Shown here piece after piece: positions 1 to 64,000 of a stretch of DNA of 64,000 bases. Position numbers and translations under genes: made by a program. Numbering within the stretch: the first letter of the stretch is position 1; every line of letters starts with the position of its first letter. Under the pieces are notes generated by a model, which saw nothing but the letters and a program-made list of their open reading frames with translations, was not told the origin of the DNA and made no database searches. Origin of the DNA: Actinomycetes bacterium (GTDB taxonomy: Bacteria > Actinomycetota > Actinomycetes > Propionibacteriales > Propionibacteriaceae); the NCBI GenBank assembly GCA_030426725.1, contig JAUHXZ010000005.1, forward strand, positions 1 to 64,000, written 5' to 3'.

Positions 1-1410
1 GTCGCCTCGCCGGGGCAGGACTCCCGTCCGTTCAGGCTCGACGGCACCATGCTCTACCTCGATCGGTTCTGGCGGCAGGAGCGCCGGCTCACGCACGGGC
101 TGCGCCTCCGCAGCAGTACCGGCCCGGCCGCGCCGCCCACCGAGCCGGCGCCGGCCCCCGACGGCACAACCCCCGACGCCCACCAGGAGGCCGCGGTGCT
201 CGCCGCGCTCCGCCACGGCACCACGGTGATCACCGGGGGGCCCGGCACCGGGAAGACGAGCATCGTCGCCCGCATCCTCACCTCGCTGGCGCCGGCCGAT
301 CCGCGGGTGGCGCTGGCCGCCCCCACCGGCAAGGCCGCGGCGAGGCTCCAGGCGTCGGTCCTCGGCGCCGTGCCCGAGGGTCTGCGCGTGTGGGGAGGGA
401 CGCTCCACAAACTGCTTGGCGCGCGGCCGCGTTCCCCCCGCCTCGAGTTCGGGCCCGGCAATCCCCTCCCCCACGACGTCGTGGTGGTCGACGAGACCTC
501 CATGGTGTCCCTCGAGATGATGGGCAACCTGTTGGCCGCCGTCGCCCCGGACACCCGCCTCATCCTCCTCGGTGACGCCCATCAACTGCGCTCCGTCGAG
601 GCCGGGGCGGTCCTGGCCGACATCGAACAGGCGGACCTCGTCGCGGCGCCCGGCGGGCACATCGAGCGCCTGGTCACCAACTTTCGCTCCAACCGAGACA
701 TCAACGCCCTGGCCGAGGCCATCCTCGAAGGCGACGCGGTGGCCGCACGCACCGTGGTCGAGACGGCCGCCAGTATCGAACTGGTGCCCTTCGACGGCTC
801 AGTCGATCCGGCGTCGCTCGAGCCGTTGCGGGAGGATCTGCTGTCCGCCACCGGACCCGTCGTCGCGCGGGCCCTCGAGGGGGACGGGGCGGGCGCCTGC
901 GTCGAATTGTCCCGGCACCGCATCCTCTGCGGGCACCGCGAGGGCCGCTTCGGGGTGGGCCACTGGGCGCGATCCGCGCGGGCATGGCTGGCCGGCACCC
1001 TTCCCGACTACGGCTTCGACGCGAGGCCCTACGCGGGGCAGCCGCTGCTCATCACGCGCAACACGGAGCTGTACAACAACGGAGACACGGCCGTCGTGGT
1101 ACGCCGGGCGTCGGACGGTTCGCTGGTGGCCGTGGTGGACCAGCCGGGGCATCCACTGTGGATCCCGCCGGCGTTGCTGGACGACGCGGCGGACCTCCAC
1201 GCGATGACGATCCACAAGTCACAAGGTAGCCAGTTCGAGGCCGTCACCGTGGTTCTTCCGCCCTCGGGCTCGGCTCTGCTCACCCGGGAGCTGCTGTACA
1301 CGGCGGTGACGCGCGCCCGGGACAGGGTAAGGCTGTACGGCTCCTGGGAGACGCTCGAGGAGGCGATCGCGACGCCGGTCAGGCGGGCCAGCGGACTGGC
1401 CCGCCACTAG
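1..1410 (+). CDS. recD: RecD-like exodeoxyribonuclease V alpha subunit / AAA helicase, 5'-truncated by window edge
   Basis: Open reading frame continues in frame to base 1 (VASPGQDSRPFRLDGTMLYLDRFWRQE); Walker A GGPGTGKTS, VVDETSMV, LLGDAHQL, C-terminal HKSQGSQFEAV and YTAVTRAR helicase motifs. Confidence 0.9.
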   Translation, partial: VASPGQDSRPFRLDGTMLYLDRFWRQERRLTHGLRLRSSTGPAAPPTEPAPAPDGTTPDAHQEAAVLAALRHGTTVITGGPGTGKTSIVARILTSLAPADPRVALAAPTGKAAARLQASVLGAVPEGLRVWGGTLHKLLGARPRSPRLEFGPGNPLPHDVVVVDETSMVSLEMMGNLLAAVAPDTRLILLGDAHQLRSVEAGAVLADIEQADLVAAPGGHIERLVTNFRSNRDINALAEAILEGDAVAARTVVETAASIELVPFDGSVDPASLEPLREDLLSATGPVVARALEGDGAGACVELSRHRILCGHREGRFGVGHWARSARAWLAGTLPDYGFDARPYAGQPLLITRNTELYNNGDTAVVVRRASDGSLVAVVDQPGHPLWIPPALLDDAADLHAMTIHKSQGSQFEAVTVVLPPSGSALLTRELLYTAVTRARDRVRLYGSWETLEEAIATPVRRASGLARH

Positions 1411-1419
1411 GCGCCCGCG

Positions 1420-2616
1420 TCAGGAACGCACGGCCGCGATGGCGTCGGCCACGTAGGCGAGGTTGTCGTTGTTGAGGGCGGCGACGCACATGCGCCCCGC
1501 GTCGGTGCCGTAGATCCCGTACGCCGAGCGCAGCGTGACCATCTGCTGCTTCGTCAGCCCCGAGTAGCTGAACATGCCGAGCTGCTCGGCGACGAAGGAC
1601 ATGTCGGAGACGCCCCTGGCCTCGAGTGCCTTCACCAGGCCGCGGCGCAGCTGCTTGATCCGGTCGCGCATCCCGGCCAGCTCCTGCTCCCACTGGCGCC
1701 GAAGTTCGTCGTTGCCGAGCACGGTAGTCACGAGGGCCGCCCCGTGCGTGGGCGGGTTCGAGTAGTTGGTCCGCACGCAGATCTTCAGCTGGGACAACAC
1801 GCGGCGGGCCGCCTCCTCAGCCGAGGTCACCACCGAGAGGGAGCCGACGCGCTCGCCGTAGAGGCTGAACGACTTCGAGAACGAGGTCGAGATGAAGAAC
1901 TCGAGGCCCGAGTCGACGAACTTGCCGACGACCGCGCCGTCCTCCTCGATGCCGAACCCGAAACCCTGGTAGGCCATGTCGAGGAAGGGCATGAGTTCGC
2001 GTTCCCGGAGCACCTCGATGATCTGGTCCCACTGGTCGGGGGTGAGGTCGTAGCCGGTCGGGTTGTGGCAGCAGGCGTGCAGCAGCACGATGGTGCCGGC
2101 GTTGGCGCGGCGCAGGTCGGCGAGCATGCCGTCGAAGTCGATGCCCTGCAGTGCGGGCTCGTAGTAGCGGTAGGTGTCGACCCGGAAGCCGGCGCGGGTG
2201 AACAGTGCCCGGTGGTTCTCCCAGCTCGGATCGGAGATCAGGACCGTGGCTGACGGCACGATCTGGCGCAGAAGGTCGGCACCGACCTTGAGGGCGCCGG
2301 TACCGCCGAGCGTCTGGACGGTGGCGATACGGCCGGCGGCGAGCGCCTCCGAGTCCTCACCGAACACGAGGTCCCGCACGGCGTCCCGGTAGGCCGGAGA
2401 TCCGTCGATCCCGAGGTAGCCCTTCGCCTTGGGGGTGGCCGCGAGGCGGCCCTCCGCCTCCCGCACGCAGTCCAGCAGTGGGAGCTTGCCCTGCTCGTCC
2501 AGGTAGACACCGACACCCAGGTTGACCTTCTCCGGGCGGGAATCCGCATGGAAGGCCTCGGTCAGCCCGAGAATGGGGTCGGCAGGGGCGAGTTCGACTC
2601 GATCGAACAGCGACAT
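1420..2616 (-). CDS. Aromatic amino acid / aspartate aminotransferase (class I, TyrB/AspC type)
   Basis: MSLFDRVELAPADPILGLTEAFHADSRPEKVNLGVGVYLDEQGK start; ISTSFSKSFSLYGERVG PLP-lysine region. Confidence 0.9.
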   Translation of the reverse strand: MSLFDRVELAPADPILGLTEAFHADSRPEKVNLGVGVYLDEQGKLPLLDCVREAEGRLAATPKAKGYLGIDGSPAYRDAVRDLVFGEDSEALAAGRIATVQTLGGTGALKVGADLLRQIVPSATVLISDPSWENHRALFTRAGFRVDTYRYYEPALQGIDFDGMLADLRRANAGTIVLLHACCHNPTGYDLTPDQWDQIIEVLRERELMPFLDMAYQGFGFGIEEDGAVVGKFVDSGLEFFISTSFSKSFSLYGERVGSLSVVTSAEEAARRVLSQLKICVRTNYSNPPTHGAALVTTVLGNDELRRQWEQELAGMRDRIKQLRRGLVKALEARGVSDMSFVAEQLGMFSYSGLTKQQMVTLRSAYGIYGTDAGRMCVAALNNDNLAYVADAIAAVRS

Positions 2617-2767
2617 GGGGTACCTCTCTTCCTCGGCTGCCAAGCCTATCGCCCCGCGCACGGATTGACTCTTGCCGGATCACGGACCGTGACTGCCTCA
2701 CCCCCTCGCGTGCCAGACTTGGACTGCCGCGCCCCCGCGGCCGGCCCGCCTACTCCGAGGAGGCCCA

Positions 2768-3910
2768 GTGAAGATCAAGTTCGGGCAGTCCAAGCAGTCG
2801 ACCGTCGGTATCGAATGGGAGCTCGCCGTCGTGGACGCGACCACCTTCGAGCAGGTGCCCGCGGCCGACGTCATCCTGAGCCGCGTCGACGATCCGGTCA
2901 ACGGCCCGATCCGCAACGAGTACCTCACGAGCATGATCGAGCTCGTGACGGGAGTCCACCAGACTGTTCCGTCTGCCGTCGCGGAGATGCGCCGGCATCT
3001 GGAGCACGTGCTGAGCGAGCTGGAGCCTCGCGGGCTCACGCTGCTCGGGGCCGGGGCCCACCCCTTCGGCGACCCCCGCACGCAGCGGCCGGGCGACAAA
3101 CCGCAGTACCGGCGGGTCACCGAGCGCAACGCCTGGTGGGGGCAGCAGATGGCCATCAATGGGCTCCACATCCATGCCGGGATCGACCACCGCGACAAGG
3201 CGCTGCCCATCGTCTACGGCATGGCCCGGTTCGCGCCCTACTTCATCTCGCTGTCGGCGTCGTCGCCCTTCTGGATCGGCGAGGACACCCGCTTCGCGTC
3301 CCAGCGCACCATGGTGTTCCAGCAGTTGCCCACCAACGGGCTGCCGTACCACATGTCCGACTGGGGCGAGCTCGAGCGCTTCGCGTCGCAGTTGGAAGGG
3401 GTGGGCCTCATCCAGAACCCGTCCGAGATCCGGTGGGACGTGCGGCCCTCGACCTGGGGAACCGTCGAGAACCGCTGCATGGACTCGGTGCCGACGCTGA
3501 TGGAGATCGGCGCACTGGCGGCCTTCGACCAGTGTCTCGTGGAGAGGATGTCCCGCGCCCTCCAGAGGGATGAGCCCATTCACCGGCTTCCCTACTGGTT
3601 CATGCGCGAGAACAAGTGGCGCGCGGCGCGCTACGGGCTGGCCGCCGACGTCATCACCCACCGCAAGGACGAATACCTCATGCACGTCAGCGACGGCATC
3701 AAGCGATGGGTCGAGGACCTCACCCCCATCTCGGAGGAACTGGGGTGCGCGCAGAATCTCGCCCATGTCCGGGAACTGGTCGACCGGGGACCGAGCTATC
3801 TTCGTCAGCGACGGGTCGCGGCCGCCAACGGTCACGACCCCGTCGCCGTGACCCGGGCCCTCGTCGAGGAGCTCCGGGCCGGAAAGCCGATATTCGGGGA
3901 GGCCAGGTGA
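2768..3910 (+). CDS. Glutamate-cysteine ligase family 2 / YbdK-type carboxylate-amine ligase
   Basis: GIEWELAVVDATTFEQVPA, HIHAGIDHRDKALPI, ENKWRAARYGLAA motifs of the GCS2 family. Confidence 0.85.
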   Translation: MKIKFGQSKQSTVGIEWELAVVDATTFEQVPAADVILSRVDDPVNGPIRNEYLTSMIELVTGVHQTVPSAVAEMRRHLEHVLSELEPRGLTLLGAGAHPFGDPRTQRPGDKPQYRRVTERNAWWGQQMAINGLHIHAGIDHRDKALPIVYGMARFAPYFISLSASSPFWIGEDTRFASQRTMVFQQLPTNGLPYHMSDWGELERFASQLEGVGLIQNPSEIRWDVRPSTWGTVENRCMDSVPTLMEIGALAAFDQCLVERMSRALQRDEPIHRLPYWFMRENKWRAARYGLAADVITHRKDEYLMHVSDGIKRWVEDLTPISEELGCAQNLAHVRELVDRGPSYLRQRRVAAANGHDPVAVTRALVEELRAGKPIFGEAR

Positions 3911-4701
3911 AACCGTTCGTGCTGCTCAGCACCCGTCCGGAGGACGATGCGGCTGAGGGGGAACGCGAGGCGATCGTGCGGCTGGCCGGTCTCCGCGACG
4001 AGGACGTCGTGCAGGTCCGGCTCGGCGACGCCGCGGTGGCCCCCATCGACCTGACCCGGTACGCCGGCGTCATCCTCGGCGGAGGCCCCTTCAACGCCAG
4101 CGACACCGACAAGTCCGCCGCCCAGTTGCGGGCCGAGGCTGTGATCGCCCAGGTGATGGACGAGGCGGTCGCCGACGATTTCCCCTTCATCGGGCTCTGC
4201 TACGGCGTCGGCGCGCTCACGCAGCACCTGGGGGGTGTCGTGGACCGGACCGTCAGCGAGGACGTCGGTGTGGTGACCGCGACGCTGACCCCCGAGGGCA
4301 GGGTCGACCCCATCTTCGAGGGCATCCCCGACACCTTCCACGCGTTCACCGCCCACAAGGAGGGATGCCGGCTCCCCGCGCCCGGAGCCGTGATCCTCGC
4401 CGCGGGCGACGCGGCATGCCCGGTCCAGGCGTTCCGCGTCGGCCGCAACGTCTACGCCACGCAGTTCCATCCCGAGCTGGACTCCGCGGGTCTCGCGGCG
4501 CGGATCCGCATCTACCGCGACGCGGGCTACTTCGACCCCTCGGCCACCGAGGACCTCGTGGCGCTCGCCGAGTCCTCGACGATCACGGCGTCCATCCACG
4601 ACATGCTCGTCAACTTCGTCCGCCTCGCCCGCACCCGCATCGGAACCGTCCAGCAGCACGAGATCGGCGCCCGCGCTAGATTGAACACACGTTCAAGCTG
4701 A
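3907..4701 (+). CDS. Class I glutamine amidotransferase (GMP synthase GATase-like)
   Basis: GTG start overlaps ybdK-like stop (GTGA); FIGLCYGVGALTQHLGG nucleophile Cys motif; YATQFHPELD His-x-Glu. Confidence 0.85.
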   Translation: MKPFVLLSTRPEDDAAEGEREAIVRLAGLRDEDVVQVRLGDAAVAPIDLTRYAGVILGGGPFNASDTDKSAAQLRAEAVIAQVMDEAVADDFPFIGLCYGVGALTQHLGGVVDRTVSEDVGVVTATLTPEGRVDPIFEGIPDTFHAFTAHKEGCRLPAPGAVILAAGDAACPVQAFRVGRNVYATQFHPELDSAGLAARIRIYRDAGYFDPSATEDLVALAESSTITASIHDMLVNFVRLARTRIGTVQQHEIGARARLNTRSS

Positions 4702-4733
4702 CGGGCCGCCGGGCGGGCGGCGAGGAGGACATC

Positions 4734-5567
4734 ATGGCGACGATCGCGATCACGGGTGCGAACTCGGGGATCGGACTGCGCGCCGCGCAGCGCCTCATGG
4801 CCGACGGTCACCGTGTGCTGGCGCTCTGCCGCTCCGTCGACAGGGCGAGGGCCGCACTCGGCGAGGAAGTCGAGGTCATCGAGACGCGCATGGACGACCT
4901 GGCGTCGGTGAAGACGGCCGCGGACCGCGTCGGAGGCCTCGGTGTCGATGTGCTCATCAACAACGCCGCCGTCTTCGACCTCGGCATGACGACGCGGGAG
5001 GTCACCGATGAAGGGCACGAGCGGGTATGGGCCACGAACCACCTCGGCCCAACGGCCCTGGCGGCCCATCTGGCCCCTGCGCTGGCCGACTCGCGGGACG
5101 GGCGGGTGGTGTTCATCGCCTCCAAGGGGCTGCTGGCCATGCCGCGGATCCGCATCCGGTGGGATGCCCTCGACGGCGACCCCTGGTACACCCCCACCCG
5201 CGCCTACTACCACGCCAAACTGGCGCAGGTGATGATCGCCGAGACCCTGGCGGAAAACTGGACCGGCCGCGTCACCGTCGCGTGTCTACGGGTGCCGGCA
5301 GTGCGGCTCGATCCTTCGAAACTGGCCGCCCAGCCGAAACTCCAACAGGTGCTCTACGCCCCGAAGAACCGGGCGGCCGCCCCGCCGGAGCGGCTGGCGG
5401 ACACCTACGCCGCCCTCGCGACGGCAGCACCGCCGACGGCGACCTACGTCGACGAGTCCCTCGTTCCCTGTTCACTCCCCCGGTTCGCCCGCGACCCGGA
5501 CAACCGGGCGCGCCTCGCCGCGGTGACGCAGGACGCGATCGGCCTGCCGGTGTGGGGCGCTCAGTAG
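4734..5567 (+). CDS. SDR family NAD(P)-dependent oxidoreductase
   Basis: ITGANSGIGLRAA glycine motif, NNAAVFD, YYHAKLA catalytic YxxxK. Confidence 0.9.
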   Translation: MATIAITGANSGIGLRAAQRLMADGHRVLALCRSVDRARAALGEEVEVIETRMDDLASVKTAADRVGGLGVDVLINNAAVFDLGMTTREVTDEGHERVWATNHLGPTALAAHLAPALADSRDGRVVFIASKGLLAMPRIRIRWDALDGDPWYTPTRAYYHAKLAQVMIAETLAENWTGRVTVACLRVPAVRLDPSKLAAQPKLQQVLYAPKNRAAAPPERLADTYAALATAAPPTATYVDESLVPCSLPRFARDPDNRARLAAVTQDAIGLPVWGAQ

Positions 5568-6640
5568 CCGATGACGTAGCGGGAACAGTCGCCGAGGATC
5601 GCCTTGACCAGCGCGATCGTGGCGAGGGTGGCACCCAGCACGAGGAGGAACAGCACGGCCGCTCCGGAGGCGTCGCCGAGGAGGCGTTCCGGCACGAGCT
5701 GCTTCATCGGTTCGATGAACCACGGATGCACGAAGAAGATCGCGAAGCTGGTCTTGGCGAGGTGGCCCAGCACGCGGGATTCCCGCTTGGCGAACAGGAA
5801 CGCGCTCGCGAGCATGGCCGCGATCATCGCCACCTTCAGCGGCACCATCCAGTCGAAGCCCGTGTACTCCCACGGGTTCTCCTTGTGCATGTTGCCGACC
5901 TGACCCGCGAAGGCCGATGCGACCGCGACGAGGACGGTAAGGGTCCACAGCACGGCGGCAGAGGTTCTGGTGAAGGCCCGTTCGACGCGCTCGCGGTGGA
6001 GGCTGAACAGGATGCCCAGCAGGTAGAAGCCGACGAAGTAGAGCACGCTGTGCAGCGGGTTGAGGCTGAGTCGGGAGCGCCAGACGAACGACGCCAGCGT
6101 GAGCGCCCCCACGACGAGGAGCACCTGCGACCTGAGTTTCAGATCGATGAACCGCAGGAAGACCGGAGACAGCGCGAACATCAGCATGATGAACGGGACG
6201 TACCAGTACACGTAGTGCGCGTTGCCTGTGGCGTACTTCGCCAGCGCCGCGGCTACCCCGTCGACCCACGGATCGTCGCTGAACCGGACGTCGTAGGTGA
6301 TCGCGCCGCCTTTGCGGAGGGTGTCGAGCATGAAGGCCGTCGACAGCACCAGGTAGGGCACCAGGACGGCGACGGTCTTCTTGCGCATGAAGCGGCCGTA
6401 GTGGAAGTTCCGGTGGAACGCGTGGTGGAAGAAGAAGCCGGAGATGAACACGAAGAGCGCGGTGGCGCCGGTGATCAGGTTCGCCGCCGAGATCTCGAGG
6501 ATCGAGTCGCGTCGCCAGCCGGCGTACGAATGGCTCGCGACGACGAGCAGGATCGTGACGGCGCGGAAGTGGTCGAAGTAGCGCAGGCGCTGACGCCTGG
6601 GAGTTTCCGTCCGGACGGACGGCTGCACGTCTGTCTGCAC
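5561..6640 (-). CDS. Acyltransferase family 3 (OafA-like) integral membrane protein
   Basis: YFDHFRAVTILLVVASHS near start plus about ten hydrophobic segments; GTG start at 6640 chosen over the longer ORF. Confidence 0.75.
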   Translation of the reverse strand: MQTDVQPSVRTETPRRQRLRYFDHFRAVTILLVVASHSYAGWRRDSILEISAANLITGATALFVFISGFFFHHAFHRNFHYGRFMRKKTVAVLVPYLVLSTAFMLDTLRKGGAITYDVRFSDDPWVDGVAAALAKYATGNAHYVYWYVPFIMLMFALSPVFLRFIDLKLRSQVLLVVGALTLASFVWRSRLSLNPLHSVLYFVGFYLLGILFSLHRERVERAFTRTSAAVLWTLTVLVAVASAFAGQVGNMHKENPWEYTGFDWMVPLKVAMIAAMLASAFLFAKRESRVLGHLAKTSFAIFFVHPWFIEPMKQLVPERLLGDASGAAVLFLLVLGATLATIALVKAILGDCSRYVIGY

Positions 6641-6696
6641 GGTCGAAGAGTACCTACGCGTGAGTCCAGCACCAACCGTCTGCGAAGCCGGTCCCG

Positions 6697-6743
6697 GACA
6701 GCGGACAGCCCCGGGGCCGGTGGCCTCGGGGCTGTCCGCTGTC
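6697..6743. terminator. Strong hairpin downstream of sigA, no U-tract
   Basis: gacagcggacagccccg / cggggctgtccgctgtc, perfect 17-bp inverted repeat, 13-nt loop. Confidence 0.7.
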
Positions 6744-6755
6744 TGCGGGTGTCGC

Positions 6756-8108
6756 TCAGTCCAGGTAGTCGCGGAGGACCTGCGAGCGCGACGGGTGGCG
6801 CAGCTTCGACATGGTCTTCGATTCGATCTGGCGGATCCGCTCACGGGTGACGCCGTAGACCTTGCCGATCTCGTCGAGGGTCTTGGGCTGACCGTCGGTG
6901 AGGCCGAAGCGCATGCTGACGACGCCCGCCTCGCGCTCGCTGAGCGTGTCGAGGACGTCGTTGAGCTGCTCCTGCAGGAGGGTGAAGTTCACCGCGTCCG
7001 CCGGCACGACGGCCTCGGAGTCCTCGATGAGGTCGCCGAACTCGGAGTCCCCGTCCTCGCCGAGCGGGGTGTGCAACGAGATGGGCTCGCGACCGTACTT
7101 CTGGACCTCGACGACCTTCTCCGGCGTCATGTCCAGCTCGACGGCAAGTTCCTCGGGGGTCGGCTCGCGCCCGAGATCCTGCAGCATCTGGCGCTGGACG
7201 CGGGCCAGCTTGTTGATGACCTCCACCATGTGGACGGGGATGCGGATGGTGCGGGCCTGGTCCGCCATGGCGCGTGTGATGGCCTGCTTGATCCACCACG
7301 TCGCGTAGGTGGAGAACTTGTAGCCCTTGGTGTAGTCGAACTTCTCGACCGCGCGGATGAGGCCGAGGTTGCCCTCCTGGATGAGGTCGAGGAAGAGCAT
7401 GCCGCGGCCGGTGTAGCGCTTGGCGAGCGACACGACCAGACGCAGGTTGGCCTCGAGCAGATGGTTCTTGGCGCGCCGGCCGTCCTCCGCGATCCATTCG
7501 AAGTCCTCGAGATCCTCGGGGCTCACCGCGACGTCGACGGAGCTGAGGCGCTCCTCTGCGAACAGGCCGGCCTCGATGCGCTTGGCGAGTTCGACCTCCT
7601 CGACGGCGTTGAGCAGGGCCACCTTGCCGATCTGCTTGAGGTAGTCCTTGACCGGATCCGCCGTCGCGCCGGCCGAGACGACCTGCTGCTCCGGCTCATC
7701 GGCGTCGTCGGAGTCCGAGAGCGCGAAGCCCTCCTCTTCGACGAGCTGCTTCTCCAGCGGCGCCTCGCTCGCCTCATCGAACTGGGTGTCGTCCACCTCG
7801 TCGAGGGACCGCTTCTTCCCTCCGACGGTGAGAACCACGTCCTCGCCGTCGCGTTCGAACTTCACTTCGACCTCTCCCGTGGTCGCCTCCGCAATCGTGG
7901 GGCCGGCCCCCTTCGGCTTGGCCTTCGCACGCGTCTTCGTGGCGGTCTTGCCTGCCTTGGGAGCGGTCCTGGTGGCCGCTGCCTTGGGGGCTGCGGTCTT
8001 CGTCGCCGCGGTCTTTCGCGGGCGACTCGTTGCTGGTTGGTCGCTGCTGGTCGTTGCCGACTTCCGGGTGCGGGTGGGCTTGCCGGTTCCTTCAGCGTCC
8101 TGGGTCAC
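6756..8108 (-). CDS. sigA: Primary RNA polymerase sigma factor (RpoD/SigA/HrdB)
   Basis: [31 protein letters not shown]; full region 2-4 ([31 protein letters not shown]...[30 protein letters not shown]). Confidence 0.97.
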
Positions 8109-8299
8109 GGTGGTCCTCTCGGGGCGGCAACGATTTTGCGCATGCGCCGCCCCGGCCTAGTCAAGGGTGACGCGCTGTCCATTCTTGCACGCCGACCCCA
8201 TCCACTCAAACGATCCCCTGAGGCTCCCCTGACATGGGTCAGGGTTTCACCGGATTTCCTGGCCCTGGGGCCAGAAACACGAAATCCAGGACCGGTGTC

Positions 8300-8326
8300 G
8301 GGAACCCTGGCGACCACTCGTGCGTT
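8300..8326 (+). promoter_or_regulatory. Putative ECF (SigH/SigR/SigE-type) promoter of sigB
   Basis: GGGAAC (8300-8305), 17 nt, CGTT (8323-8326), i.e. GGGAAC-N18-GTT, 37 bp before the sigB ATG. Confidence 0.6.
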
Positions 8327-8362
8327 GAAGTGGGTGAAGGCTTTTTGGAAAGGTCAGCATTG

Positions 8363-9295
8363 ATGAATACGACTGCACGCACTCGAAGCATCGAAGGTAT
8401 CGACGGCAAGGACTCGGTGGGGCTCTACCTGGACGCGATCGCGAAGACCCCCCTGCTCAGCGCCGTGGAGGAAGTGGAGCTGGCCCGGCAGATCGAGGCG
8501 GGGATGTACGCGTCCCGCGTCCTCTCCGGTGAGGTCGACTCGAATGTCGAGGCCACCGACGACGAACTGCGCGATCTGGAGACCCTCGGCGAACGGGCGA
8601 TGAAGAGGTTCGTCCAGGCGAACCTGCGCCTCGTGGTGTCGGTGGCCCGGAAGTACGGCAGGGCGCAGATGCCCCTGCTCGATCTCGTTCAGGAGGGCAA
8701 CACGGGTCTCATCCGCGCCGTCGAGAAGTTCGACTACGCCAAGGGCTTCAAGTTCTCCACCTACGCGACGTGGTGGGTCCGGCAGGCGATCTCGCGTGGT
8801 ATCGCACAGCAGGGCCGCATCGTGCGGCTCCCCGTGCACGTCGCGGAGCAGGTCAACCAGGTGTCAGCCGTCCGCCGCAACCTGGAGCGACAGCTGGGCC
8901 GCGAGCCCGAGCTCGCGGAGATCGCCGATGAACTGGGCCTCGAGGAGCACAAGATCGTGGACCTTCTGCGCTACTCCCGCGACCACGTCTCGCTCGACGC
9001 CCCGGTCGAGGTCGACGGCGACACCGCACTCGGTGACCTGATCGCGCGCGAGACGGCGCCCGGACCCGACGAGATGGTGCTCGACGCCGAGGAGCGCGCC
9101 CGACTCGAGGGCATGCTCGCCAGGCTCGACGAGCGTTCCCAGGACGTGGTCCGCCGCCGGTACGGCCTCCTCGACGGGCGCCAGGCCAAGCTCGCCGACA
9201 TCGGCGTGCACTGGGGCATCACCGCCGAGCGTGTCCGCCAGATCGAGCGTCAGGCACTGGCCACGCTCCGCGAGACCGAGGGGATCGCCGCCTGA
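8363..9295 (+). CDS. sigB: Principal-like group 2 sigma factor SigB
   Basis: [81 protein letters not shown]. Confidence 0.93.
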   Translation: MNTTARTRSIEGIDGKDSVGLYLDAIAKTPLLSAVEEVELARQIEAGMYASRVLSGEVDSNVEATDDELRDLETLGERAMKRFVQANLRLVVSVARKYGRAQMPLLDLVQEGNTGLIRAVEKFDYAKGFKFSTYATWWVRQAISRGIAQQGRIVRLPVHVAEQVNQVSAVRRNLERQLGREPELAEIADELGLEEHKIVDLLRYSRDHVSLDAPVEVDGDTALGDLIARETAPGPDEMVLDAEERARLEGMLARLDERSQDVVRRRYGLLDGRQAKLADIGVHWGITAERVRQIERQALATLRETEGIAA

Positions 9296-9313
9296 GGCGA
9301 CTCCCTCCCAGAC

Positions 9314-9351
9314 CGGCGGCCCGTCCCATCCCCCCACAGGACGGGCCGCCG
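9314..9351. terminator. Hairpin terminator between convergent sigB and tesB-like genes
   Basis: cggcggcccgtcc / ggacgggccgccg inverted repeat (13 bp). Confidence 0.65.
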
Positions 9352-9368
9352 CCATGTCCGGGAGGGGC

Positions 9369-10217
9369 TCACCCCAGCACGCGGATGAGTCCCTCCTGGG
9401 CACAAGATGCGACCGCGAGGCCGTTCTGGAAGAGGCGCCCCATGGCGAATCCACGGGCATGCGAAGCCGAAGGCGAGTTCATGTCGTAGAGCAACCAGTC
9501 GTCGACGCGGACCGGCCGGTGGAACCACATGGCGTGATCGATCGAGGCCGCCTGCATCGACGGCGACAGGAACTCGACCTCGTGCGGCACCGTCGTGACG
9601 CTGAGAAGCGTGATGTCGGACAGGTAGGCCAGCACGGCGGAGTGCAGCAGCGGATCGTCCGGCATCGGCTCACGGGTCCGCACCCAGGCCTTCATGCTGC
9701 CGCCCATCTCCCCCCGGTCCGGCCGAGCTGCGAGCCGCACGTCGAGGGCGTCCCACTCGGACACCAGACGCACACTGGCACCGAAGCGCCGTTCCAGAAC
9801 ATCGTGCAGCGACGGGCACGACTCCGGCACGGCGACCCCCTGCGGCTGCGTCGCCGAGTGGTCCAGGCCCTCCTCGGGCTCCTGGAAGGACGCGGTCATC
9901 TGGAAGATCACCGTGTCACCCTGCCTGGTGAGGACCCTCCGATTGCTGAAGGCGTTCCCGTCGCGCACGGCCTCGACCTCGAAGTCGAGCGGTCTGTCGA
10001 TGGCCCCGGGGCGGAGGAAATACGCACTCAGGGAGTGGACGATCCGTTCAGGCGGGACCGTGCGGGCCGCCGCCACCAGGGTCTGCCCCAGCACCTGCCC
10101 GCCGAAGAGACGCTGCAGGAGCGTGTCCGGGTGCGGCCCGCGAAACCGGTTCTCCCCGGTCTTCTGCAGGTCGAACAGGGCGATCAGTTCGGCAACATCC
10201 TTCGGCACGGACCCCAT
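9369..10217 (-). CDS. tesB: Acyl-CoA thioesterase II
   Basis: NRFRGPHPDTLLQRLFGGQVLGQTLVAAARTVPPERIVHSLSAYFLRPG; C-terminal hotdog DHAMWFHRPVRVDDWLLYDMNSPSASHARGFAMGRLF. Confidence 0.92.
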   Translation of the reverse strand: MGSVPKDVAELIALFDLQKTGENRFRGPHPDTLLQRLFGGQVLGQTLVAAARTVPPERIVHSLSAYFLRPGAIDRPLDFEVEAVRDGNAFSNRRVLTRQGDTVIFQMTASFQEPEEGLDHSATQPQGVAVPESCPSLHDVLERRFGASVRLVSEWDALDVRLAARPDRGEMGGSMKAWVRTREPMPDDPLLHSAVLAYLSDITLLSVTTVPHEVEFLSPSMQAASIDHAMWFHRPVRVDDWLLYDMNSPSASHARGFAMGRLFQNGLAVASCAQEGLIRVLG

Positions 10218-10286
10218 CGTGCCACCCGGAGTAGGGTGCCGAGTGCCGAATACGTAGCGCGGGAGCGCGAAGCAGGAGTTACGAAC

Positions 10287-11102
10287 ATGGCCGACGACAC
10301 CTCCGGCAGGCAGCCGGGAAGCACCGCCCAACGCACGCGGCATCTCGCGATCGCGGAACTCGTGATCAAGCGAGGTTCGGTGTCGATGGAGGACATCGCG
10401 GAGCACACCGGGGTCAGCACGATGACGGCGTATCGCGACGTGAGGGCGCTCGAGGACGCCGGCCTGCTCCAACGCCACCGCGGCCAGGTCTCGGCGGTGG
10501 CGAGCGGCCTGCAGGAGGCGAGCGCGTCGTTCCGCATCGAGCAGGAGCCCGAGAGCAAGGAGGCGATGGCCCGTGCCCTCGCGGGGCTCATCCCTCCGGG
10601 CAGTTCCGTCGCACTCGACGACTCGACCAGCGGCATCTACGTCGTGCGAGAACTCGCCAAGACACCTCCGACGACGGTGATCACCAATTCGCTTCTCGTG
10701 GCACGCGAGGCCACGCAGGCCAGCGACATCCACCTGTTCCTCACGGGAGGGTCGTACGAGGGTTGGGCGGACGCCGTGCTCGGCCCGACCGCGATCTCAA
10801 CCCTGGAGGGCCTGGACATGGACTTCTGCGTCCTCTCCGCATCGGGCATCGCCGACGGTCGTTGCTTCCACCCCTACGAGGCAGTGGTCGCGGTGAAGAA
10901 GGCCATGCTCCGCGCGGCGCGCACGCGCGTGCTGCTGCTCGACCACACCAAGCTGCGCCGCAAAGCGCTGCACGCGTTCGCGCGACTGGATGAGTTCGAC
11001 CACGTCGTCGTCGACCCCGGCGCCGGCGACGACGACCTCGCGCAGCTCGCGGCCTGGGGGGCACGTGTGGTCGTCGCGGAGGCCACGAGCCCAGAGAGTT
11101 AA
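10287..11102 (+). CDS. DeoR/GlpR family transcriptional regulator
   Basis: N-terminal HTH (SMEDIAEHTGVSTMTAYRDVRALEDAGLLQRHRGQ); C-terminal DeoRC sugar-phosphate sensor. Confidence 0.88.
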   Translation: MADDTSGRQPGSTAQRTRHLAIAELVIKRGSVSMEDIAEHTGVSTMTAYRDVRALEDAGLLQRHRGQVSAVASGLQEASASFRIEQEPESKEAMARALAGLIPPGSSVALDDSTSGIYVVRELAKTPPTTVITNSLLVAREATQASDIHLFLTGGSYEGWADAVLGPTAISTLEGLDMDFCVLSASGIADGRCFHPYEAVVAVKKAMLRAARTRVLLLDHTKLRRKALHAFARLDEFDHVVVDPGAGDDDLAQLAAWGARVVVAEATSPES

Positions 11103-11120
11103 CAAGCAACTCGATATCTC

Positions 11121-11155
11121 TCACACTGTAGGTGGTTTTTTTCACATCCTTCGTG
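11121..11155 (+). promoter_or_regulatory. Putative DeoR-type operator repeat upstream of the isomerase gene
   Basis: TCACACTGTAGGTG (11121-11134) and TCACATCCTTCGTG (11142-11155), start-to-start 21 bp. Confidence 0.35.
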
Positions 11156-11207
11156 TTAGTCTCTTCATGTACGCGGCAAGGCAGCCGCGCGATTGAAGGA
11201 GCTACAC

Positions 11208-11675
11208 ATGGGATACCGAGTGGTGCTGGCCGCGGATCAGGCCGGCGTTTCCTACAAGGACGCGATCAAGGCGAAGCTCGAGGGCGACCCTCGCGTCGAA
11301 TCGATCATCGACGTCGGCGTCGACGCGGACACCGACCCGACGGCCTACCCCCACGTCGCGGTCGCCGGTGCGCGCAAGATCGCCTCCGGCGAGGCCGACC
11401 GCGGCATCTTCGTCTGCGGCACAGGCATGGGCATGGCGATGTCGGCCAACAAGGTCCCCGGCGTCCGGGCGAGCACCGCACACGACTCGTTCTCCGTGGA
11501 GCGCCTCGTGCTGTCGAACAACGGCCAGGTCCTCTGCCTGGGTGAGCGCGTCATCGGCCGGCAGTTGGCGCTCCGGCTGGCCGACGAGTTCCTCGACTAC
11601 GTCTTCGACGACACCTCCGCCTCTGCGGCGAAGGTCGACGCCCTGTGCTCCTACGAGCCCCCCGCCGCCGGGTAG
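11208..11675 (+). CDS. RpiB/LacAB-family sugar-phosphate isomerase, resembling the tetrulose/pentose-phosphate (EryI/DerI/LerI) branch
   Basis: [49 protein letters not shown] active-site motif; SD gaaggag upstream. Confidence 0.85.
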
Positions 11676-11730
11676 CCGTCGCGCCCTCGATCAACCACCA
11701 ACTCAATCACCATTCACTAGGAGAACAACG

Positions 11731-12729
11731 GTGTTCACAGCAACCCTGGGGGTATTCCTCCTCGGCCTGGTCGTTTCGCTCGCGGGCGGATTCGTCGGCG
11801 CCGCGATCGGCGCCAACTACGCCTTCGCCGTCACCGGCATCAGCGTCTTCGTGGCCTGGGGGCTGTTCGCGGCCACGGGCTCGGGCGCAGGATTCGACTT
11901 CCTCGCCTTCGGCCCGTTCATGGGCCCGCACATCGCCTTCGCCGGCGGCGTCGCGGCGGCCGCCTACGCAGGGAGCCGGGGCCTGACCGACGGGCGCGAC
12001 GTCTCCGAGCCGCTGGCCCGCCTCGGCCGGCCGAAGATCCTCATGGTCGGCGCGCTCTTCGGTATGGCCGGCTACCTCATCCAGATCGGAATCGCCCAGC
12101 TGCCGTGGTTCGGCAGCCACACCGACTCCGTCGCCCTGACGGTCTTCATCTCGGCCGTCCTCGCCCGTCTCTTCTTCGGCGGAAGCCTGTTCCACCCCGA
12201 GAAGATGAACCAAGACGCAAAGGGATTCTGGGGACGAATCGCGCCCAACAACGAGAGCTTCTGGCTCACCTGGCAACAGCGGCCGGCACAGTACCTCGCC
12301 ATCGGCGCCTTCTTCGGCATCCTCGGCGGCGGCTCGGCCATCGCACTGTCGACCTTCTTCCCCGGCGCCGACGCCTGGGCCCACACCTTCGCCTTCGGCT
12401 TCTCCGCGATCGTCGTGCTGTTCCTCATCCTCGGCCACGAAATGCCCATCCAGCACCACGTCACGATCATCGGCGGCCTGGCAGCGGTGAAGTTCATGCC
12501 CATCCTCGCCGGCGACGGGTTCGTCTGGGGTGATTGGGGCGAGACGATCGCCTGGCTCGCGGTCGCGTCGCTGCTGATCGGAGCAGTGTTCGGCATGATC
12601 TCCGCATTCCTCGGAGAGCTCCAGTCGAACCTCTTCCACATCCGCGGCAAGACACACATCGATCCGCCTGCGATGGCCATCTGGGTATCCACCACCCTGG
12701 TACTGACCACTGCTGCTCTCTTCAGCTGA
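11731..12729 (+). CDS. Multi-pass membrane protein, putative permease (no family recognised)
   Basis: GTG start with SD aggag; about 9-10 hydrophobic helices; conserved-looking LFHPEKMNQDAKGFWGRI and GHEMPIQHHVTIIGG loops. Confidence 0.8.
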   Translation: MFTATLGVFLLGLVVSLAGGFVGAAIGANYAFAVTGISVFVAWGLFAATGSGAGFDFLAFGPFMGPHIAFAGGVAAAAYAGSRGLTDGRDVSEPLARLGRPKILMVGALFGMAGYLIQIGIAQLPWFGSHTDSVALTVFISAVLARLFFGGSLFHPEKMNQDAKGFWGRIAPNNESFWLTWQQRPAQYLAIGAFFGILGGGSAIALSTFFPGADAWAHTFAFGFSAIVVLFLILGHEMPIQHHVTIIGGLAAVKFMPILAGDGFVWGDWGETIAWLAVASLLIGAVFGMISAFLGELQSNLFHIRGKTHIDPPAMAIWVSTTLVLTTAALFS

Positions 12730-12742
12730 CCACGACGGAAGG

Positions 12743-13609
12743 ATGACGACCGTGTCGACCATCGTCTCGGCGCCCACGGAACTGAAGGGTGCCTACATCT
12801 TCGACCTCGACGGCACCATCTACCTGGGCGACCATCTTCTGCCCGGCGCGGCCCGCATGATCCGGGAGTTGCGCCGGAGGGAGATCCCGGTGCGGTTCCT
12901 GTCGAACAACCCCACGAAGGACCCGGTCCAGTACCAACAGAAGCTGGCGAAGCTGGGCCTGCCGACCTCCCTGGACGACATCGCCAACACCGTCGTCACG
13001 ACGGTGCGTTGGCTCTCCGAGCACCACCCATACGCCATCCTCTTCGTCATCGGCGAAGAACCGCTGCGGAGGGCGCTACTCGACGCCGGCTTCCGGCTCA
13101 GCGAGGACCCGGCGGAGATCGACATCGTCATCGCCTCCTACGACCGCACCTTCGACTACCGCAAGCTCCAGATCGCCTTCGACGCGATCTGGTACCACAA
13201 GCGGGCCATCCTCATCCAGACCAACCCGGACCGCTACTGCCCGTTCCCGGGCGGCCGCGGCGAGCCGGACTGCGCCGCGATCACGGCCGCCATCGAGGCC
13301 TGCACCGGCGTCGCCTGCTCCGTCAGCCTCGGCAAGCCGTCGCCGCTGATGCTGCAGGAGGCCATGTCCGGCCTGGACGTCCCCCTCCACGACGCGGTCA
13401 TGGTCGGGGACCGGCTGGGTACTGACATCCAGATGGCGCTCGACGCCGATATGCCGTCCGCCGTCGTCCTCACCGGTGAGGCCACCCCCGACGACGTGGC
13501 CTCGCTCCCCCGGGCGGCCCGCCCCACCTACGTCCTCGACCGCGTCGACCGGCTCATCCCAGCGCACATCTGGGACGAGCTCGGCTGGACCGACGACAAC
13601 GACAACTGA
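12743..13609 (+). CDS. HAD-superfamily subclass IIA phosphatase (NagD/AraL-like)
   Basis: IFDLDGTIYLGDHLLPGA motif I, FLSNNPTK motif II, GKPSPLMLQEA motif III, MVGDRLGTDIQMAL motif IV. Confidence 0.9.
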   Translation: MTTVSTIVSAPTELKGAYIFDLDGTIYLGDHLLPGAARMIRELRRREIPVRFLSNNPTKDPVQYQQKLAKLGLPTSLDDIANTVVTTVRWLSEHHPYAILFVIGEEPLRRALLDAGFRLSEDPAEIDIVIASYDRTFDYRKLQIAFDAIWYHKRAILIQTNPDRYCPFPGGRGEPDCAAITAAIEACTGVACSVSLGKPSPLMLQEAMSGLDVPLHDAVMVGDRLGTDIQMALDADMPSAVVLTGEATPDDVASLPRAARPTYVLDRVDRLIPAHIWDELGWTDDNDN

Positions 13610-13646
13610 CCACCGACGAACACTCAACGAAGAAGGTTCTTTCACC

Positions 13647-15206
13647 ATGAACATCGATGGCCCCTACCTGATGGGAATCGACTTCGGCACCGAGAGCTGC
13701 CGGGTCGCCATATTCGACCTCGCCGGACGCCCCCTCACGTTCGCCGCGACCACCTACAAGACGCGCCACCCCAGGCCGGGATGGGCCGAGCAGAGCCCCA
13801 AGGACTGGTGGGAGGCGCTGCAGGCCTCATCGCGCAAGGCCCTCGCCAACTCCGGTATTCCCGCAGCCGCCATCGCGGGCATCTCCTGCGACGCGACCAC
13901 CATGACGGTGGTACCCATGGACGCCAAGGGGGAGGCCATCCGCGACGCCATCATGTGGATGGACGTGCGCGCCACCGAGCAGGCGGCCCGCGCCGAGACG
14001 TCGGACTCCGTGGCCCGCCTCTACAACGGCGCCGGCACCGCCCCCGCCACGGCCGAGTGGTTCCCCTTCAAGGCCGCCTGGCTGCGGGAGAACGAGCCCG
14101 ACACCTACAACGCCGCGCACAAGTTGGTCGACGCCCCGGACTGGGTCACCTACATGCTGACCGGCGAGTGGAGCGTCAACATCAACTCCGCCGCGATCCG
14201 GATGTACTACAACCGCGCCAAGGGCGGCTGGCCCGTGGACTTCTACGAGCACATCGGCTGCGGCGACGTCTTCGACAAGATCCCCGAGAAGGTCCTCGAC
14301 CTCGGAACCCCCGTCGGGGGCCTGACACCGGCCGCGGCGCAGGCGCTCGGCCTCGTCCCGGGCATCCCGGTCGCGCAGGGCCCCGCCGACGCATGGGCCG
14401 GCCAGATCGGACTCGGCGTGGTCACCCCGGGCCGGATGGCTCTGATCACCGGTTCCTCGCACGTCGTCACCGGTCAGACCGACACCGAGATCCATGGCAA
14501 GGGCTTCTTCGGCGCCTACACCGACGGCGTCATCAAGGGCCAGTACACGGTCGAGGGCGGTCAGGTCTCCACCGGTTCGGTGCTCAAGTGGTTCAAGGAC
14601 AACTTCGCCCCGGACGTCGTGGCCGCCGCCGAGACGAGTGGACTCAACGCCTACGACATCCTCAACCGCAAGTCGAAGGACATTCCGATCGGTTCCGACG
14701 GCCTCATCGTCAACGAGTACTTCCAGGGCAACCGCACGCCGTACACCGACTCGAAGGCCCGGGGCATCTTCTGGGGCCTCTCGCTGCACCACACCCCGGC
14801 GCACATGTACCACGCCATCCAGGAGTCGGTCTGCTACGGCACCGCCCACAACCTGCGCGCCATGGAAAGCCAGGGATTCAAGGTCAGCGAGATCGTCGCC
14901 TGCGGCGGCGCCACCAACTCGCGCGACTGGATGCAGATGCACGCCGACGTCACCGGCGTGCCCGTCACTCTCACCGAGGTCGGTGACGCAGTCGTGCTCG
15001 GCACCTGCATGGTGGCCGCAGTCGGTGCGGGCATCTACAAGGACCTGAAGGAGGCCTCCGACCACATGGTCCACGAGGTCGACCGGCTCGAACCCGACCA
15101 GGCCAACCACGACGAGTACCAGTTCTACCTCGACCAGTACTGCGAGTCCTACCCCGCTCTGGCCGAGCTCACGCATCGGGTCGTCGACCACGAAGCGGCC
15201 AAGTAA
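13647..15206 (+). CDS. FGGY-family carbohydrate (polyol/ketose) kinase
   Basis: MGIDFGTESCRVAIFDLAGRP; DAPDWVTYMLTGEWSVN; GSSHVVTG; ACGGATNSRDWMQMHADVTGVPV. Confidence 0.9.
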   Translation: MNIDGPYLMGIDFGTESCRVAIFDLAGRPLTFAATTYKTRHPRPGWAEQSPKDWWEALQASSRKALANSGIPAAAIAGISCDATTMTVVPMDAKGEAIRDAIMWMDVRATEQAARAETSDSVARLYNGAGTAPATAEWFPFKAAWLRENEPDTYNAAHKLVDAPDWVTYMLTGEWSVNINSAAIRMYYNRAKGGWPVDFYEHIGCGDVFDKIPEKVLDLGTPVGGLTPAAAQALGLVPGIPVAQGPADAWAGQIGLGVVTPGRMALITGSSHVVTGQTDTEIHGKGFFGAYTDGVIKGQYTVEGGQVSTGSVLKWFKDNFAPDVVAAAETSGLNAYDILNRKSKDIPIGSDGLIVNEYFQGNRTPYTDSKARGIFWGLSLHHTPAHMYHAIQESVCYGTAHNLRAMESQGFKVSEIVACGGATNSRDWMQMHADVTGVPVTLTEVGDAVVLGTCMVAAVGAGIYKDLKEASDHMVHEVDRLEPDQANHDEYQFYLDQYCESYPALAELTHRVVDHEAAK

Positions 15207-15215
15207 GGAGAGACC

Positions 15216-16568
15216 ATGTCCGATCTGATCCAGGCCTCGCTCGCCGAAGCCACCGACACCAAGCGCGTCGAACTGGGCGCCGGTGCCGTCGAGAAGGTGG
15301 CCGAGGTGTTCACGTCCCTCTTCCCGGGACGCAGAGCGGTGGTCATCGGCGACGAGCGCACCATGGCCGCGGCCGGAGACGCAGTGACGGCAGCCCTCGC
15401 GGCCGGCGGGGTCGAGCTCCTCGAGCCGCACGTACTCCCCGGTGACCCGGAGCTGTACGCGAAGTACGAGAACATCGAGGCGCTCCGCGACACGCTCGCG
15501 GGCCTCGACGCGGTTGCGGTGGCCGTCGGCGCCGGCACGCTCAACGACATCGTCAAGCGGGCCAGTGGCGAACTCGAACGCGGCTACATGATCGTCGGCA
15601 CCGCGGCCTCGATGGACGGATACACCGCCTTCGGTTCCTCCATCGCGGTCGACGGGTTCAAGCAGACCCTCGGCTGCCCCGCCCCACAGGCCTGCGTGGC
15701 CGACCTCGACATCATGGCGGCCGCCCCGGGCAACATGACCGCCTCCGGCTATGGGGATCTGCTCGGAAAGGTCCCAGCCGGCGCCGACTGGATCCTCGCC
15801 GACGCGCTCGGTGTCGAACCCGTCGACGACGCGGTGTGGGCGAAGGTCCAAGGTCCCCTCGCCGACGCCGTCTCCGACCCGGAGGGGCTCGCCGCCCGTG
15901 ATGTCAGGGCCATCGGTGCCCTCGCGGAGGGGCTGGTCATGTCGGGTCTCGCCATGCAGGCGCACCAGTCCTCACGCCCCGCCTCGGGCGCCGAGCACCA
16001 GTTCAGCCATCTCTGGGAGATGGAGGGACACGGCGTCGACCAGGTCCCCAGGCTCTCGCACGGCTTCAAGGTGGCCCTCGGAACGGTCGCGGTCGCGGCG
16101 CTCTACGAGGCGCTCCTCGAGACCGACGTGGCGGCGCTCGACGTCGACGCCGCGGTCGCGGCCTGGCGGTCCCGCGAGGACCTCGAGGCACACGTGAGGC
16201 ACCTCAACCCCAATCCGCGACTGGTGGACGAGACCGTCGCGCAGACCCTCGCGAAGTGGGTCCCCGCCGAGGAGCTCCGCGCGCGCCTGGAGACCCTCAC
16301 GGGGACCTGGGCCGAGCTGGCCCCGCGGCTGCGGGAGCAGCTCCTGCCGGCGGCGGAGCTTCAGCGCAGGCTGCGCGCGGTTGGTGCCCCCGCCCACCCG
16401 TCCGACATCGACCTCGACTGGGACCGTTTCAGGGCCACGTACCTTCGTGCCCAGACAATCCGGAAGCGCTACACGGTTCTGGACGTCCTGTTCGAGGCAG
16501 GGCTCCTCGAGCCCCTCGTCGACAAGCTGTTCGCAGCCGACGGGTTCTGGGGTCTGCAGCGTCCGTGA
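15216..16568 (+). CDS. AraM/EgsA-like sn-glycerol-1-phosphate dehydrogenase family enzyme
   Basis: VAVGAGTLNDIVKRAS, IVGTAASMDGYTAFGSSIAVDGFKQTLGCPAPQACVADLD, GSGAEHQFSHLWE-like metal-site region (ASGAEHQFSHLWEM). Confidence 0.87.
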   Translation: MSDLIQASLAEATDTKRVELGAGAVEKVAEVFTSLFPGRRAVVIGDERTMAAAGDAVTAALAAGGVELLEPHVLPGDPELYAKYENIEALRDTLAGLDAVAVAVGAGTLNDIVKRASGELERGYMIVGTAASMDGYTAFGSSIAVDGFKQTLGCPAPQACVADLDIMAAAPGNMTASGYGDLLGKVPAGADWILADALGVEPVDDAVWAKVQGPLADAVSDPEGLAARDVRAIGALAEGLVMSGLAMQAHQSSRPASGAEHQFSHLWEMEGHGVDQVPRLSHGFKVALGTVAVAALYEALLETDVAALDVDAAVAAWRSREDLEAHVRHLNPNPRLVDETVAQTLAKWVPAEELRARLETLTGTWAELAPRLREQLLPAAELQRRLRAVGAPAHPSDIDLDWDRFRATYLRAQTIRKRYTVLDVLFEAGLLEPLVDKLFAADGFWGLQRP

Positions 16569-16592
16569 CGACGGGCCTGCCGACCTGACATC

Positions 16593-16636
16593 GATCCGCC
16601 GGGCGGGGTGAGCCCAGTCACCCCGCCTGGCGGATC
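16593..16636. terminator. Bidirectional hairpin overlapping the hrpA stop codon
   Basis: gatccgccgggcggggtga / tcaccccgcctggcggatc, 19-bp stem with one G.U. Confidence 0.7.
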
Positions 16637-19600
16637 GCCTGTCTGATCCGCTTCGCCGACACCGGGACCGCGGTGCGCAGCTGCTGCGCGAACAGGCTGA
16701 CCCGGAACTCCTCGATGAGGAACGCGATCTCCTCCACCGGCGCCGCGAGCGGCCCGGGTGGCTGCCGGTCCACCAGCTCGGCGTAGGCGTCCTCCACGTC
16801 ATCGACCTCCGCCTGCAGGCGCTCATCGCGCGCCGGGTTCGCCAGGGCGGCCTCGAGCCGGACCACGGTCGCCTGGGCGTAGCGCGGCAGATGCCCGAGC
16901 CACGGATCCGGGGTCGCCGAGATGAACCGGTTGAAGAACAGGTTCCCCAGCTGGGTCGTGACGTCGCGCCCGGTGGGATGGCCCGCCGGAAGACCCGCCA
17001 GGAGCAGCCGGGCACGGGTCAGGGCCGTGAGCGCCGACGCGGCACCCGCGACGACCTGACGGGTGCGGCCCGGGCATTCCTGACGCACCGCCAGCGCGAC
17101 CTTCTCGTAGGCCTCCCGGTCCCTCACCGACGCGATGGGGCCCTGCTCGGCCGCGAGCTGCTCCCCCGCTTTGAGCCAGGCATCGGCCAGCAGTTCCGGG
17201 ACCGTGTCGTAGGGCGAGTCCGCCAGCGCCAGCTTCTCGTCGCGCCCGAGATGTGAGACCACCCACTTGACCGGGTTGGGGTTGGTGAGGGTCAGCAGTC
17301 GCCGCACTCCATGGGCATGAGAGCGGTCCGCCTTGGCCTTCGAGTCGAGGACCTGCAGTCCGACGGTGGCCCCTTCGTCGACCAGCGCCGGGTAGCCGAC
17401 GACTCCCTTGGCGACCGCGGACTCCCCCGGCACCTGGCCGAATGTCCATGTGGTCTGCCCGGTGCTCGCGAGACCACCGGCGGAGCGGGTGAGCTTCGCG
17501 GCCACCTTGGGGGCGAGCTTCTCGCCCAACGCGTCGAGGTCGTCGCCCCGGGCGATCTCGCGGCCGTTGTCGATGACGACGAAGGTCGGGCGGAGGTGGC
17601 TGTCGAGGGTACCGGGGCGGAAGTCCGGTCCGCGCACGACGGTCCCGGTCAGTGCGGTGAGGGCCCTGGCGAGGGCATCGGGGAAGGCACCCTCGCCGAT
17701 GCCGCCGCGCTCGACGAGCCAACCCAGTGCGCGGTTCGCGAAGTCCGGGGCGGGGACGAAGCTCGTGCGCAGGTTCTTCGGCAGGGATCGGATGAGCCCC
17801 GTCGCCAGTTCTCCGCGCAGGCCGGGCACCTGCCAGCTGAAGGGTGCCCCGTCCAGCTGATTGAGCAGTTCGAGGCGGACCGTCACGGTCACCCCGTCGC
17901 TGCCCGCCCCCGGATCGAACACGTAGCGCACGGGCAGCTTGTGCCCGCCGACGATCCAGCGGTCGGGGAAGTCATCGGGGCGCAGCGCGGCGCTGTCACG
18001 GACCGCCTCCGAGAGCGTCAGCCGGGGCCACTCCTCCTTCGGCGTGCGGCGCAGCCACTTGTCGAAGGTCGCCCCCGAGACCACGTCGGCGGGGATGTGT
18101 GCGTCGTAGTGGGCGTACAGCTCGTCGTCGGAGATGACAAGGTCGGGCCGGCGCATCCGGTCGGTGAGCTTGGTCGCCTCCTCGAGGACCGCCCTGTCCG
18201 CGGTGACCAGCTTGTTGTGGGTCTCCCACTCCCCCTCGACCAACGCGGTCCGCAGGAAGATCTGCCGCGCCTCGGCGGGGTGGTCGGCCGCGAAGTTGGT
18301 GCGGCGTCCGGCGACGATCGGCACGCCGAAGAGGGTCAGCCGCTCGCTCGCGACCACCGTGGCGGTGCGCTGGGACCAGCGGGGCTCGGACACGGTGCGT
18401 GTGAGGACGTGGCCCGCCACCTGCTCGATCCACTCCGGCCGCACCTCGGCGACGGTGCGGGCCCACAGCTGCGACGTCTCGACCAGCTCGAACGCCACCA
18501 CCAGGGAGGGCGTGCGTCGGGCGAGAGACGATCCAGGTTGGATCGCGAACCGGGCGCCGCGCGCCCCCTGGTACATGGTGAGGGGCCGGCGCTTCCCGGG
18601 TGACGGCTTGGCCTTCTCGGTCTCGACGAGCCCCACGTTGGACAGCAGGCCCGTGAGGAGGCAGGTCAGGACGTCGGACATTGGGCCGGATCCCGACGCG
18701 TCGAGATCCAGTTCGCGGACGGCCTCCTTGAGCTGCGAGACGAGGTCCTCCCATTCACGGAACCGGACGTAGTTGAGGTACTCCGCCCGGCACATGCGCC
18801 GGAAGGCGCTGCCGGACAGTTCCCGGCGACGACGGCGCAGGTAGGTCCAGAGGTTCAGCAGGACCTCGAAGTCGCCGCCCTCGAGGGGCTCAGGGCGCTG
18901 CTCGGTCTTGCGGGTACCGGTGTGGACCGTGTGCCTGGCGGGTTCGCCGCCAGCGGGCTCCGCCTCGGGTGACGGGTCGTCCCCCGCCCAGAAGCGGCGG
19001 TGCAACTGGTCGGCCTGTGCCTGGAACTCCGCCGGCCGCTCCCGGATGTCCGGCACGGTGAGCCCCGCCACCAGCACTAGGACCGTGCCGAGGGTCTTGC
19101 GGCGGGAGCCCTCGATGAGCATCCTGCCGAGCCGCGGATCGACGGGGAGGCGGGCGAGCATGCGGCCGGTCCGGGTGAGCCGCAGGTGGTCATGCCGCTT
19201 GCGGGGGTGCAGCGCGCCGAGCTCGGTGAGCACGCGCACGCCGTCGTTGATCTGCGAGATGACCGGCGCCTCGACGAACGGGAAGCTCTCGACGTCCCCG
19301 AGCCCCGCCTGGGCCATCAGGAGGATGACGGTGGCGAGGTTCGTTCGCAGGATCTCCGGCTCCGAGAACGGAGGGCGGGACTCGAAGTCCTCCTCCGAAT
19401 AGAGGCGGATGGCGATGCCCGGGCCGAGGCGGCCGCAGCGCCCGGCGCGCTGGTTCGCCGACGCCTGCGAGACCGGTTCGATGGGCAGACGCTGCACCTT
19501 GGTGCGCGCCGAGTACCGGGAGATCCGGGCCGTGCCGGTGTCGATGACGTAGCGGATCCCGGGGACGGTGATGGACGTCTCGGCCACGTTGGTGGCGAGC

Positions 19601-20427
19601 ACCACCCGCCGCCCGGTGTGTTGCTGGAACACGCGCTGTTGGTCACCCGACGACAGCCGCGCGAACAGCGGCAGGACCTCCAGCCCGGTGCCCAGCCTGC
19701 TGATGGCGTCCGCGGCGTCGCGGATCTCGCGCTCACCGCTGAGAAACACGAGGATGTCCCCCGCGGCGGACTCGGTGACGATCTCCTCCACCGCCCGGGC
19801 GATGCCGTCGATCTCGTCCTGGTCCTCATCAAGCGGGCAGTAGCGCGTCTCGACCGGGTAGGTGCGGCCCGATACCTCGACGACGGGTGCGTCGCCGAAG
19901 TGGGCCGAGAAGCGCGCCGTGTCGATGGTGGCCGAGGTGACGATGACGCGCAGTTCCGGGCGCTTCGGGAGCAGTTGCTTGAGGTAGCCGAGGAGGAAGT
20001 CGATATTGAGGCTGCGTTCGTGCGCCTCGTCGATGATGATCGTGTCGTAGCGGCGCAGCATCCGGTCGTGGGTGAGCTCGGACAGCAGGATGCCATCGGT
20101 CATCACCTTGATGCGCGTCGCGCCGGTGACCTTCCGCGTGAAGCGCACCTGGTATCCGACGAGGGCACCCAGGTCGGTGCCGCACTCCGCGGCGATCCGC
20201 TGGGCCACGGTGCGTGCCGCGATCCGACGGGGCTGGGTGTGGGCGATGTGTTCCCGGCCCGCGAGCAGGCAGATCTTCGGCAGCTGGGTCGTCTTCCCGG
20301 AGCCGGTCTCGCCCGCGACGACGACCACCTGGTGGTCGCGGATCAGCTCGGCGATGTGGTCCGCCTCCGCCGCGATCGGCAGCGAGGGATCGACCTCGAC
20401 GGTGTACGCCGCGGGGGCCTCCGTCAT
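16618..20427 (-). CDS. hrpA: ATP-dependent RNA helicase HrpA (DEAH box)
   Basis: VAGETGSGKTTQLPK, DEAHERSLNIDFLLGYLK, SATID, QRAGRCGRLGPG; ATG at 20427 overlaps the upstream Usp stop. Confidence 0.95.
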   Translation of the reverse strand: MTEAPAAYTVEVDPSLPIAAEADHIAELIRDHQVVVVAGETGSGKTTQLPKICLLAGREHIAHTQPRRIAARTVAQRIAAECGTDLGALVGYQVRFTRKVTGATRIKVMTDGILLSELTHDRMLRRYDTIIIDEAHERSLNIDFLLGYLKQLLPKRPELRVIVTSATIDTARFSAHFGDAPVVEVSGRTYPVETRYCPLDEDQDEIDGIARAVEEIVTESAAGDILVFLSGEREIRDAADAISRLGTGLEVLPLFARLSSGDQQRVFQQHTGRRVVLATNVAETSITVPGIRYVIDTGTARISRYSARTKVQRLPIEPVSQASANQRAGRCGRLGPGIAIRLYSEEDFESRPPFSEPEILRTNLATVILLMAQAGLGDVESFPFVEAPVISQINDGVRVLTELGALHPRKRHDHLRLTRTGRMLARLPVDPRLGRMLIEGSRRKTLGTVLVLVAGLTVPDIRERPAEFQAQADQLHRRFWAGDDPSPEAEPAGGEPARHTVHTGTRKTEQRPEPLEGGDFEVLLNLWTYLRRRRRELSGSAFRRMCRAEYLNYVRFREWEDLVSQLKEAVRELDLDASGSGPMSDVLTCLLTGLLSNVGLVETEKAKPSPGKRRPLTMYQGARGARFAIQPGSSLARRTPSLVVAFELVETSQLWARTVAEVRPEWIEQVAGHVLTRTVSEPRWSQRTATVVASERLTLFGVPIVAGRRTNFAADHPAEARQIFLRTALVEGEWETHNKLVTADRAVLEEATKLTDRMRRPDLVISDDELYAHYDAHIPADVVSGATFDKWLRRTPKEEWPRLTLSEAVRDSAALRPDDFPDRWIVGGHKLPVRYVFDPGAGSDGVTVTVRLELLNQLDGAPFSWQVPGLRGELATGLIRSLPKNLRTSFVPAPDFANRALGWLVERGGIGEGAFPDALARALTALTGTVVRGPDFRPGTLDSHLRPTFVVIDNGREIARGDDLDALGEKLAPKVAAKLTRSAGGLASTGQTTWTFGQVPGESAVAKGVVGYPALVDEGATVGLQVLDSKAKADRSHAHGVRRLLTLTNPNPVKWVVSHLGRDEKLALADSPYDTVPELLADAWLKAGEQLAAEQGPIASVRDREAYEKVALAVRQECPGRTRQVVAGAASALTALTRARLLLAGLPAGHPTGRDVTTQLGNLFFNRFISATPDPWLGHLPRYAQATVVRLEAALANPARDERLQAEVDDVEDAYAELVDRQPPGPLAAPVEEIAFLIEEFRVSLFAQQLRTAVPVSAKRIRQAIRQAG

Positions 20428-21302
20428 CGAGTGATATAGAGCGGGCACTCGGCGTGCGCCATGAGCCCGCGCAGCAGCCCGCCGAGGCTGAAGCCCGGAA
20501 GATGCGAGTCGCCCACGCCGAGGACCAGAAGGTCATAGGTCGAGGTCCGGCTGGCCAGCTCGTTGATGGGGCTGTCGGCCCTGACGACGACCTCGTACTG
20601 GACCTGCGGATGCTTCTTGGCGAGGCTCTCGGCGAGGGCCTCGATGCCTCCCTTGGCGAAGCGGACCTGCTCGTCCAGTTGGTTGGGGGTGAGCTTCTTC
20701 GCGAAGATCCCGACGGGCGGCTGGATGGCGTGAACTACCTCGAGGCGGGCCCCGAGGCGCTCGGCCTGGGTGAAACCGGCGTCGAGGACCTGCTCCGAGC
20801 CCGGTTCGGCGGTGAGTCCGACCCCGATGAGGCCGAGCCGGCCGATCGGCTCGGGGTGGGCCGCGGCGGAGATCACGACGACGGGACACGAGGCATTGGC
20901 CACGACGGCCACCGACGTCGAGCCGACGAACATGCGCTCAAGCCCGGATGCCGCGCGGCGACCGACGATGACGAGATCAGCCACTTCGCTGAGCCGCGCC
21001 ATCACGCCGCCCGGCGATCCCATGACGACCTCGGTCTTGATGCGGTCCTCGGCCAGACCCATCTCGAGGGCGACGTCCTTGGCCTGCTCGTTGGCCGTCA
21101 CACCGGCGGCCTGAAGGACCTCGGGGTCGTAGACGACCCCCCAGGCGCCGGCCATCAGCGTGTCATCGACCGCGTTGACGAGGAGCAGCTCACCGCCGTA
21201 TGCCAGAACCGTGCCGGTTCCGAACCGCACGGCACGCAGGCCGTCGTCGCTGCCGTCGACACCGACCACCACCAGAGGCTTGTTGCGCTCTTGCTCGGTC
21301 AT
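20424..21302 (-). CDS. Universal stress protein, tandem Usp domains
   Basis: VVVGVDGSDDGLRAVRFG; VGSTSVAVVANASCPVVVI; second domain ending LGGLLRGLMAHAECPLYITR. Confidence 0.9.
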   Translation of the reverse strand: MTEQERNKPLVVVGVDGSDDGLRAVRFGTGTVLAYGGELLLVNAVDDTLMAGAWGVVYDPEVLQAAGVTANEQAKDVALEMGLAEDRIKTEVVMGSPGGVMARLSEVADLVIVGRRAASGLERMFVGSTSVAVVANASCPVVVISAAAHPEPIGRLGLIGVGLTAEPGSEQVLDAGFTQAERLGARLEVVHAIQPPVGIFAKKLTPNQLDEQVRFAKGGIEALAESLAKKHPQVQYEVVVRADSPINELASRTSTYDLLVLGVGDSHLPGFSLGGLLRGLMAHAECPLYITR

Positions 21303-21320
21303 GGGGACTCCTTCCCAGGG

Positions 21321-21722
21321 TCACTTCTTCTGCCCGGACACGACGCGTCCGGCGATGGTCGTCTCGGTGATCGCCACCGCGAGGGTCTGTCCGCTGTCGA
21401 GCCAGCTGATGCTGGCCGCGGTCCCGTCGTGGGGGCCGCTGCGTCCCCTGATCAGAACCGACCATCCGGTGGCCGTCTCCGGGTCGATCTCATCGGCCTG
21501 GAACGCCACGCTGGTCGGCGACAGCAGTGCGGAGAGGAACGACTTCTCGGACGTGTGGAACACAACCGCGCGCCCGATCACCCGGAAGTTGACGGGTACC
21601 ACGGACAGTCCGTCGTCGGCCACCCATGCCACACGGCCGACCTCGGCCTCGGCGAGCAGCGCCCAGCACTCCTCGGCGTCGAGGCTTGTGAAGTAGTTCA
21701 CATCCACAGGATCGGTCGTCAT
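21321..21722 (-). CDS. Pyridoxamine 5'-phosphate oxidase-fold family protein
   Basis: LDAEECWALLAEAEVGRVAWVADDGLSVVPVNFRVIGRAVVFHTSEKSFLSALL. Confidence 0.8.
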   Translation of the reverse strand: MTTDPVDVNYFTSLDAEECWALLAEAEVGRVAWVADDGLSVVPVNFRVIGRAVVFHTSEKSFLSALLSPTSVAFQADEIDPETATGWSVLIRGRSGPHDGTAASISWLDSGQTLAVAITETTIAGRVVSGQKK

Positions 21723-21775
21723 ACGTCCACTCTAGTGCTCGGTGGCACCCGGGCGGGGAAGGTGTCGCCCCGGTG

Positions 21776-22666
21776 TCAGAACGTGGTGCGCCCGCCGAGC
21801 TTGGCCGCCAGCTCGTCGTCGATGGCGTCGGCGATCTGACTGAGATGTGCGAGCGCCTGGTGCAGATGGGCGGGCACGAACGGCTGGGCCGGGATGGCCA
21901 GCTGGACGAACACGCGGTCCCGGTGCAGCGCGAAGCGCCCGAAACGCGCCTCGACGTTGAGGTCGTTGAGGACCTCGCAGGCCCGGGATCGGCCCACCAC
22001 GTCGTGCACGAGGGCCGAGAACAGGAGCAGTTCCGCACCGTCGGCCGTGGAGCGCAGGAAGACCATGGTGGACCCGACGCGGATGGCGACGTCTCCGACG
22101 TCGTTGCGAAGTGGTGGGTGTCCGAAGATCCGGCGCAGCTCCTCGTCGACCAGCGCGTCCAACTCCGGGCGCGATCCCGGTAGCACGGCGGTCTCCTCGC
22201 GACCCAGCTTCCGGGGGGCCAGGGGCGTCCAGGTGGTCTCCCCCTGCAGGATCTCCGCCAGCTGGTCCGGGTGGAGGAATATGGGGTGCAGCACCCCGAA
22301 CACCGACGACAGCGTGTCGGACGCGAGCGCGGCCAGGTCCGCGGAGGACTCCTGATCGAACTCGACGTTGAACGTGTGCGCGGGCCCGCCGGACGGCTCG
22401 TGCCAGCCGAGCCGGCGGAGCTGTTCTTCCTCGGAGGGAGTGGGCTCGCCCCCGTCGGATCCGGTGACGAAGGCCGCGATGACGCCGGGCCGCACCATGG
22501 AGAAGCGGATCCCCGGGCGGGTCGTCGCCTCGTCCGGGCCTACGGCGGAGATGGTCAGGTCCCCGGTGGCGTCCATCACGGAGAGGACGTCGTCCAGGCG
22601 CAGCGTGAACTCGTCCCAGGCGTGTCGCTGGGTCGCGTCGAAGTCGAAATCACGGTAGTCGGCCAC
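21776..22666 (-). CDS. Hypothetical protein, possibly YbjN / peptide-binding chaperone-like
   Basis: GTG start VADYRDFDFDATQRHAWDEF; C-terminal GSTMVFLRSTADGAELLLFSALVHDVVGRS...VFVQLAIPAQPF resembles YbjN-type folds. Confidence 0.6.
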   Translation of the reverse strand: MADYRDFDFDATQRHAWDEFTLRLDDVLSVMDATGDLTISAVGPDEATTRPGIRFSMVRPGVIAAFVTGSDGGEPTPSEEEQLRRLGWHEPSGGPAHTFNVEFDQESSADLAALASDTLSSVFGVLHPIFLHPDQLAEILQGETTWTPLAPRKLGREETAVLPGSRPELDALVDEELRRIFGHPPLRNDVGDVAIRVGSTMVFLRSTADGAELLLFSALVHDVVGRSRACEVLNDLNVEARFGRFALHRDRVFVQLAIPAQPFVPAHLHQALAHLSQIADAIDDELAAKLGGRTTF

Positions 22667-22772
22667 GGCGGTACCTCCCTTGGCCGCCAACCTAGCAAAG
22701 TGCCAGGCCGGTGGCGCCCCTCCCCGTGACCGGCACCGGCGCGACGGTGCCCTGGTCCTACGCTGGGTGATC

Positions 22773-23684
22773 ATGTGGCCCACAGTCGAAGGATTCCTCA
22801 CGATCGGGATCGTGGTGGGCGTCGGCTATGTCCTGGCCCGCACCCGGCTTGTCGCGACGACGGCGCAACGCGCCCTCGGGGACGTCGCCTTCTACGTGGG
22901 GCAACCGGCTCTGGTGCTCGTGGCCGTCGCGCGCGCCGACCTCGACCTGCTGGCGGGGCCGCACGTGGCCGTCTTCGGCGCCGCCTGCGCGTTGACGGGC
23001 GTCGGCTTCGCGGTGCTGTCGGTCCGACGGTGGGGCGCGAGCCGCGCCGAGGCCACGATGGCCTACCTGGCCACCAGCTACGTCAACGCGGGAAACCTCG
23101 GGCTGCCCATCGCCGCTTTCGTGCTGGGCGACGCGGCGTGGGCAGCCCCCGCCATGCTGGTCCAGGTGCTGGTCCTCCAGCCGACGGCCATCGCCGTCCT
23201 GGAGTCGACGCCGGCGGGCCGCGGCCGTTCGGTGGTGCGCAGCTTCGCGACCCACCCGCTCGTGCTCGGTGGTCTGGTGGGCCTGACGCTCAACCTCTCG
23301 GGATGGCGGCCGCCCGCCGTGCTGTGGTCGCCCACCCTCCTACTGGCCGATCTGGCGATCCCGGCGATGCTGCTCGCCTTCGGGATGTCGCTGCACTCGA
23401 ATCCGCTGCCTCGGATCAGGCACATGTCCGGGCAGGTCCGGGCCGCCATCGTCACCAAGTCGCTGGTCGTGCCCACCGTCGCGGCGGCCATTGGGGTCGC
23501 CGCCGGGCTCGGGTCCACGCCGTTACTCGCCGCCGTCATGCTGGCCGCGCTGCCCACCGCGCAGGTCGTGTTCGTCCACTCCGTGCGCTACGGCGTCGGG
23601 CTGCAGCTCGTGCAGGCCACGACCGTGTGGGCGACGCTCCTCAGCGTCCCAGTGATCATCGGCGCAGCGGCCCTCCTCGGCTGA
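22773..23684 (+). CDS. AEC (auxin efflux carrier) family transporter
   Basis: About ten TM segments; TSYVNAGNLGLPIAAFVLGD motif. Confidence 0.85.
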   Translation: MWPTVEGFLTIGIVVGVGYVLARTRLVATTAQRALGDVAFYVGQPALVLVAVARADLDLLAGPHVAVFGAACALTGVGFAVLSVRRWGASRAEATMAYLATSYVNAGNLGLPIAAFVLGDAAWAAPAMLVQVLVLQPTAIAVLESTPAGRGRSVVRSFATHPLVLGGLVGLTLNLSGWRPPAVLWSPTLLLADLAIPAMLLAFGMSLHSNPLPRIRHMSGQVRAAIVTKSLVVPTVAAAIGVAAGLGSTPLLAAVMLAALPTAQVVFVHSVRYGVGLQLVQATTVWATLLSVPVIIGAAALLG

Positions 23685-23728
23685 CCGGCTAGACTGGCGC
23701 GACCTGCCCCTGCCTCCCGGGAGCCCCC

Positions 23729-24256
23729 GTGTTCGATCCCACCACCTGGAACGCGCCGATCGCGATCGTTCTCCTGGCGCTGTTCTGCATCGTCATGGCG
23801 CGCTCCAACGGCACCTACTGGGTCGGCCGGATCATCTCGCGGAACACCGCCCACTCCAGGGCGCGCCGAATCGTCGAGTCGCGGCCGTTCGCCGCGGGGG
23901 CCCGTTGGCTGAACCGCTGGGGCGCGCCGGCGGTGACGCTGTCGTTCCTGACCATCGGGATCCAGACCATGGTGCACCTCGCGGCCGGCGTCACCCGGAT
24001 GCCGTTGCGCCGCTACCTGCCGGCGGTCGTCGCCGGCTCGGTCATCTGGGCCTTCATGTACGGGACCGTCGGCCTCGTGGGATGGTACGCGGCCATCTAC
24101 CTGTGGCAGCACTCGCCCCTCCTCACACTCGCCGTCGGCGGGTGCGCCGTCGCGGGCATCGCCTGGGCGCTGGTGCGCCGCGAGCGTCCCGGTGACGCCT
24201 ATGTCGAGGCCGAGGCACCGCCCGCCGAGATGAACACCGCAACCGTCGTGGAGTAG
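23729..24256 (+). CDS. DedA/VTT-domain-like membrane protein
   Basis: TIGIQTMVHLAAGVTRMPLRRYLPAVVAGSVIWAFMYGTVGLVGWY resembles the DedA core. Confidence 0.7.
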   Translation: MFDPTTWNAPIAIVLLALFCIVMARSNGTYWVGRIISRNTAHSRARRIVESRPFAAGARWLNRWGAPAVTLSFLTIGIQTMVHLAAGVTRMPLRRYLPAVVAGSVIWAFMYGTVGLVGWYAAIYLWQHSPLLTLAVGGCAVAGIAWALVRRERPGDAYVEAEAPPAEMNTATVVE

Positions 24257-24285
24257 TCTCAGGCGGGACCGCGACGGGAGGTGGC

Positions 24286-25431
24286 ATGGCTGATCAGGGA
24301 CGCACCGACCGGCTGCTGAGGTCACTGCGGCGTAGGCCCCCGTCCACGCCCCCACCCCCGCCTTCCGAGAGCTCCGCACCCCGGGTCGGGGAGCGTTCGT
24401 CCACGACGGTCGACTCCATCGTGGACGCCGGCATCTACCTCGAAGGCGAACGGATCGCCACCGCGTCGACGTTCGACGAGGCCTTCAACCTGCTGGACGA
24501 GTACCCCACGGCGTTCGCCTGGATCGGGCTGTACCGCCCCCGGCACGCCGAGATGGCCCTGCTGGCGGAGGAGTTCCGGCTGAGCCCGCTGGCGGTCGAG
24601 GACACCCTGACCGCCCACCAGCGGCCCAAGTTCGAGCGCTACGAGGACGTCCTGTTCCTGGTGCTCCGCGCCGCCCGCTACCTCGACCGCACGGAGACCG
24701 TGGACTTCGGCGAAGTGCACGCCTTCGTTGGCGACCGCTTCGTCATCACGGTGCGACACTCCGAGACCCCTGACCTCACCCGCGTGCGCCACGAACTGGA
24801 GTCCACTCCGGACATGCTCGCCAAGGGACCGAGCGTGGTGCTGCTGAGGCTCCTGGACGTCATCGTCGACGACTACTTCCCGGTCGTGCTCGGAATCGAG
24901 AACGACATCGACGAGATCGAGACGCAGGTGTTCACCGGAAGTTCGCGGGTGTCGAAGCGCATCTACCAGCTGTCCCGCGAGGTCATCGACTTCCAACGGG
25001 CGGTCAGGCCGCTCAAGCAGATCATCTACGGGGTCCGGGGCGACCGGGTGTTCGCGTCGGCCGGGGAGAGGCGCCGGCAGGAACTTCGAGACATCGAGGA
25101 CCACGCCATCTCCCTCATCGAGCGGATCGACGTGCTGCGCGAGACCCTGAAGGGCACCCTCGATCTCAACATCTCACTGCAGGCGCAGCGGCAGAACGAG
25201 GAGATCAGCCACATGACGGCGGCGAGCCTCAAGCAGTCCGAGGAGTCGCGCCGCATCGCGGCCTGGGCCGGTGTGCTGTTCGTGCCCAGCCTGGTCACGG
25301 GCACCTACGGCATGAACTTCACGGGAATGCCCGAGCTGAGCTGGGCGTGGGGCTACCCGTTCGCGCTCGGGCTCATGCTCGTGACCGGGCTGACCATGTA
25401 CCTGATCTTCAAGTGGAAGGGCTGGCTGTAG
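24286..25431 (+). CDS. corA: CorA-family magnesium/cobalt transporter
   Basis: C-terminal YGMNFTGMPELSWAWGYPFALGLML with the GMN signature and two TM helices. Confidence 0.93.
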   Translation: MADQGRTDRLLRSLRRRPPSTPPPPPSESSAPRVGERSSTTVDSIVDAGIYLEGERIATASTFDEAFNLLDEYPTAFAWIGLYRPRHAEMALLAEEFRLSPLAVEDTLTAHQRPKFERYEDVLFLVLRAARYLDRTETVDFGEVHAFVGDRFVITVRHSETPDLTRVRHELESTPDMLAKGPSVVLLRLLDVIVDDYFPVVLGIENDIDEIETQVFTGSSRVSKRIYQLSREVIDFQRAVRPLKQIIYGVRGDRVFASAGERRRQELRDIEDHAISLIERIDVLRETLKGTLDLNISLQAQRQNEEISHMTAASLKQSEESRRIAAWAGVLFVPSLVTGTYGMNFTGMPELSWAWGYPFALGLMLVTGLTMYLIFKWKGWL

Positions 25432-25445
25432 CCCACCCCTCCGGG

Positions 25446-27293
25446 TCAGTCGAGCTTGCGCGCGGCGCCCTTGTCCGCCGACTGCGCGAGCATCCCGAAG
25501 ATTTTCAGCGACGTGGACACGGACCGCTCCCGGTCCTGCGGCGCCCACCCCTCGGCGTCCCTCGCGGCACGACGCGCCGCGAGGGTCTCGTCGTCGACGT
25601 TGAGGGTCATGGACCGGTTCGGGATGGAGATGGTGATCGTGTCACCGTTCTCGACCAGGCCGATCGCGCCACCAGAGGCGGCCTCCGGGGAGACGTGACC
25701 GATCGAAAGACCCGAGGAGCCTCCGGAGAACCGCCCGTCGGTGATGAGCGCGCACTGCGGGCCCAGACCCAGGGCCTTCAGGTACGACGTCGGGTACAGC
25801 ATCTCCTGCATGCCGGGCCCGCCCTTGGGGCCCTCGTAGCGGACGATGACGATGTCGCCGGGCTCGACCTTCTTGCCGAGGATGGTCTCAACGGCCTCCT
25901 CCTGGGACTCGGTCACCACGGCACGGCCGGTGAACTCCCACTGGTGCTCGGGCACGCCGGCCGTCTTGACGATGGCGCCGTCGGGGGCGAGGTTGCCGGT
26001 GAGGACCGCCAGCCCGCCGTCGACCGTGTACGGGGTCTCGACGGAGCGGATGCATCCGCCCTCCGAGTCCGTGTCGAGGGTCTCCCACCGGTTGGTCGAC
26101 GAGAACGCCTCAGTGGTACGGACGCCACCGGGCGCCGCGTGGAACAGCTCGATGGCCTCGGGGGTGGCCAGGCCGCCGCGGATGTCCCAGTCGTTCAGCC
26201 ACTGCTCCATGCTCGGCGAGTGCACGCAACTGACGGTCTCGTCCAGCTTGCCGCCTCGCTTGAGCTCGCCGAGGATCGCGGGGATTCCGCCGGCGCGGTG
26301 GACGTCCTCCATGTAGTAGCGGGCCGAGTTGGGTGCGACCTTGGCCAGGCAGGGGGTGACGCGGGAGATGGCGTCGATGTCGGCCATCGTGAAGTCGACG
26401 CCCGCCTCCTGGGCGGCCGCGAGCAGGTGCAGGACGGTGTTGGTGGAGCCACCCATGGCCACGTCGAGCTTCATCGCGTTCGAGAAGGCGCTCTTGGTGG
26501 CGATCGACAGTGGCAGGACCGACGCGTCGTCATCGTCGTACCAGCGGCGCGCCAACTCGACGACGGTGCGGCCGGCCTCCTGGAACAGCCCCTTGCGGGC
26601 CGACGCGGTGGCCAGGGTGGAACCGTTGCCGGGCAGCGCCAGGCCGATGGCCTCGAGCAGGCAGTTCATGGAGTTGGCCGTGAACATGCCGGAGCAGGAT
26701 CCGCACGTCGGGCAGGCGCTCTCCTCGATGCGGCCCAGCTCCTCGTCGGTGACGTTGGGATCCACGGCGGAGACCATCGCGTCGACGAGGTCCAGCGACT
26801 TGACGACGCCGTCCTTGACGACGGCGTGGCCGGCCTCCATGGGGCCGCCGGAGACGAACACGGTGGGGATGTTGAGTCGCAGGGCCGCGAGGAACATGCC
26901 GGGCGTGATCTTGTCGCAGTTGGAGATGCACACCAGGGCGTCCGCGCAGTGTGCGTTGGCCATGTACTCGACGGAGTCGGCGATGAGTTCGCGGCTGGGC
27001 AGTGAGTACAGCATGCCGCCGTGGCCCATCGCGATGCCGTCGTCGACGGCGATCGTGTTGAACTCGCGGCCGATGCCGCCGGCCTCGGCGATCGACTCGG
27101 ACACCAGCCTGCCCATGTCACGGAGGTGGACGTGGCCCGGCACGAACTGCGTGAACGAGTTCGCCACGGCGACGATCGGCTTGCCGAAGTCCGAGTCCGT
27201 GACACCCGTGGCGCGCCAGAGGGCGCGGGCGCCCGCCATATTGCGGCCGTGGGTGGTGGTGCGGGACCGGAGTGCCGGCATGAGTTCCTCCAT
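25446..27293 (-). CDS. ilvD: Dihydroxy-acid dehydratase
   Basis: [84 protein letters not shown]. Confidence 0.97.
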
Positions 27294-27399
27294 CGTGGCT
27301 AGGGGTACCGAACCAGCTTACCCGCCGCCCCCGGACCGTCCGGGGTTCGTCCGCTCCCACGCTGACCCTCAAGTCCGGCGGCGGACGCCTTGGTGGTCC

Positions 27400-28197
27400 C
27401 TATTCTCCGGTCGCGACGGGGCGCGAGGTGTGGCTGTACTGGGACCAGGACCCCGGATAAAGGCGGCCGCGGCCCAGGCCCGCGTGCTCGAGGGCGATGA
27501 GGTTGTGGCAGGCTGTGACGCCGGACCCGCAGTAGGCGATGACCCCGGTGGCGTCGCCGATCGTGGCGAAACGTTCGCGCAGCTCGGCGGGCGTCTTGAA
27601 CCGTCCGTCCGGGGTGAGGTTGTCCGTCATCGGGAAGCTCAACGCTCCGGGGATGTGGCCGGCCTTGCTGTCGATCGGTTCCATGTCGCCCCGGTAGCGT
27701 TCCGCGCCGCGGGCGTCCAGGACCATCGCCCCGGTAGACGCGTCGTCGATGTCGGCGAGGGCGTCGTCGGGCCAGGAAGTGACCTCGAACTCTGCCCGGA
27801 GCCTGGCGGGGACCTCGGTGGTCAGCTCCCCCTCCCACGCCTGAAGGCCACCGTCGAGGAGCGCGGCGTCGTGGCCGAGGATCCGCAGCAGCCACACGAG
27901 CCTTCCGGCCATGGCCCCGCCCGCATCGTCGTAGGCCACGACGGTGTCAGTGGCCCCGATACCCACGTGGGCCAGTCCTTCTGCGAAGACGGCCGGCGGG
28001 GGAAGCGGGTGGCGCCCGCGGGCGGCCGACGGCCGGTCGGCCAGGACCTCGTCCATCGGGACGAACACCGCCCCGGGAATATGGCCCGCAGCGTAGGCGG
28101 CGGCCCCGGACCGGCCGTCGAGATAGTGCCGAACGTCGGCGACGACGACCTCGGGATGAGCTGCGAGCCAGGTCTGGTCGACCACGGGAGGAATCAC
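27400..28197 (-). CDS. Thiosulfate/3-mercaptopyruvate sulfurtransferase (two rhodanese domains)
   Basis: VADVRHYLDGRSG; VLDARGAERYRGD; catalytic loop AYCGSGVTACHN. Confidence 0.88.
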   Translation of the reverse strand: MIPPVVDQTWLAAHPEVVVADVRHYLDGRSGAAAYAAGHIPGAVFVPMDEVLADRPSAARGRHPLPPPAVFAEGLAHVGIGATDTVVAYDDAGGAMAGRLVWLLRILGHDAALLDGGLQAWEGELTTEVPARLRAEFEVTSWPDDALADIDDASTGAMVLDARGAERYRGDMEPIDSKAGHIPGALSFPMTDNLTPDGRFKTPAELRERFATIGDATGVIAYCGSGVTACHNLIALEHAGLGRGRLYPGSWSQYSHTSRPVATGE

Positions 28198-28265
28198 GGC
28201 GTCAGCCTACGCCGGGACCGTCGTGGTGATCCTGCGGGGCCGCATACCCGCGTGCCACCGCAGCT

Positions 28266-28676
28266 CTACCGCGCAGCTTGGACGAGCGCCAGCAGCGCCG
28301 CGGCGTACGCCTCCTCCGGGTCCTCGTGGGTGAAGGCGCGCTCGGGCTGCCCGGGGATCTCCACCAGGACCGAGTAGCCGCCCCAGGACGACCTGGCCAG
28401 CGACCGGAACGTACTGCCCAACAACTCGCGCAGCTGGTCCTCACGCGGCAGCCACAGCGCGTTGCTCGCCGGAAGCGAGTCCAGTGCCCACTCGGTAGTG
28501 CCGTTGAAAGCAAGCAACGTGCCGCTGGGGTAGTCCCTGGCCTCCACCACCATGCTCGCCAGCGTGAAGATCTCCCCCGCGAGATCGTGAGCCCGCACCG
28601 AGAAACGGTCGCCCTCGCGCGGCTGCCAGGTCACCCCAGCCGAGGCGAGCCGGTCGGCAGTTTCCCTCGAGATCAT
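28266..28676 (-). CDS. Hypothetical protein (137 codons)
   Basis: MISRETADRLASAGVTWQPREGDRFSVRAHDLAGEIFTLASMVVEA; ATG at 28676. Confidence 0.65.
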   Translation of the reverse strand: MISRETADRLASAGVTWQPREGDRFSVRAHDLAGEIFTLASMVVEARDYPSGTLLAFNGTTEWALDSLPASNALWLPREDQLRELLGSTFRSLARSSWGGYSVLVEIPGQPERAFTHEDPEEAYAAALLALVQAAR

Positions 28677-28865
28677 CGTCGCTGTCCTCCTTGACGCGTC
28701 GCCTCCCGCCATTGTGCCGTGGCCGGCGAGGGTGGGACCTGATTCCGCGCACACCCACCGTTCGCCAATCCCGATCACAGTGAGCCCGGCACCCACTCGC
28801 GCCCTTCGCCACCACGGAGGATGCTTGCCCCCACCCACGAGGACGGCGCGTTGCGGCGCGGCCGG

Positions 28866-28973
28866 TCAGCCGGAAGGAGCCTCGGGTGGCTTGATGCCCG
28901 TCACGATGTCTTCGAGATCACCGCCCGCGGCGGCGGTGACCGCTCCGATGATGACCAGCGCGTTCTTGAGCAT
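28866..28973 (-). CDS. Short ORF, 35-aa hydrophobic N-terminus peptide
   Basis: MLKNALVIIGAVTAAAGGDLEDIVTGIKPPEAPSG*, preceded by gaaggagcggac-ATG; below the ORF-track length cutoff. Confidence 0.5.
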   Translation of the reverse strand: MLKNALVIIGAVTAAAGGDLEDIVTGIKPPEAPSG

Positions 28974-29114
28974 GTCCGCTCCTTCACAAACCGGGCGGCC
29001 CGGCGAGGGACCTGGCCCCGATGGTTCAAGGCTACGCCCGTCGGGTCGGTCGGACAGCTGATGCCGGCGCTACCCACACGGCCCGAGGCCCCGGCCCGAG
29101 GCCCCTTGCGGCGC

Positions 29115-29684
29115 TCAGGCGTTGCGCCGTCCCCACCGCGCTGCGAGGGCGACGATCCCGCCGATCACCAGCAGGATGAAGCTTACCGCTATGGCGAGCC
29201 ACTTGCCGGCGGTGAACAGCGGCGCGAGCTCCGCGAGCACCGGCGTCCGGGCCGGATAGCGTGCCATCACCGTCGCGGTGCAGGTGTTCTCGGCGAAGTC
29301 CAGCGCCACCGCGACCACCGGCAGCAGGGCCACGCGTCGCCACCGGCTCCCGGGAGCCGTCCCTCGTGCCCAGACCCAGGCGAGCGTCGTCAGCAGGAAC
29401 ATTCCGTAGACGATCGGCCAGACGACATCGAAGGTCACGCGCTGGTGGACATAGGCGGCTCGACCTTCCCGTCCCCACGCCTCGGCCGCTGCGTAGAGGT
29501 CGTCGGGGGCGTACGACATGGATGTGTCCGGGGCGGGGTATCGCTCGGTGTAGAACGCCCCGGCATCAAGTTGGGCGGGGAGCACCACCGTCATGAAGAC
29601 CATGAACAGCACCACTGCCCCGATGGCCATCCATCCCCGCACTCCGCGCGCCAGGCGCGCGGCTCCCCGATCCACCACCCTCAT
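29115..29684 (-). CDS. Hypothetical membrane protein
   Basis: About four TM helices: GWMAIGAVVLFMVFMTVVLPAQ, VVWPIVYGMFLLTTLAWVWA, WLAIAVSFILLVIGGIVALAA. Confidence 0.7.
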   Translation of the reverse strand: MRVVDRGAARLARGVRGWMAIGAVVLFMVFMTVVLPAQLDAGAFYTERYPAPDTSMSYAPDDLYAAAEAWGREGRAAYVHQRVTFDVVWPIVYGMFLLTTLAWVWARGTAPGSRWRRVALLPVVAVALDFAENTCTATVMARYPARTPVLAELAPLFTAGKWLAIAVSFILLVIGGIVALAARWGRRNA

Positions 29685-29885
29685 CGCACCCCCGTCCCTT
29701 GTGATGATGCGATGCTATGTCGTTGTCACGGCCGGATGCCCCAAACGGGGCATCGAGCCCGGGTGTGTCGACTAGGGCCATGTGCACGTCATCGTGTGAA
29801 GGCCCGATCGAAGTTCTGAGGTGATCACATGCACGGGCGTGAGCCCGGCCACAGCAGCCCGCGAGCGCCAGGGACAAGCCGCCTG

Positions 29886-29968
29886 CCTTGAGCCTGATCC
29901 ATGGATCAACGTCGAAATCATTCCGAAATCGGGTGAATCAGCGGTTGGGACACGGATCAGGCTCAAGG
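29886..29968. repeat. 15-bp inverted repeat with nested palindrome
   Basis: ccttgagcctgatcc (29886-29900) / ggatcaggctcaagg (29954-29968); TGATCCATGGATCA palindrome at 29895-29908. Confidence 0.8.
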
Positions 29969-30026
29969 GTCGTGCAAGCAGTACGCATCATGACTCCCGA
30001 GCGTCCTGTCATCGTCCAGAAGCGGA

Positions 30027-30059
30027 AGTGGGGGCACCGAACTGAATCGGTGCCCCACT
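30027..30059 (-). terminator. Hairpin downstream of nrdJ
   Basis: agtgggggcaccga-actgaa-tcggtgccccact, 13 bp with one bulged G. Confidence 0.65.
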
Positions 30060-30082
30060 CCCACGGCGAGTTGCTACTCCTG

Positions 30083-32929
30083 TCAGCTGCAGCCGCTCGT
30101 CGAACCGCAGCCCTCGCAGACGTAGCAGGATCCACTCGGACGCATCTTCGTGCCGCAGGTCATGCACAGTGGTGCGTCGACCTCGCGACCGGTGATCGAC
30201 TCGAGCAGTTCCGCCGTTGTGCGGGCGGTCCCCGCGTCCGTCGATTCGGGGGCGTCGATGAGGGAGGGCTGACGGGCGCCGTCGACCTTGAAGTTGTCAC
30301 CCGCGTCGTTGCGCAGGGACACGGCCTCCGGCAGCTCCGCCTCGTCCTCCTCCGAAAGGTAGGACCCGGTCTCGACGTACCGGGCACGCTCGGCCGCGGT
30401 GTAGATGCCCAGCTCGGCACGGTCGTCGAAGCTGAGGTAGTCCAACGCGAGGCGGCGGAAGATGTAGTCCATGAAGGACTGCGCGATCCGGATGTCCGGG
30501 TCGTCGGTCATGCCGGCGGGCTCGAACTTCAGGTTGGTGAACTTCTGCACGAAGCTCTCGAGCGGCACGCCGTACTGCAGGCCGATCGACACGGCGATCG
30601 AGAACGCGTCCATCACACCGGCGAGGGTCGAGCCCTGCTTGCCAAGCTTGAGGAACACCTCTCCTATCCGGCCGTCGTCGTAGGCGCTGGACGTCATGTA
30701 CCCCTCGGCGCCGCTGACGGAGAAGCTCGTCGTGCGGGAGGCACGCGACTTCGGCAACCGCTGCCGCTTGGCGCGGTACTCGATGCGGACCTCCGGCTCC
30801 GCCTTCTTGTCCTCCTTCTTGCTCCCCTCGGAGAGCGGCTGGCCGACCTTGCAGTTGTCGCGGTAGACGGCGAGGGCCTTGAGGCCGAGCTTCCAGCCCT
30901 GCAGGTAGACATCCTCGATGTCCTCCACAGTGGCGGTCTCGGGCAGGTTGACCGTCTTGGAGATGGCCCCCGACAGGAACGGCTGGACCGCACCCATCAT
31001 TCGAACGTGCCCCATCGGCTTGATGGCGCGGGTTCCCATGGCGGTGTCGAAGACCTCGTAGTGCTCCGCGGCCAGGCCGGGGGCGCCGACGACGTGCCCG
31101 TTGGCGGAGATGAACTCGACGATCGCGTCGATCTCCTCGGAGTCGTAGCCGAGGCGCTTGAGGGCCCGCGGGATGGTCTGGTTGACGATCTGCATGGAGC
31201 CGCCGCCGACGAGTTTCTTGAACTTCACCAGGGAGAAGTCGGGCTCGATGCCGGTCGTGTCGCAGTCCATCATGAAGCCGATGGTCCCGGTGGGCGCCAG
31301 GACGGAGGCCTGCGCGTTGCGGAAGCCGTTCTTCGCGCCGAGCGTGACAACCCGGTCCCACTCGCGGGTGGCGACCTCGTGCAGCTTGCTGTCGTCGGGC
31401 ATGAACCGCATGTCGTCGTTCGCGGCGCGATGCTTGCGCATGACGCCCTGGTGGGCGTCGGCGTTCTCCGCGTAGCCGTTGTACGTCCCCACCACGGCCG
31501 CCAGTTCGGCCGAGCGGCGGTAGGACGTGCCGGTCATGATCGACGTGATGGCGGCTGCCGTCGAGCGGCCGCCCTCCGAGTCGTAGCCCTTGCCCATGGC
31601 CATGAGCAGGGCGCCCAGGTTGGCGTAGCCGATGCCCAACTGGCGGAAGTTGCGCGTGGTCTCACCGATCGACTCCGTCGGGAAGTCCGCGAAGCAGATG
31701 GAGATGTCCATCGCGGTGATGATGAGCTCGACGGCCTTGACGAACAGTTCCGCGTCGAAGGTGCCGTCGGCCTTGAGGAACTTGAGCAGGTTCAGCGAGG
31801 CCAGGTTGCACGACGAGTTGTCGAGGCTCATGTACTCCGAGCACGGGTTGGAGGCCGTGATGGGCCCGGTCACCGGGTTGGTGTGCCAGGCGTTGATGGT
31901 GTCGTGGTACTGGAGGCCCGGGTCGGCGCACTCCCAGGCCGCCTGGGAGATCTTGCGGAACAGCTCCTTGGCGTCGACCTCCTCGATCACGCGGCCGTCC
32001 ATGCGCGCACGCAGACCGAACTTCTCCCCGCCCTCGACCGCGTTCATGAACTCGTCGCTGACGCGGACCGAGTTGTTGGCGTTCTGGTACTGGACGCTGG
32101 TGATGTCGTGCCCGCCGAGGTCCATGTCGAACCCGGCGTCCCGCAGCGCGCGGATCTTGTCCTCCTCGCGGGCCTTCGTCTCGACGAACTCCTCGATGTC
32201 GGGGTGGTCGACGTCGAGCACGACCATCTTCGCCGCGCGACGCGTGGCGCCGCCGGACTTGATAGTGCCGGCCGACGCATCGGCGCCGCGCATGAAGGAG
32301 ACGGGGCCGGACGCGGTGCCACCCGAACTCAGAAGCTCCTTCGAGGACCGGATCCGCGACAGGTTGAGGCCGGCGCCGGAGCCGCCCTTGAAGATGAAGC
32401 CCTCCTCCTTGTACCAGTTGAGGATCGACTCCATGGAGTCGTCGACACTGAGGATGAAACACGCACTGACCTGCTGGGGCGAGGGGGTGCCCACGTTGAA
32501 CCACACCGGCGAGTTGAACGAGAAGTACTGGTTGAGCAGCATCCAGGTGAGTTCGTGCTCGAAAATCTCGGCATCCTCGTCGGAGGCGAAGTAGCCGTAC
32601 TCCTTGCCGGCCGAGGCGTATGACTTCACGACCCGGTCGATGAGGGTGCGCAGGCTGTCCTCGCGCTGCGGGGTGCCCAGCGCGCCGCGGAAGTACTTGG
32701 TGGTGACGATCGTGGAGGCGTTGACGCTCCACGATGACGGGAACTCCACGCCCAGCTGCTCGAAGACCGCCTCGCCCGTGCGCCAGTTGGTCTGGACGAC
32801 GTCACGCCGGTCCCACTCCACCTCGTCGTAGGGATGCACGCCGGGCTTGGTGAACACTCGCCCGATGACGAGCCCCTTGCCCTGCTCTGTTGCCTTGCGT
32901 CGCGTGGTGCGCGCTGCTGTCGCGGTCAT
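30083..32929 (-). CDS. nrdJ: Vitamin B12-dependent (class II) ribonucleoside-diphosphate reductase
   Basis: FNSPVWFNVGTPSPQQVSACFILSVDDSMESI; NPCSEYMSLDNSSCNLASLNL; C-terminal CMTCGTKMRPSGSCYVCEGCGSTSGCS. Confidence 0.97.
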   Translation of the reverse strand: MTATAARTTRRKATEQGKGLVIGRVFTKPGVHPYDEVEWDRRDVVQTNWRTGEAVFEQLGVEFPSSWSVNASTIVTTKYFRGALGTPQREDSLRTLIDRVVKSYASAGKEYGYFASDEDAEIFEHELTWMLLNQYFSFNSPVWFNVGTPSPQQVSACFILSVDDSMESILNWYKEEGFIFKGGSGAGLNLSRIRSSKELLSSGGTASGPVSFMRGADASAGTIKSGGATRRAAKMVVLDVDHPDIEEFVETKAREEDKIRALRDAGFDMDLGGHDITSVQYQNANNSVRVSDEFMNAVEGGEKFGLRARMDGRVIEEVDAKELFRKISQAAWECADPGLQYHDTINAWHTNPVTGPITASNPCSEYMSLDNSSCNLASLNLLKFLKADGTFDAELFVKAVELIITAMDISICFADFPTESIGETTRNFRQLGIGYANLGALLMAMGKGYDSEGGRSTAAAITSIMTGTSYRRSAELAAVVGTYNGYAENADAHQGVMRKHRAANDDMRFMPDDSKLHEVATREWDRVVTLGAKNGFRNAQASVLAPTGTIGFMMDCDTTGIEPDFSLVKFKKLVGGGSMQIVNQTIPRALKRLGYDSEEIDAIVEFISANGHVVGAPGLAAEHYEVFDTAMGTRAIKPMGHVRMMGAVQPFLSGAISKTVNLPETATVEDIEDVYLQGWKLGLKALAVYRDNCKVGQPLSEGSKKEDKKAEPEVRIEYRAKRQRLPKSRASRTTSFSVSGAEGYMTSSAYDDGRIGEVFLKLGKQGSTLAGVMDAFSIAVSIGLQYGVPLESFVQKFTNLKFEPAGMTDDPDIRIAQSFMDYIFRRLALDYLSFDDRAELGIYTAAERARYVETGSYLSEEDEAELPEAVSLRNDAGDNFKVDGARQPSLIDAPESTDAGTARTTAELLESITGREVDAPLCMTCGTKMRPSGSCYVCEGCGSTSGCS

Positions 32930-32981
32930 ACTGCTACCCCTCGTTCGTGTGGTGTGCGTTGGATGCTGCTGTGCTGACGGA

Positions 32982-33497
32982 TCAGCGGATCAATGGTTCC
33001 TGGGCCGACGCGACCTCGATGGCGGCGACCTCGGCTCGTAGGCTCTTCTCGGCCGCGCTGAGCCGGAGCGCGTCGATCTCCTTCTGGAAGTCGTCAACAG
33101 AGCCGTAGTTCCTGTAGACGCTCGCGAAGCGCAGATAGGCCACTTCGTCCAGTTCCTCGAGTGGCCCGAGGATGGCGATGCCGATCTGCTCGGCGGGGAT
33201 CTCGGCCATGCCGGAGGCCCGCAGGGACTCCTCCACGCGCTGCGCGAGCGCCGCGAGCTGGGCCGCGGTGACCGGCCGACCCTTGCATGCCTTCGACACC
33301 CCCTTGATGACCTTGTCCCGGTTGAAGGACTCAACGACCCCCGACCGCTTCACGACGGTCAGGACGATCTGCTCAACGGTGGTGAACTTGCGCTCACACG
33401 CAGGGCAGACCCTCCGCCGCCGGATGGCGGACCCGTCCTCGGCCGCGCGCGAATCCGACACCTTGGTGTCGAGATGGCGGCAGAACGGGCAATGCAT
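32982..33497 (-). CDS. nrdR: Transcriptional repressor NrdR
   Basis: [43 protein letters not shown] zinc ribbon, ATP-cone. Confidence 0.97.
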
Positions 33498-33554
33498 GAG
33501 GTGTTCTCCCCGGATCGGAAGCGGAGGGCCAACCCTGCCACCTTGTGACCGAGA

Positions 33555-33570
33555 CCACAACCTGTAGGGA
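33555..33570. promoter_or_regulatory. Putative NrdR box 1
   Basis: ccaCAAccTgTAGgGa aligned to acaCwAtATaTwGtGt. Confidence 0.6.
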
Positions 33571-33586
33571 AAACCATCCACTGCAA

Positions 33587-33602
33587 CTACTAGATATAGG
33601 GG
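33587..33602. promoter_or_regulatory. Putative NrdR box 2
   Basis: ctaCTAgATATAGgGg, 32 bp from box 1. Confidence 0.65.
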
Positions 33603-33683
33603 AGCCTAGATCTCACGGGGGTCACATACAAGGAAACACGCCCAACAAAGTCACCCGGTTTCCGCCTCGAGCCGTGACCGCGC

Positions 33684-34016
33684 TCAGCGCCCGGTCACGT
33701 GCGCCCAAGCCGGATCCCCCGCGACATACCCGAGCGCCGGGTCCGGCTGAGCATTCTCCACGAACTGTGCCACCGACGCCACCGCTCCCACGGCTGCGAC
33801 GACGCCGACCAGCGCGACCCGGACAGCCAGCCACGGCGATCTGCGCGGACGCTCGACAGCACAGGAGGCCGCGGGGCGGATGCGCCCCGGGGCGACGGGG
33901 CGTGCGGGGTGAGCCACGGGCCCGCCGAACTCGGGGCGCGCAACCGGGGACACAGCCACGACGCGACGCGGACCGGAGCCGACGACCTGGAAACGGACTG
34001 CGGTGGACGCTGCCAT
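33684..34016 (-). CDS. Small single-pass membrane protein divergent from lexA (position of ChiZ/DivS/YneA-type SOS proteins), no LysM
   Basis: taggaggttgaa-ATG strong SD; one TM (LAVRVALVGVVAAVGAVASVAQF) and short tail ENAQPDPALGYVAGDPAWAHVTGR. Confidence 0.7.
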   Translation of the reverse strand: MAASTAVRFQVVGSGPRRVVAVSPVARPEFGGPVAHPARPVAPGRIRPAASCAVERPRRSPWLAVRVALVGVVAAVGAVASVAQFVENAQPDPALGYVAGDPAWAHVTGR

Positions 34017-34026
34017 TTCAACCTCC

Positions 34027-34042
34027 TAGAACACCTGTTCGT
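34027..34042. promoter_or_regulatory. LexA/SOS box 1
   Basis: tagAACacctGTTcgt in tagaacacctgttcgt (GAAC-N4-GTTC core). Confidence 0.75.
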
Positions 34043-34071
34043 TTACGAGCCTAACCCATATCGCTGCCGAA

Positions 34072-34087
34072 TGGAACACTCGTTCGA
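34072..34087. promoter_or_regulatory. LexA/SOS box 2
   Basis: tggaacactcgttcga. Confidence 0.75.
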
Positions 34088-34179
34088 GATGAGTTTCTGC
34101 CGCCCCCAGCGGGGCCACACCGACACTCAATCGGGCACCACTGACAATTTCCGTTCGCCGGCGACACGCGCCCCACTTA

Positions 34180-34195
34180 TCGAACACACGTTCGC
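34180..34195. promoter_or_regulatory. LexA/SOS box 3, adjacent to lexA
   Basis: tcgaacacacgttcgc. Confidence 0.85.
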
Positions 34196-34215
34196 GGACG
34201 CGGTAACATCCAGGT

Positions 34216-34953
34216 ATGGCTGATGACACGACGAAGCGCCCGCGCCGCGGCCGCCCCACGAACGCTGAGATAGAGGAACAACTCGGAGACATCTCGGCGT
34301 TCCCCGATGGCCCCCAGGACGCGCACGGGCTCACCACGCGGCAGCTCGCCATCCTCCAGGTGGTCAAGCAGTCCATCGAAGAAGCGGGCTATCCGCCAAG
34401 CATCCGCGAGGTCGCCAAGCGGGCCGGGTTGGCCTCGACATCGAGCGTGACGTACCAGTTGAAGGTGCTCGAGGAGAAGGGCTTCCTCCGACGGGATCCG
34501 AACCGTCCCCGCGCCGTCGTGGTCACGATGCCCGGCGAGGAGGAGATGGATCCCGCGCAGAGCTACGACTCGACCCCGACCTCCGTTGCGACGCCGCTCA
34601 TCGGACGGATCGCGGCGGGAGGCCCCATCCTGGCCGAGCAGCAGGTCGACGATGTGTTCGCTCTCCCGAAGCAACTCGTCGGGGACGGTCAGGTGTTCAT
34701 GCTCGAGGTCCACGGTGATTCGATGATCGACGCCGCGATCTGCGACGGGGACTGGGTCGTGGTGCGCCAGCAGTCGGACGCCAGCAACGGGGACATCGTC
34801 GCGGCGTTGCTCGATCAGGAGGCCACCGTGAAGACGTTCCGCCGCCGGGACGGGCAGGTGTGGCTTCTCCCCCACAATGCGGACTACTCACCGATCGACG
34901 GCACCCACGCCCAGATCATGGGCAAGGTCGTCGCGGTGATGCGCAAGCTGTGA
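34216..34953 (+). CDS. lexA: SOS repressor LexA
   Basis: [73 protein letters not shown] cleavage region; [22 protein letters not shown]. Confidence 0.98.
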
Positions 34954-34954
34954 G

Positions 34955-36943
34955 CTAGTCCGCGCCGCGTAGGCGGCGCAGCGCCTGGACGGCGACGTCG
35001 CCGTCCGTCGTGGTCCAGAACCCGGGCAGCGAAGACTTGAGGAACGATCCGTAGCGCGCCGTCTCCAGACGGGGATCGAGCACCGCGACGACGCCCCTGT
35101 CCTCCATACGTCGGATCAGCCGTCCCGAACCCTGGGCCAGCAGGAGTGCGGCATGGGTGGCGGCCACGGACATGAAGCCGTTGCGTCCCTCGTCGTCGGC
35201 CGCCTTCTTGCGTGCCTGCATGAGCGGGTCGTCGGGGCGTGGGAACGGGATCTTGTCGATGATCACCAGCTGACAGGTGTCGCCGGGGACATCTACCCCC
35301 TGCCACAGGGACATCGTGCCGAACAGGGACGTGCCGGCCTCCGCCGTGAAGGCCCGGGTGAGTTCGGACAGCTGCGCGTCGCCCTGACACAGGATCTCCA
35401 GGTCCGGCAGCTCGCGGCGACAGTACTCGGCGGCCTGCTCGGCCGCCCTCCGTGACGCGAACAGCCCGAGGGTCCGACCCTCGGCGGCCCAGACGAGCTG
35501 CGCGATCTCCGCCAGGGTCTGCTCGTTCATCCCGTCCCTGCCGGGCGGCGGCAGCCGCCGCGCGACGTAGAGGATCCCCTGACGCCTGTAGTCGAAGGGC
35601 GAGCCCACGTCGGCGCCACGCCACGCGAACTCGTCGGACGCCTCGTCATCGGCCCCGATCCTGTCAGCCAGGCCGAGCCCGACCGCACTCGCGGTAGCCT
35701 CGAAGGACCCACCGAGCTCGAGGGTGGCGGACGTGAGAATGGTGGGGGCCTCCGCGAACACCTGATTCCGCAGGAGGCCCGCGACGTTGAGCGGTGCGAC
35801 GTAGGCGGCCCGCCCCAGGACCTCCGATTCGGTCACCCAAACCACGTCGGCCTCCGCGAGCTTCGCGATCCGCTCGGCGACATCGAAGACTTCCTTGACC
35901 GCCGAAGCGGCCTGCGTTCGCTCAGCGTCGTCGGCGGGCTTGCCAAGAGCGCTGATCACCTTGCGTGCGACGTCGCGCACCTGGGCCGCGGCATACGGAA
36001 GCGGCGCGGAGGCGGCCGTGATCCGGGTCAGCTCCGACTCGGCCAACGCCTGACGGAAGACGTCGGCCTGGTCGAGGAAGTCCGTTCCCAGGTCGTCGTC
36101 GAGCCATGTGAGGACCCGTCTGGCGGTGCGCTCGATGCCGCCCGGGGTCAGCTCGTCGGTGGCGGCCGTGGTGATACGGCTGACCAGCTCGTGGGCCTCG
36201 TCGATGATGAGGGCGTCGTGCTCCGGCAGCGCGGTGCCGCCGTGCATCGCGTTGATCGCGAGTAGTGCGTGGTTGGTGACGACCAGTTGCGCGTCCCGGG
36301 CCTTCTCCCGCGATGCCTCGACGAAGCACTCGGCACCGAAGGGACAGTTGGCCACGCCGAGGCACTCCCGAGTGGGGATGGACACCTGTGCCCAGGCGCG
36401 CGCCGTATGCGAAGGGGCGTCGTCACGATCGGCGAGCCCGCCGCTGGACGCCTCTTCCTCGATCCACTCGCGCAGCGCGAGAACCTCCGCCCCCAGCTTC
36501 GACACGTCGTCGGTGGTGCGCTTGGCCGCTTCGACGACGGCAGAGCTCCCCAGGAGGGACCCTTGCTCCGCCGTATCCCCGGAACGGGCGCGGTGGAGAC
36601 AGGCGTAGTTCGTACGGCCCTTGAGGATCGCGGCCTTCGGCCGCTTGCCGGTGACGCGCTCCACCGCGTCGAGGGCCGTCGGGATGTCCTTGCCTGCCAG
36701 CTGGGCCTGGAGCGCGAGGGTCGCGGTGGCGACGACGATGCGCCCGTTGTCGTCGACGCAGCGCGCCAGCGCCGGCGCCAGGTAGCCGAGGGACTTTCCC
36801 GTGCCGGTGCCGGCCTGAACCAGGAGGTGCACCCCGTTGGTGAGGGACTGTGCGACGGCGTCCGCCATCGCCTGCTGGCCCGGCCGAGCCTGACCGTGGA
36901 TTCCGCCGACGGCCTCCGCCAGGATGCGTGAGTGGTCAGCCAC
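34955..36943 (-). CDS. DinG-like ATP-dependent DNA helicase
   Basis: VQAGTGTGKSLGYLAPAL Walker A, LIIDEAHEL, four-Cys Fe-S region, SGRLIRRMEDRG; GTG start overlaps hflX stop. Confidence 0.9.
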   Translation of the reverse strand: MADHSRILAEAVGGIHGQARPGQQAMADAVAQSLTNGVHLLVQAGTGTGKSLGYLAPALARCVDDNGRIVVATATLALQAQLAGKDIPTALDAVERVTGKRPKAAILKGRTNYACLHRARSGDTAEQGSLLGSSAVVEAAKRTTDDVSKLGAEVLALREWIEEEASSGGLADRDDAPSHTARAWAQVSIPTRECLGVANCPFGAECFVEASREKARDAQLVVTNHALLAINAMHGGTALPEHDALIIDEAHELVSRITTAATDELTPGGIERTARRVLTWLDDDLGTDFLDQADVFRQALAESELTRITAASAPLPYAAAQVRDVARKVISALGKPADDAERTQAASAVKEVFDVAERIAKLAEADVVWVTESEVLGRAAYVAPLNVAGLLRNQVFAEAPTILTSATLELGGSFEATASAVGLGLADRIGADDEASDEFAWRGADVGSPFDYRRQGILYVARRLPPPGRDGMNEQTLAEIAQLVWAAEGRTLGLFASRRAAEQAAEYCRRELPDLEILCQGDAQLSELTRAFTAEAGTSLFGTMSLWQGVDVPGDTCQLVIIDKIPFPRPDDPLMQARKKAADDEGRNGFMSVAATHAALLLAQGSGRLIRRMEDRGVVAVLDPRLETARYGSFLKSSLPGFWTTTDGDVAVQALRRLRGAD

Positions 36944-38366
36944 GGGTGAAGGCCGCCAGCTCGTCGGCCAGGTCCGCCCGGACCCGGGCCGTGACCAGCG
37001 TCCCTTCCCCGGTGTGCTCCAGCTGGTCGATGACAGCCGTCCGGTGCAGCCGGTCGACCAGGTCCCCACGCTCGTACGGGATGAGCGCGGTGACCCTGAT
37101 CTCAGGCGTGGGCAGCCGGCCGTGCACGGTGGTCCGGAGTTCCTCCACTCCACTGCCGGTGCGGGCCGAGACGACCAATGCGTCGGGATGGTTGGCCCGG
37201 AGGGTGAGAATGGTGGTCTCGTCGGCGGCGTCGGCCTTGTTCAGCACGAGTAGCTCAGGAACCTCGGAGGCGCCGATCTCACCGAGGACCGTGCGGACCG
37301 CGTCGATCTGGCCCTCCGGATCCGGATCGGAGGCATCGACGACGTGGAGCAGGAGGTCGGCCTGGGCCGACTCCTCGAGGGTCGACCGGAACGCCTCGAC
37401 GAGGTCGTGCGGGAGATGCCGCACGAAACCCACCGTGTCGGTGAGGGTGAAGACCCGGCCGTCGGTGGTCTCGCTGCGCCGCGTCGTCGGGTCGAGGGTG
37501 GCGAACAGCGCGTTCTCCACCAGGACCCCGGCGCCGGTGAGGCGGTTGAGGAGCGACGACTTGCCGGCGTTCGTGTAGCCGACGATGGCCACGGAAGGGA
37601 CCTGGTTGCGACGCCGCTCGGCCCGCTTCCCCTCACGGGTGGAGTCCATCTCGCGCAGCTTCCTCCGCAGCTGTGCGATCCGGGTGTGGATGCGACGGCG
37701 GTCCGTCTCGATCTTCGTCTCACCGGGGCCGCGACCACCGATGCCCGCGCCGCCCGCGGCACGTCCACCAGCCTGCCTGGAGAGGTTGCCGCCCCAGCCA
37801 CGGAGCCGCTGCTTGAGGTACTGCAGCTGCGCCAGTTCAACCTGCGCCTTGCCCTCCGCGCTCTTCGCATGCTGGGCGAAGATGTCGAGGATGAGCGCCG
37901 TGCGGTCCACGACCTTGACCTTGACGCGGTCCTCGAGGTTGCGGAGCTGCGCCGGCTCGAGCTCGCCGTCGCAGATGACGGTGTCCGCGCCGGTGGCATG
38001 CACCACCTCGGCCACCTCCTCCACCTTGCCGCGCCCGATGTAGGTGGCAGGGTCCACATGGCTGCGGCGCTGGACCAGCCCTGCCAGGACCTCGGATCCC
38101 GCGGTCTCCGCGAGGAGCTTCAACTCGCTCATGGCGTGGTCGGCGTCCTGCTGCGTGCCGGACGTCCACACGCTCACGAGGACGACGCGCTCCAGTCGGA
38201 GCTGGCGGTACTCGACCTCGGTGATGTCCTCGAGTTCGGTGCGCATGCCGTCGACGCGGCGCAGCGAATGACGGGCGGCCAGGTCCTCCTGGTCACCGTC
38301 GTAGCCGGGATCAGGCCCCCGGTCGTCGTCGACGCTCGGCCGATCGTCAAGGAAATGTTCAGTCAT
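36936..38366 (-). CDS. hflX: GTPase HflX
   Basis: GGRAAGGAGIGGRGPGETKIETDRR; VGYTNAGKSSLLNRLTG; LTDTVGFVRHLPHDLVEAFRSTLEE. Confidence 0.96.
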   Translation of the reverse strand: MTEHFLDDRPSVDDDRGPDPGYDGDQEDLAARHSLRRVDGMRTELEDITEVEYRQLRLERVVLVSVWTSGTQQDADHAMSELKLLAETAGSEVLAGLVQRRSHVDPATYIGRGKVEEVAEVVHATGADTVICDGELEPAQLRNLEDRVKVKVVDRTALILDIFAQHAKSAEGKAQVELAQLQYLKQRLRGWGGNLSRQAGGRAAGGAGIGGRGPGETKIETDRRRIHTRIAQLRRKLREMDSTREGKRAERRRNQVPSVAIVGYTNAGKSSLLNRLTGAGVLVENALFATLDPTTRRSETTDGRVFTLTDTVGFVRHLPHDLVEAFRSTLEESAQADLLLHVVDASDPDPEGQIDAVRTVLGEIGASEVPELLVLNKADAADETTILTLRANHPDALVVSARTGSGVEELRTTVHGRLPTPEIRVTALIPYERGDLVDRLHRTAVIDQLEHTGEGTLVTARVRADLADELAAFTRG

Positions 38367-38479
38367 CGTCTACTCATTCAACCAGCACCCCACCGGTATC
38401 CCAAGCAGCCGGCTCGGCAGCTGTGGACAAACCCGCCGTACCCGGGTCATGGCGAGCACTGACGAGGATGCCGGCCCTC

Positions 38480-39298
38480 TCAGATCCAGAACTCGCCGCG
38501 CCCCACGATCACCGCCGGACCGGTGAGCCGCGCCTCGTCGCCGGTGAAGTCCACCGACAGTTCACCGCCGGGCACCTGGACGACGACGCGCCCCTCGTGA
38601 CCGGAGCGGGCCCGATACGCGGCAGCGACGGCCACGACGCCCGTGCCGCAGCTCATGGTCTCGCCCACACCGCGCTCATGCACCCGCAGGCTGAGCGCTC
38701 CTGGCGCGTCGATGCGGACGAACTCGACGTTGACGCCCTCAGGGAACGCCTCCGCGGGGGTCCACCGGGGCGTGCGGTGCAGATCCAGGTCCTCGAGCGC
38801 CGTGTCCTCGCTCAGGAACACCACCGCGTGCGGGTTGCCGACGTCGACCTTGGTGGCCGGCCAGTCGGCGCCGTCCAGTGACACGGACACCTCGTCCGCG
38901 GCCACCGCGGCCCGACCGATGTCGGTGCTGATCAGCGCATGCATCGCCACTTCGACGTGCTTGACGCCGGCGCGGGTGGCGACGTCGAAGGAGCCCGAAT
39001 CCACGAGTTGCTCGTTGATCAGGTGGCGCGCGAACACCCGCAGACCGTTGCCGCACATCTCCGCGGTGGAACCGTCGGCGTTGTAGTAGTCCATGAACCA
39101 GAGCTGCGGATCGCCCTCCCACTCACGGATGCTGCCGGAGCGCACGACGCGGAGGATGCCGTCGGCCCCGATGCCGGAACGGCGGTCGCACACGGCGCGG
39201 ATGAACTCGGGGTGCATGTCGTGCATGCCGTAGGAGTCATCGAGAATGATGAAGTCATTCTTCGTGCCGTGCCCCTTGTGGAAGCTGAACCGGCGCAT
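38480..39298 (-). CDS. dapF: Diaminopimelate epimerase
   Basis: KGHGTKNDFIILDD; ADGSTAEMCGNGLRVFA; GVGETMSCGTGVVAVAA. Confidence 0.96.
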   Translation of the reverse strand: MRRFSFHKGHGTKNDFIILDDSYGMHDMHPEFIRAVCDRRSGIGADGILRVVRSGSIREWEGDPQLWFMDYYNADGSTAEMCGNGLRVFARHLINEQLVDSGSFDVATRAGVKHVEVAMHALISTDIGRAAVAADEVSVSLDGADWPATKVDVGNPHAVVFLSEDTALEDLDLHRTPRWTPAEAFPEGVNVEFVRIDAPGALSLRVHERGVGETMSCGTGVVAVAAAYRARSGHEGRVVVQVPGGELSVDFTGDEARLTGPAVIVGRGEFWI

Positions 39299-39308
39299 TC
39301 CGACCCCC

Positions 39309-40238
39309 TCACGCGTGTTCCGACCATCCTAGCGCGGCGAGAATCGCCGGGACGTTGGAGGGATCATCTGCCTCGAGCCAGGTGATCCGGGGATCCCGGC
39401 GGTACCAGCCCAACTGCTTGCGGAAGAAGGTCCTGGTGGCCCTCTTGACGGCGTCGCGCGCCTCGTCCTCCGTGCACTCACCGTCGAGGTACTCCACAAC
39501 CTGCCGGTAGCCGATCGCCCGCACCGCGGTCTCGCCCTCGCGCAGCCCGCGGCCGAGCAACCCACGCACCTCGTCGATCAGCCCCTGTCGCCACATCTCA
39601 TCGACCCGGGCGTCGATACGCCGGTCGAGCTCGGCTCTGTCGAGGGTGAGCCCGAACTGGTGCACGTCGTCGAGGGCGTAGGTCCACTTGGGCAGGGTGG
39701 GGCGATGTCCCCCCGTCAGTTCGGCGACCTCGAGGGCCCTGACGATGCGTCTGCCGTTGCCCGGCTCGATCTGCGCGGCGGAGTCCGGCGCGATGCCGGC
39801 AAGCCGGGCGTGCAGGGCCGCGGACCCGATCCGGTCGAGTTCCGCCTCCCACCTGGCGCGTATGCGGGGATCCGAACCGGGGAAATCGAAGTGGTCGAGG
39901 ATGGCCCGGCTGTACAGGGCGGAGCCGCCGACGACGATCGGGACGGTGCCCGCGGCGCGGAGCCCGGCGATCGTCCGGCGGGCCAGCTGTTGGAACTCCG
40001 CAACCGACGCCCGACGCGTGACGTCCCAGATGTCGATGAGGTGGTGCGTGACGCCGGCACGCTCCTCGAGCGACGGCTTGGCGGTGCCGATGTCCATCCC
40101 GCGGTAGACCAGCATGGAGTCGGCGTTGACGATCTCCGCGTGCACACCGCGGGCCGCCATCGCACGGGCCAGGTCGACGGCGAGCCGTGACTTACCGGTG
40201 GCGGTGGGCCCGACAAGGGCGACCAGGGGGATCTTCAC
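39309..40238 (-). CDS. miaA: tRNA dimethylallyltransferase
   Basis: LVGPTATGKSRLAVDLA; NADSMLVYRGMDIGTAKPS; RKQLGWYRRDPRITWLE. Confidence 0.96.
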   Translation of the reverse strand: MKIPLVALVGPTATGKSRLAVDLARAMAARGVHAEIVNADSMLVYRGMDIGTAKPSLEERAGVTHHLIDIWDVTRRASVAEFQQLARRTIAGLRAAGTVPIVVGGSALYSRAILDHFDFPGSDPRIRARWEAELDRIGSAALHARLAGIAPDSAAQIEPGNGRRIVRALEVAELTGGHRPTLPKWTYALDDVHQFGLTLDRAELDRRIDARVDEMWRQGLIDEVRGLLGRGLREGETAVRAIGYRQVVEYLDGECTEDEARDAVKRATRTFFRKQLGWYRRDPRITWLEADDPSNVPAILAALGWSEHA

Positions 40239-40325
40239 GTGCGCCAGTGTGCCATCAGTGGACCCCCCGTCCGGGAGGCGGGGAGCAGCGGGCATGATGG
40301 CCCCGGGGGATGAGAGGAGCCGATC

Positions 40326-40442
40326 ATGGGACTGTTCGACAAGCTGACCGACAGCAAGCCCGAGACTCAGGAGCCGGCCGGCAGCGCGCCGTCGACCTCA
40401 CCCGGGCCCCAGACGGGATCCGAGAGCTCCTCCGAGCGCTGA
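40326..40442 (+). CDS. Short ORF, 38-aa polar peptide
   Basis: MGLFDKLTDSKPETQEPAGSAPSTSPGPQTGSESSSER*, preceded by gagaggagccgatc; below the ORF-track length cutoff. Confidence 0.5.
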   Translation: MGLFDKLTDSKPETQEPAGSAPSTSPGPQTGSESSSER

Positions 40443-40445
40443 GTC

Positions 40446-41945
40446 TCAGCCGCACGCCCCCGTAACCGGAAGCGGTTCGGGCTTCCCGAGGCTGGGCATT
40501 CCGAGCCCGACGCCGACCGGGGTGGGCTCCTGTGTGGCCGCCTCCCACGCGTCACCGCCGCGGGTGCGGCGCAACGCGGTGGGCGGCTCGTCGGCGTTGA
40601 GGTGGTGGGGCGCGGCGTGGGTCACCTTCACCGTCGCGATGTCTCCCGGTCGGGGCCTCAGTGCGGGATCCTCGGGCAGGGCGACGTGGACGAGCCGGTT
40701 GTCGCGGGCACGTCCGCTCATCCGGTGGGTCGCGGCGTCCTTGCGCCCCTCACCGGTGGCGAACATCACCTCGATCTCCTTGCCGGTGAACTTCCGGTTC
40801 TCTTCCCAGGCGAGATCGTTGACGAGCGCGATGAGGCGCTCGTACCTCTCCTGGGTGACGGCCTTGGGGATCTGGTCGGGCATCGTGGCGGCCGGCGTGC
40901 CGGGCCGGATCGAGTACTGGAAGGTGAACGCGGCGGAGAATCTGGCGCGGCGCACGACGTCCATGGTGGCCTGGAAGTCCTCCTCGGTCTCCCCGGGGAA
41001 GCCGACGATGATGTCGGTTGTGATGGCGGCCTCCGGCATCGCGGCACGGACGCGGTCCAGGATGCCGAGGAAGCGCTCGGACCGGTAGGAGCGCCGCATG
41101 GCCTTGAGCACGCGGTCCGAGCCGGACTGCAGCGGCATGTGGAGCTGGGGCATGACGTTGGGCGTCTCGGCCATCGCCTCGATGACGTCGTCGGTGAAGT
41201 CCTTGGGATGCGGTGACGTGAAGCGTACGCGCTCGAGACCGTCGATGCCGCCGCAGGCCCGCAGCAGCTTGGCGAAGGCCTGTCGGTCCCCGAACTCGAC
41301 GCCGTAGGCGTTGACGTTCTGGCCGAGCAGCGTGATCTCCTGCACACCCTGGGCCACGAGCATCTCGATCTCAGCGAGGATGTCGCCCGGCCGGCGGTCG
41401 GTTTCCTTCCCCCGCAGGGCGGGCACGATGCAGAAGGTGCAGGTGTTGTTGCAGCCGACCGACACCGACACCCAGGCGGAGTAGGGCGACTCGCGACGGC
41501 TCGGCAGGTTGCTCGGGAAGGTCTCGAGGGCCTCCTTGATCTCGATCTGCGCCTCGCGCTCGACCCGCGCGCGTTCGAGCAGCGTCGGCAGCGATCCCAC
41601 GTTGTTGGTCCCGAAGACCACGTCCACCCAAGGCGCCTTCTTGAGGATGAGGTCGCGGTCCTTCTGCGCCATGCATCCGCCGACGGCGATCTGCAGGTCC
41701 GGCCGGTCCGACTTGATGCGCGCCATGTGTCCGAGGTTGCCGTACAGCCGGTTGTCGGCGTTCTCCCGGACGGCGCAGGTGTTGAACACGACGACGTCGG
41801 CCCCGGCGCCGAGCTGCTCGGTCGTCGCCGACTCGTCGGCACGCGTCAGTCCGGACTCCTCCAGGAGCCCGCTGATGCGCTCGGAATCGTGGACGTTCAT
41901 CTGGCACCCGTAGGTGATGACGTTGTAGGTGCGTGGGTCAGCCAT
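40446..41945 (-). CDS. miaB: tRNA-2-methylthio-N6-dimethylallyladenosine synthase
   Basis: [33 protein letters not shown] radical SAM; TRAM domain. Confidence 0.97.
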
Positions 41946-42009
41946 GGTGAGCCCATGCTAATCGGCGCCGGGCGGACGGCCGAAACACGCCTTGTCGTAG
42001 GCTCAGCGC

Positions 42010-42888
42010 ATGACCTTGAACCCCACTGGACAGCAGTACTCCATCAGCGACGGACGCTTCACCGCCGTGGTCACCGAGATCGGCGCGACGCTGCGCAGTC
42101 TCACCCTGGACGGCCAGGAGGTGCTGTGGACCTTTGCGGAGGACCAGGCCCCGCTGAGCTCGATGGGGCGGCAGCTCCTGCCCTGGCCGAACCGGATCCG
42201 CGACGGCCGCTACACGTTCGACGGCGTCGAGTACCAGCTGCCCATCACCGAGGTCCCCCGCCACACGGCCCTCCACGGCCTGAATGAGGGTGTGGCCTGG
42301 GACCTGGAGAGCCACACCGCCGATGAAGTGGTGCTGACCTCGCGGTACTACCCCCAGGCCGGATGGAACGCCGTTCTCGAGGCCCGCATCGGGCACCGCG
42401 TCGGCGACGACGGCCTCACGGTGACCGTGGAGGTCGCCAACGTCGGCGCCACCCGCGCCCCATACGGCTACGGGGCCCACCCGTACCTGGCCGCGGACCT
42501 CTCGACGGCCGAACTGAAGCTGCCGTTCGCGAAGGAGCTTCTGGTCGACCCGGAGCGGCTGCTGCCGATCGAACTCGCCGACGTCACCGCCGAGCACGAC
42601 TTCCGCGAGACCCGGGCCATTGGCGACACCTGGTTCGACACCGCGCTGGCGGGCGTCGAGGGCCCCTGGGAGCTCTCGTTGAGCACCGGCGACCACACGG
42701 TCACGCTGTGGGCTGACGAAACGCTCCCCTGGGGCCAGGTCTACACCCACCCGGACCGCATCGCGCTCGCTGTCGAACCCATGACCTGCGGACCCGACGC
42801 GTTCAACGAAGGGCCCACCCATGACGGTCTCATCGTCCTGGAGCCGGGCGAGACGTCCCGCTCCGTATGGGGGTTCCGAGTCTCCTGA
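42010..42888 (+). CDS. Aldose 1-epimerase family protein
   Basis: GRQLLPWPNRIRDGRYTFDG; RHTALHGLNEG; YGAHPYLAAD. Confidence 0.87.
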   Translation: MTLNPTGQQYSISDGRFTAVVTEIGATLRSLTLDGQEVLWTFAEDQAPLSSMGRQLLPWPNRIRDGRYTFDGVEYQLPITEVPRHTALHGLNEGVAWDLESHTADEVVLTSRYYPQAGWNAVLEARIGHRVGDDGLTVTVEVANVGATRAPYGYGAHPYLAADLSTAELKLPFAKELLVDPERLLPIELADVTAEHDFRETRAIGDTWFDTALAGVEGPWELSLSTGDHTVTLWADETLPWGQVYTHPDRIALAVEPMTCGPDAFNEGPTHDGLIVLEPGETSRSVWGFRVS

Positions 42889-42901
42889 GCCCCGGCCCGG
42901 G

Positions 42902-44509
42902 TCAGTGGGCGGTCTCGGTGGCGCGCGATTCCCGCACCACCGTGATCTTGATCTGGCCCGGGTAGCTGAGGTTCCGCTCGACCTCGGCGGCGATGTCTCG
43001 CGCCAGTGCGTGGGCGCCGGCATCGTCGACGTGGTCCGGGGACACCATGATGCGCACTTCGCGTCCCGCCTGCATGGCGTAGGCGCGCAGGACGCCCTCG
43101 TGCGCTGTGGCGATCCCCTCGAGGTTCTCCATGCGCTCGACGTAGGCCTCGAGCGACTCCCGGCGGGCCCCCGGACGCGACCCCGAGATCGCGTCGGCCG
43201 CCTGAGTGAGGATGGCTTCGACCGTCCGGGGCTCGACCTCGTTGTGGTGGGCTTCCACGGCGTGCACGACGTCCTCGTTCTCGCCGTGGCGACGCAGTAG
43301 CTCCGCCCCGATGAGGGCATGCGGCCCCTCGACCTCGTGCGTGAGGGCCTTGCCGATGTCGTGGAGGAACGCGGCTCGCTTGCATTGTGCGACGTCGAGG
43401 CCGAGCTCGGCCGCCATCACCCCCGCGAGGTGGGCGCACTCGACGAGGTGACGCAGCACGTTCTGCCCGTATGAGGTGCGGTAGGCCAGAGCGCCGAGGG
43501 TGGGGATGAGGTCCGGATGCAGGTCCACGATGCCGACCTCCGCCAGCGCGTCCTCCGCCGCCCGCTCGATTCGCTCGTGGATACGGCGCTCGTTGCGCTC
43601 GAACACCTCCTCGATCCGCGCCGGATGGATCCTGCCGTCGGCGACGAGATCGACAAGCGTCAGCCGGGCGGTCTCGCGGCGGACGGGGTCGAAGCTGCTC
43701 AGGAGGACGGACTCGGGGGTGTCGTCGATGAGGACGTTGACGCCCGTGATCTGCTCGAAAGCGCGGATGTTCCTGCCCTCGCGGCCGATAATCCGGCCCT
43801 TCATATCGTCGCTGGGCAGGTCGACCGTTGACACTACCGACTCGGTGGTCTGCTCCGAGGCGACGCGTTGGATGGCGGTGACGATGACGGATCGGGCCAG
43901 CGAGTCCGCCTCCCGTTTCGCGGTGCTCTCGATGTCCCGTGCCAGCGCCGTCGCCGTGAGCTTCGCCTGGCGCTCCGCCTCCGCCAGGACCTCGGTGCGC
44001 GCCTCGGCGACCGTGAGGTTCGCGACGCGCTCGAGTTCGGTGTGAACCTGGTCGCGCTCGGCCCGGAGGGCCTCGCGCTGCTCGTGCAGATTGACCCGCT
44101 GGCTCTCCAACCGCTGGGCCCGGGCCTCCAGCCCCTCCGCCTCGGCCGCGACGCGATCCTCGCGTTCGTGCAGCCGGGACTCGCGACGTTCCTGGGCCGC
44201 CCGGCCCTCGCGGAGCTCATTGCGCTGCGAGGTGAGCGAGGTCTCCATCTCGGCGCGACGCCGCTCCACGTCCTCCATTGCCTCGCGGGCGCGCTCCTGG
44301 GCCTGGACGAGGAGCCGCTCAGCGTCGGCGCGCATCGCGTCGGCCGCCACCTGCGCGGACTCCCTGATCGATGCCATGTCCGCCCGGGACCGCCGCTCCC
44401 ATCTGTCGCGTTCGGCCTGGGTCCTCGCCGTGGCGCGCCACAGCAGCCAGGACAGGACGACCACGCCGATGACGGCCACGCCTGCGACGATCCATCCGAT
44501 CTGGGGCAT
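42902..44509 (-). CDS. rny: Ribonuclease Y
   Basis: N-terminal TM and coiled coil, GRIIGREGRNIRAFEQITGVN KH domain, HD domain AAFLHDIGKALTHEVEGPHA. Confidence 0.95.
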   Translation of the reverse strand: MPQIGWIVAGVAVIGVVVLSWLLWRATARTQAERDRWERRSRADMASIRESAQVAADAMRADAERLLVQAQERAREAMEDVERRRAEMETSLTSQRNELREGRAAQERRESRLHEREDRVAAEAEGLEARAQRLESQRVNLHEQREALRAERDQVHTELERVANLTVAEARTEVLAEAERQAKLTATALARDIESTAKREADSLARSVIVTAIQRVASEQTTESVVSTVDLPSDDMKGRIIGREGRNIRAFEQITGVNVLIDDTPESVLLSSFDPVRRETARLTLVDLVADGRIHPARIEEVFERNERRIHERIERAAEDALAEVGIVDLHPDLIPTLGALAYRTSYGQNVLRHLVECAHLAGVMAAELGLDVAQCKRAAFLHDIGKALTHEVEGPHALIGAELLRRHGENEDVVHAVEAHHNEVEPRTVEAILTQAADAISGSRPGARRESLEAYVERMENLEGIATAHEGVLRAYAMQAGREVRIMVSPDHVDDAGAHALARDIAAEVERNLSYPGQIKITVVRESRATETAH

Positions 44510-44761
44510 GCCGTCTCCTCCTCATGTGAACCTGACGGTCACCGGGCGCACCGCACACACCGCAAGGAAGACACGCCAGACCCGAGGGTCGGGCAAGCGC
44601 GACGGCGCGCTGCCGCCACGAGAGATTCACACAGCGACCGGAGCCACTGGCCTAGTGTCATTCGATGCGCCCGGACGAACCGGGCGACGGGTTTATGCGG
44701 GGTCCGGAGACCTTGCCGCCGAGCCTATTCCTGCCCTGTGGAAAACTCAACCGGCCCGCGC

Positions 44762-45268
44762 TCAGTCCAGAGGGTCCTCCGACCGCTCGAGGACCTCGTC
44801 GGTAACGGAGGTGACGATGCCCGATGGAAAGCCTCGGCGGGCCAGGACGCCCATGAGCCGGCGACGCGCCACGTGGGGCTCCAGCCCGCTCATGGACCGC
44901 GCCCGCCGCTCGGCGAGCCTCAGCGCCGCGTCCCTCTCGTCCTCCCGGGTGAGTGACGAGAGGACCTCGTCGGCGACCTCCCGGTCCACTCCCTTCTGCT
45001 GCAGTTCCTGCCGGATCCGGCGGCTGCCACGCAGACCGAACTCGGAGCGGGACGCCGTCAGGGAGGCGGCGAACGCGGCATCGTCGACGAGACCGACTTC
45101 CCGGAAGCGGCCGAGAACCTCCTCGGCCACATCCTCGGGCACGTTGCGCTTGGCCATGGCCGTGCGCAGCTCATGGACAGACCGTTGACGGACGTTGAGC
45201 TGGTCCAGGGCGATCTTGCGGGCGACCTCGAGCTGGGTGGCCCGCTCCGGGTCAGAAGTCAACTTCAC
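44762..45268 (-). CDS. recX: Regulatory protein RecX
   Basis: [35 protein letters not shown]; overlaps recA 3' end. Confidence 0.92.
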
Positions 45269-46295
45269 CGGTTTCTGGGTTCACGCCCTCGGGGACCTCG
45301 GCCTTGTCCACCCCGAGGTGCAACCGGACGCGACGTTCGATCTCGGCTGCGACATCCGGGTTGTTGCGCAGGAAGTTGCGGGCGTTCTCCTTGCCCTGCC
45401 CCAACTGGTCCGACTCGTAGGTGAACCAGGCTCCCGCCTTGCGGATGATGCCGGCGTCCACACCCATGTCGATGAGGCTGCCCTCCCGCGAGATCCCCTG
45501 TCCGTAGATGATGTCGAACTCGGCCTGCTTGAAGGGCGGGGCCACTTTGTTCTTGACGACCTTGACCCGGGTGCGGTTGCCCACCATCTCGGTGCCGTCC
45601 TTGAGGGTCTCGATGCGCCGGACGTCCATGCGGACCGAGGAGTAGAACTTGAGCGCCCGGCCACCGGTGGTGGTTTCCGGGCTGCCGAACATCACGCCGA
45701 TCTTTTCGCGCAGCTGGTTGATGAAGATGGCCGTGGTGTTGCTGGACTTCAACGCGCCGGTCATCTTGCGCAGCGCCTGGGACATCAGCCGGGCCTGGAG
45801 TCCCACGTGGGAGTCCCCCATCTCGCCCTCGATCTCCGCGCGCGGCGTGAGAGCCGCGACGGAGTCCACGACGATGAGCGACAGGGCCCCCGACCGGACC
45901 AGAGTGTCCGCGATCTCGAGTGCCTGCTCGCCGTTGTCCGGCTGGGACACGAGCAGCTCGTCGGTGTTGACGCCCAGCTTCTGCGCATAGTCCGGGTCCA
46001 GCGCGTGCTCGGCGTCGATGAAGGCACAGATGCCGCCGTCGCGCTGTGCGTTGGCGATGGCATGGAGCGCCACGGTGGTCTTACCGCTGGACTCGGGGCC
46101 GTAGATCTCGACGATCCGGCCGCGTGGCAGCCCGCCGATGCCGAGCGCCGCATCGAGTGCCACCGATCCCGTGGGGATCACGTCGATGGGCTGGCGCACG
46201 CCCTCGCCGAGACGCATCACGGAGCCCTTGCCGTGAGCCTTCTCGATCTGGGCCAGCGCAGCCTCTAGAGCCTTGGTACGGTCCGCAACGGCCAT
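45252..46295 (-). CDS. recA: Recombinase RecA
   Basis: [67 protein letters not shown]. Confidence 0.99.
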
Positions 46296-46416
46296 GGGGA
46301 TTCCTCTCTGACTGGACCGGAGAACGGCCAGGTGAACTGTCATCGTCACTCTAGGCAGCGGCACCGACGTTTTCCCGTCCGTGTCGCCCGCTGTGGAGAA
46401 CTACCCCCCAGGCTAG

Positions 46417-46432
46417 CCGAACATCCGTTCGA
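46417..46432. promoter_or_regulatory. LexA/SOS box upstream of recA
   Basis: ccgaacatccgttcga, 122 bp upstream of recA ATG. Confidence 0.8.
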
Positions 46433-46456
46433 TTGACAGCGACACGCGAGTGTCAT

Positions 46457-46651
46457 TCACCTCAGAACGTCGGGCAGTTCCAACTGCCGCCACACCGCGC
46501 GCCAGACCTTCTTGCAGGGCTGTCCGGCTACGAGCGCGTCCCGCACCGTGCGCCCTCCCAGGTCGGCGAGTACGACCTGATCGGCCCACACGGCCGCATA
46601 GCCATCGGGCAGGACCTCGTCCATCCGGCGCCACAACTCGACCTCTCGCAC
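46457..46651 (-). CDS. DUF3046 family protein
   Basis: VREVELWRRMDEVLPDGYAAVWADQVVLADLGGRTVRDALVAGQPCKKVWRAVWRQLELPDVLR; conserved actinobacterial neighbour of recA. Confidence 0.85.
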   Translation of the reverse strand: MREVELWRRMDEVLPDGYAAVWADQVVLADLGGRTVRDALVAGQPCKKVWRAVWRQLELPDVLR

Positions 46652-46791
46652 GCAGCCACCGTACCCGCCCCGGCCCCCGCCGGCCATCCTGCACAGTTGG
46701 CGCCTGGACTGATCGTTTCGCCGCGTCAGCCGCGCAGTATCATGAGCAGAACTGATCAGCGGTCGAGCCCCCGAGCGAGTGGAGCACTGTC

Positions 46792-47586
46792 ATGAACGCA
46801 CCTGGAGTCCCGTCACACAAGCGTTCGGACCGGATGGTGGCGCTCCTGGCGATGTTGAACGACAGGGGCCCCATGGCCCTGACCCAACTCGCCGAGTCCC
46901 TCCACGCCTCCCCGGCGACGATCCGTCGGGACGTCGCCGTCCTCGCCTCGCAAGGGCTGCTGGAACGCACCCACGGCGGGGCGCGTCCGGTGAAGGGAAA
47001 CCGTGAGTTGCCGGTCCGCCTCCGCGACGGGCGCAACCAGGAGGCGAAGCGCCGCATCGCAGCCGTGGTGGCCGGCCTCATTCCCGCGGGCAAACACGCG
47101 ATCGGGCTGACAGGTGGCACGACGACCGCCGAGGTGCTCCGCGCCCTCCGGTCCCGCGACGACCTGACGATCATCACCAACTCCGTCAGCATCGGCCTCG
47201 AGGCCGCGGAACTCGGTCAGGACCGGGTCCTCATCGCGGGAGGGGTGCTGAGGCCGAACTCGCTGGAACTGGTCGGCTCGCTCGCGGAACAGACGATGAA
47301 GCTGGTCAACGTCGGCACTGCGGTCATCGGCGTCGACGGCATATCGGTCGCAGAGGGACTCACCACGCACGACGAGATCGAGGCGCGGACCAACTACGCG
47401 ATGATCGAACGCTCACAGCGGGTGATCGTCGCGGTCGACTCCTCGAAGGTGGGCATCCCCACCCTGGCGAAGATGGCCGACATCACGGAGATCCAGGCTC
47501 TCGTCACGGACTCCGGGGCGCCCGAGGACGAACTTCAGCGGCTCCGCGACGCCGGCGTGGACGTGCATATCGTCGACGCCGACTGA
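46792..47586 (+). CDS. DeoR/GlpR family transcriptional regulator
   Basis: MALTQLAESLHASPATIRRDVAVLASQGLLERTHGGARP; DLTIITNSVSIGLEAAE; LTTHDEIEARTNYAMIERSQRVIVAVDSSKVG. Confidence 0.9.
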   Translation: MNAPGVPSHKRSDRMVALLAMLNDRGPMALTQLAESLHASPATIRRDVAVLASQGLLERTHGGARPVKGNRELPVRLRDGRNQEAKRRIAAVVAGLIPAGKHAIGLTGGTTTAEVLRALRSRDDLTIITNSVSIGLEAAELGQDRVLIAGGVLRPNSLELVGSLAEQTMKLVNVGTAVIGVDGISVAEGLTTHDEIEARTNYAMIERSQRVIVAVDSSKVGIPTLAKMADITEIQALVTDSGAPEDELQRLRDAGVDVHIVDAD

Positions 47587-47608
47587 CGGACGTGGATCGC
47601 CGGGGGCC

Positions 47609-47884
47609 TCAGGCGGCCACCGGCACGCGCGCGGACCGCTCGGCCTCCAGCGCCGCGAGCTTGCCGCTGATCGCGGTCATGAGCTCCGAGAGCGACACGT
47701 CCAACGCCGAAGCGACGGCGAAGAGCACTTCGCTCGACGCCTCCTTGTGACCGCGCTCGATCTCCGAGAGGTATCCAAGGGACACCATGCTCGCGACGGA
47801 GACCTCTCGCAGGGTCATGCCGGCGCACATCCGGAGTTCCCGGAGAGTCTCGCCCATCACCTTACGAATCAGAATCGTCTTCAC
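47609..47884 (-). CDS. clgR: XRE-family regulator ClgR
   Basis: [52 protein letters not shown]; pgsA-cinA-clgR neighbourhood. Confidence 0.85.
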
Positions 47885-47931
47885 AGCCAACGTCCCTACC
47901 GGCGGACCCTGTGCCCACCCTCGGACGGTGC

Positions 47932-47958
47932 AACCGACATCACGGGGACTTTGTTCCC
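47932..47958 (-). promoter_or_regulatory. Putative ECF (SigH/SigR/SigE-type) promoter of clgR
   Basis: Minus strand GGGAAC (47958-47953), 18 nt, GTT (47934-47932). Confidence 0.55.
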
Positions 47959-47987
47959 GGGTTCTCGGAAGAATTCCCGAACCTCTC

Positions 47988-48467
47988 CTACAGCACGCGC
48001 AGCAGCATTTCGAACACGTGCTCGGTGGCGGCACGGCGGATGTCCTCCCGGTCACCCTCGAAGTGCCTGACCTCCGTGTACTGCGGAGGCGGCGACATGC
48101 CAACCCGTGGTCCGACGACCGCGAACCACACCGTCCCGACCTTGACGCCGTCGGTCTCGGTGGGCCCGGCGACGCCGGTGGTGGCCACCCCCCAGTCCGC
48201 GAGGCACCGGCTCTGCGCCCCGACCGCCATCTGGAGGGCGGTGAGCTCGTTGACGACGCCCTCGGACTGGATCAGTTCCTCGTCGACGCCGGCCAGCCGG
48301 CTCTTGAGATCTCGGGCGTAGGTGATGAGCCCTCCGCGGTACACGGCCGAGGCCCCCGGCACGGTAGTGATGGCCGCCCCGACTCCCCCGCCGGTGAGCG
48401 ACTCGCACGTCGCGAGCGTCACCTCACGGTGGGCCATCTTCTTGATCACGTCGGCGGCCAGCGACAT
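47988..48467 (-). CDS. CinA C-terminal domain (nicotinamide-nucleotide amidohydrolase)
   Basis: [50 protein letters not shown]. Confidence 0.92.
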
Positions 48468-48496
48468 CGGGAGCCTCCTCGGTCCGTTGCGTCGGC

Positions 48497-49117
48497 TCAG
48501 CCTACCTGCTCGGCCTTGCCCTCACGGCGGATCTTCCAGGCGCTCCAGAGGTAGTCGAAGCCGGTGACGACGGTGAGAATGAGCGCCGCCCACATCAGCA
48601 CCCAGGCGACGATCTGGAGCCACTCCGGCAGGAACGGCAGACCGAAGCTGAACAGGATCAGGGCGAGCGTCTGGGTGAGGGTCTTGGCCTTGCCGCCCTT
48701 GTTGGCCGCCATGATCCCGTACTTCGCGATCGCCGCCCGCACCCAGGTGATGCCCCATTCGCGCACGAGAATGATGATGGTGAAGAACCAGGGCAGGCCG
48801 CCCTCGATGTCCATCGGCCAGTCATAGATACTCAGCGACACGAACGCGGCGCCAGTGAGCGCCTTGTCGGCGACCGGGTCCCACAGTTTTCCGAAGTCGG
48901 TCACGAGGTTCCGCGACCGGGCGATGTACCCGTCCGCGAGATCCGTGAGCATCGCCACCACGAACACGATGGTGGCGGCCAGCCGCCAGCCCATGTCCTC
49001 GGGGCCCATGAACATCAGCACCACGTAGACGGGGACCAGGAAGATCCGGATTACCGTCAGGACGTTGGGCACGTTCCAGTTGCTCGGCTTGTCAGTTGCC
49101 CTTCGGGGTTCGGTCAC
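48497..49117 (-). CDS. pgsA: CDP-diacylglycerol-glycerol-3-phosphate 3-phosphatidyltransferase
   Basis: [52 protein letters not shown]-alcohol motif. Confidence 0.95.
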
Positions 49118-50529
49118 GTCGCCTCCGCCTTCAGATCGATTCCGATCGAGTCCACCACCCGCGCCGTCACCAGGTCGCCGACGGCGGCGTCATGGTCGAG
49201 TGTGACCACACCGTCGGTCTCCGGCCCCTGGTGCATCGCGCGGCCGACGACTCCGTCGTCGACACTCTCGACGAGTACGACGATATCGTCTCCGACCCGG
49301 TCCGCGGCGCGCGCCTCGCAGACCTCGAGTGCCAGATCCGACAGTGAGGCGCGACGGTCTTCGATCTCGTCGTCGGAGAGGTGCCCGCGCAGGCCGACGC
49401 CTTCGGTTCCCTCCTCGTCGGAGTAGCCGAACACACCCATGACGTCCAGTTGGGCCTCGATGATGAAGCAGCGCAGGATCTGCACGTCCTCCTCGGTCTC
49501 CCCAGGGAACCCGGCGATGACGTTGCTCCTGATGCCTGCGTCCGGGGCTTCCGCGCGGATGCGGCCGATGAGGTCGAGGAAGCTGCCGGCGTCGCCGAAG
49601 CGCCGCATGGCGCGCAGGACGCTGCGGGACGCGTGCTGGAAGCTGAGGTCGAAGTACGGGACCACCTTGTCGGTGGCGAGCATCGCCTCGAGCATGCCCG
49701 GCCGGATCTCAGCGGGCTGCAGGTAGGACACGCGGATCCAGTCCAGGCCGTCGACGCGCGCCAGCCTCGGCAGCAGGGTTTCGAGCCGGTGGTCGGAGCC
49801 GAGGTCCTTGCCGTAGGACGAGGTGTTCTCGGACACGAGGAAGAGCTCGCGGACGCCTTGCTCGACCAGCCAGCGGGCCTCGGCCTCCAGTTCCTCGACG
49901 GGCCGCGACAGGTAGGACCCCCGGAACGAGGGGATGGCGCAGAACGCGCAGCGCCGGTCACAGCCGGACGCGATCTTCAGCGACGCCGAAGGGCCTCCGC
50001 CCAGACGCCGGCGGAGCGTTCGCGGGCCGGTCGCGGGGGCGAGCCCGTCCGGCAGCGGCGCATGCCCCGGCACCGCGACTCCCCCGGCGGCGCCGGGCCG
50101 CGCGGACGGGGTGAGCGGCAGCAGCTGCCGGCGGTCCCGCGGCACGTGGGAGATGTGCCGTTCGCCGTCGAGGATCCCGCGGAGCCTGTCGGCGATGTCG
50201 GCGTAGTCGTCGAAGCCGAGCACGGCGTCGGCCTCGGGGAGTTCATCCGCGAGCTGCGCGCCGTAGCGCTCGGCCATGCAGCCGACGGCCACCACGGACC
50301 GTACGTGGCCGGCGTCCTTGAGTTCCGCCGCCTCGAGGAGCGTGTTGATGGAGTCCTGCTTGGCCTGCTCGATGAAGCCGCAGGTGTTGACCACCACGGT
50401 CTCGGCGTCGTCCGCGTCGTCGACCAGACGGAAGCCTCCCAGTTCGAGCCGGGCGGCGAGTTCCTCGGAGTCGACGTCGTTGCGTGCGCAGCCGAGGGAT
50501 GCGATGTGGACGGTATGTGTGCCAGTCAT
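49114..50529 (-). CDS. rimO: Ribosomal protein uS12 methylthiotransferase
   Basis: [37 protein letters not shown] radical SAM; ATG at 50529, 4-bp overlap with pgsA. Confidence 0.96.
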
Positions 50530-50545
50530 GTCCCGCCCATTATCC

Positions 50546-53062
50546 CTATCCTGCGGCCAGATTGGCCAAGACCTCGTCGAGGTCCTCAGCCTTGACGAGC
50601 ACCTCGCGCGCCTTCGACCCCTCCGAGGGCCCGACGACGCCGCGGCTCTCCAGGATGTCCATGAGCCGGCCGGCCTTGGCGAACCCCACGCGCAGCTTGC
50701 GCTGCAGCATGGACGTGGACCCGAGCTGGAGCTCGACCACGAGCCGGCAGGCGTCGAGGACGAGGTCCATGTCGTCGCCGATGTCGTCGACGACCTTCTT
50801 CTCGGCGCCTCCGCCGGCGGTGACGTCGTCGCGGTAGTTGGGCTGCAGCTGCGTGGAGACGAACGCCACGACCTCACGGATCTCGGACTCGTTGACCCAG
50901 GCCCCCTGGACGCGGATGGGCTTGCCCGCCCCCATGGGGAGGAACAACCCGTCACCCTTGCCGACGAGCTTCTCGGCGCCCGGCTGGTCGAGGATGACGC
51001 GCGAGTCGGTCATCGAGGACGTCGCGAAGGCCAACCGGGAGGGCACGTTGGCCTTGATGAGGCCGGTCACGACGTCGGTGGAGGGCCGCTGCGTGGCCAG
51101 CACCAGGTGGATGCCCGCGGCACGCGCGAGCTGGGTGATCCGCACGACCGACTCCTCCACGTCCCGGGGCGCGACCATCATGAGATCGGCGAGCTCGTCG
51201 ACGACCACCAGCAGATACGGGTAGGGGGCGAGGACGCGCTCCGATCCCTCGGGGACCTTGACCTGGCCGGCACGGACGGCCTTGTTGAAGTCGTCCACGT
51301 GCCGGAACCCGAAGGCCGCCAGGTCGTCGTAGCGCATGTCCATCTCCCGCACGACCCAGGCGAGTGCCTCCGCGGCCTTCTTCGGGTTGGTGATGATCGG
51401 CGTGACGAGGTGCGGGATGCCCTCGTAGTGATTCAACTCGACGCGCTTCGGGTCGACCAGGAGGAGGCGCACCTCGTCCGGGGTGGCCCGCATCATGATC
51501 GAGGTGATGAGCGAGTTGATGAAGCTGGACTTGCCGGACCCGGTCGCGCCGGCCACGAGCAGGTGCGGCATCTTGGCCATGTTCGCCACGACGTGGCCGC
51601 CCTCGACGTCCTTGCCCAGGCCGACGGTGAGCGGGTGGTGGTCGTTCTTCGCCTTGGAGGACCGCAGGACGTCGCCGAGGGAGACGACCTCTTTGTCCGA
51701 GTTGGGGATCTCGATGCCGATGGCGGACTTGCCCGGGATGGGCGTGAGGATGCGGATCTCGTTGGAGCCGACGGCGTAGGCGATGTTGTCCGCAAGGCCG
51801 GTGACCTTGCTGACCTTGATCGCCGAGCCCAGTTCGACCTCGTAGCGGGTGACCGTCGGTCCGCGCGTGTAGCCGGTGACGCGGGCGTCGATCTCGAACT
51901 CGCGGAGCACGTCGCCGAGCTGCCGCACGATCCGGTCCGACGCCTCGGTGCGCGCCTTGGGCCTGGTGCCCGGCGCGAGGACGCGGTCCTCCGGGAGCGC
52001 GTAGACGACGTCGCCGCTGAGTTCCAGCTGCTCGGCCCGTGCGGGGGGCGGGGTGTGCGCCGGGGGCTCGAGGTCGCGGGCGGGCTCGTCCCTGGGCCTG
52101 CCGGGCACCTGCCTGGCCTCGGGCTCGGGAACGAGGTAGTCGTCGTGCTGTTCTGGCTCGTAGACGCTCTCCTCGAGCTCCTCGTCGACCGGGTCCTCGA
52201 TGAGCGGGGTGTCGTAGGGCACGTCGACGCCGAGCTTGAGCTCCGGCTGCCTCTCACGGGCGCCTTCGGACTCGACGAGCGCCGACAGCGCCTCCTTCGC
52301 ACCCGAGGCGATGTCGCGCAGCGGACGGCCGATGACCAGCAGGATCCCGGCGAGGGTCGCGATGACGAGGACGGGGACCGCCACCCAGACGGTCGCCAGG
52401 TCGACGAGCAGGCTCGAGGCCACGTGGCCGACGACGCCGCCCGCCTCGCGGAGCGCGGGCATGTCCGCGGGAGTGGGCATGCCCCGGCCGATGTTGACCA
52501 GTCCCAGGACGCCGAGCGTGATGAGCACCCAGCCGAGACCGGTGCGGGGCGCCGACTCGACGTCGTGCGGGTGGCGGAACACGCGCCACGCGCCGTAGAG
52601 CAGGACCGCCGGCACGACGACCGACAGGGAACCGAACACGGTCGAGATGCTGTCGCCGATCGCCTGGCCCACGGGCCCCGGTAGCGCGAACCAGAAGCGG
52701 GCGGCCACACCGACGCCGAGGATCAGGAGCACCAGGCCCCAGCCGTCGCGTCGCATCGCCGGGTCGACGTCGCGGTCGGCTCCGCCGATGCTGCGCGCCA
52801 CCCAGCCGGCGCCGCCGGCCAGACCGCGCCAGGTGGCGCCGATCCCCCGGAGGATCGCCGTGCCGGCGCGCGTCAACAGGCCCGGGCCGGCGGGCTTGCG
52901 GGCCGGCGTGCGCTTCGAGGTGGAGCCGGACCGGTTGGATCCGGACTTCCTCGAGGCGGCCTGGTTTTTCCGGGGGGCCGGTGTCGAGCGGGAACGCGCA
53001 GCAGCCGTCGTCTTCTTCGCGGTGCTGGCGCTCCGGGTTGGGGAAGATCCGCGGGACGCCAT
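50546..53062 (-). CDS. ftsK: DNA translocase FtsK/SpoIIIE
   Basis: [43 protein letters not shown]-terminal gamma wHTH; true start [13 protein letters not shown] at 53062. Confidence 0.96.
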
Positions 53063-53129
53063 GTCGTCCAAGGTAGCCCAGGAGGAGCCGAAGACCGGTA
53101 TTTCGCCCGGCCGGGTGGACGATCGCGCG

Positions 53130-54056
53130 TCAGGCGAAGTGGTCCCAGCCCCGGCTGCCGTCGAAGGCGTGTCCGTCCACGAGCACGGCCGGGTCTCCTG
53201 CCTTGACTTCCCCGACCCGGACCCACCCCTCCGGCAGATCCGTTCCGGCGGGGAACGCGGCCGCGAGCGCGTGGTCCTCTCCCCCGGCGAGCACGAACCC
53301 GATGCCGGGCTTGCCGGTGGCCGCCGCGACGCGCGCGACACCGTCGGGCACGGCGAACAGCCCGGTGTCGAGGTCGATGACGACGCCGCTGGAGTCGGCG
53401 ATGTGGCCGAGGTCCGCGAGGAGTCCGTCGGAGACATCGAGCATCGCCGTGGCCCCGGCCCGCGAGGCGACGACTCCCTGCCCGTAGGGGACGGTGGGCG
53501 TCTGCTGCTCGGCCACCATGTCCTTGGGCGATCCGAAGCCACGCTGCAGCACGGCCAGCCCGGCCGCGGCCCAGCCGAGCCTGCCGCAGACGGCGACGAG
53601 GTCCCCGGGGAGCGCGCCCGAGCGGGTGACCGCTGCGCGGCCGCCCAGGTCGCCGATGGCCGTGACGCACACGGCGATGACGGCCGACGACGACAGGTCT
53701 CCTCCGACGAGGCTGACACCCGCGCGATCGCACTCCTCGCGCGCGCCCGCCTCGAACTCCTCCACCCACGCCTGGTCCAGGTCCTTCGGGAAGGCCAGTG
53801 CAACGACGACGGCGCTCGGGCGCGCGCCCATGGCTTCGACGTCGGACACGTTGACCGCGACGGCCTTGCGTCCGACCGCCCGTGCCGGCGACCACTGGCG
53901 CTTGAAGTGCACGTTCTCGATGAGCACGTCGGTGGTGACGACGGCGTGGCCACTGAGCGCCAGAACCGCCGCGTCGTCGCCGACGGACAGGACGACGTCG
54001 TCGCGGGCCACGAGGCCGCGGGTGATCCTGTCGATGAGTTCGAACTCGCCCGTCAC
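53130..54056 (-). CDS. thiL: Thiamine-monophosphate kinase
   Basis: LSVGDDAAVLALSGHAVVTTDVLIENVHF; VAVNVSDVEAMGARPSAVVVALAFP; MLDVSDGLLADLGHIA. Confidence 0.95.
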   Translation of the reverse strand: MTGEFELIDRITRGLVARDDVVLSVGDDAAVLALSGHAVVTTDVLIENVHFKRQWSPARAVGRKAVAVNVSDVEAMGARPSAVVVALAFPKDLDQAWVEEFEAGAREECDRAGVSLVGGDLSSSAVIAVCVTAIGDLGGRAAVTRSGALPGDLVAVCGRLGWAAAGLAVLQRGFGSPKDMVAEQQTPTVPYGQGVVASRAGATAMLDVSDGLLADLGHIADSSGVVIDLDTGLFAVPDGVARVAAATGKPGIGFVLAGGEDHALAAAFPAGTDLPEGWVRVGEVKAGDPAVLVDGHAFDGSRGWDHFA

Positions 54057-54057
54057 G

Positions 54058-55173
54058 TCAGCGCAGCCCCACCGGGCGTTCCAGCGCGAGGTCGATGAGC
54101 CGCCCGATCAGTTCTGGGTAGGTCATGCCTGCCGCCTGCCAGAGCGCCGGGTACATGGAGATCTTCGTGAACCCGGGCATGGTGTTGACCTCGTTGATGA
54201 AGGCGCCGTCGTCGGTGACGAAGAAGTCGGCCCTGACGAGGCCCTCGGCGTCCACGGCGTGGAAGGCCTGCCTGGCCAGGTCCTTGAGCCGGTCGCTCAG
54301 CTCCGCGGGGATGTCGGCCGGGGCGTCGAGGGCGGCGCCCGCCTCGTCGATGTACTTCGCCTCGAAGTCGTAGAAGCCGTGGGCGGCCTGCACGCGGATC
54401 TCGCCGACGTCGGAGACCGCGCAGCCGTCGGGGGCCGCCGGGTCGCCGAGCACCGCGACCTCCAGCTCGCGCGCCCCGACGAAGCCCTGCTCGACGACGA
54501 TCTTCGGGTCGAACCGCTGGGCCTCGTCGATGGCCGCGTCGAGCTCGGAGGGGTCGGCGACGCGGGAGATGCCCAGCGAGGATCCGCCGCGGGCGGGCTT
54601 GACGAACAGAGGGTAGGTGAGGCGTTCGTCGATCTCCCGGACGACGTCGGCCCGGTGGTGCCGCAAGCGGTGCCGGGAGGCGGCGACGTACGGCCACACC
54701 GGCATGCCTGCCGCCTCGAACGCGACCTTCATGAAGTGCTTGTCCATGCCGACGGCCGAGGCGGCGACGCCGCTGCCGACATAGCGGATGCCCATGAGCT
54801 CGAACATCCCCTGGATGGTGCCGTCCTCGCCGAACGGGCCGTGGAGCAGTGCGAATGCGACGTCGACGCCGTTGATGTCGACGAGCTTTTCTCCGTCGCG
54901 GCTCGCGACCTCGCAGCCCTGTTCCCCGACCATCCACACGGCGTCGTGCCGTGGCTCGGCGACCTCGGGGACGTGGCCGTCGACGATGGTGTAGGCGGCG
55001 ATGACGTCGAGGGGGACCTGGGTCCAGCGCCCGGAGCGGGTGATGCCGACGCCGACGACGTCGTAGCGGCCGCGGTCGATCGCCTTGAGCACGCTGGCCG
55101 CCGTCAGGCACGAGATGCCGTGCTCGGATGACTGGCCGCCGAAGATCAGCGCGACGCGGATGCGGTCACTCAC
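54058..55173 (-). CDS. ddl: D-alanine--D-alanine ligase
   Basis: VALIFGGQSSEHGISCLTAASV; LLHGPFGEDGTIQG; FFVTDDGAFINEVNTMPGFTKISMYPALW. Confidence 0.96.
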   Translation of the reverse strand: MSDRIRVALIFGGQSSEHGISCLTAASVLKAIDRGRYDVVGVGITRSGRWTQVPLDVIAAYTIVDGHVPEVAEPRHDAVWMVGEQGCEVASRDGEKLVDINGVDVAFALLHGPFGEDGTIQGMFELMGIRYVGSGVAASAVGMDKHFMKVAFEAAGMPVWPYVAASRHRLRHHRADVVREIDERLTYPLFVKPARGGSSLGISRVADPSELDAAIDEAQRFDPKIVVEQGFVGARELEVAVLGDPAAPDGCAVSDVGEIRVQAAHGFYDFEAKYIDEAGAALDAPADIPAELSDRLKDLARQAFHAVDAEGLVRADFFVTDDGAFINEVNTMPGFTKISMYPALWQAAGMTYPELIGRLIDLALERPVGLR

Positions 55174-55204
55174 GGGTCCTCCTAGGGATGCTGCGTGCGT
55201 GAGT

Positions 55205-56011
55205 CTACTGGTCGGCCCCGTGCGCCCTGGGGACCCTCCTCCCCACGCGGATGTCGAAGCGTCCGTCGGGCGGCTGCTCGCCCTTGAGTTCGGCCACCAT
55301 CCCGGTGATGACGTCGAGGAACAGTTCGGTCACCTCGTCCTGGACCTGCGTGGTCGGCTCGACGCCCTCGTATCGACTGAGATCGATCGGCGGCCCCGCG
55401 ACGAGGTGGAGGTCGCGGCGTCTGCCGATGATCCGCCGCCAGTCGAGCTGCTTCTGGCCGAGGATGAGCTGCGCCCCCATCTGGGCGACCGGGATGACCG
55501 GCACGCCCGAGGTGAGAGCGAGCCGGGCGGCGCCGCGGCGGCCGGTCATGGGCCACGTGTCCGGGTCGGCCGTGATCGTTCCCTCGGGGTAGATGGCGAC
55601 GAGTTGTCCCTTGCGCAGCGCGCGCTCGGCGTGGACGAGCGAGTCCCGGGCCCGCGTGGTGCCGCGGTGGACCGGGATCTGCTCGCACTGGCGTGCCACC
55701 CAGCCGAGGACTGGGATCTTCCAGATGTCGGCCTTGCCGAGGAACCGCGGCCACCGGCCGCCCCAGATGAGGTACTCACCGAGGATGACCGGGTCCGCGT
55801 TGGAGATGTGGTTGGCCACGACGATCGCGGCCCCCTCCCGCGGGATGTGCTCCTGCCCCACCCAGTGGCGCCGGCCCAGCAGGGACAGCGCCGCGTTGGC
55901 CAGGTGCGCGATCGTGTGGTAGACCCACGGCGCGGGCTCGTGGTTGACGCTGCGGAGCCGGCGGCGCCAGGGCTTGCCCGTGGTGGCGGGAGGGATCATG
56001 CGCCCCATCAT
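55205..56011 (-). CDS. 1-acyl-sn-glycerol-3-phosphate acyltransferase (PlsC-like)
   Basis: IVVANHISNADPVILGEYL (NHxxxxD), AIYPEGTITADP. Confidence 0.9.
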   Translation of the reverse strand: MMGRMIPPATTGKPWRRRLRSVNHEPAPWVYHTIAHLANAALSLLGRRHWVGQEHIPREGAAIVVANHISNADPVILGEYLIWGGRWPRFLGKADIWKIPVLGWVARQCEQIPVHRGTTRARDSLVHAERALRKGQLVAIYPEGTITADPDTWPMTGRRGAARLALTSGVPVIPVAQMGAQLILGQKQLDWRRIIGRRRDLHLVAGPPIDLSRYEGVEPTTQVQDEVTELFLDVITGMVAELKGEQPPDGRFDIRVGRRVPRAHGADQ

Positions 56012-56028
56012 GTCAGCCCGGCGGCGGG

Positions 56029-57213
56029 TCAGGCGTCGAGTCGCAGTACGAAGCCTCGGAGCCAGTAGCCGGCGATGAGGTCGTCCCAGCCGACGTCGGG
56101 TTCGCGCTCGACGCTGGGGTTGCGGCGCAGCAGCCTGGTGAGGAGGACGTCCGCCTCGAGGACCGCCAGCGGCTGGCCCGGGCATTTGTGGGCGCCGTCG
56201 CCGAAGCTCAGTCCCGCGGCGTCGACGCCCGGGGCGGTCTTCCGGCAGTGGTCGAGTTGGAGCGGATCGTCGCCGACGGCGGAGGGGTCGGCGTTGGTCG
56301 CGCGGACGTGGACGTCGACGAGGTCGCCGGGCTCGAGGGTGTGGGTCTGACCGTCGTCGCCGACCTCGATGGGCTCCTGCACGCGCCGGTAGTGGTGGCC
56401 GACGACCGGCTCGAGGCGGATGATCTCAGTGAGGATCGCATGGCGCTCCCGCCGTTCCGCGACGAGGTAGCGCTCCCGGAGGGCGTCGTTGCGGAGCAGG
56501 TGCATCGCCGCCATGCAGACGTACTCGCGCGTGGTGACCATCCCCGCGGTGCCGTAGGTGACGCACTCGACGAGGATGTCGAGGTCGGTGTAGTCCTCGG
56601 CGATGAGGTGGCTGATGATGTCGTCGGCCGGCGCCTTCCGCCTGGCCTTGATGGCCGGGCGCACGTCGCGCAGGTGGAACCGGGCAATGGGCAAGAGCCC
56701 GTTGAAGGCGGCCTTGGCCCACTGCAGGTTGGTCCGCCCGAGATTGGGCTTCGTGATGTCGAACGGCGGCTGGTTGAAGAAGGTGACCAGGCGCTTCGCC
56801 ATCTTCTTCGGCGGGGACTGCGTGAGTCCGACGACCTCCGCGGTGACCTCGACGGTGTAGTGGAGCGCGAGTTCGTCGAGCGGGAACTCGTCGCCCGCAT
56901 CGTCGAGGAGCCGGTCGGCGCAGCGTTCCATCTGCTCCTCGTAACGCCTGGTCACGACTGCGGGTGCGAAGAAGCGCGCCACCTTCTTGCGCTGCTCGTC
57001 GTGCATCGGGCCGTCCGACATGAGGATGGGGTGATGCTGGAGGTACCCCTTGGGGATGGCCTCGGCCGTGAAGCCGGCCTGCGTCGTGGCGTGCCTGGCG
57101 CGCAGCACCTGCTGGGCGGCGGCGAAGGACCGGATGCGCCACACGCGGCCGACCCTCTCGACGCCGGGCCCGTCCGGTTCACCGGGGCGTTCGACGAGGC
57201 GCTCGGACGTCAC
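56029..57213 (-). CDS. Cytochrome P450
   Basis: Heme-loop FGDGAHKCPGQPLAVLEADVLL; I-helix GTAGMVTTREYV; EIIRLEPVV ExxR. Confidence 0.93.
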   Translation of the reverse strand: MTSERLVERPGEPDGPGVERVGRVWRIRSFAAAQQVLRARHATTQAGFTAEAIPKGYLQHHPILMSDGPMHDEQRKKVARFFAPAVVTRRYEEQMERCADRLLDDAGDEFPLDELALHYTVEVTAEVVGLTQSPPKKMAKRLVTFFNQPPFDITKPNLGRTNLQWAKAAFNGLLPIARFHLRDVRPAIKARRKAPADDIISHLIAEDYTDLDILVECVTYGTAGMVTTREYVCMAAMHLLRNDALRERYLVAERRERHAILTEIIRLEPVVGHHYRRVQEPIEVGDDGQTHTLEPGDLVDVHVRATNADPSAVGDDPLQLDHCRKTAPGVDAAGLSFGDGAHKCPGQPLAVLEADVLLTRLLRRNPSVEREPDVGWDDLIAGYWLRGFVLRLDA

Positions 57214-57824
57214 TTGCTTCCTCCCTCGTCATGGCCGGGCTGAGGCATGGCGCTGATGAAGATGCGCGTGCGGCGCTCTCCCGGCCTGACCGGCAGGTGC
57301 CCGGGCGCGGGGCCGTCGGCGTTCCTCAGCGCCTTCGCCGCCGCCGAGTGCCTGTCGAGGACGGCGAGCAGATCCTCGCTGAGGGCAGCCAGTTCGTCGC
57401 TGGTCAGCCAGGCCGCCGAGCTGAGGAGCATGCTCGCCTCGCGCCACGGCTCCGCGTCGCCCTGAATCGCCTCGAGGCCGGCGTGCAACGTGTCGACCTG
57501 GTTGTCGATCATCCACCGGTTGAGGGTGCGGATGGTGTGTGGATCCGGCTCGTCCAGCTGGTCGACGGTGAACCCGACGGCGCGCCACCACCGCTCCCGG
57601 CCGGTCCCCTCCCCGGGAACCTCCTCGATGAAGCCGTACTTGGCCAGTTGGCGCAAGTGGTAGCTGGTCTGCCCCGTGCTCTCCCCGGTATCCCGGGCGA
57701 GGCCGCTGGCGGTCGCCTGCCCCTGGTCGCCGATGAGGCGGTAGAGCTCCATCCGCAGCGGATGGGCGAACGCCTTGATCTGCTGGGACGTCGCGGGACG
57801 GGACGGGGGCTTGCGCTCGGACAT
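57210..57824 (-). CDS. ArsR-type winged-helix transcriptional regulator
   Basis: IKAFAHPLRMELYRLIGDQGQATASGLARDTGESTGQTSYHLRQLAKYGFIEEV; stop overlaps P450 ATG. Confidence 0.85.
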   Translation of the reverse strand: MSERKPPSRPATSQQIKAFAHPLRMELYRLIGDQGQATASGLARDTGESTGQTSYHLRQLAKYGFIEEVPGEGTGRERWWRAVGFTVDQLDEPDPHTIRTLNRWMIDNQVDTLHAGLEAIQGDAEPWREASMLLSSAAWLTSDELAALSEDLLAVLDRHSAAAKALRNADGPAPGHLPVRPGERRTRIFISAMPQPGHDEGGSK

Positions 57825-57825
57825 G

Positions 57826-57872
57826 TTGCAGAGATACCTTTGCAGAGAAAACTTTGCATAGCTCGTTATGCA
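57826..57872. repeat. Three 14-nt direct repeats ending in a palindrome within the divergent promoter
   Basis: TTGCAGAGATACCT / TTGCAGAGAAAACT / TTGCATAGCTCGTT, then TGCATA-N6-TATGCA (57855-57872). Confidence 0.7.
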
Positions 57873-57892
57873 CCATTGTATTGGAGGGTTCC

Positions 57893-59185
57893 ATGGCCGC
57901 ACCGGGACGTGACCGCAGGTTCCGCACACATCTGACCACCGTCGGCCTGACGAACCTCGCAGACGGCGTGGTCGCCACCGGCGTGCCGCTCATCGCGGTG
58001 ACGCTGACCCGCTCGCCCGCCCTCATCGGGCTCCTGACGGCCGCGGTCTGGTTGCCGTGGCTGCTCGCCGGCATCCCGGCAGGAGTGCTGGTGGACCGGT
58101 GGGACCGCCGTCGCACCCGCCTCGTCGCACTTGGGTTCCGGGCCGCGATGCTCGCCGGGGTCGCGACCCTCGCCTTCACGGACTCACTCACCGTCTGGTG
58201 GCTGGTCGCCCTCTCCCTCGGCTACGGGTTCACCGAGGTGTTCTCCGATCTGGCGGCGCAGGCGCAGGTCCCCGCCCTCGTCGGGCGTGAGGCTTCCGCC
58301 CTGAGGACGGCCAACTCACAACTCCTCGCCACGGAACAGGTCGCCAACGGCTTCGTCGGACCGCCCCTGGCGGGCGCGCTCGTCGCGGTAGGAGCCGCCT
58401 GGGTCGCCGGCATTCCCGCGCTCGTGGTCGTCGTGGCGATCGTGGTGCTCGGCCTCGGGCTCCGGGGGTCCTTCGCACCGCGCCGCACCGACGCTCCCGA
58501 CAGCCCCGCCTCACTGCGCGGGGATCTGACCGAGGGCCTGCGGCTCGTGTCGCGACACCGGGTGCTGCGGCCGATGCTCATCGCCGCGGGGCTGTTCAAC
58601 TTCGCGTCGACCGCCCTGACTGCGCTCTTCGTGCTCTGGATGGTGGGCCCGGACTCCGCGGGCGGGCTCACGCCGCAGGTGTGGTCACTGGTACTGCTGG
58701 CCATGCCGGTGGGCGGACTGATCGGGAGCGTCCTCGCCGGGCCGCTGGCGTCGCGCTTCCCCGAGATGCGCGTCATGGTGATCGGCTGGGCGACGGCCGC
58801 GCTGCTCACGTTCATCCCGCTCCTCTATCCCACGGCGTGGGCCTTGGCGGCGTTCCTCGTGTGCGTCGGCGTCTGCGTCATCACGGGCAACGTGATCGGG
58901 GGCTCGCTGCGCCCCCGGCTGGTCGAGGAACACCTGCTCGGCCGGGTCCAGGGCGCGGCCCGCGTCGTCGCCTTCGGCGCGATGCCGCTCGGAGCGGTCG
59001 TCGGCGGTCAGGTGGCGGAGAGGTTCGGCATCCCCACGGTCTTCGTGGGCGCGGTCGTCGTGATGCTGGTGTCCACCTCGATCGTGGCGCTGCGGGTCCC
59101 GCAGCGCGTCGTCGACGAGCACGTTCTGGCCCCGGAGACTGCCGGGGATCCGACGCCCCCGACCGAACCGGTGCCCGCCGCGTGA
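57893..59185 (+). CDS. MFS transporter (efflux-type)
   Basis: LTNLADGVVATGVPLIAVTLTRSPALIGLLTAAVWLPWLLAGIPAGVLVDRWDRRRT; about 12 TM. Confidence 0.9.
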   Translation: MAAPGRDRRFRTHLTTVGLTNLADGVVATGVPLIAVTLTRSPALIGLLTAAVWLPWLLAGIPAGVLVDRWDRRRTRLVALGFRAAMLAGVATLAFTDSLTVWWLVALSLGYGFTEVFSDLAAQAQVPALVGREASALRTANSQLLATEQVANGFVGPPLAGALVAVGAAWVAGIPALVVVVAIVVLGLGLRGSFAPRRTDAPDSPASLRGDLTEGLRLVSRHRVLRPMLIAAGLFNFASTALTALFVLWMVGPDSAGGLTPQVWSLVLLAMPVGGLIGSVLAGPLASRFPEMRVMVIGWATAALLTFIPLLYPTAWALAAFLVCVGVCVITGNVIGGSLRPRLVEEHLLGRVQGAARVVAFGAMPLGAVVGGQVAERFGIPTVFVGAVVVMLVSTSIVALRVPQRVVDEHVLAPETAGDPTPPTEPVPAA

Positions 59186-59208
59186 CACGTAGGGAAGGCC
59201 GGAACAGA

Positions 59209-59243
59209 CGAAGGCCGGGCATTTAAGCCATGCCCGGCCTTCG
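59209..59243. terminator. Perfect 14-bp hairpin after MFS gene
   Basis: cgaaggccgggcat-ttaagcc-atgcccggccttcg. Confidence 0.7.
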
Positions 59244-59508
59244 CGAAATTGTTCGGGGGAGGACGGCTCCCGGACTCACGTGGCTCTGAGACCTACCCGT
59301 CCGTCTCGGCGGGTGTCGGCGATGATCGTCGGCAATACATCCGGAAACCACATGACCGCTTCGTCCACTGGTTGCTTCTCCCGAAGGTCCTCGCCTCCAG
59401 CGTCTTCCGCGTACCTACAAGTAGACGCCTGCAGAGCGCCCGGCACAAGAGTTCTGCGCTAAGAATCCCCTGAGATTCCCCCAGGAATCCCACGGACGGG
59501 GCGGGGCG

Positions 59509-60147
59509 TCACCCCTCCCCCACATGGGCGGACAGCCAGTCCATCAAGGGCCGGTAGGCGCGCCATTCCCCACGCACCCGCGCCGACGCCTCGGGGGTCG
59601 GCATCCAGGGCGGGGTCCCGTGCTGGCGCTGCACGCGCAACGTCTTGTACCGCAGCAGGTCGAGGAACGGATGGTCCGCGTCGACCCCGCGGGGGCGGGT
59701 CTTGAGGCGGTCGCCCTCGACCACGCGCCCCTCGGCCCGGAGCGTGTCGATGATCCGGGCCAGACCCGTGCCGGCGTCCTCGTCTTCCAGCGACTCCCGG
59801 AAGCTTGCGACCTGCCCGGGCGTGCCGGAGTACCATCCGGCCGCGGTCATCAGCCCCTCCGCGCTGACCTGGACGTACCATCCCATTCCGGGCGCCGTGG
59901 CGACGACGACTCCCTGGTGGGTCTTGTAGGGGGACTTGTCCTGCGAGAACCTCAAGTCGCGGTACGGGCGGAATAGTTTCGCGTCGCCGAACTCCTCCTC
60001 GAGCGACGCGGCCAGCGCCTCCATCGGCCCACGCACCGCCGTGTCGTACAGCTCCCGGTGGGCCGTCCACCAGTCCCGCGAGTTGTCGAGTTCCAGGGCC
60101 TCGTAGAACTCCACGGCCTCGGTCGGGATGCCTTCGAATCCACTCAT
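59509..60147 (-). CDS. DUF2461 domain protein
   Basis: FYEALELDNSRDWWTAHRELYDTAVRGPMEALAASL; FRPYRDLRFSQDKSPYKTHQG. Confidence 0.88.
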   Translation of the reverse strand: MSGFEGIPTEAVEFYEALELDNSRDWWTAHRELYDTAVRGPMEALAASLEEEFGDAKLFRPYRDLRFSQDKSPYKTHQGVVVATAPGMGWYVQVSAEGLMTAAGWYSGTPGQVASFRESLEDEDAGTGLARIIDTLRAEGRVVEGDRLKTRPRGVDADHPFLDLLRYKTLRVQRQHGTPPWMPTPEASARVRGEWRAYRPLMDWLSAHVGEG

Positions 60148-60465
60148 GCGGGTCACGCTAGCGAGAGTCGGGCCGGCGCACGGCTAGCGTCGTTCTCCGG
60201 CCCGGCGTCTTCGCCCGTCGGCACGCGCTCGCCGGCACGGATGCAGTGGGCGATATGCCCGGGCGAGAGCTCGTCGGGGGCGGGTACCCGCGCGGCGCAC
60301 TCTCTGCGACTGGACGGACATTCATCCTGCGCCGGTGAGGGGGTCATCGGACAGGCCCTCGCGGCAATCGTCATCGAAACGTAACCGTAAACCGTGGCAG
60401 GCTGTCTCTGGCCCGGGTCGCCGTCCGGCGGCCCTCTGGTGCACGGAAGGTTCGGGTGACTCCCC

Positions 60466-61146
60466 ATGACGTACTCGGTCGTTGCGCTCTCCGGCGACGG
60501 GACAAAACTCGGCGTCGCGACGGCCTCGAGGTCCCTTGCGGTGGGCGCTGCAGTACCCGCGATCGCGCCGCGCGTCGGCGCGATCGTGACGCAGGCCTAC
60601 ACCAACCAGCGCTTCCGGGCGCGCGGCCTCGCGCTGCTGCGTGTGGGGCTGGCCCCCGAGCAGGTCATCGAGCAACTGGCACGGGAGGACGAGTACTTCG
60701 GCTTCCGTCAGGTGGGCATCGTCGACGTCCACGGACGGACGGCCGTGTGGACCGGGGACCGCTGCACCGCTTGGGCCGGCACCTTTGAGGGACCCCGCTA
60801 CGTCGTCCTCGGCAACTACCTCAGCGGGCCCCACGTCGTCGAGGAGATGAACCGGGTGCTCGCCGACCCGCCGCCCGGGACGTTCACGTCGCGGTTGCTG
60901 GCCGCGCTGGAGGCCGCGCAGGAGGCAGGCGGGGACAGGAGGGGCCAGCAGAGCGCCGCCCTGCGGGTGGTCAACAATGCCTTCGAGGACGTGTTCCCTC
61001 CCCTCACGGAGGTGGATCTGCGCGTCGATGACGACCCGACGCCCCTACGTCATCTGCGCACGATGCTGACAACTCTGCCCTCCGCGGCCGACGACGCGAC
61101 CGAGGAGGTCAACGACCCGATGCTGCCGACGCCCAGCATGGACTGA
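60466..61146 (+). CDS. DUF1028 family (Ntn-hydrolase-like) protein
   Basis: MTYSVVALSGDGTKLGVATASRSLAVGAAVPAIAPRVGAIVTQAYTN. Confidence 0.87.
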   Translation: MTYSVVALSGDGTKLGVATASRSLAVGAAVPAIAPRVGAIVTQAYTNQRFRARGLALLRVGLAPEQVIEQLAREDEYFGFRQVGIVDVHGRTAVWTGDRCTAWAGTFEGPRYVVLGNYLSGPHVVEEMNRVLADPPPGTFTSRLLAALEAAQEAGGDRRGQQSAALRVVNNAFEDVFPPLTEVDLRVDDDPTPLRHLRTMLTTLPSAADDATEEVNDPMLPTPSMD

Positions 61147-61177
61147 CCGGGGCTGTCGTCGGGCGCCGGAAACGCGA

Positions 61178-61217
61178 GCGCGGCGCGGGCCCAGGATCAC
61201 TGGTGCCCGCGCCGCGC
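61178..61217. terminator. Bidirectional hairpin between DUF1028 gene and leuD
   Basis: gcgcggcgcgggc / gcccgcgccgcgc perfect 13-bp inverted repeat. Confidence 0.65.
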
Positions 61218-61230
61218 GCGACGGGGTGGG

Positions 61231-61848
61231 TCAGGCGATGGTGTCGGCGGTCCTCGCCGGCAGCGTCTTCGGCTTGAACGCGAGACGAGTCGCCTCGTAG
61301 GCGGAGATGTCGCCTTCGTGCTGAAGCGTCATCGAGATGTCGTCGAGGCCTTCGAGCAGGCGGTGGCGGGTGAAGTCGTCGATCTCGAACCCGATCTCGG
61401 TGCCGTCGCCCAGCGTGATGGTGCGCGCAACGAGGTCGACCGTGATCTCCTGGCCGGGGTTGGCGTCGATGTAGTCCCACAGCTGCTGCACGGTGTCCGG
61501 GCTGACGACGCCGACGACGAGGCCCGCCTTGCCGGCGTTGTTGCGGAAGATGTCGCCGAAGCGCGACCCGATGATGACCTTGAAGCCGTAGTTCTGCAGC
61601 GCCCACACCGCGTGCTCACGCGAGGAACCGGTGCCGAAGTCCGGGCCGGGGATCAGGATCGAGCCGTTGCGGAAGGCGTCCTGGTTGAGGACGAACTCCG
61701 GATCGTTGCGCCAGGCGGAGAACAACCCGTCCTCGAAGCCGGTACGGGTGATCCGCTTGAGGTAGACGGCGGGGATGATCTGGTCGGTATCGACGTTGCT
61801 GCGGCGCAGCGGCACGGGCACGCCGACGTGGCTGGAAAACTTCTCCAT
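61231..61848 (-). CDS. leuD: 3-isopropylmalate dehydratase small subunit
   Basis: [51 protein letters not shown]. Confidence 0.97.
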
Positions 61849-61868
61849 GATTCTCGTTCTCCTCGGGA

Positions 61869-63266
61869 TCAGAGGTCGGCGGGGGCGGACAGGTGGCCGG
61901 TGATGGCCGTGGCGGCGGCGACGGCGGGCGACACGAGATGCGTGCGTCCGCCCTTGCCCTGGCGGCCCTCGAAGTTGCGGTTCGAGGTCGACGCGGCGCG
62001 TTCCCCCGGCTTCAGCTGATCGGGGTTCATGCCGAGGCACATCGAGCAGCCTGCGGCGCGCCACTCGGCGCCGAAGTCGAGGAACACCTTGTCGAGGCCC
62101 TCCTCCTCGGCCTGGAGCCGGACGCGGGCGGAGCCGGGGACCACGAGCATGCGCACCCCGTCGGCGACGTGCCGGCCCTCCAGCACGGACGCGGCGAGGC
62201 GCAGGTCCTCGATGCGGCCGTTGGTGCAGGATCCGAGGAACACGGTGTCGACGGTGATGTCGCGCATCGGCGTGCCGGGCGTGAGCGCCATGTACTCGAG
62301 CGCACGCTTGGCGGTGGCCTGCTCGACCTCCGAGTCGAAGTCCTCCGGCTCGGGGACGACGCCGCCCAGCGGGACGCCGTGGCCGGGGTTGGTGCCCCAG
62401 GTGACGAACGGCGTGAGCTGGGTGGCGTCGATGTCCACCTCCAGGTCGAACGTGGCGTCGTCGTCGGTCTTCAGGGACGACCAGTACTCGACGGCCTTGT
62501 CCCAGTCCTCGCCCTGCGGGGCGTGCGGGCGGCCCTTGAGGTACGCGAACGTGGTCTCGTCGGGGGCCATCATGCCGGCCTTCGCGCCCCACTCGATCGA
62601 CATGTTGCAGATCGTCATGCGGCCCTCCATCGAGAGGGACTCCACGGTGCTGCCGCGGTACTCGACGATGTAGCCCGCGCCGCCGCCGGTGCCGACCTTG
62701 GCGATCAGCGCCAGCACGACGTCCTTGGCGGTCACGCCGTCAGGCAGTTCGCCGTTGATGTTGACCGCCATCGTCTTCGGCTTCTTCTGCGGCAGGGTCT
62801 GGGTGGCCAGGACGTGCTCGACCTCGGAGGTGCCGATGCCGAAGGCCAGTGCTCCGAAGGCGCCGTGCGTGGAAGTGTGGGAGTCGCCGCAGACGATCGT
62901 CATTCCGGGCTGTGTGACGCCTAGCTGGGGGCCGATGATGTGCACAACGCCCTGGTCACGGTCGCCCAGCGAGTGGATGCGGACGCCGAAGTCCTTGGCG
63001 TTCTGCCGCAGCGTCTCGACCTGCTTGCGCGAGGTGGGGTCGGCGATGGGCTTGAGGATATCGAGGGTCGGCGTGTTGTGGTCCTCGGTGGCCAGCGTCA
63101 GATCGGGACGGCGAACGGGGCGGCCGGCGAGCCGCAGCCCCTCGAACGCCTGCGGGCTGGTCACTTCGTGGACCAGGTGCAGGTCGATGTACAGCAGGTC
63201 GGGCTCGCCCTCGGCCGACCGGACGACGTGCGCGTCCCATACCTTCTCGCTCAGGGTCTTGCCCAT
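61869..63266 (-). CDS. leuC: 3-isopropylmalate dehydratase large subunit
   Basis: [70 protein letters not shown]. Confidence 0.97.
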
Positions 63267-63377
63267 GGCTCCTCTTCCTCGACGGACAGTTTGGGGGTGA
63301 AACTGCCGACAAGTATGACCGAGGACACGCGACGCGCTCGGTTGCATGTCCATATAGTGGATTGTTAGTCTCACGAT

Positions 63378-64000
63378 ATGGACGATGCAAGTGGCGTTGG
63401 CGTACTCGACAAAGCGGCGGCCGTACTGGCTGCCCTGGAACGCAATCCCCTGACCCTCGCGGGCCTTGTCACCGCGACGGGACTGGCCCGCCCGACCGCT
63501 CACCGGCTGGCGGTCGCGCTGGAGCACCACCGCCTCGTCGGGCGGGATCTCCAGGGCAGGTTCGTGCTCGGCCCCCGGCTGATCGAACTGGCCGAATCCG
63601 CCGGCGAGGACCCGCTGCTGGCCACGGCCGGACCGATCCTGGGGCGGCTGCGTGACATCACGGGTGAGTCCGTCCAGATGTTCCGGCGGCAGGGCGACAT
63701 CCGCATCTGCGTGGCGTCCGTCGAGCGGCCCTCCGGCCTGCGCGACACGGTGCCCGTCGGCGCCCAGCTCGAGATGACGGCCGGGTCGGCTGCCCAGGTG
63801 CTACTGGCGTGGGAGGAGCCCGAGAAGCTCGAGAAGCTGCTCGAGCACGCGTCGTTCACCCTGACCACGCTGCAGACGGTGCGTCGGCGAGGATGGGCGC
63901 AGTCGGTGGCCGAGCGCGAGGCGGGCGTCGCGTCGGTGTCGGCACCGGTCCTGGCCCCGTCGGGCAAGCTCATCGCGGCCGTGTCGGTGTCGGGCCCGAT
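63378..64000 (+). CDS. IclR-family transcriptional regulator (NdgR/LtbR-like by position), truncated by window end
   Basis: [71 protein letters not shown]; divergent from leuCD; no stop before 64000. Confidence 0.87.

Follow-up and report, generated by a model that had tools for sequence, protein, structure and literature searches.

The window, a stretch of 64,000 nucleotides of propionibacterial DNA, contains six consecutive plus-strand genes encoding a DeoR-family regulator, an RpiB-type isomerase, an orphan permease, a HAD-IIA phosphatase, an FGGY kinase, and a dehydrogenase of the AraM/glycerol-1-phosphate dehydrogenase (G1PDH) family (Table 1). An earlier note made from the sequence had named this set, and Pfam and NCBIfam profile searches applying the cut-offs of the models bore out both the open reading frames and the families, the permease being without one. 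Successive gaps between the genes are 105, 55, 13, 37, and 9 bp; the spacing of 9–55 bp given previously thus holds for the five structural genes but not for the interval from DeoR to RpiB. Starts are preceded by Shine-Dalgarno-like sequences (e.g., GAAGGAGCTACACATG and GTAAGGAGAGACCATG), as had been noted. Minus-strand genes lie on both sides, a thioesterase-like gene to the left and a helicase-like gene (16618–20448) to the right, each named from its translation, so that the operon forms a bounded unit.

Table 1. Features of the operon and their positions in the window.
Feature	Position	Strand	Assignment or proposed role
DeoR-family regulator	10287..11102	+	HTH_DeoR + DeoRC sensor (Pfam)
Candidate operator TTCACA-N6-GTGTTA, 5' of RpiB gene	11141..11158	+	
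RpiB-type isomerase, EryI/Coccidioides kind	11208..11675	+	Proposed D-erythrulose-4-phosphate isomerase
Orphan permease, GTG start	11731..12729	+	Proposed erythritol importer
HAD-IIA phosphatase, AraL/PGP-like	12743..13609	+	Putative repair phosphatase acting on by-product sugar phosphates
FGGY kinase, own subfamily (FGGY1)	13647..15206	+	Proposed erythritol kinase
AraM/G1PDH-family dehydrogenase	15216..16568	+	Proposed polyol-phosphate dehydrogenase

The operon is conserved across Propionibacteriaceae, with examples in Arachnia, Propionibacterium, Cutibacterium, a probable Acidipropionibacterium, and other genera. The kinase has a clear orthologue in 35 genomes; AraM lies beside it in 29 of these and the permease in 28, and chance clustering can be ruled out because identical gene order recurs across many genera. 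Carriers include Propionibacterium freudenreichii (assigned through the identity of its MutB with 1req) and Cutibacterium acnes (assigned through bL25 with 8crx), where the kinase gene carries a stop codon. Many relatives possess a second, AraB-like kinase, and some loci add a DAK-type kinase; in P. freudenreichii a second triosephosphate isomerase (TIM) gene lies beside DeoR.

The regulator (Pfam DeoRC, E = 1e-38; HTH_DeoR, 9e-12), which holds the same place in relatives, is probably the local repressor of the operon. In 19 of 27 operons the motif CACA-N5-8-TGTTA precedes the RpiB gene, against 0.06 expected under a first-order Markov model, these sequences being related and not independent. 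The form found in the window, TTCACA-N6-GTGTTA, is the only zero-mismatch match in its own genome, where the search yielded no second convincing operator site and control motifs gave similar results at one to two mismatches. DeoR would repress through this putative CACA-N-TGTTA operator, and the operon would be induced by its substrate.

The isomerase matches LacAB_rpiB (E = 1e-41; 142.3 vs. a cut-off of 24.7) and passes TIGR02133 (175.7 vs. 168.2). It does not reach NF051858, the D-erythrulose-4-phosphate isomerase equivalog (134.8 vs. 240 bits), a cut-off that the Brucella protein 5ifz passes (243.6 vs. 240). The histidine responsible for ring opening (99 in E. coli numbering) is replaced by serine in 29 of 29 operon copies; in the window protein this is S103, together with R99 and the catalytic C70, which is invariant across operon copies. 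Brucella 5ifz carries the same serine and has its key residues in common with the operon isomerase. Canonical RpiBs keep the histidine, among them a second RpiB in the window's genome, and a housekeeping role for the operon copy was accordingly rejected. In fungi, the EryI homologue EYI1 of Yarrowia is needed for erythritol assimilation. The RpiB of Coccidioides immitis (3qd5), a fungal protein whose substrate is unproven, is approximately 61% identical to the window isomerase and shows the same change of histidine to serine; its crystal structure paper suggests shorter-chain substrates for the histidine-less type (PMC3212906). By its residues the operon isomerase belongs to this short-chain EryI/Coccidioides type, and D-erythrulose-4-phosphate is proposed as its substrate.

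The permease had been called an orphan, a description that stands: it matches no family in Pfam or NCBIfam, and its AlphaFold2 model (pLDDT 94, pTM 0.91), which is all-helical with about 10 long helices, has no fold match at E ≤ 0.001 in PDB or BFVD. Alignment of its halves with hhalign (E = 0.0023; score 25.8 vs. at most 18.2 for 20 shuffles) is suggestive of an internal duplication at an offset of 177 residues. The HAD-IIA protein exceeds the cut-off of TIGR01460 (101.6 vs. 100.15) and has Hydrolase_6/Hydrolase_like domains (Pfam).

The kinase clearly exceeds the Pfam cut-offs for FGGY_N (138.1 vs. 28.8) and FGGY_C (142.5 vs. 27) and lies below every NCBIfam equivalog cut-off (AraB, XylB, GlpK, and others). 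FGGY1 is a conserved set of seq­uences (n = 7) with 68–83% identity, and Propionibacterium goes unmentioned in the FGGY family paper. The closest equivalog is ribulokinase, but the score is far under its cut-off (284.1 vs. 428), which speaks against an accessory part in L-arabinose or arabitol metabolism of the kind that the P. freudenreichii 'araBML' annotation and B. subtilis AraL/AraM would imply. That reading draws on the pairing of AraL with AraM, the AraB-like kinase of relatives, and the AraD in the operon of one genome (G021). However, L-arabinose isomerase (AraA) was not found in 8 of the 14 operon carriers searched, C. acnes included, and the AraA of the window's genome is encoded on a separate contig (C69). 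L-arabinose was therefore rejected as the primary role, and we consider even an accessory part very improbable.

The dehydrogenase matches Fe-ADH_2 (E = 4e-29), its best PDB matches are glycerol-1-phosphate dehydrogenases, and D181, H261, and H282, which we take to be its metal ligands, are invariant in 14 sequences. It does not reach NF002022, the AraM/EgsA G1P dehydrogenase equivalog (147.8 vs. 413). The substrate of AraM's family is sn-glycerol 1-phosphate, and a derivation by hand from known stereochemistry gives D-erythritol 4-phosphate the same configuration next to its phosphate. Family membership would also suit glycerol 1-phosphate metabolism, in which AraM makes G1P from DHAP, the HAD enzyme dephosphorylates it, and the kinase acts on glycerol; glpABC and a GpsA-like gene adjoin the operon in Micropruina, and glpABC adjoins it in a further locus (L014). 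An EryI-type isomerase would be superfluous in such a pathway, however, and it is most unlikely to be the role of the operon. A glycerol kinase role was rejected, the genome having a separate GlpK above its cut-off (L001).

Taken with the comparative evidence, these assignments favor the order of steps proposed in the earlier note, from import through a kinase, an AraM-type polyol-phosphate dehydrogenase, and an EryI-like isomerase to the pentose-phosphate pathway, and the operon probably serves the import and fermentation of erythritol by way of erythrose 4-phosphate. The permease, one of several possible importers, would bring in erythritol, which the FGGY kinase would phosphorylate, probably to D-erythritol 4-phosphate. 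Oxidation of the polyol phosphate by the AraM-family enzyme with NAD(P) would follow, in the simplest case at the carbon adjoining the phosphate and so yielding L-erythrulose 1-phosphate, and an isomerase would then shift the ketone to give D-erythrulose 4-phosphate. From this the RpiB-type enzyme would make D-erythrose 4-phosphate, which transketolase would pass into central metabolism, while the HAD-IIA enzyme would remove by-product sugar phosphates. The loci of relatives gain transketolase, a DAK-type kinase, and a second TIM, which counts in favor of an erythrose 4-phosphate route, as does the loss of the ring-opening histidine from the isomerase. Several observations count against the erythritol reading: Micropruina genomes have DeoR-RpiB-permease-HAD-AraM with the kinase not adjoining; two genomes of one genus (G021 and G043) have the operon without AraM, in the former with the AraD epimerase; and the AraM of the window and that of Cutibacterium/Propionibacterium belong to different clades.

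Also counting against it, there is just a single TIM in the window's genome, and no dedicated erythrulose-1-phosphate isomerase of the LerI type is known there. In P. freudenreichii the TIM-like enzyme of the locus is a candidate for the ketone shift; in the window's genome the single housekeeping TIM may perform it, or AraM may oxidize the other carbon, in which case the step would not be needed. L-erythrulose 1-phosphate is the intermediate that the title of a cited paper names for erythritol metabolism in P. pentosaceum, and its cleavage to DHAP and formaldehyde was suggested for that organism (Wawszkiewicz, 1968, as cited in PMC10733421). A class I aldolase could carry this out with the first steps unchanged, and the single TIM would fit; at the second AraM locus in the window's genome (L021), a class I aldolase-like gene adjoins HAD2. 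Since that gene is in no other locus compared, and the EryI-type isomerase of the operon and the transketolase of relatives point to erythrose 4-phosphate, such cleavage appears improbable.

A serious rival, or a second substrate, is ribitol (adonitol), which the kinase would convert to D-ribitol 5-phosphate, to be oxidized by AraM to D-ribulose 5-phosphate and isomerized by RpiB to ribose 5-phosphate. Next to its phosphate, D-ribitol 5-phosphate is configured like D-erythritol 4-phosphate; ribitol is accepted by E. coli ribulokinase, and transketolase is compatible with this route too. Adonitol as well as erythritol is used by P. freudenreichii and A. jensenii, and because both are used equally universally the P. 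freudenreichii phenotype does not separate them. However, the isomerase lacks the histidine for opening a furanose ring, a form open to C5 phosphates but not to tetrulose phosphates, and a canonical RpiB is encoded elsewhere in the window's genome. The AraB2-AraM2 pairs examined outside the operon (L021, L083, L088, and L092) also have no RpiB or permease adjoining, as expected if a pentitol arm needs no special isomerase. On balance ribitol is an unlikely, though credible, substrate of the operon; a role on ribitol is possible for the AraB-like second kinase of many relatives, also where the first kinase acts on erythritol.

The erythritol reading bears on a gap in P. freudenreichii, all 21 strains of which were reported to ferment erythritol and adonitol with genes not known, both pathways being described as missing and a core-genome 'araBML' locus being filed under L-arabinose (PMC4437456). 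This locus, with araB, araB, araM, and araL at about the same chromosome position, is almost certainly the orthologous operon; it was assigned to L-arabinose, and the part of the account considered does not mention RpiB, the permease, DeoR, TIM2, or DAK (PMC4437456). Consequently, the operon is not wholly undescribed, as had been supposed, although literature searched on AraM with FGGY, or on erythritol with G1P dehydrogenase, contained no description of such a system.

Nor is it a standard ara or ery locus, as was rightly held. With the ery system of Brucella and other Rhizobiales (EryABCD, EryHI) it shares a kinase first, an EryI-like RpiB, a DeoR-type regulator (EryR), and erythrose 4-phosphate as the end product, but the six genes include neither the GlpD-type FAD dehydrogenase EryB nor the epimerase/racemase EryC, and the kinase subfamily and transporter are different. 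Instead there is an AraM-family dehydrogenase suited to the opposite phosphate enantiomer, which would make the EryC step unnecessary. B. subtilis araLM likewise combines HAD-IIA (AraL) and G1PDH (AraM) in one operon; here, however, there is no AraA, AraD, or ABC transporter, and the kinase and isomerase differ. The tetritol pathways of Mycobacterium smegmatis (EltD, LerK, LerI, and DerI) share the proposed sequence from L-erythrulose 1-phosphate through D-erythrulose 4-phosphate to erythrose 4-phosphate, and the DAK-type kinase and second TIM of some relatives of the present operon are a further likeness; there the tetritol is oxidized and then phosphorylated, whereas here a kinase and a polyol-phosphate dehydrogenase would act first. 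LerI and DerI convert L-erythrulose 1-phosphate to erythrose 4-phosphate (PMC10733421).

It is possible, at somewhat less than an even chance, that the operon constitutes the missing propionibacterial erythritol route, combining a kinase forming D-erythritol 4-phosphate and a G1PDH-family enzyme serving as D-erythritol-4-phosphate dehydrogenase, with L-erythrulose 1-phosphate as its direct product, dispensing with the Brucella epimerase, and using a permease that is the first of a new transporter family with a new fold. In dairy propionibacteria the fermentation of erythritol is a trait of the species, in C. acnes it is a biotyping trait, and enzymological work on it in propionibacteria goes back to the 1960s. 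The operon offers a named gene set, ready for testing, for a route whose genes eluded the genome study of P. freudenreichii, together with a candidate polyol permease that has no recognized family or PDB fold relative. If the erythritol reading is true, the arabinose annotation in P. freudenreichii would be corrected and a well-known dehydrogenase family would gain a new enzyme activity, with a bearing on the microbial fate of a widely eaten sweetener.

Open reading frames bear out the six genes from which the earlier note had built a polyol or rare-sugar operon, and the tight spacing described for its structural genes holds, with intergenic gaps of 55, 13, 37, and 9 bp; DeoR lies upstream of the RpiB-type gene across 105 bp. 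The families named there are upheld by Pfam/NCBIfam for five genes, the permease having zero matches in both. The genome carrying the window (contig C106) is 2.92 Mb and belongs to an Arachnia-like member of the Propionibacteriaceae, whose genus also includes [Pseudopropionibacterium] massiliense (G071) and Arachnia (G140). Just upstream, translations indicate two sigma-70-like factor genes lying head to head (window 6756-8108, minus strand; 8234-9295, plus strand).

Features of the operon in the window
Feature	Position	Strand	Basis
DeoR	10287-11102	+	ORF, Pfam
Candidate operator CACA-N5-8-TGTTA, upstream of RpiB	11143-11158		Shared motif
RpiB-type isomerase P0002	11208-11675	+	ORF, Pfam and NCBIfam
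Permease	11731-12729	+	ORF; no Pfam/NCBIfam match
HAD-IIA phosphatase	12743-13609	+	ORF, Pfam and NCBIfam
FGGY kinase	13647-15206	+	ORF, Pfam
AraM-like dehydrogenase P0006	15216-16568	+	ORF, Pfam

The isomerase P0002 falls in TIGR02133 (175.7 against a cut-off of 168.2), with Coccidioides RpiB (3qd5) a close relative. Where RpiB has its ring-opening His, 29 of 29 operon copies have Ser, with R99 conserved; canonical C. thermocellum RpiB and the second RpiB of the window's genome keep the His. Ser and R99 recur in Brucella 5ifz, which over 141 aligned residues exceeds the D-erythrulose-4-phosphate isomerase cut-off; Ser also occupies this position in a divergent RpiB beside a related operon (L071/L049). 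Because a furanose ring is out of reach for tetrulose phosphates, loss of this His, as read from sequence, favors a C4 over a C5 substrate for the operon isomerase. The crystal paper on Coccidioides RpiB noted the Ser replacement and suggested shorter substrates (PMC3212906), and erythritol assimilation in Yarrowia requires an EryI homolog (PMC5992420).

The dehydrogenase P0006 matches Fe-ADH_2, its PDB matches are sn-glycerol 1-phosphate (G1P) dehydrogenases, and D181, H261, and H282 are invariant across 14 sequences. In the AraM tree, the window type stands apart from the Cutibacterium/Propionibacterium type, indicating that distinct AraM lineages occupy one slot beside an orthologous kinase. 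G1P is 2S and 2-C-methyl-D-erythritol 4-phosphate is 2R next to the phosphate; from these established compound names, and allowing for a swap in CIP priority, D-erythritol 4-phosphate carries the G1P configuration next to phosphate. D-erythritol 4-phosphate is the product of a Propionibacterium kinase classed as EC 2.7.1.27, and its oxidation next to the phosphate would yield L-erythrulose 1-phosphate. The same product is listed for EC 2.7.1.27 (PMC3245297), and L-erythrulose 1-phosphate is named in the title of a 1968 paper on P. pentosaceum. LerI and DerI convert L-erythrulose 1-phosphate to erythrose 4-phosphate, EryC being required only when starting from D-erythrulose 1-phosphate (PMC10733421). 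Searches of the window's genome found no dedicated gene for a LerI-type step.

The HAD-IIA protein scores above the TIGR01460 cut-off. By analogy with the related mammalian PGP, a repair role is suggested for the operon phosphatase, which would clear, for example, 4-phosphoerythronate arising from erythrose 4-phosphate. In 19 of 27 operons, which are related to one another, the candidate operator motif precedes RpiB, against an expectation of 0.06; TTCACA-N6-GTGTTA matches the window's genome exactly at a single place. A Pfam search of 35 permease members gave nothing beyond weak noise. The AlphaFold2 model of the permease (pLDDT 94, pTM 0.91) had zero matches in PDB and BFVD at E<=0.001, and among the matches listed the best PDB E-value was 0.097 and TM-scores were <=0.31. 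A weak alignment of its two halves, offset by 177, outscores 20 shuffles (E=0.0023); neighborhood and topology point to transport.

Gene order is common to the named loci of Arachnia, P. massiliense, and other Propionibacteriaceae. Counts across genomes, here and above, are inflated by kinship. Of 198 family genomes sampled, 83 have AraM relatives, 51 have the permease, and 41 have a kinase orthologue (E<=1e-150). In the 35 genomes with an unsplit kinase match below 1e-250, AraM lies <=4 kb from the kinase in 29, the permease <=5 kb in 28, and both in 26. The permease was found in just 4 of 395 genomes sampled class-wide, two of them Propionibacteriaceae. Micropruina lacks the FGGY kinase at the operon locus; there (L015, L017, L019), DeoR-RpiB-permease-HAD-AraM adjoins glpABC and a GpsA-like gene, RpiB not being seen in L019. 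AraM is absent from the locus in G021 and G043; the G021 operon (L143, 2190-11091) includes an AraD epimerase, AraM being missing between two kinases and transketolase.

Other AraM and polyol loci were also observed. On contig C105 of the window's genome (L021, 8086-13132), a second AraM (54% identical) accompanies an AraB-like ribulokinase, and the opposite strand carries another HAD-IIA (74%) along with a class I fructose-bisphosphate aldolase-like gene, possibly a pentitol arm or an erythrulose-1-phosphate aldolase. A third AraM-family gene of this genome (L158, contig C32) falls in a distinct clade, whose members elsewhere, C. acnes among them, occupy separate loci. In Propionicicella superfundia (G025, L160, 6874-13003), an AraM relative, a GlpK-like kinase, a RuBisCO-like protein (nearest MtnW), a divergent second TIM, and a class II aldolase cluster together in what resembles a further, undescribed route for a polyol or sugar phosphate. 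L161 (G028) and L164 (G064) carry a PRK04302-type TIM-like gene, a SorC-type regulator, and a GpsA-like dehydrogenase, joined in L161 by a galactitol-type PTS EIIC; this set may be a second polyol pathway whose polyol-phosphate dehydrogenase is of the GpsA family.

Two named species carry the operon. Methylmalonyl-CoA mutase of G068 aligns identically with PDB 1req, and bL25 of G084 is identical to PDB 8crx, structures from P. freudenreichii and Cutibacterium acnes, respectively; it follows that genus g14 is Cutibacterium, and kinship suggests that g4 is Acidipropionibacterium. The operon is present in all of these, mostly with an additional AraB-like kinase that exceeds the ribulokinase cut-off wherever scanned, and a transketolase gene follows AraM in g14 and g4. 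Immediately past DeoR, the P. freudenreichii genome has genes for a TIM and a DAK-type kinase; DAK relatives are also close to DeoR in G028, G003, G064, and G054. In the C. acnes genome G084 (L058, 8500-10050), an in-frame stop interrupts the operon FGGY kinase, which in G119 is split into two overlapping matches; erythritol use is variable in C. acnes (PMC2924382). Strains of A. jensenii are erythritol- and adonitol-positive (PMC6920887). Erythritol and adonitol were fermented by 21 of 21 P. freudenreichii strains, and neither pathway could be reconstructed, while a conserved locus at ~2.414 Mb (two araB, araM, araL) was filed under L-arabinose (PMC4437456). The G068 operon lies at ~2.39-2.40 Mb and comprises the same two araB, araM, and araL together with RpiB, a permease, DeoR, and a second TIM. 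Set beside the C4 substrate favored for the isomerase, ribitol (adonitol), which these strains also ferment, is a less likely substrate of the operon than erythritol but a serious alternative. In genomes with the AraB-like kinase, one operon may handle both polyols.
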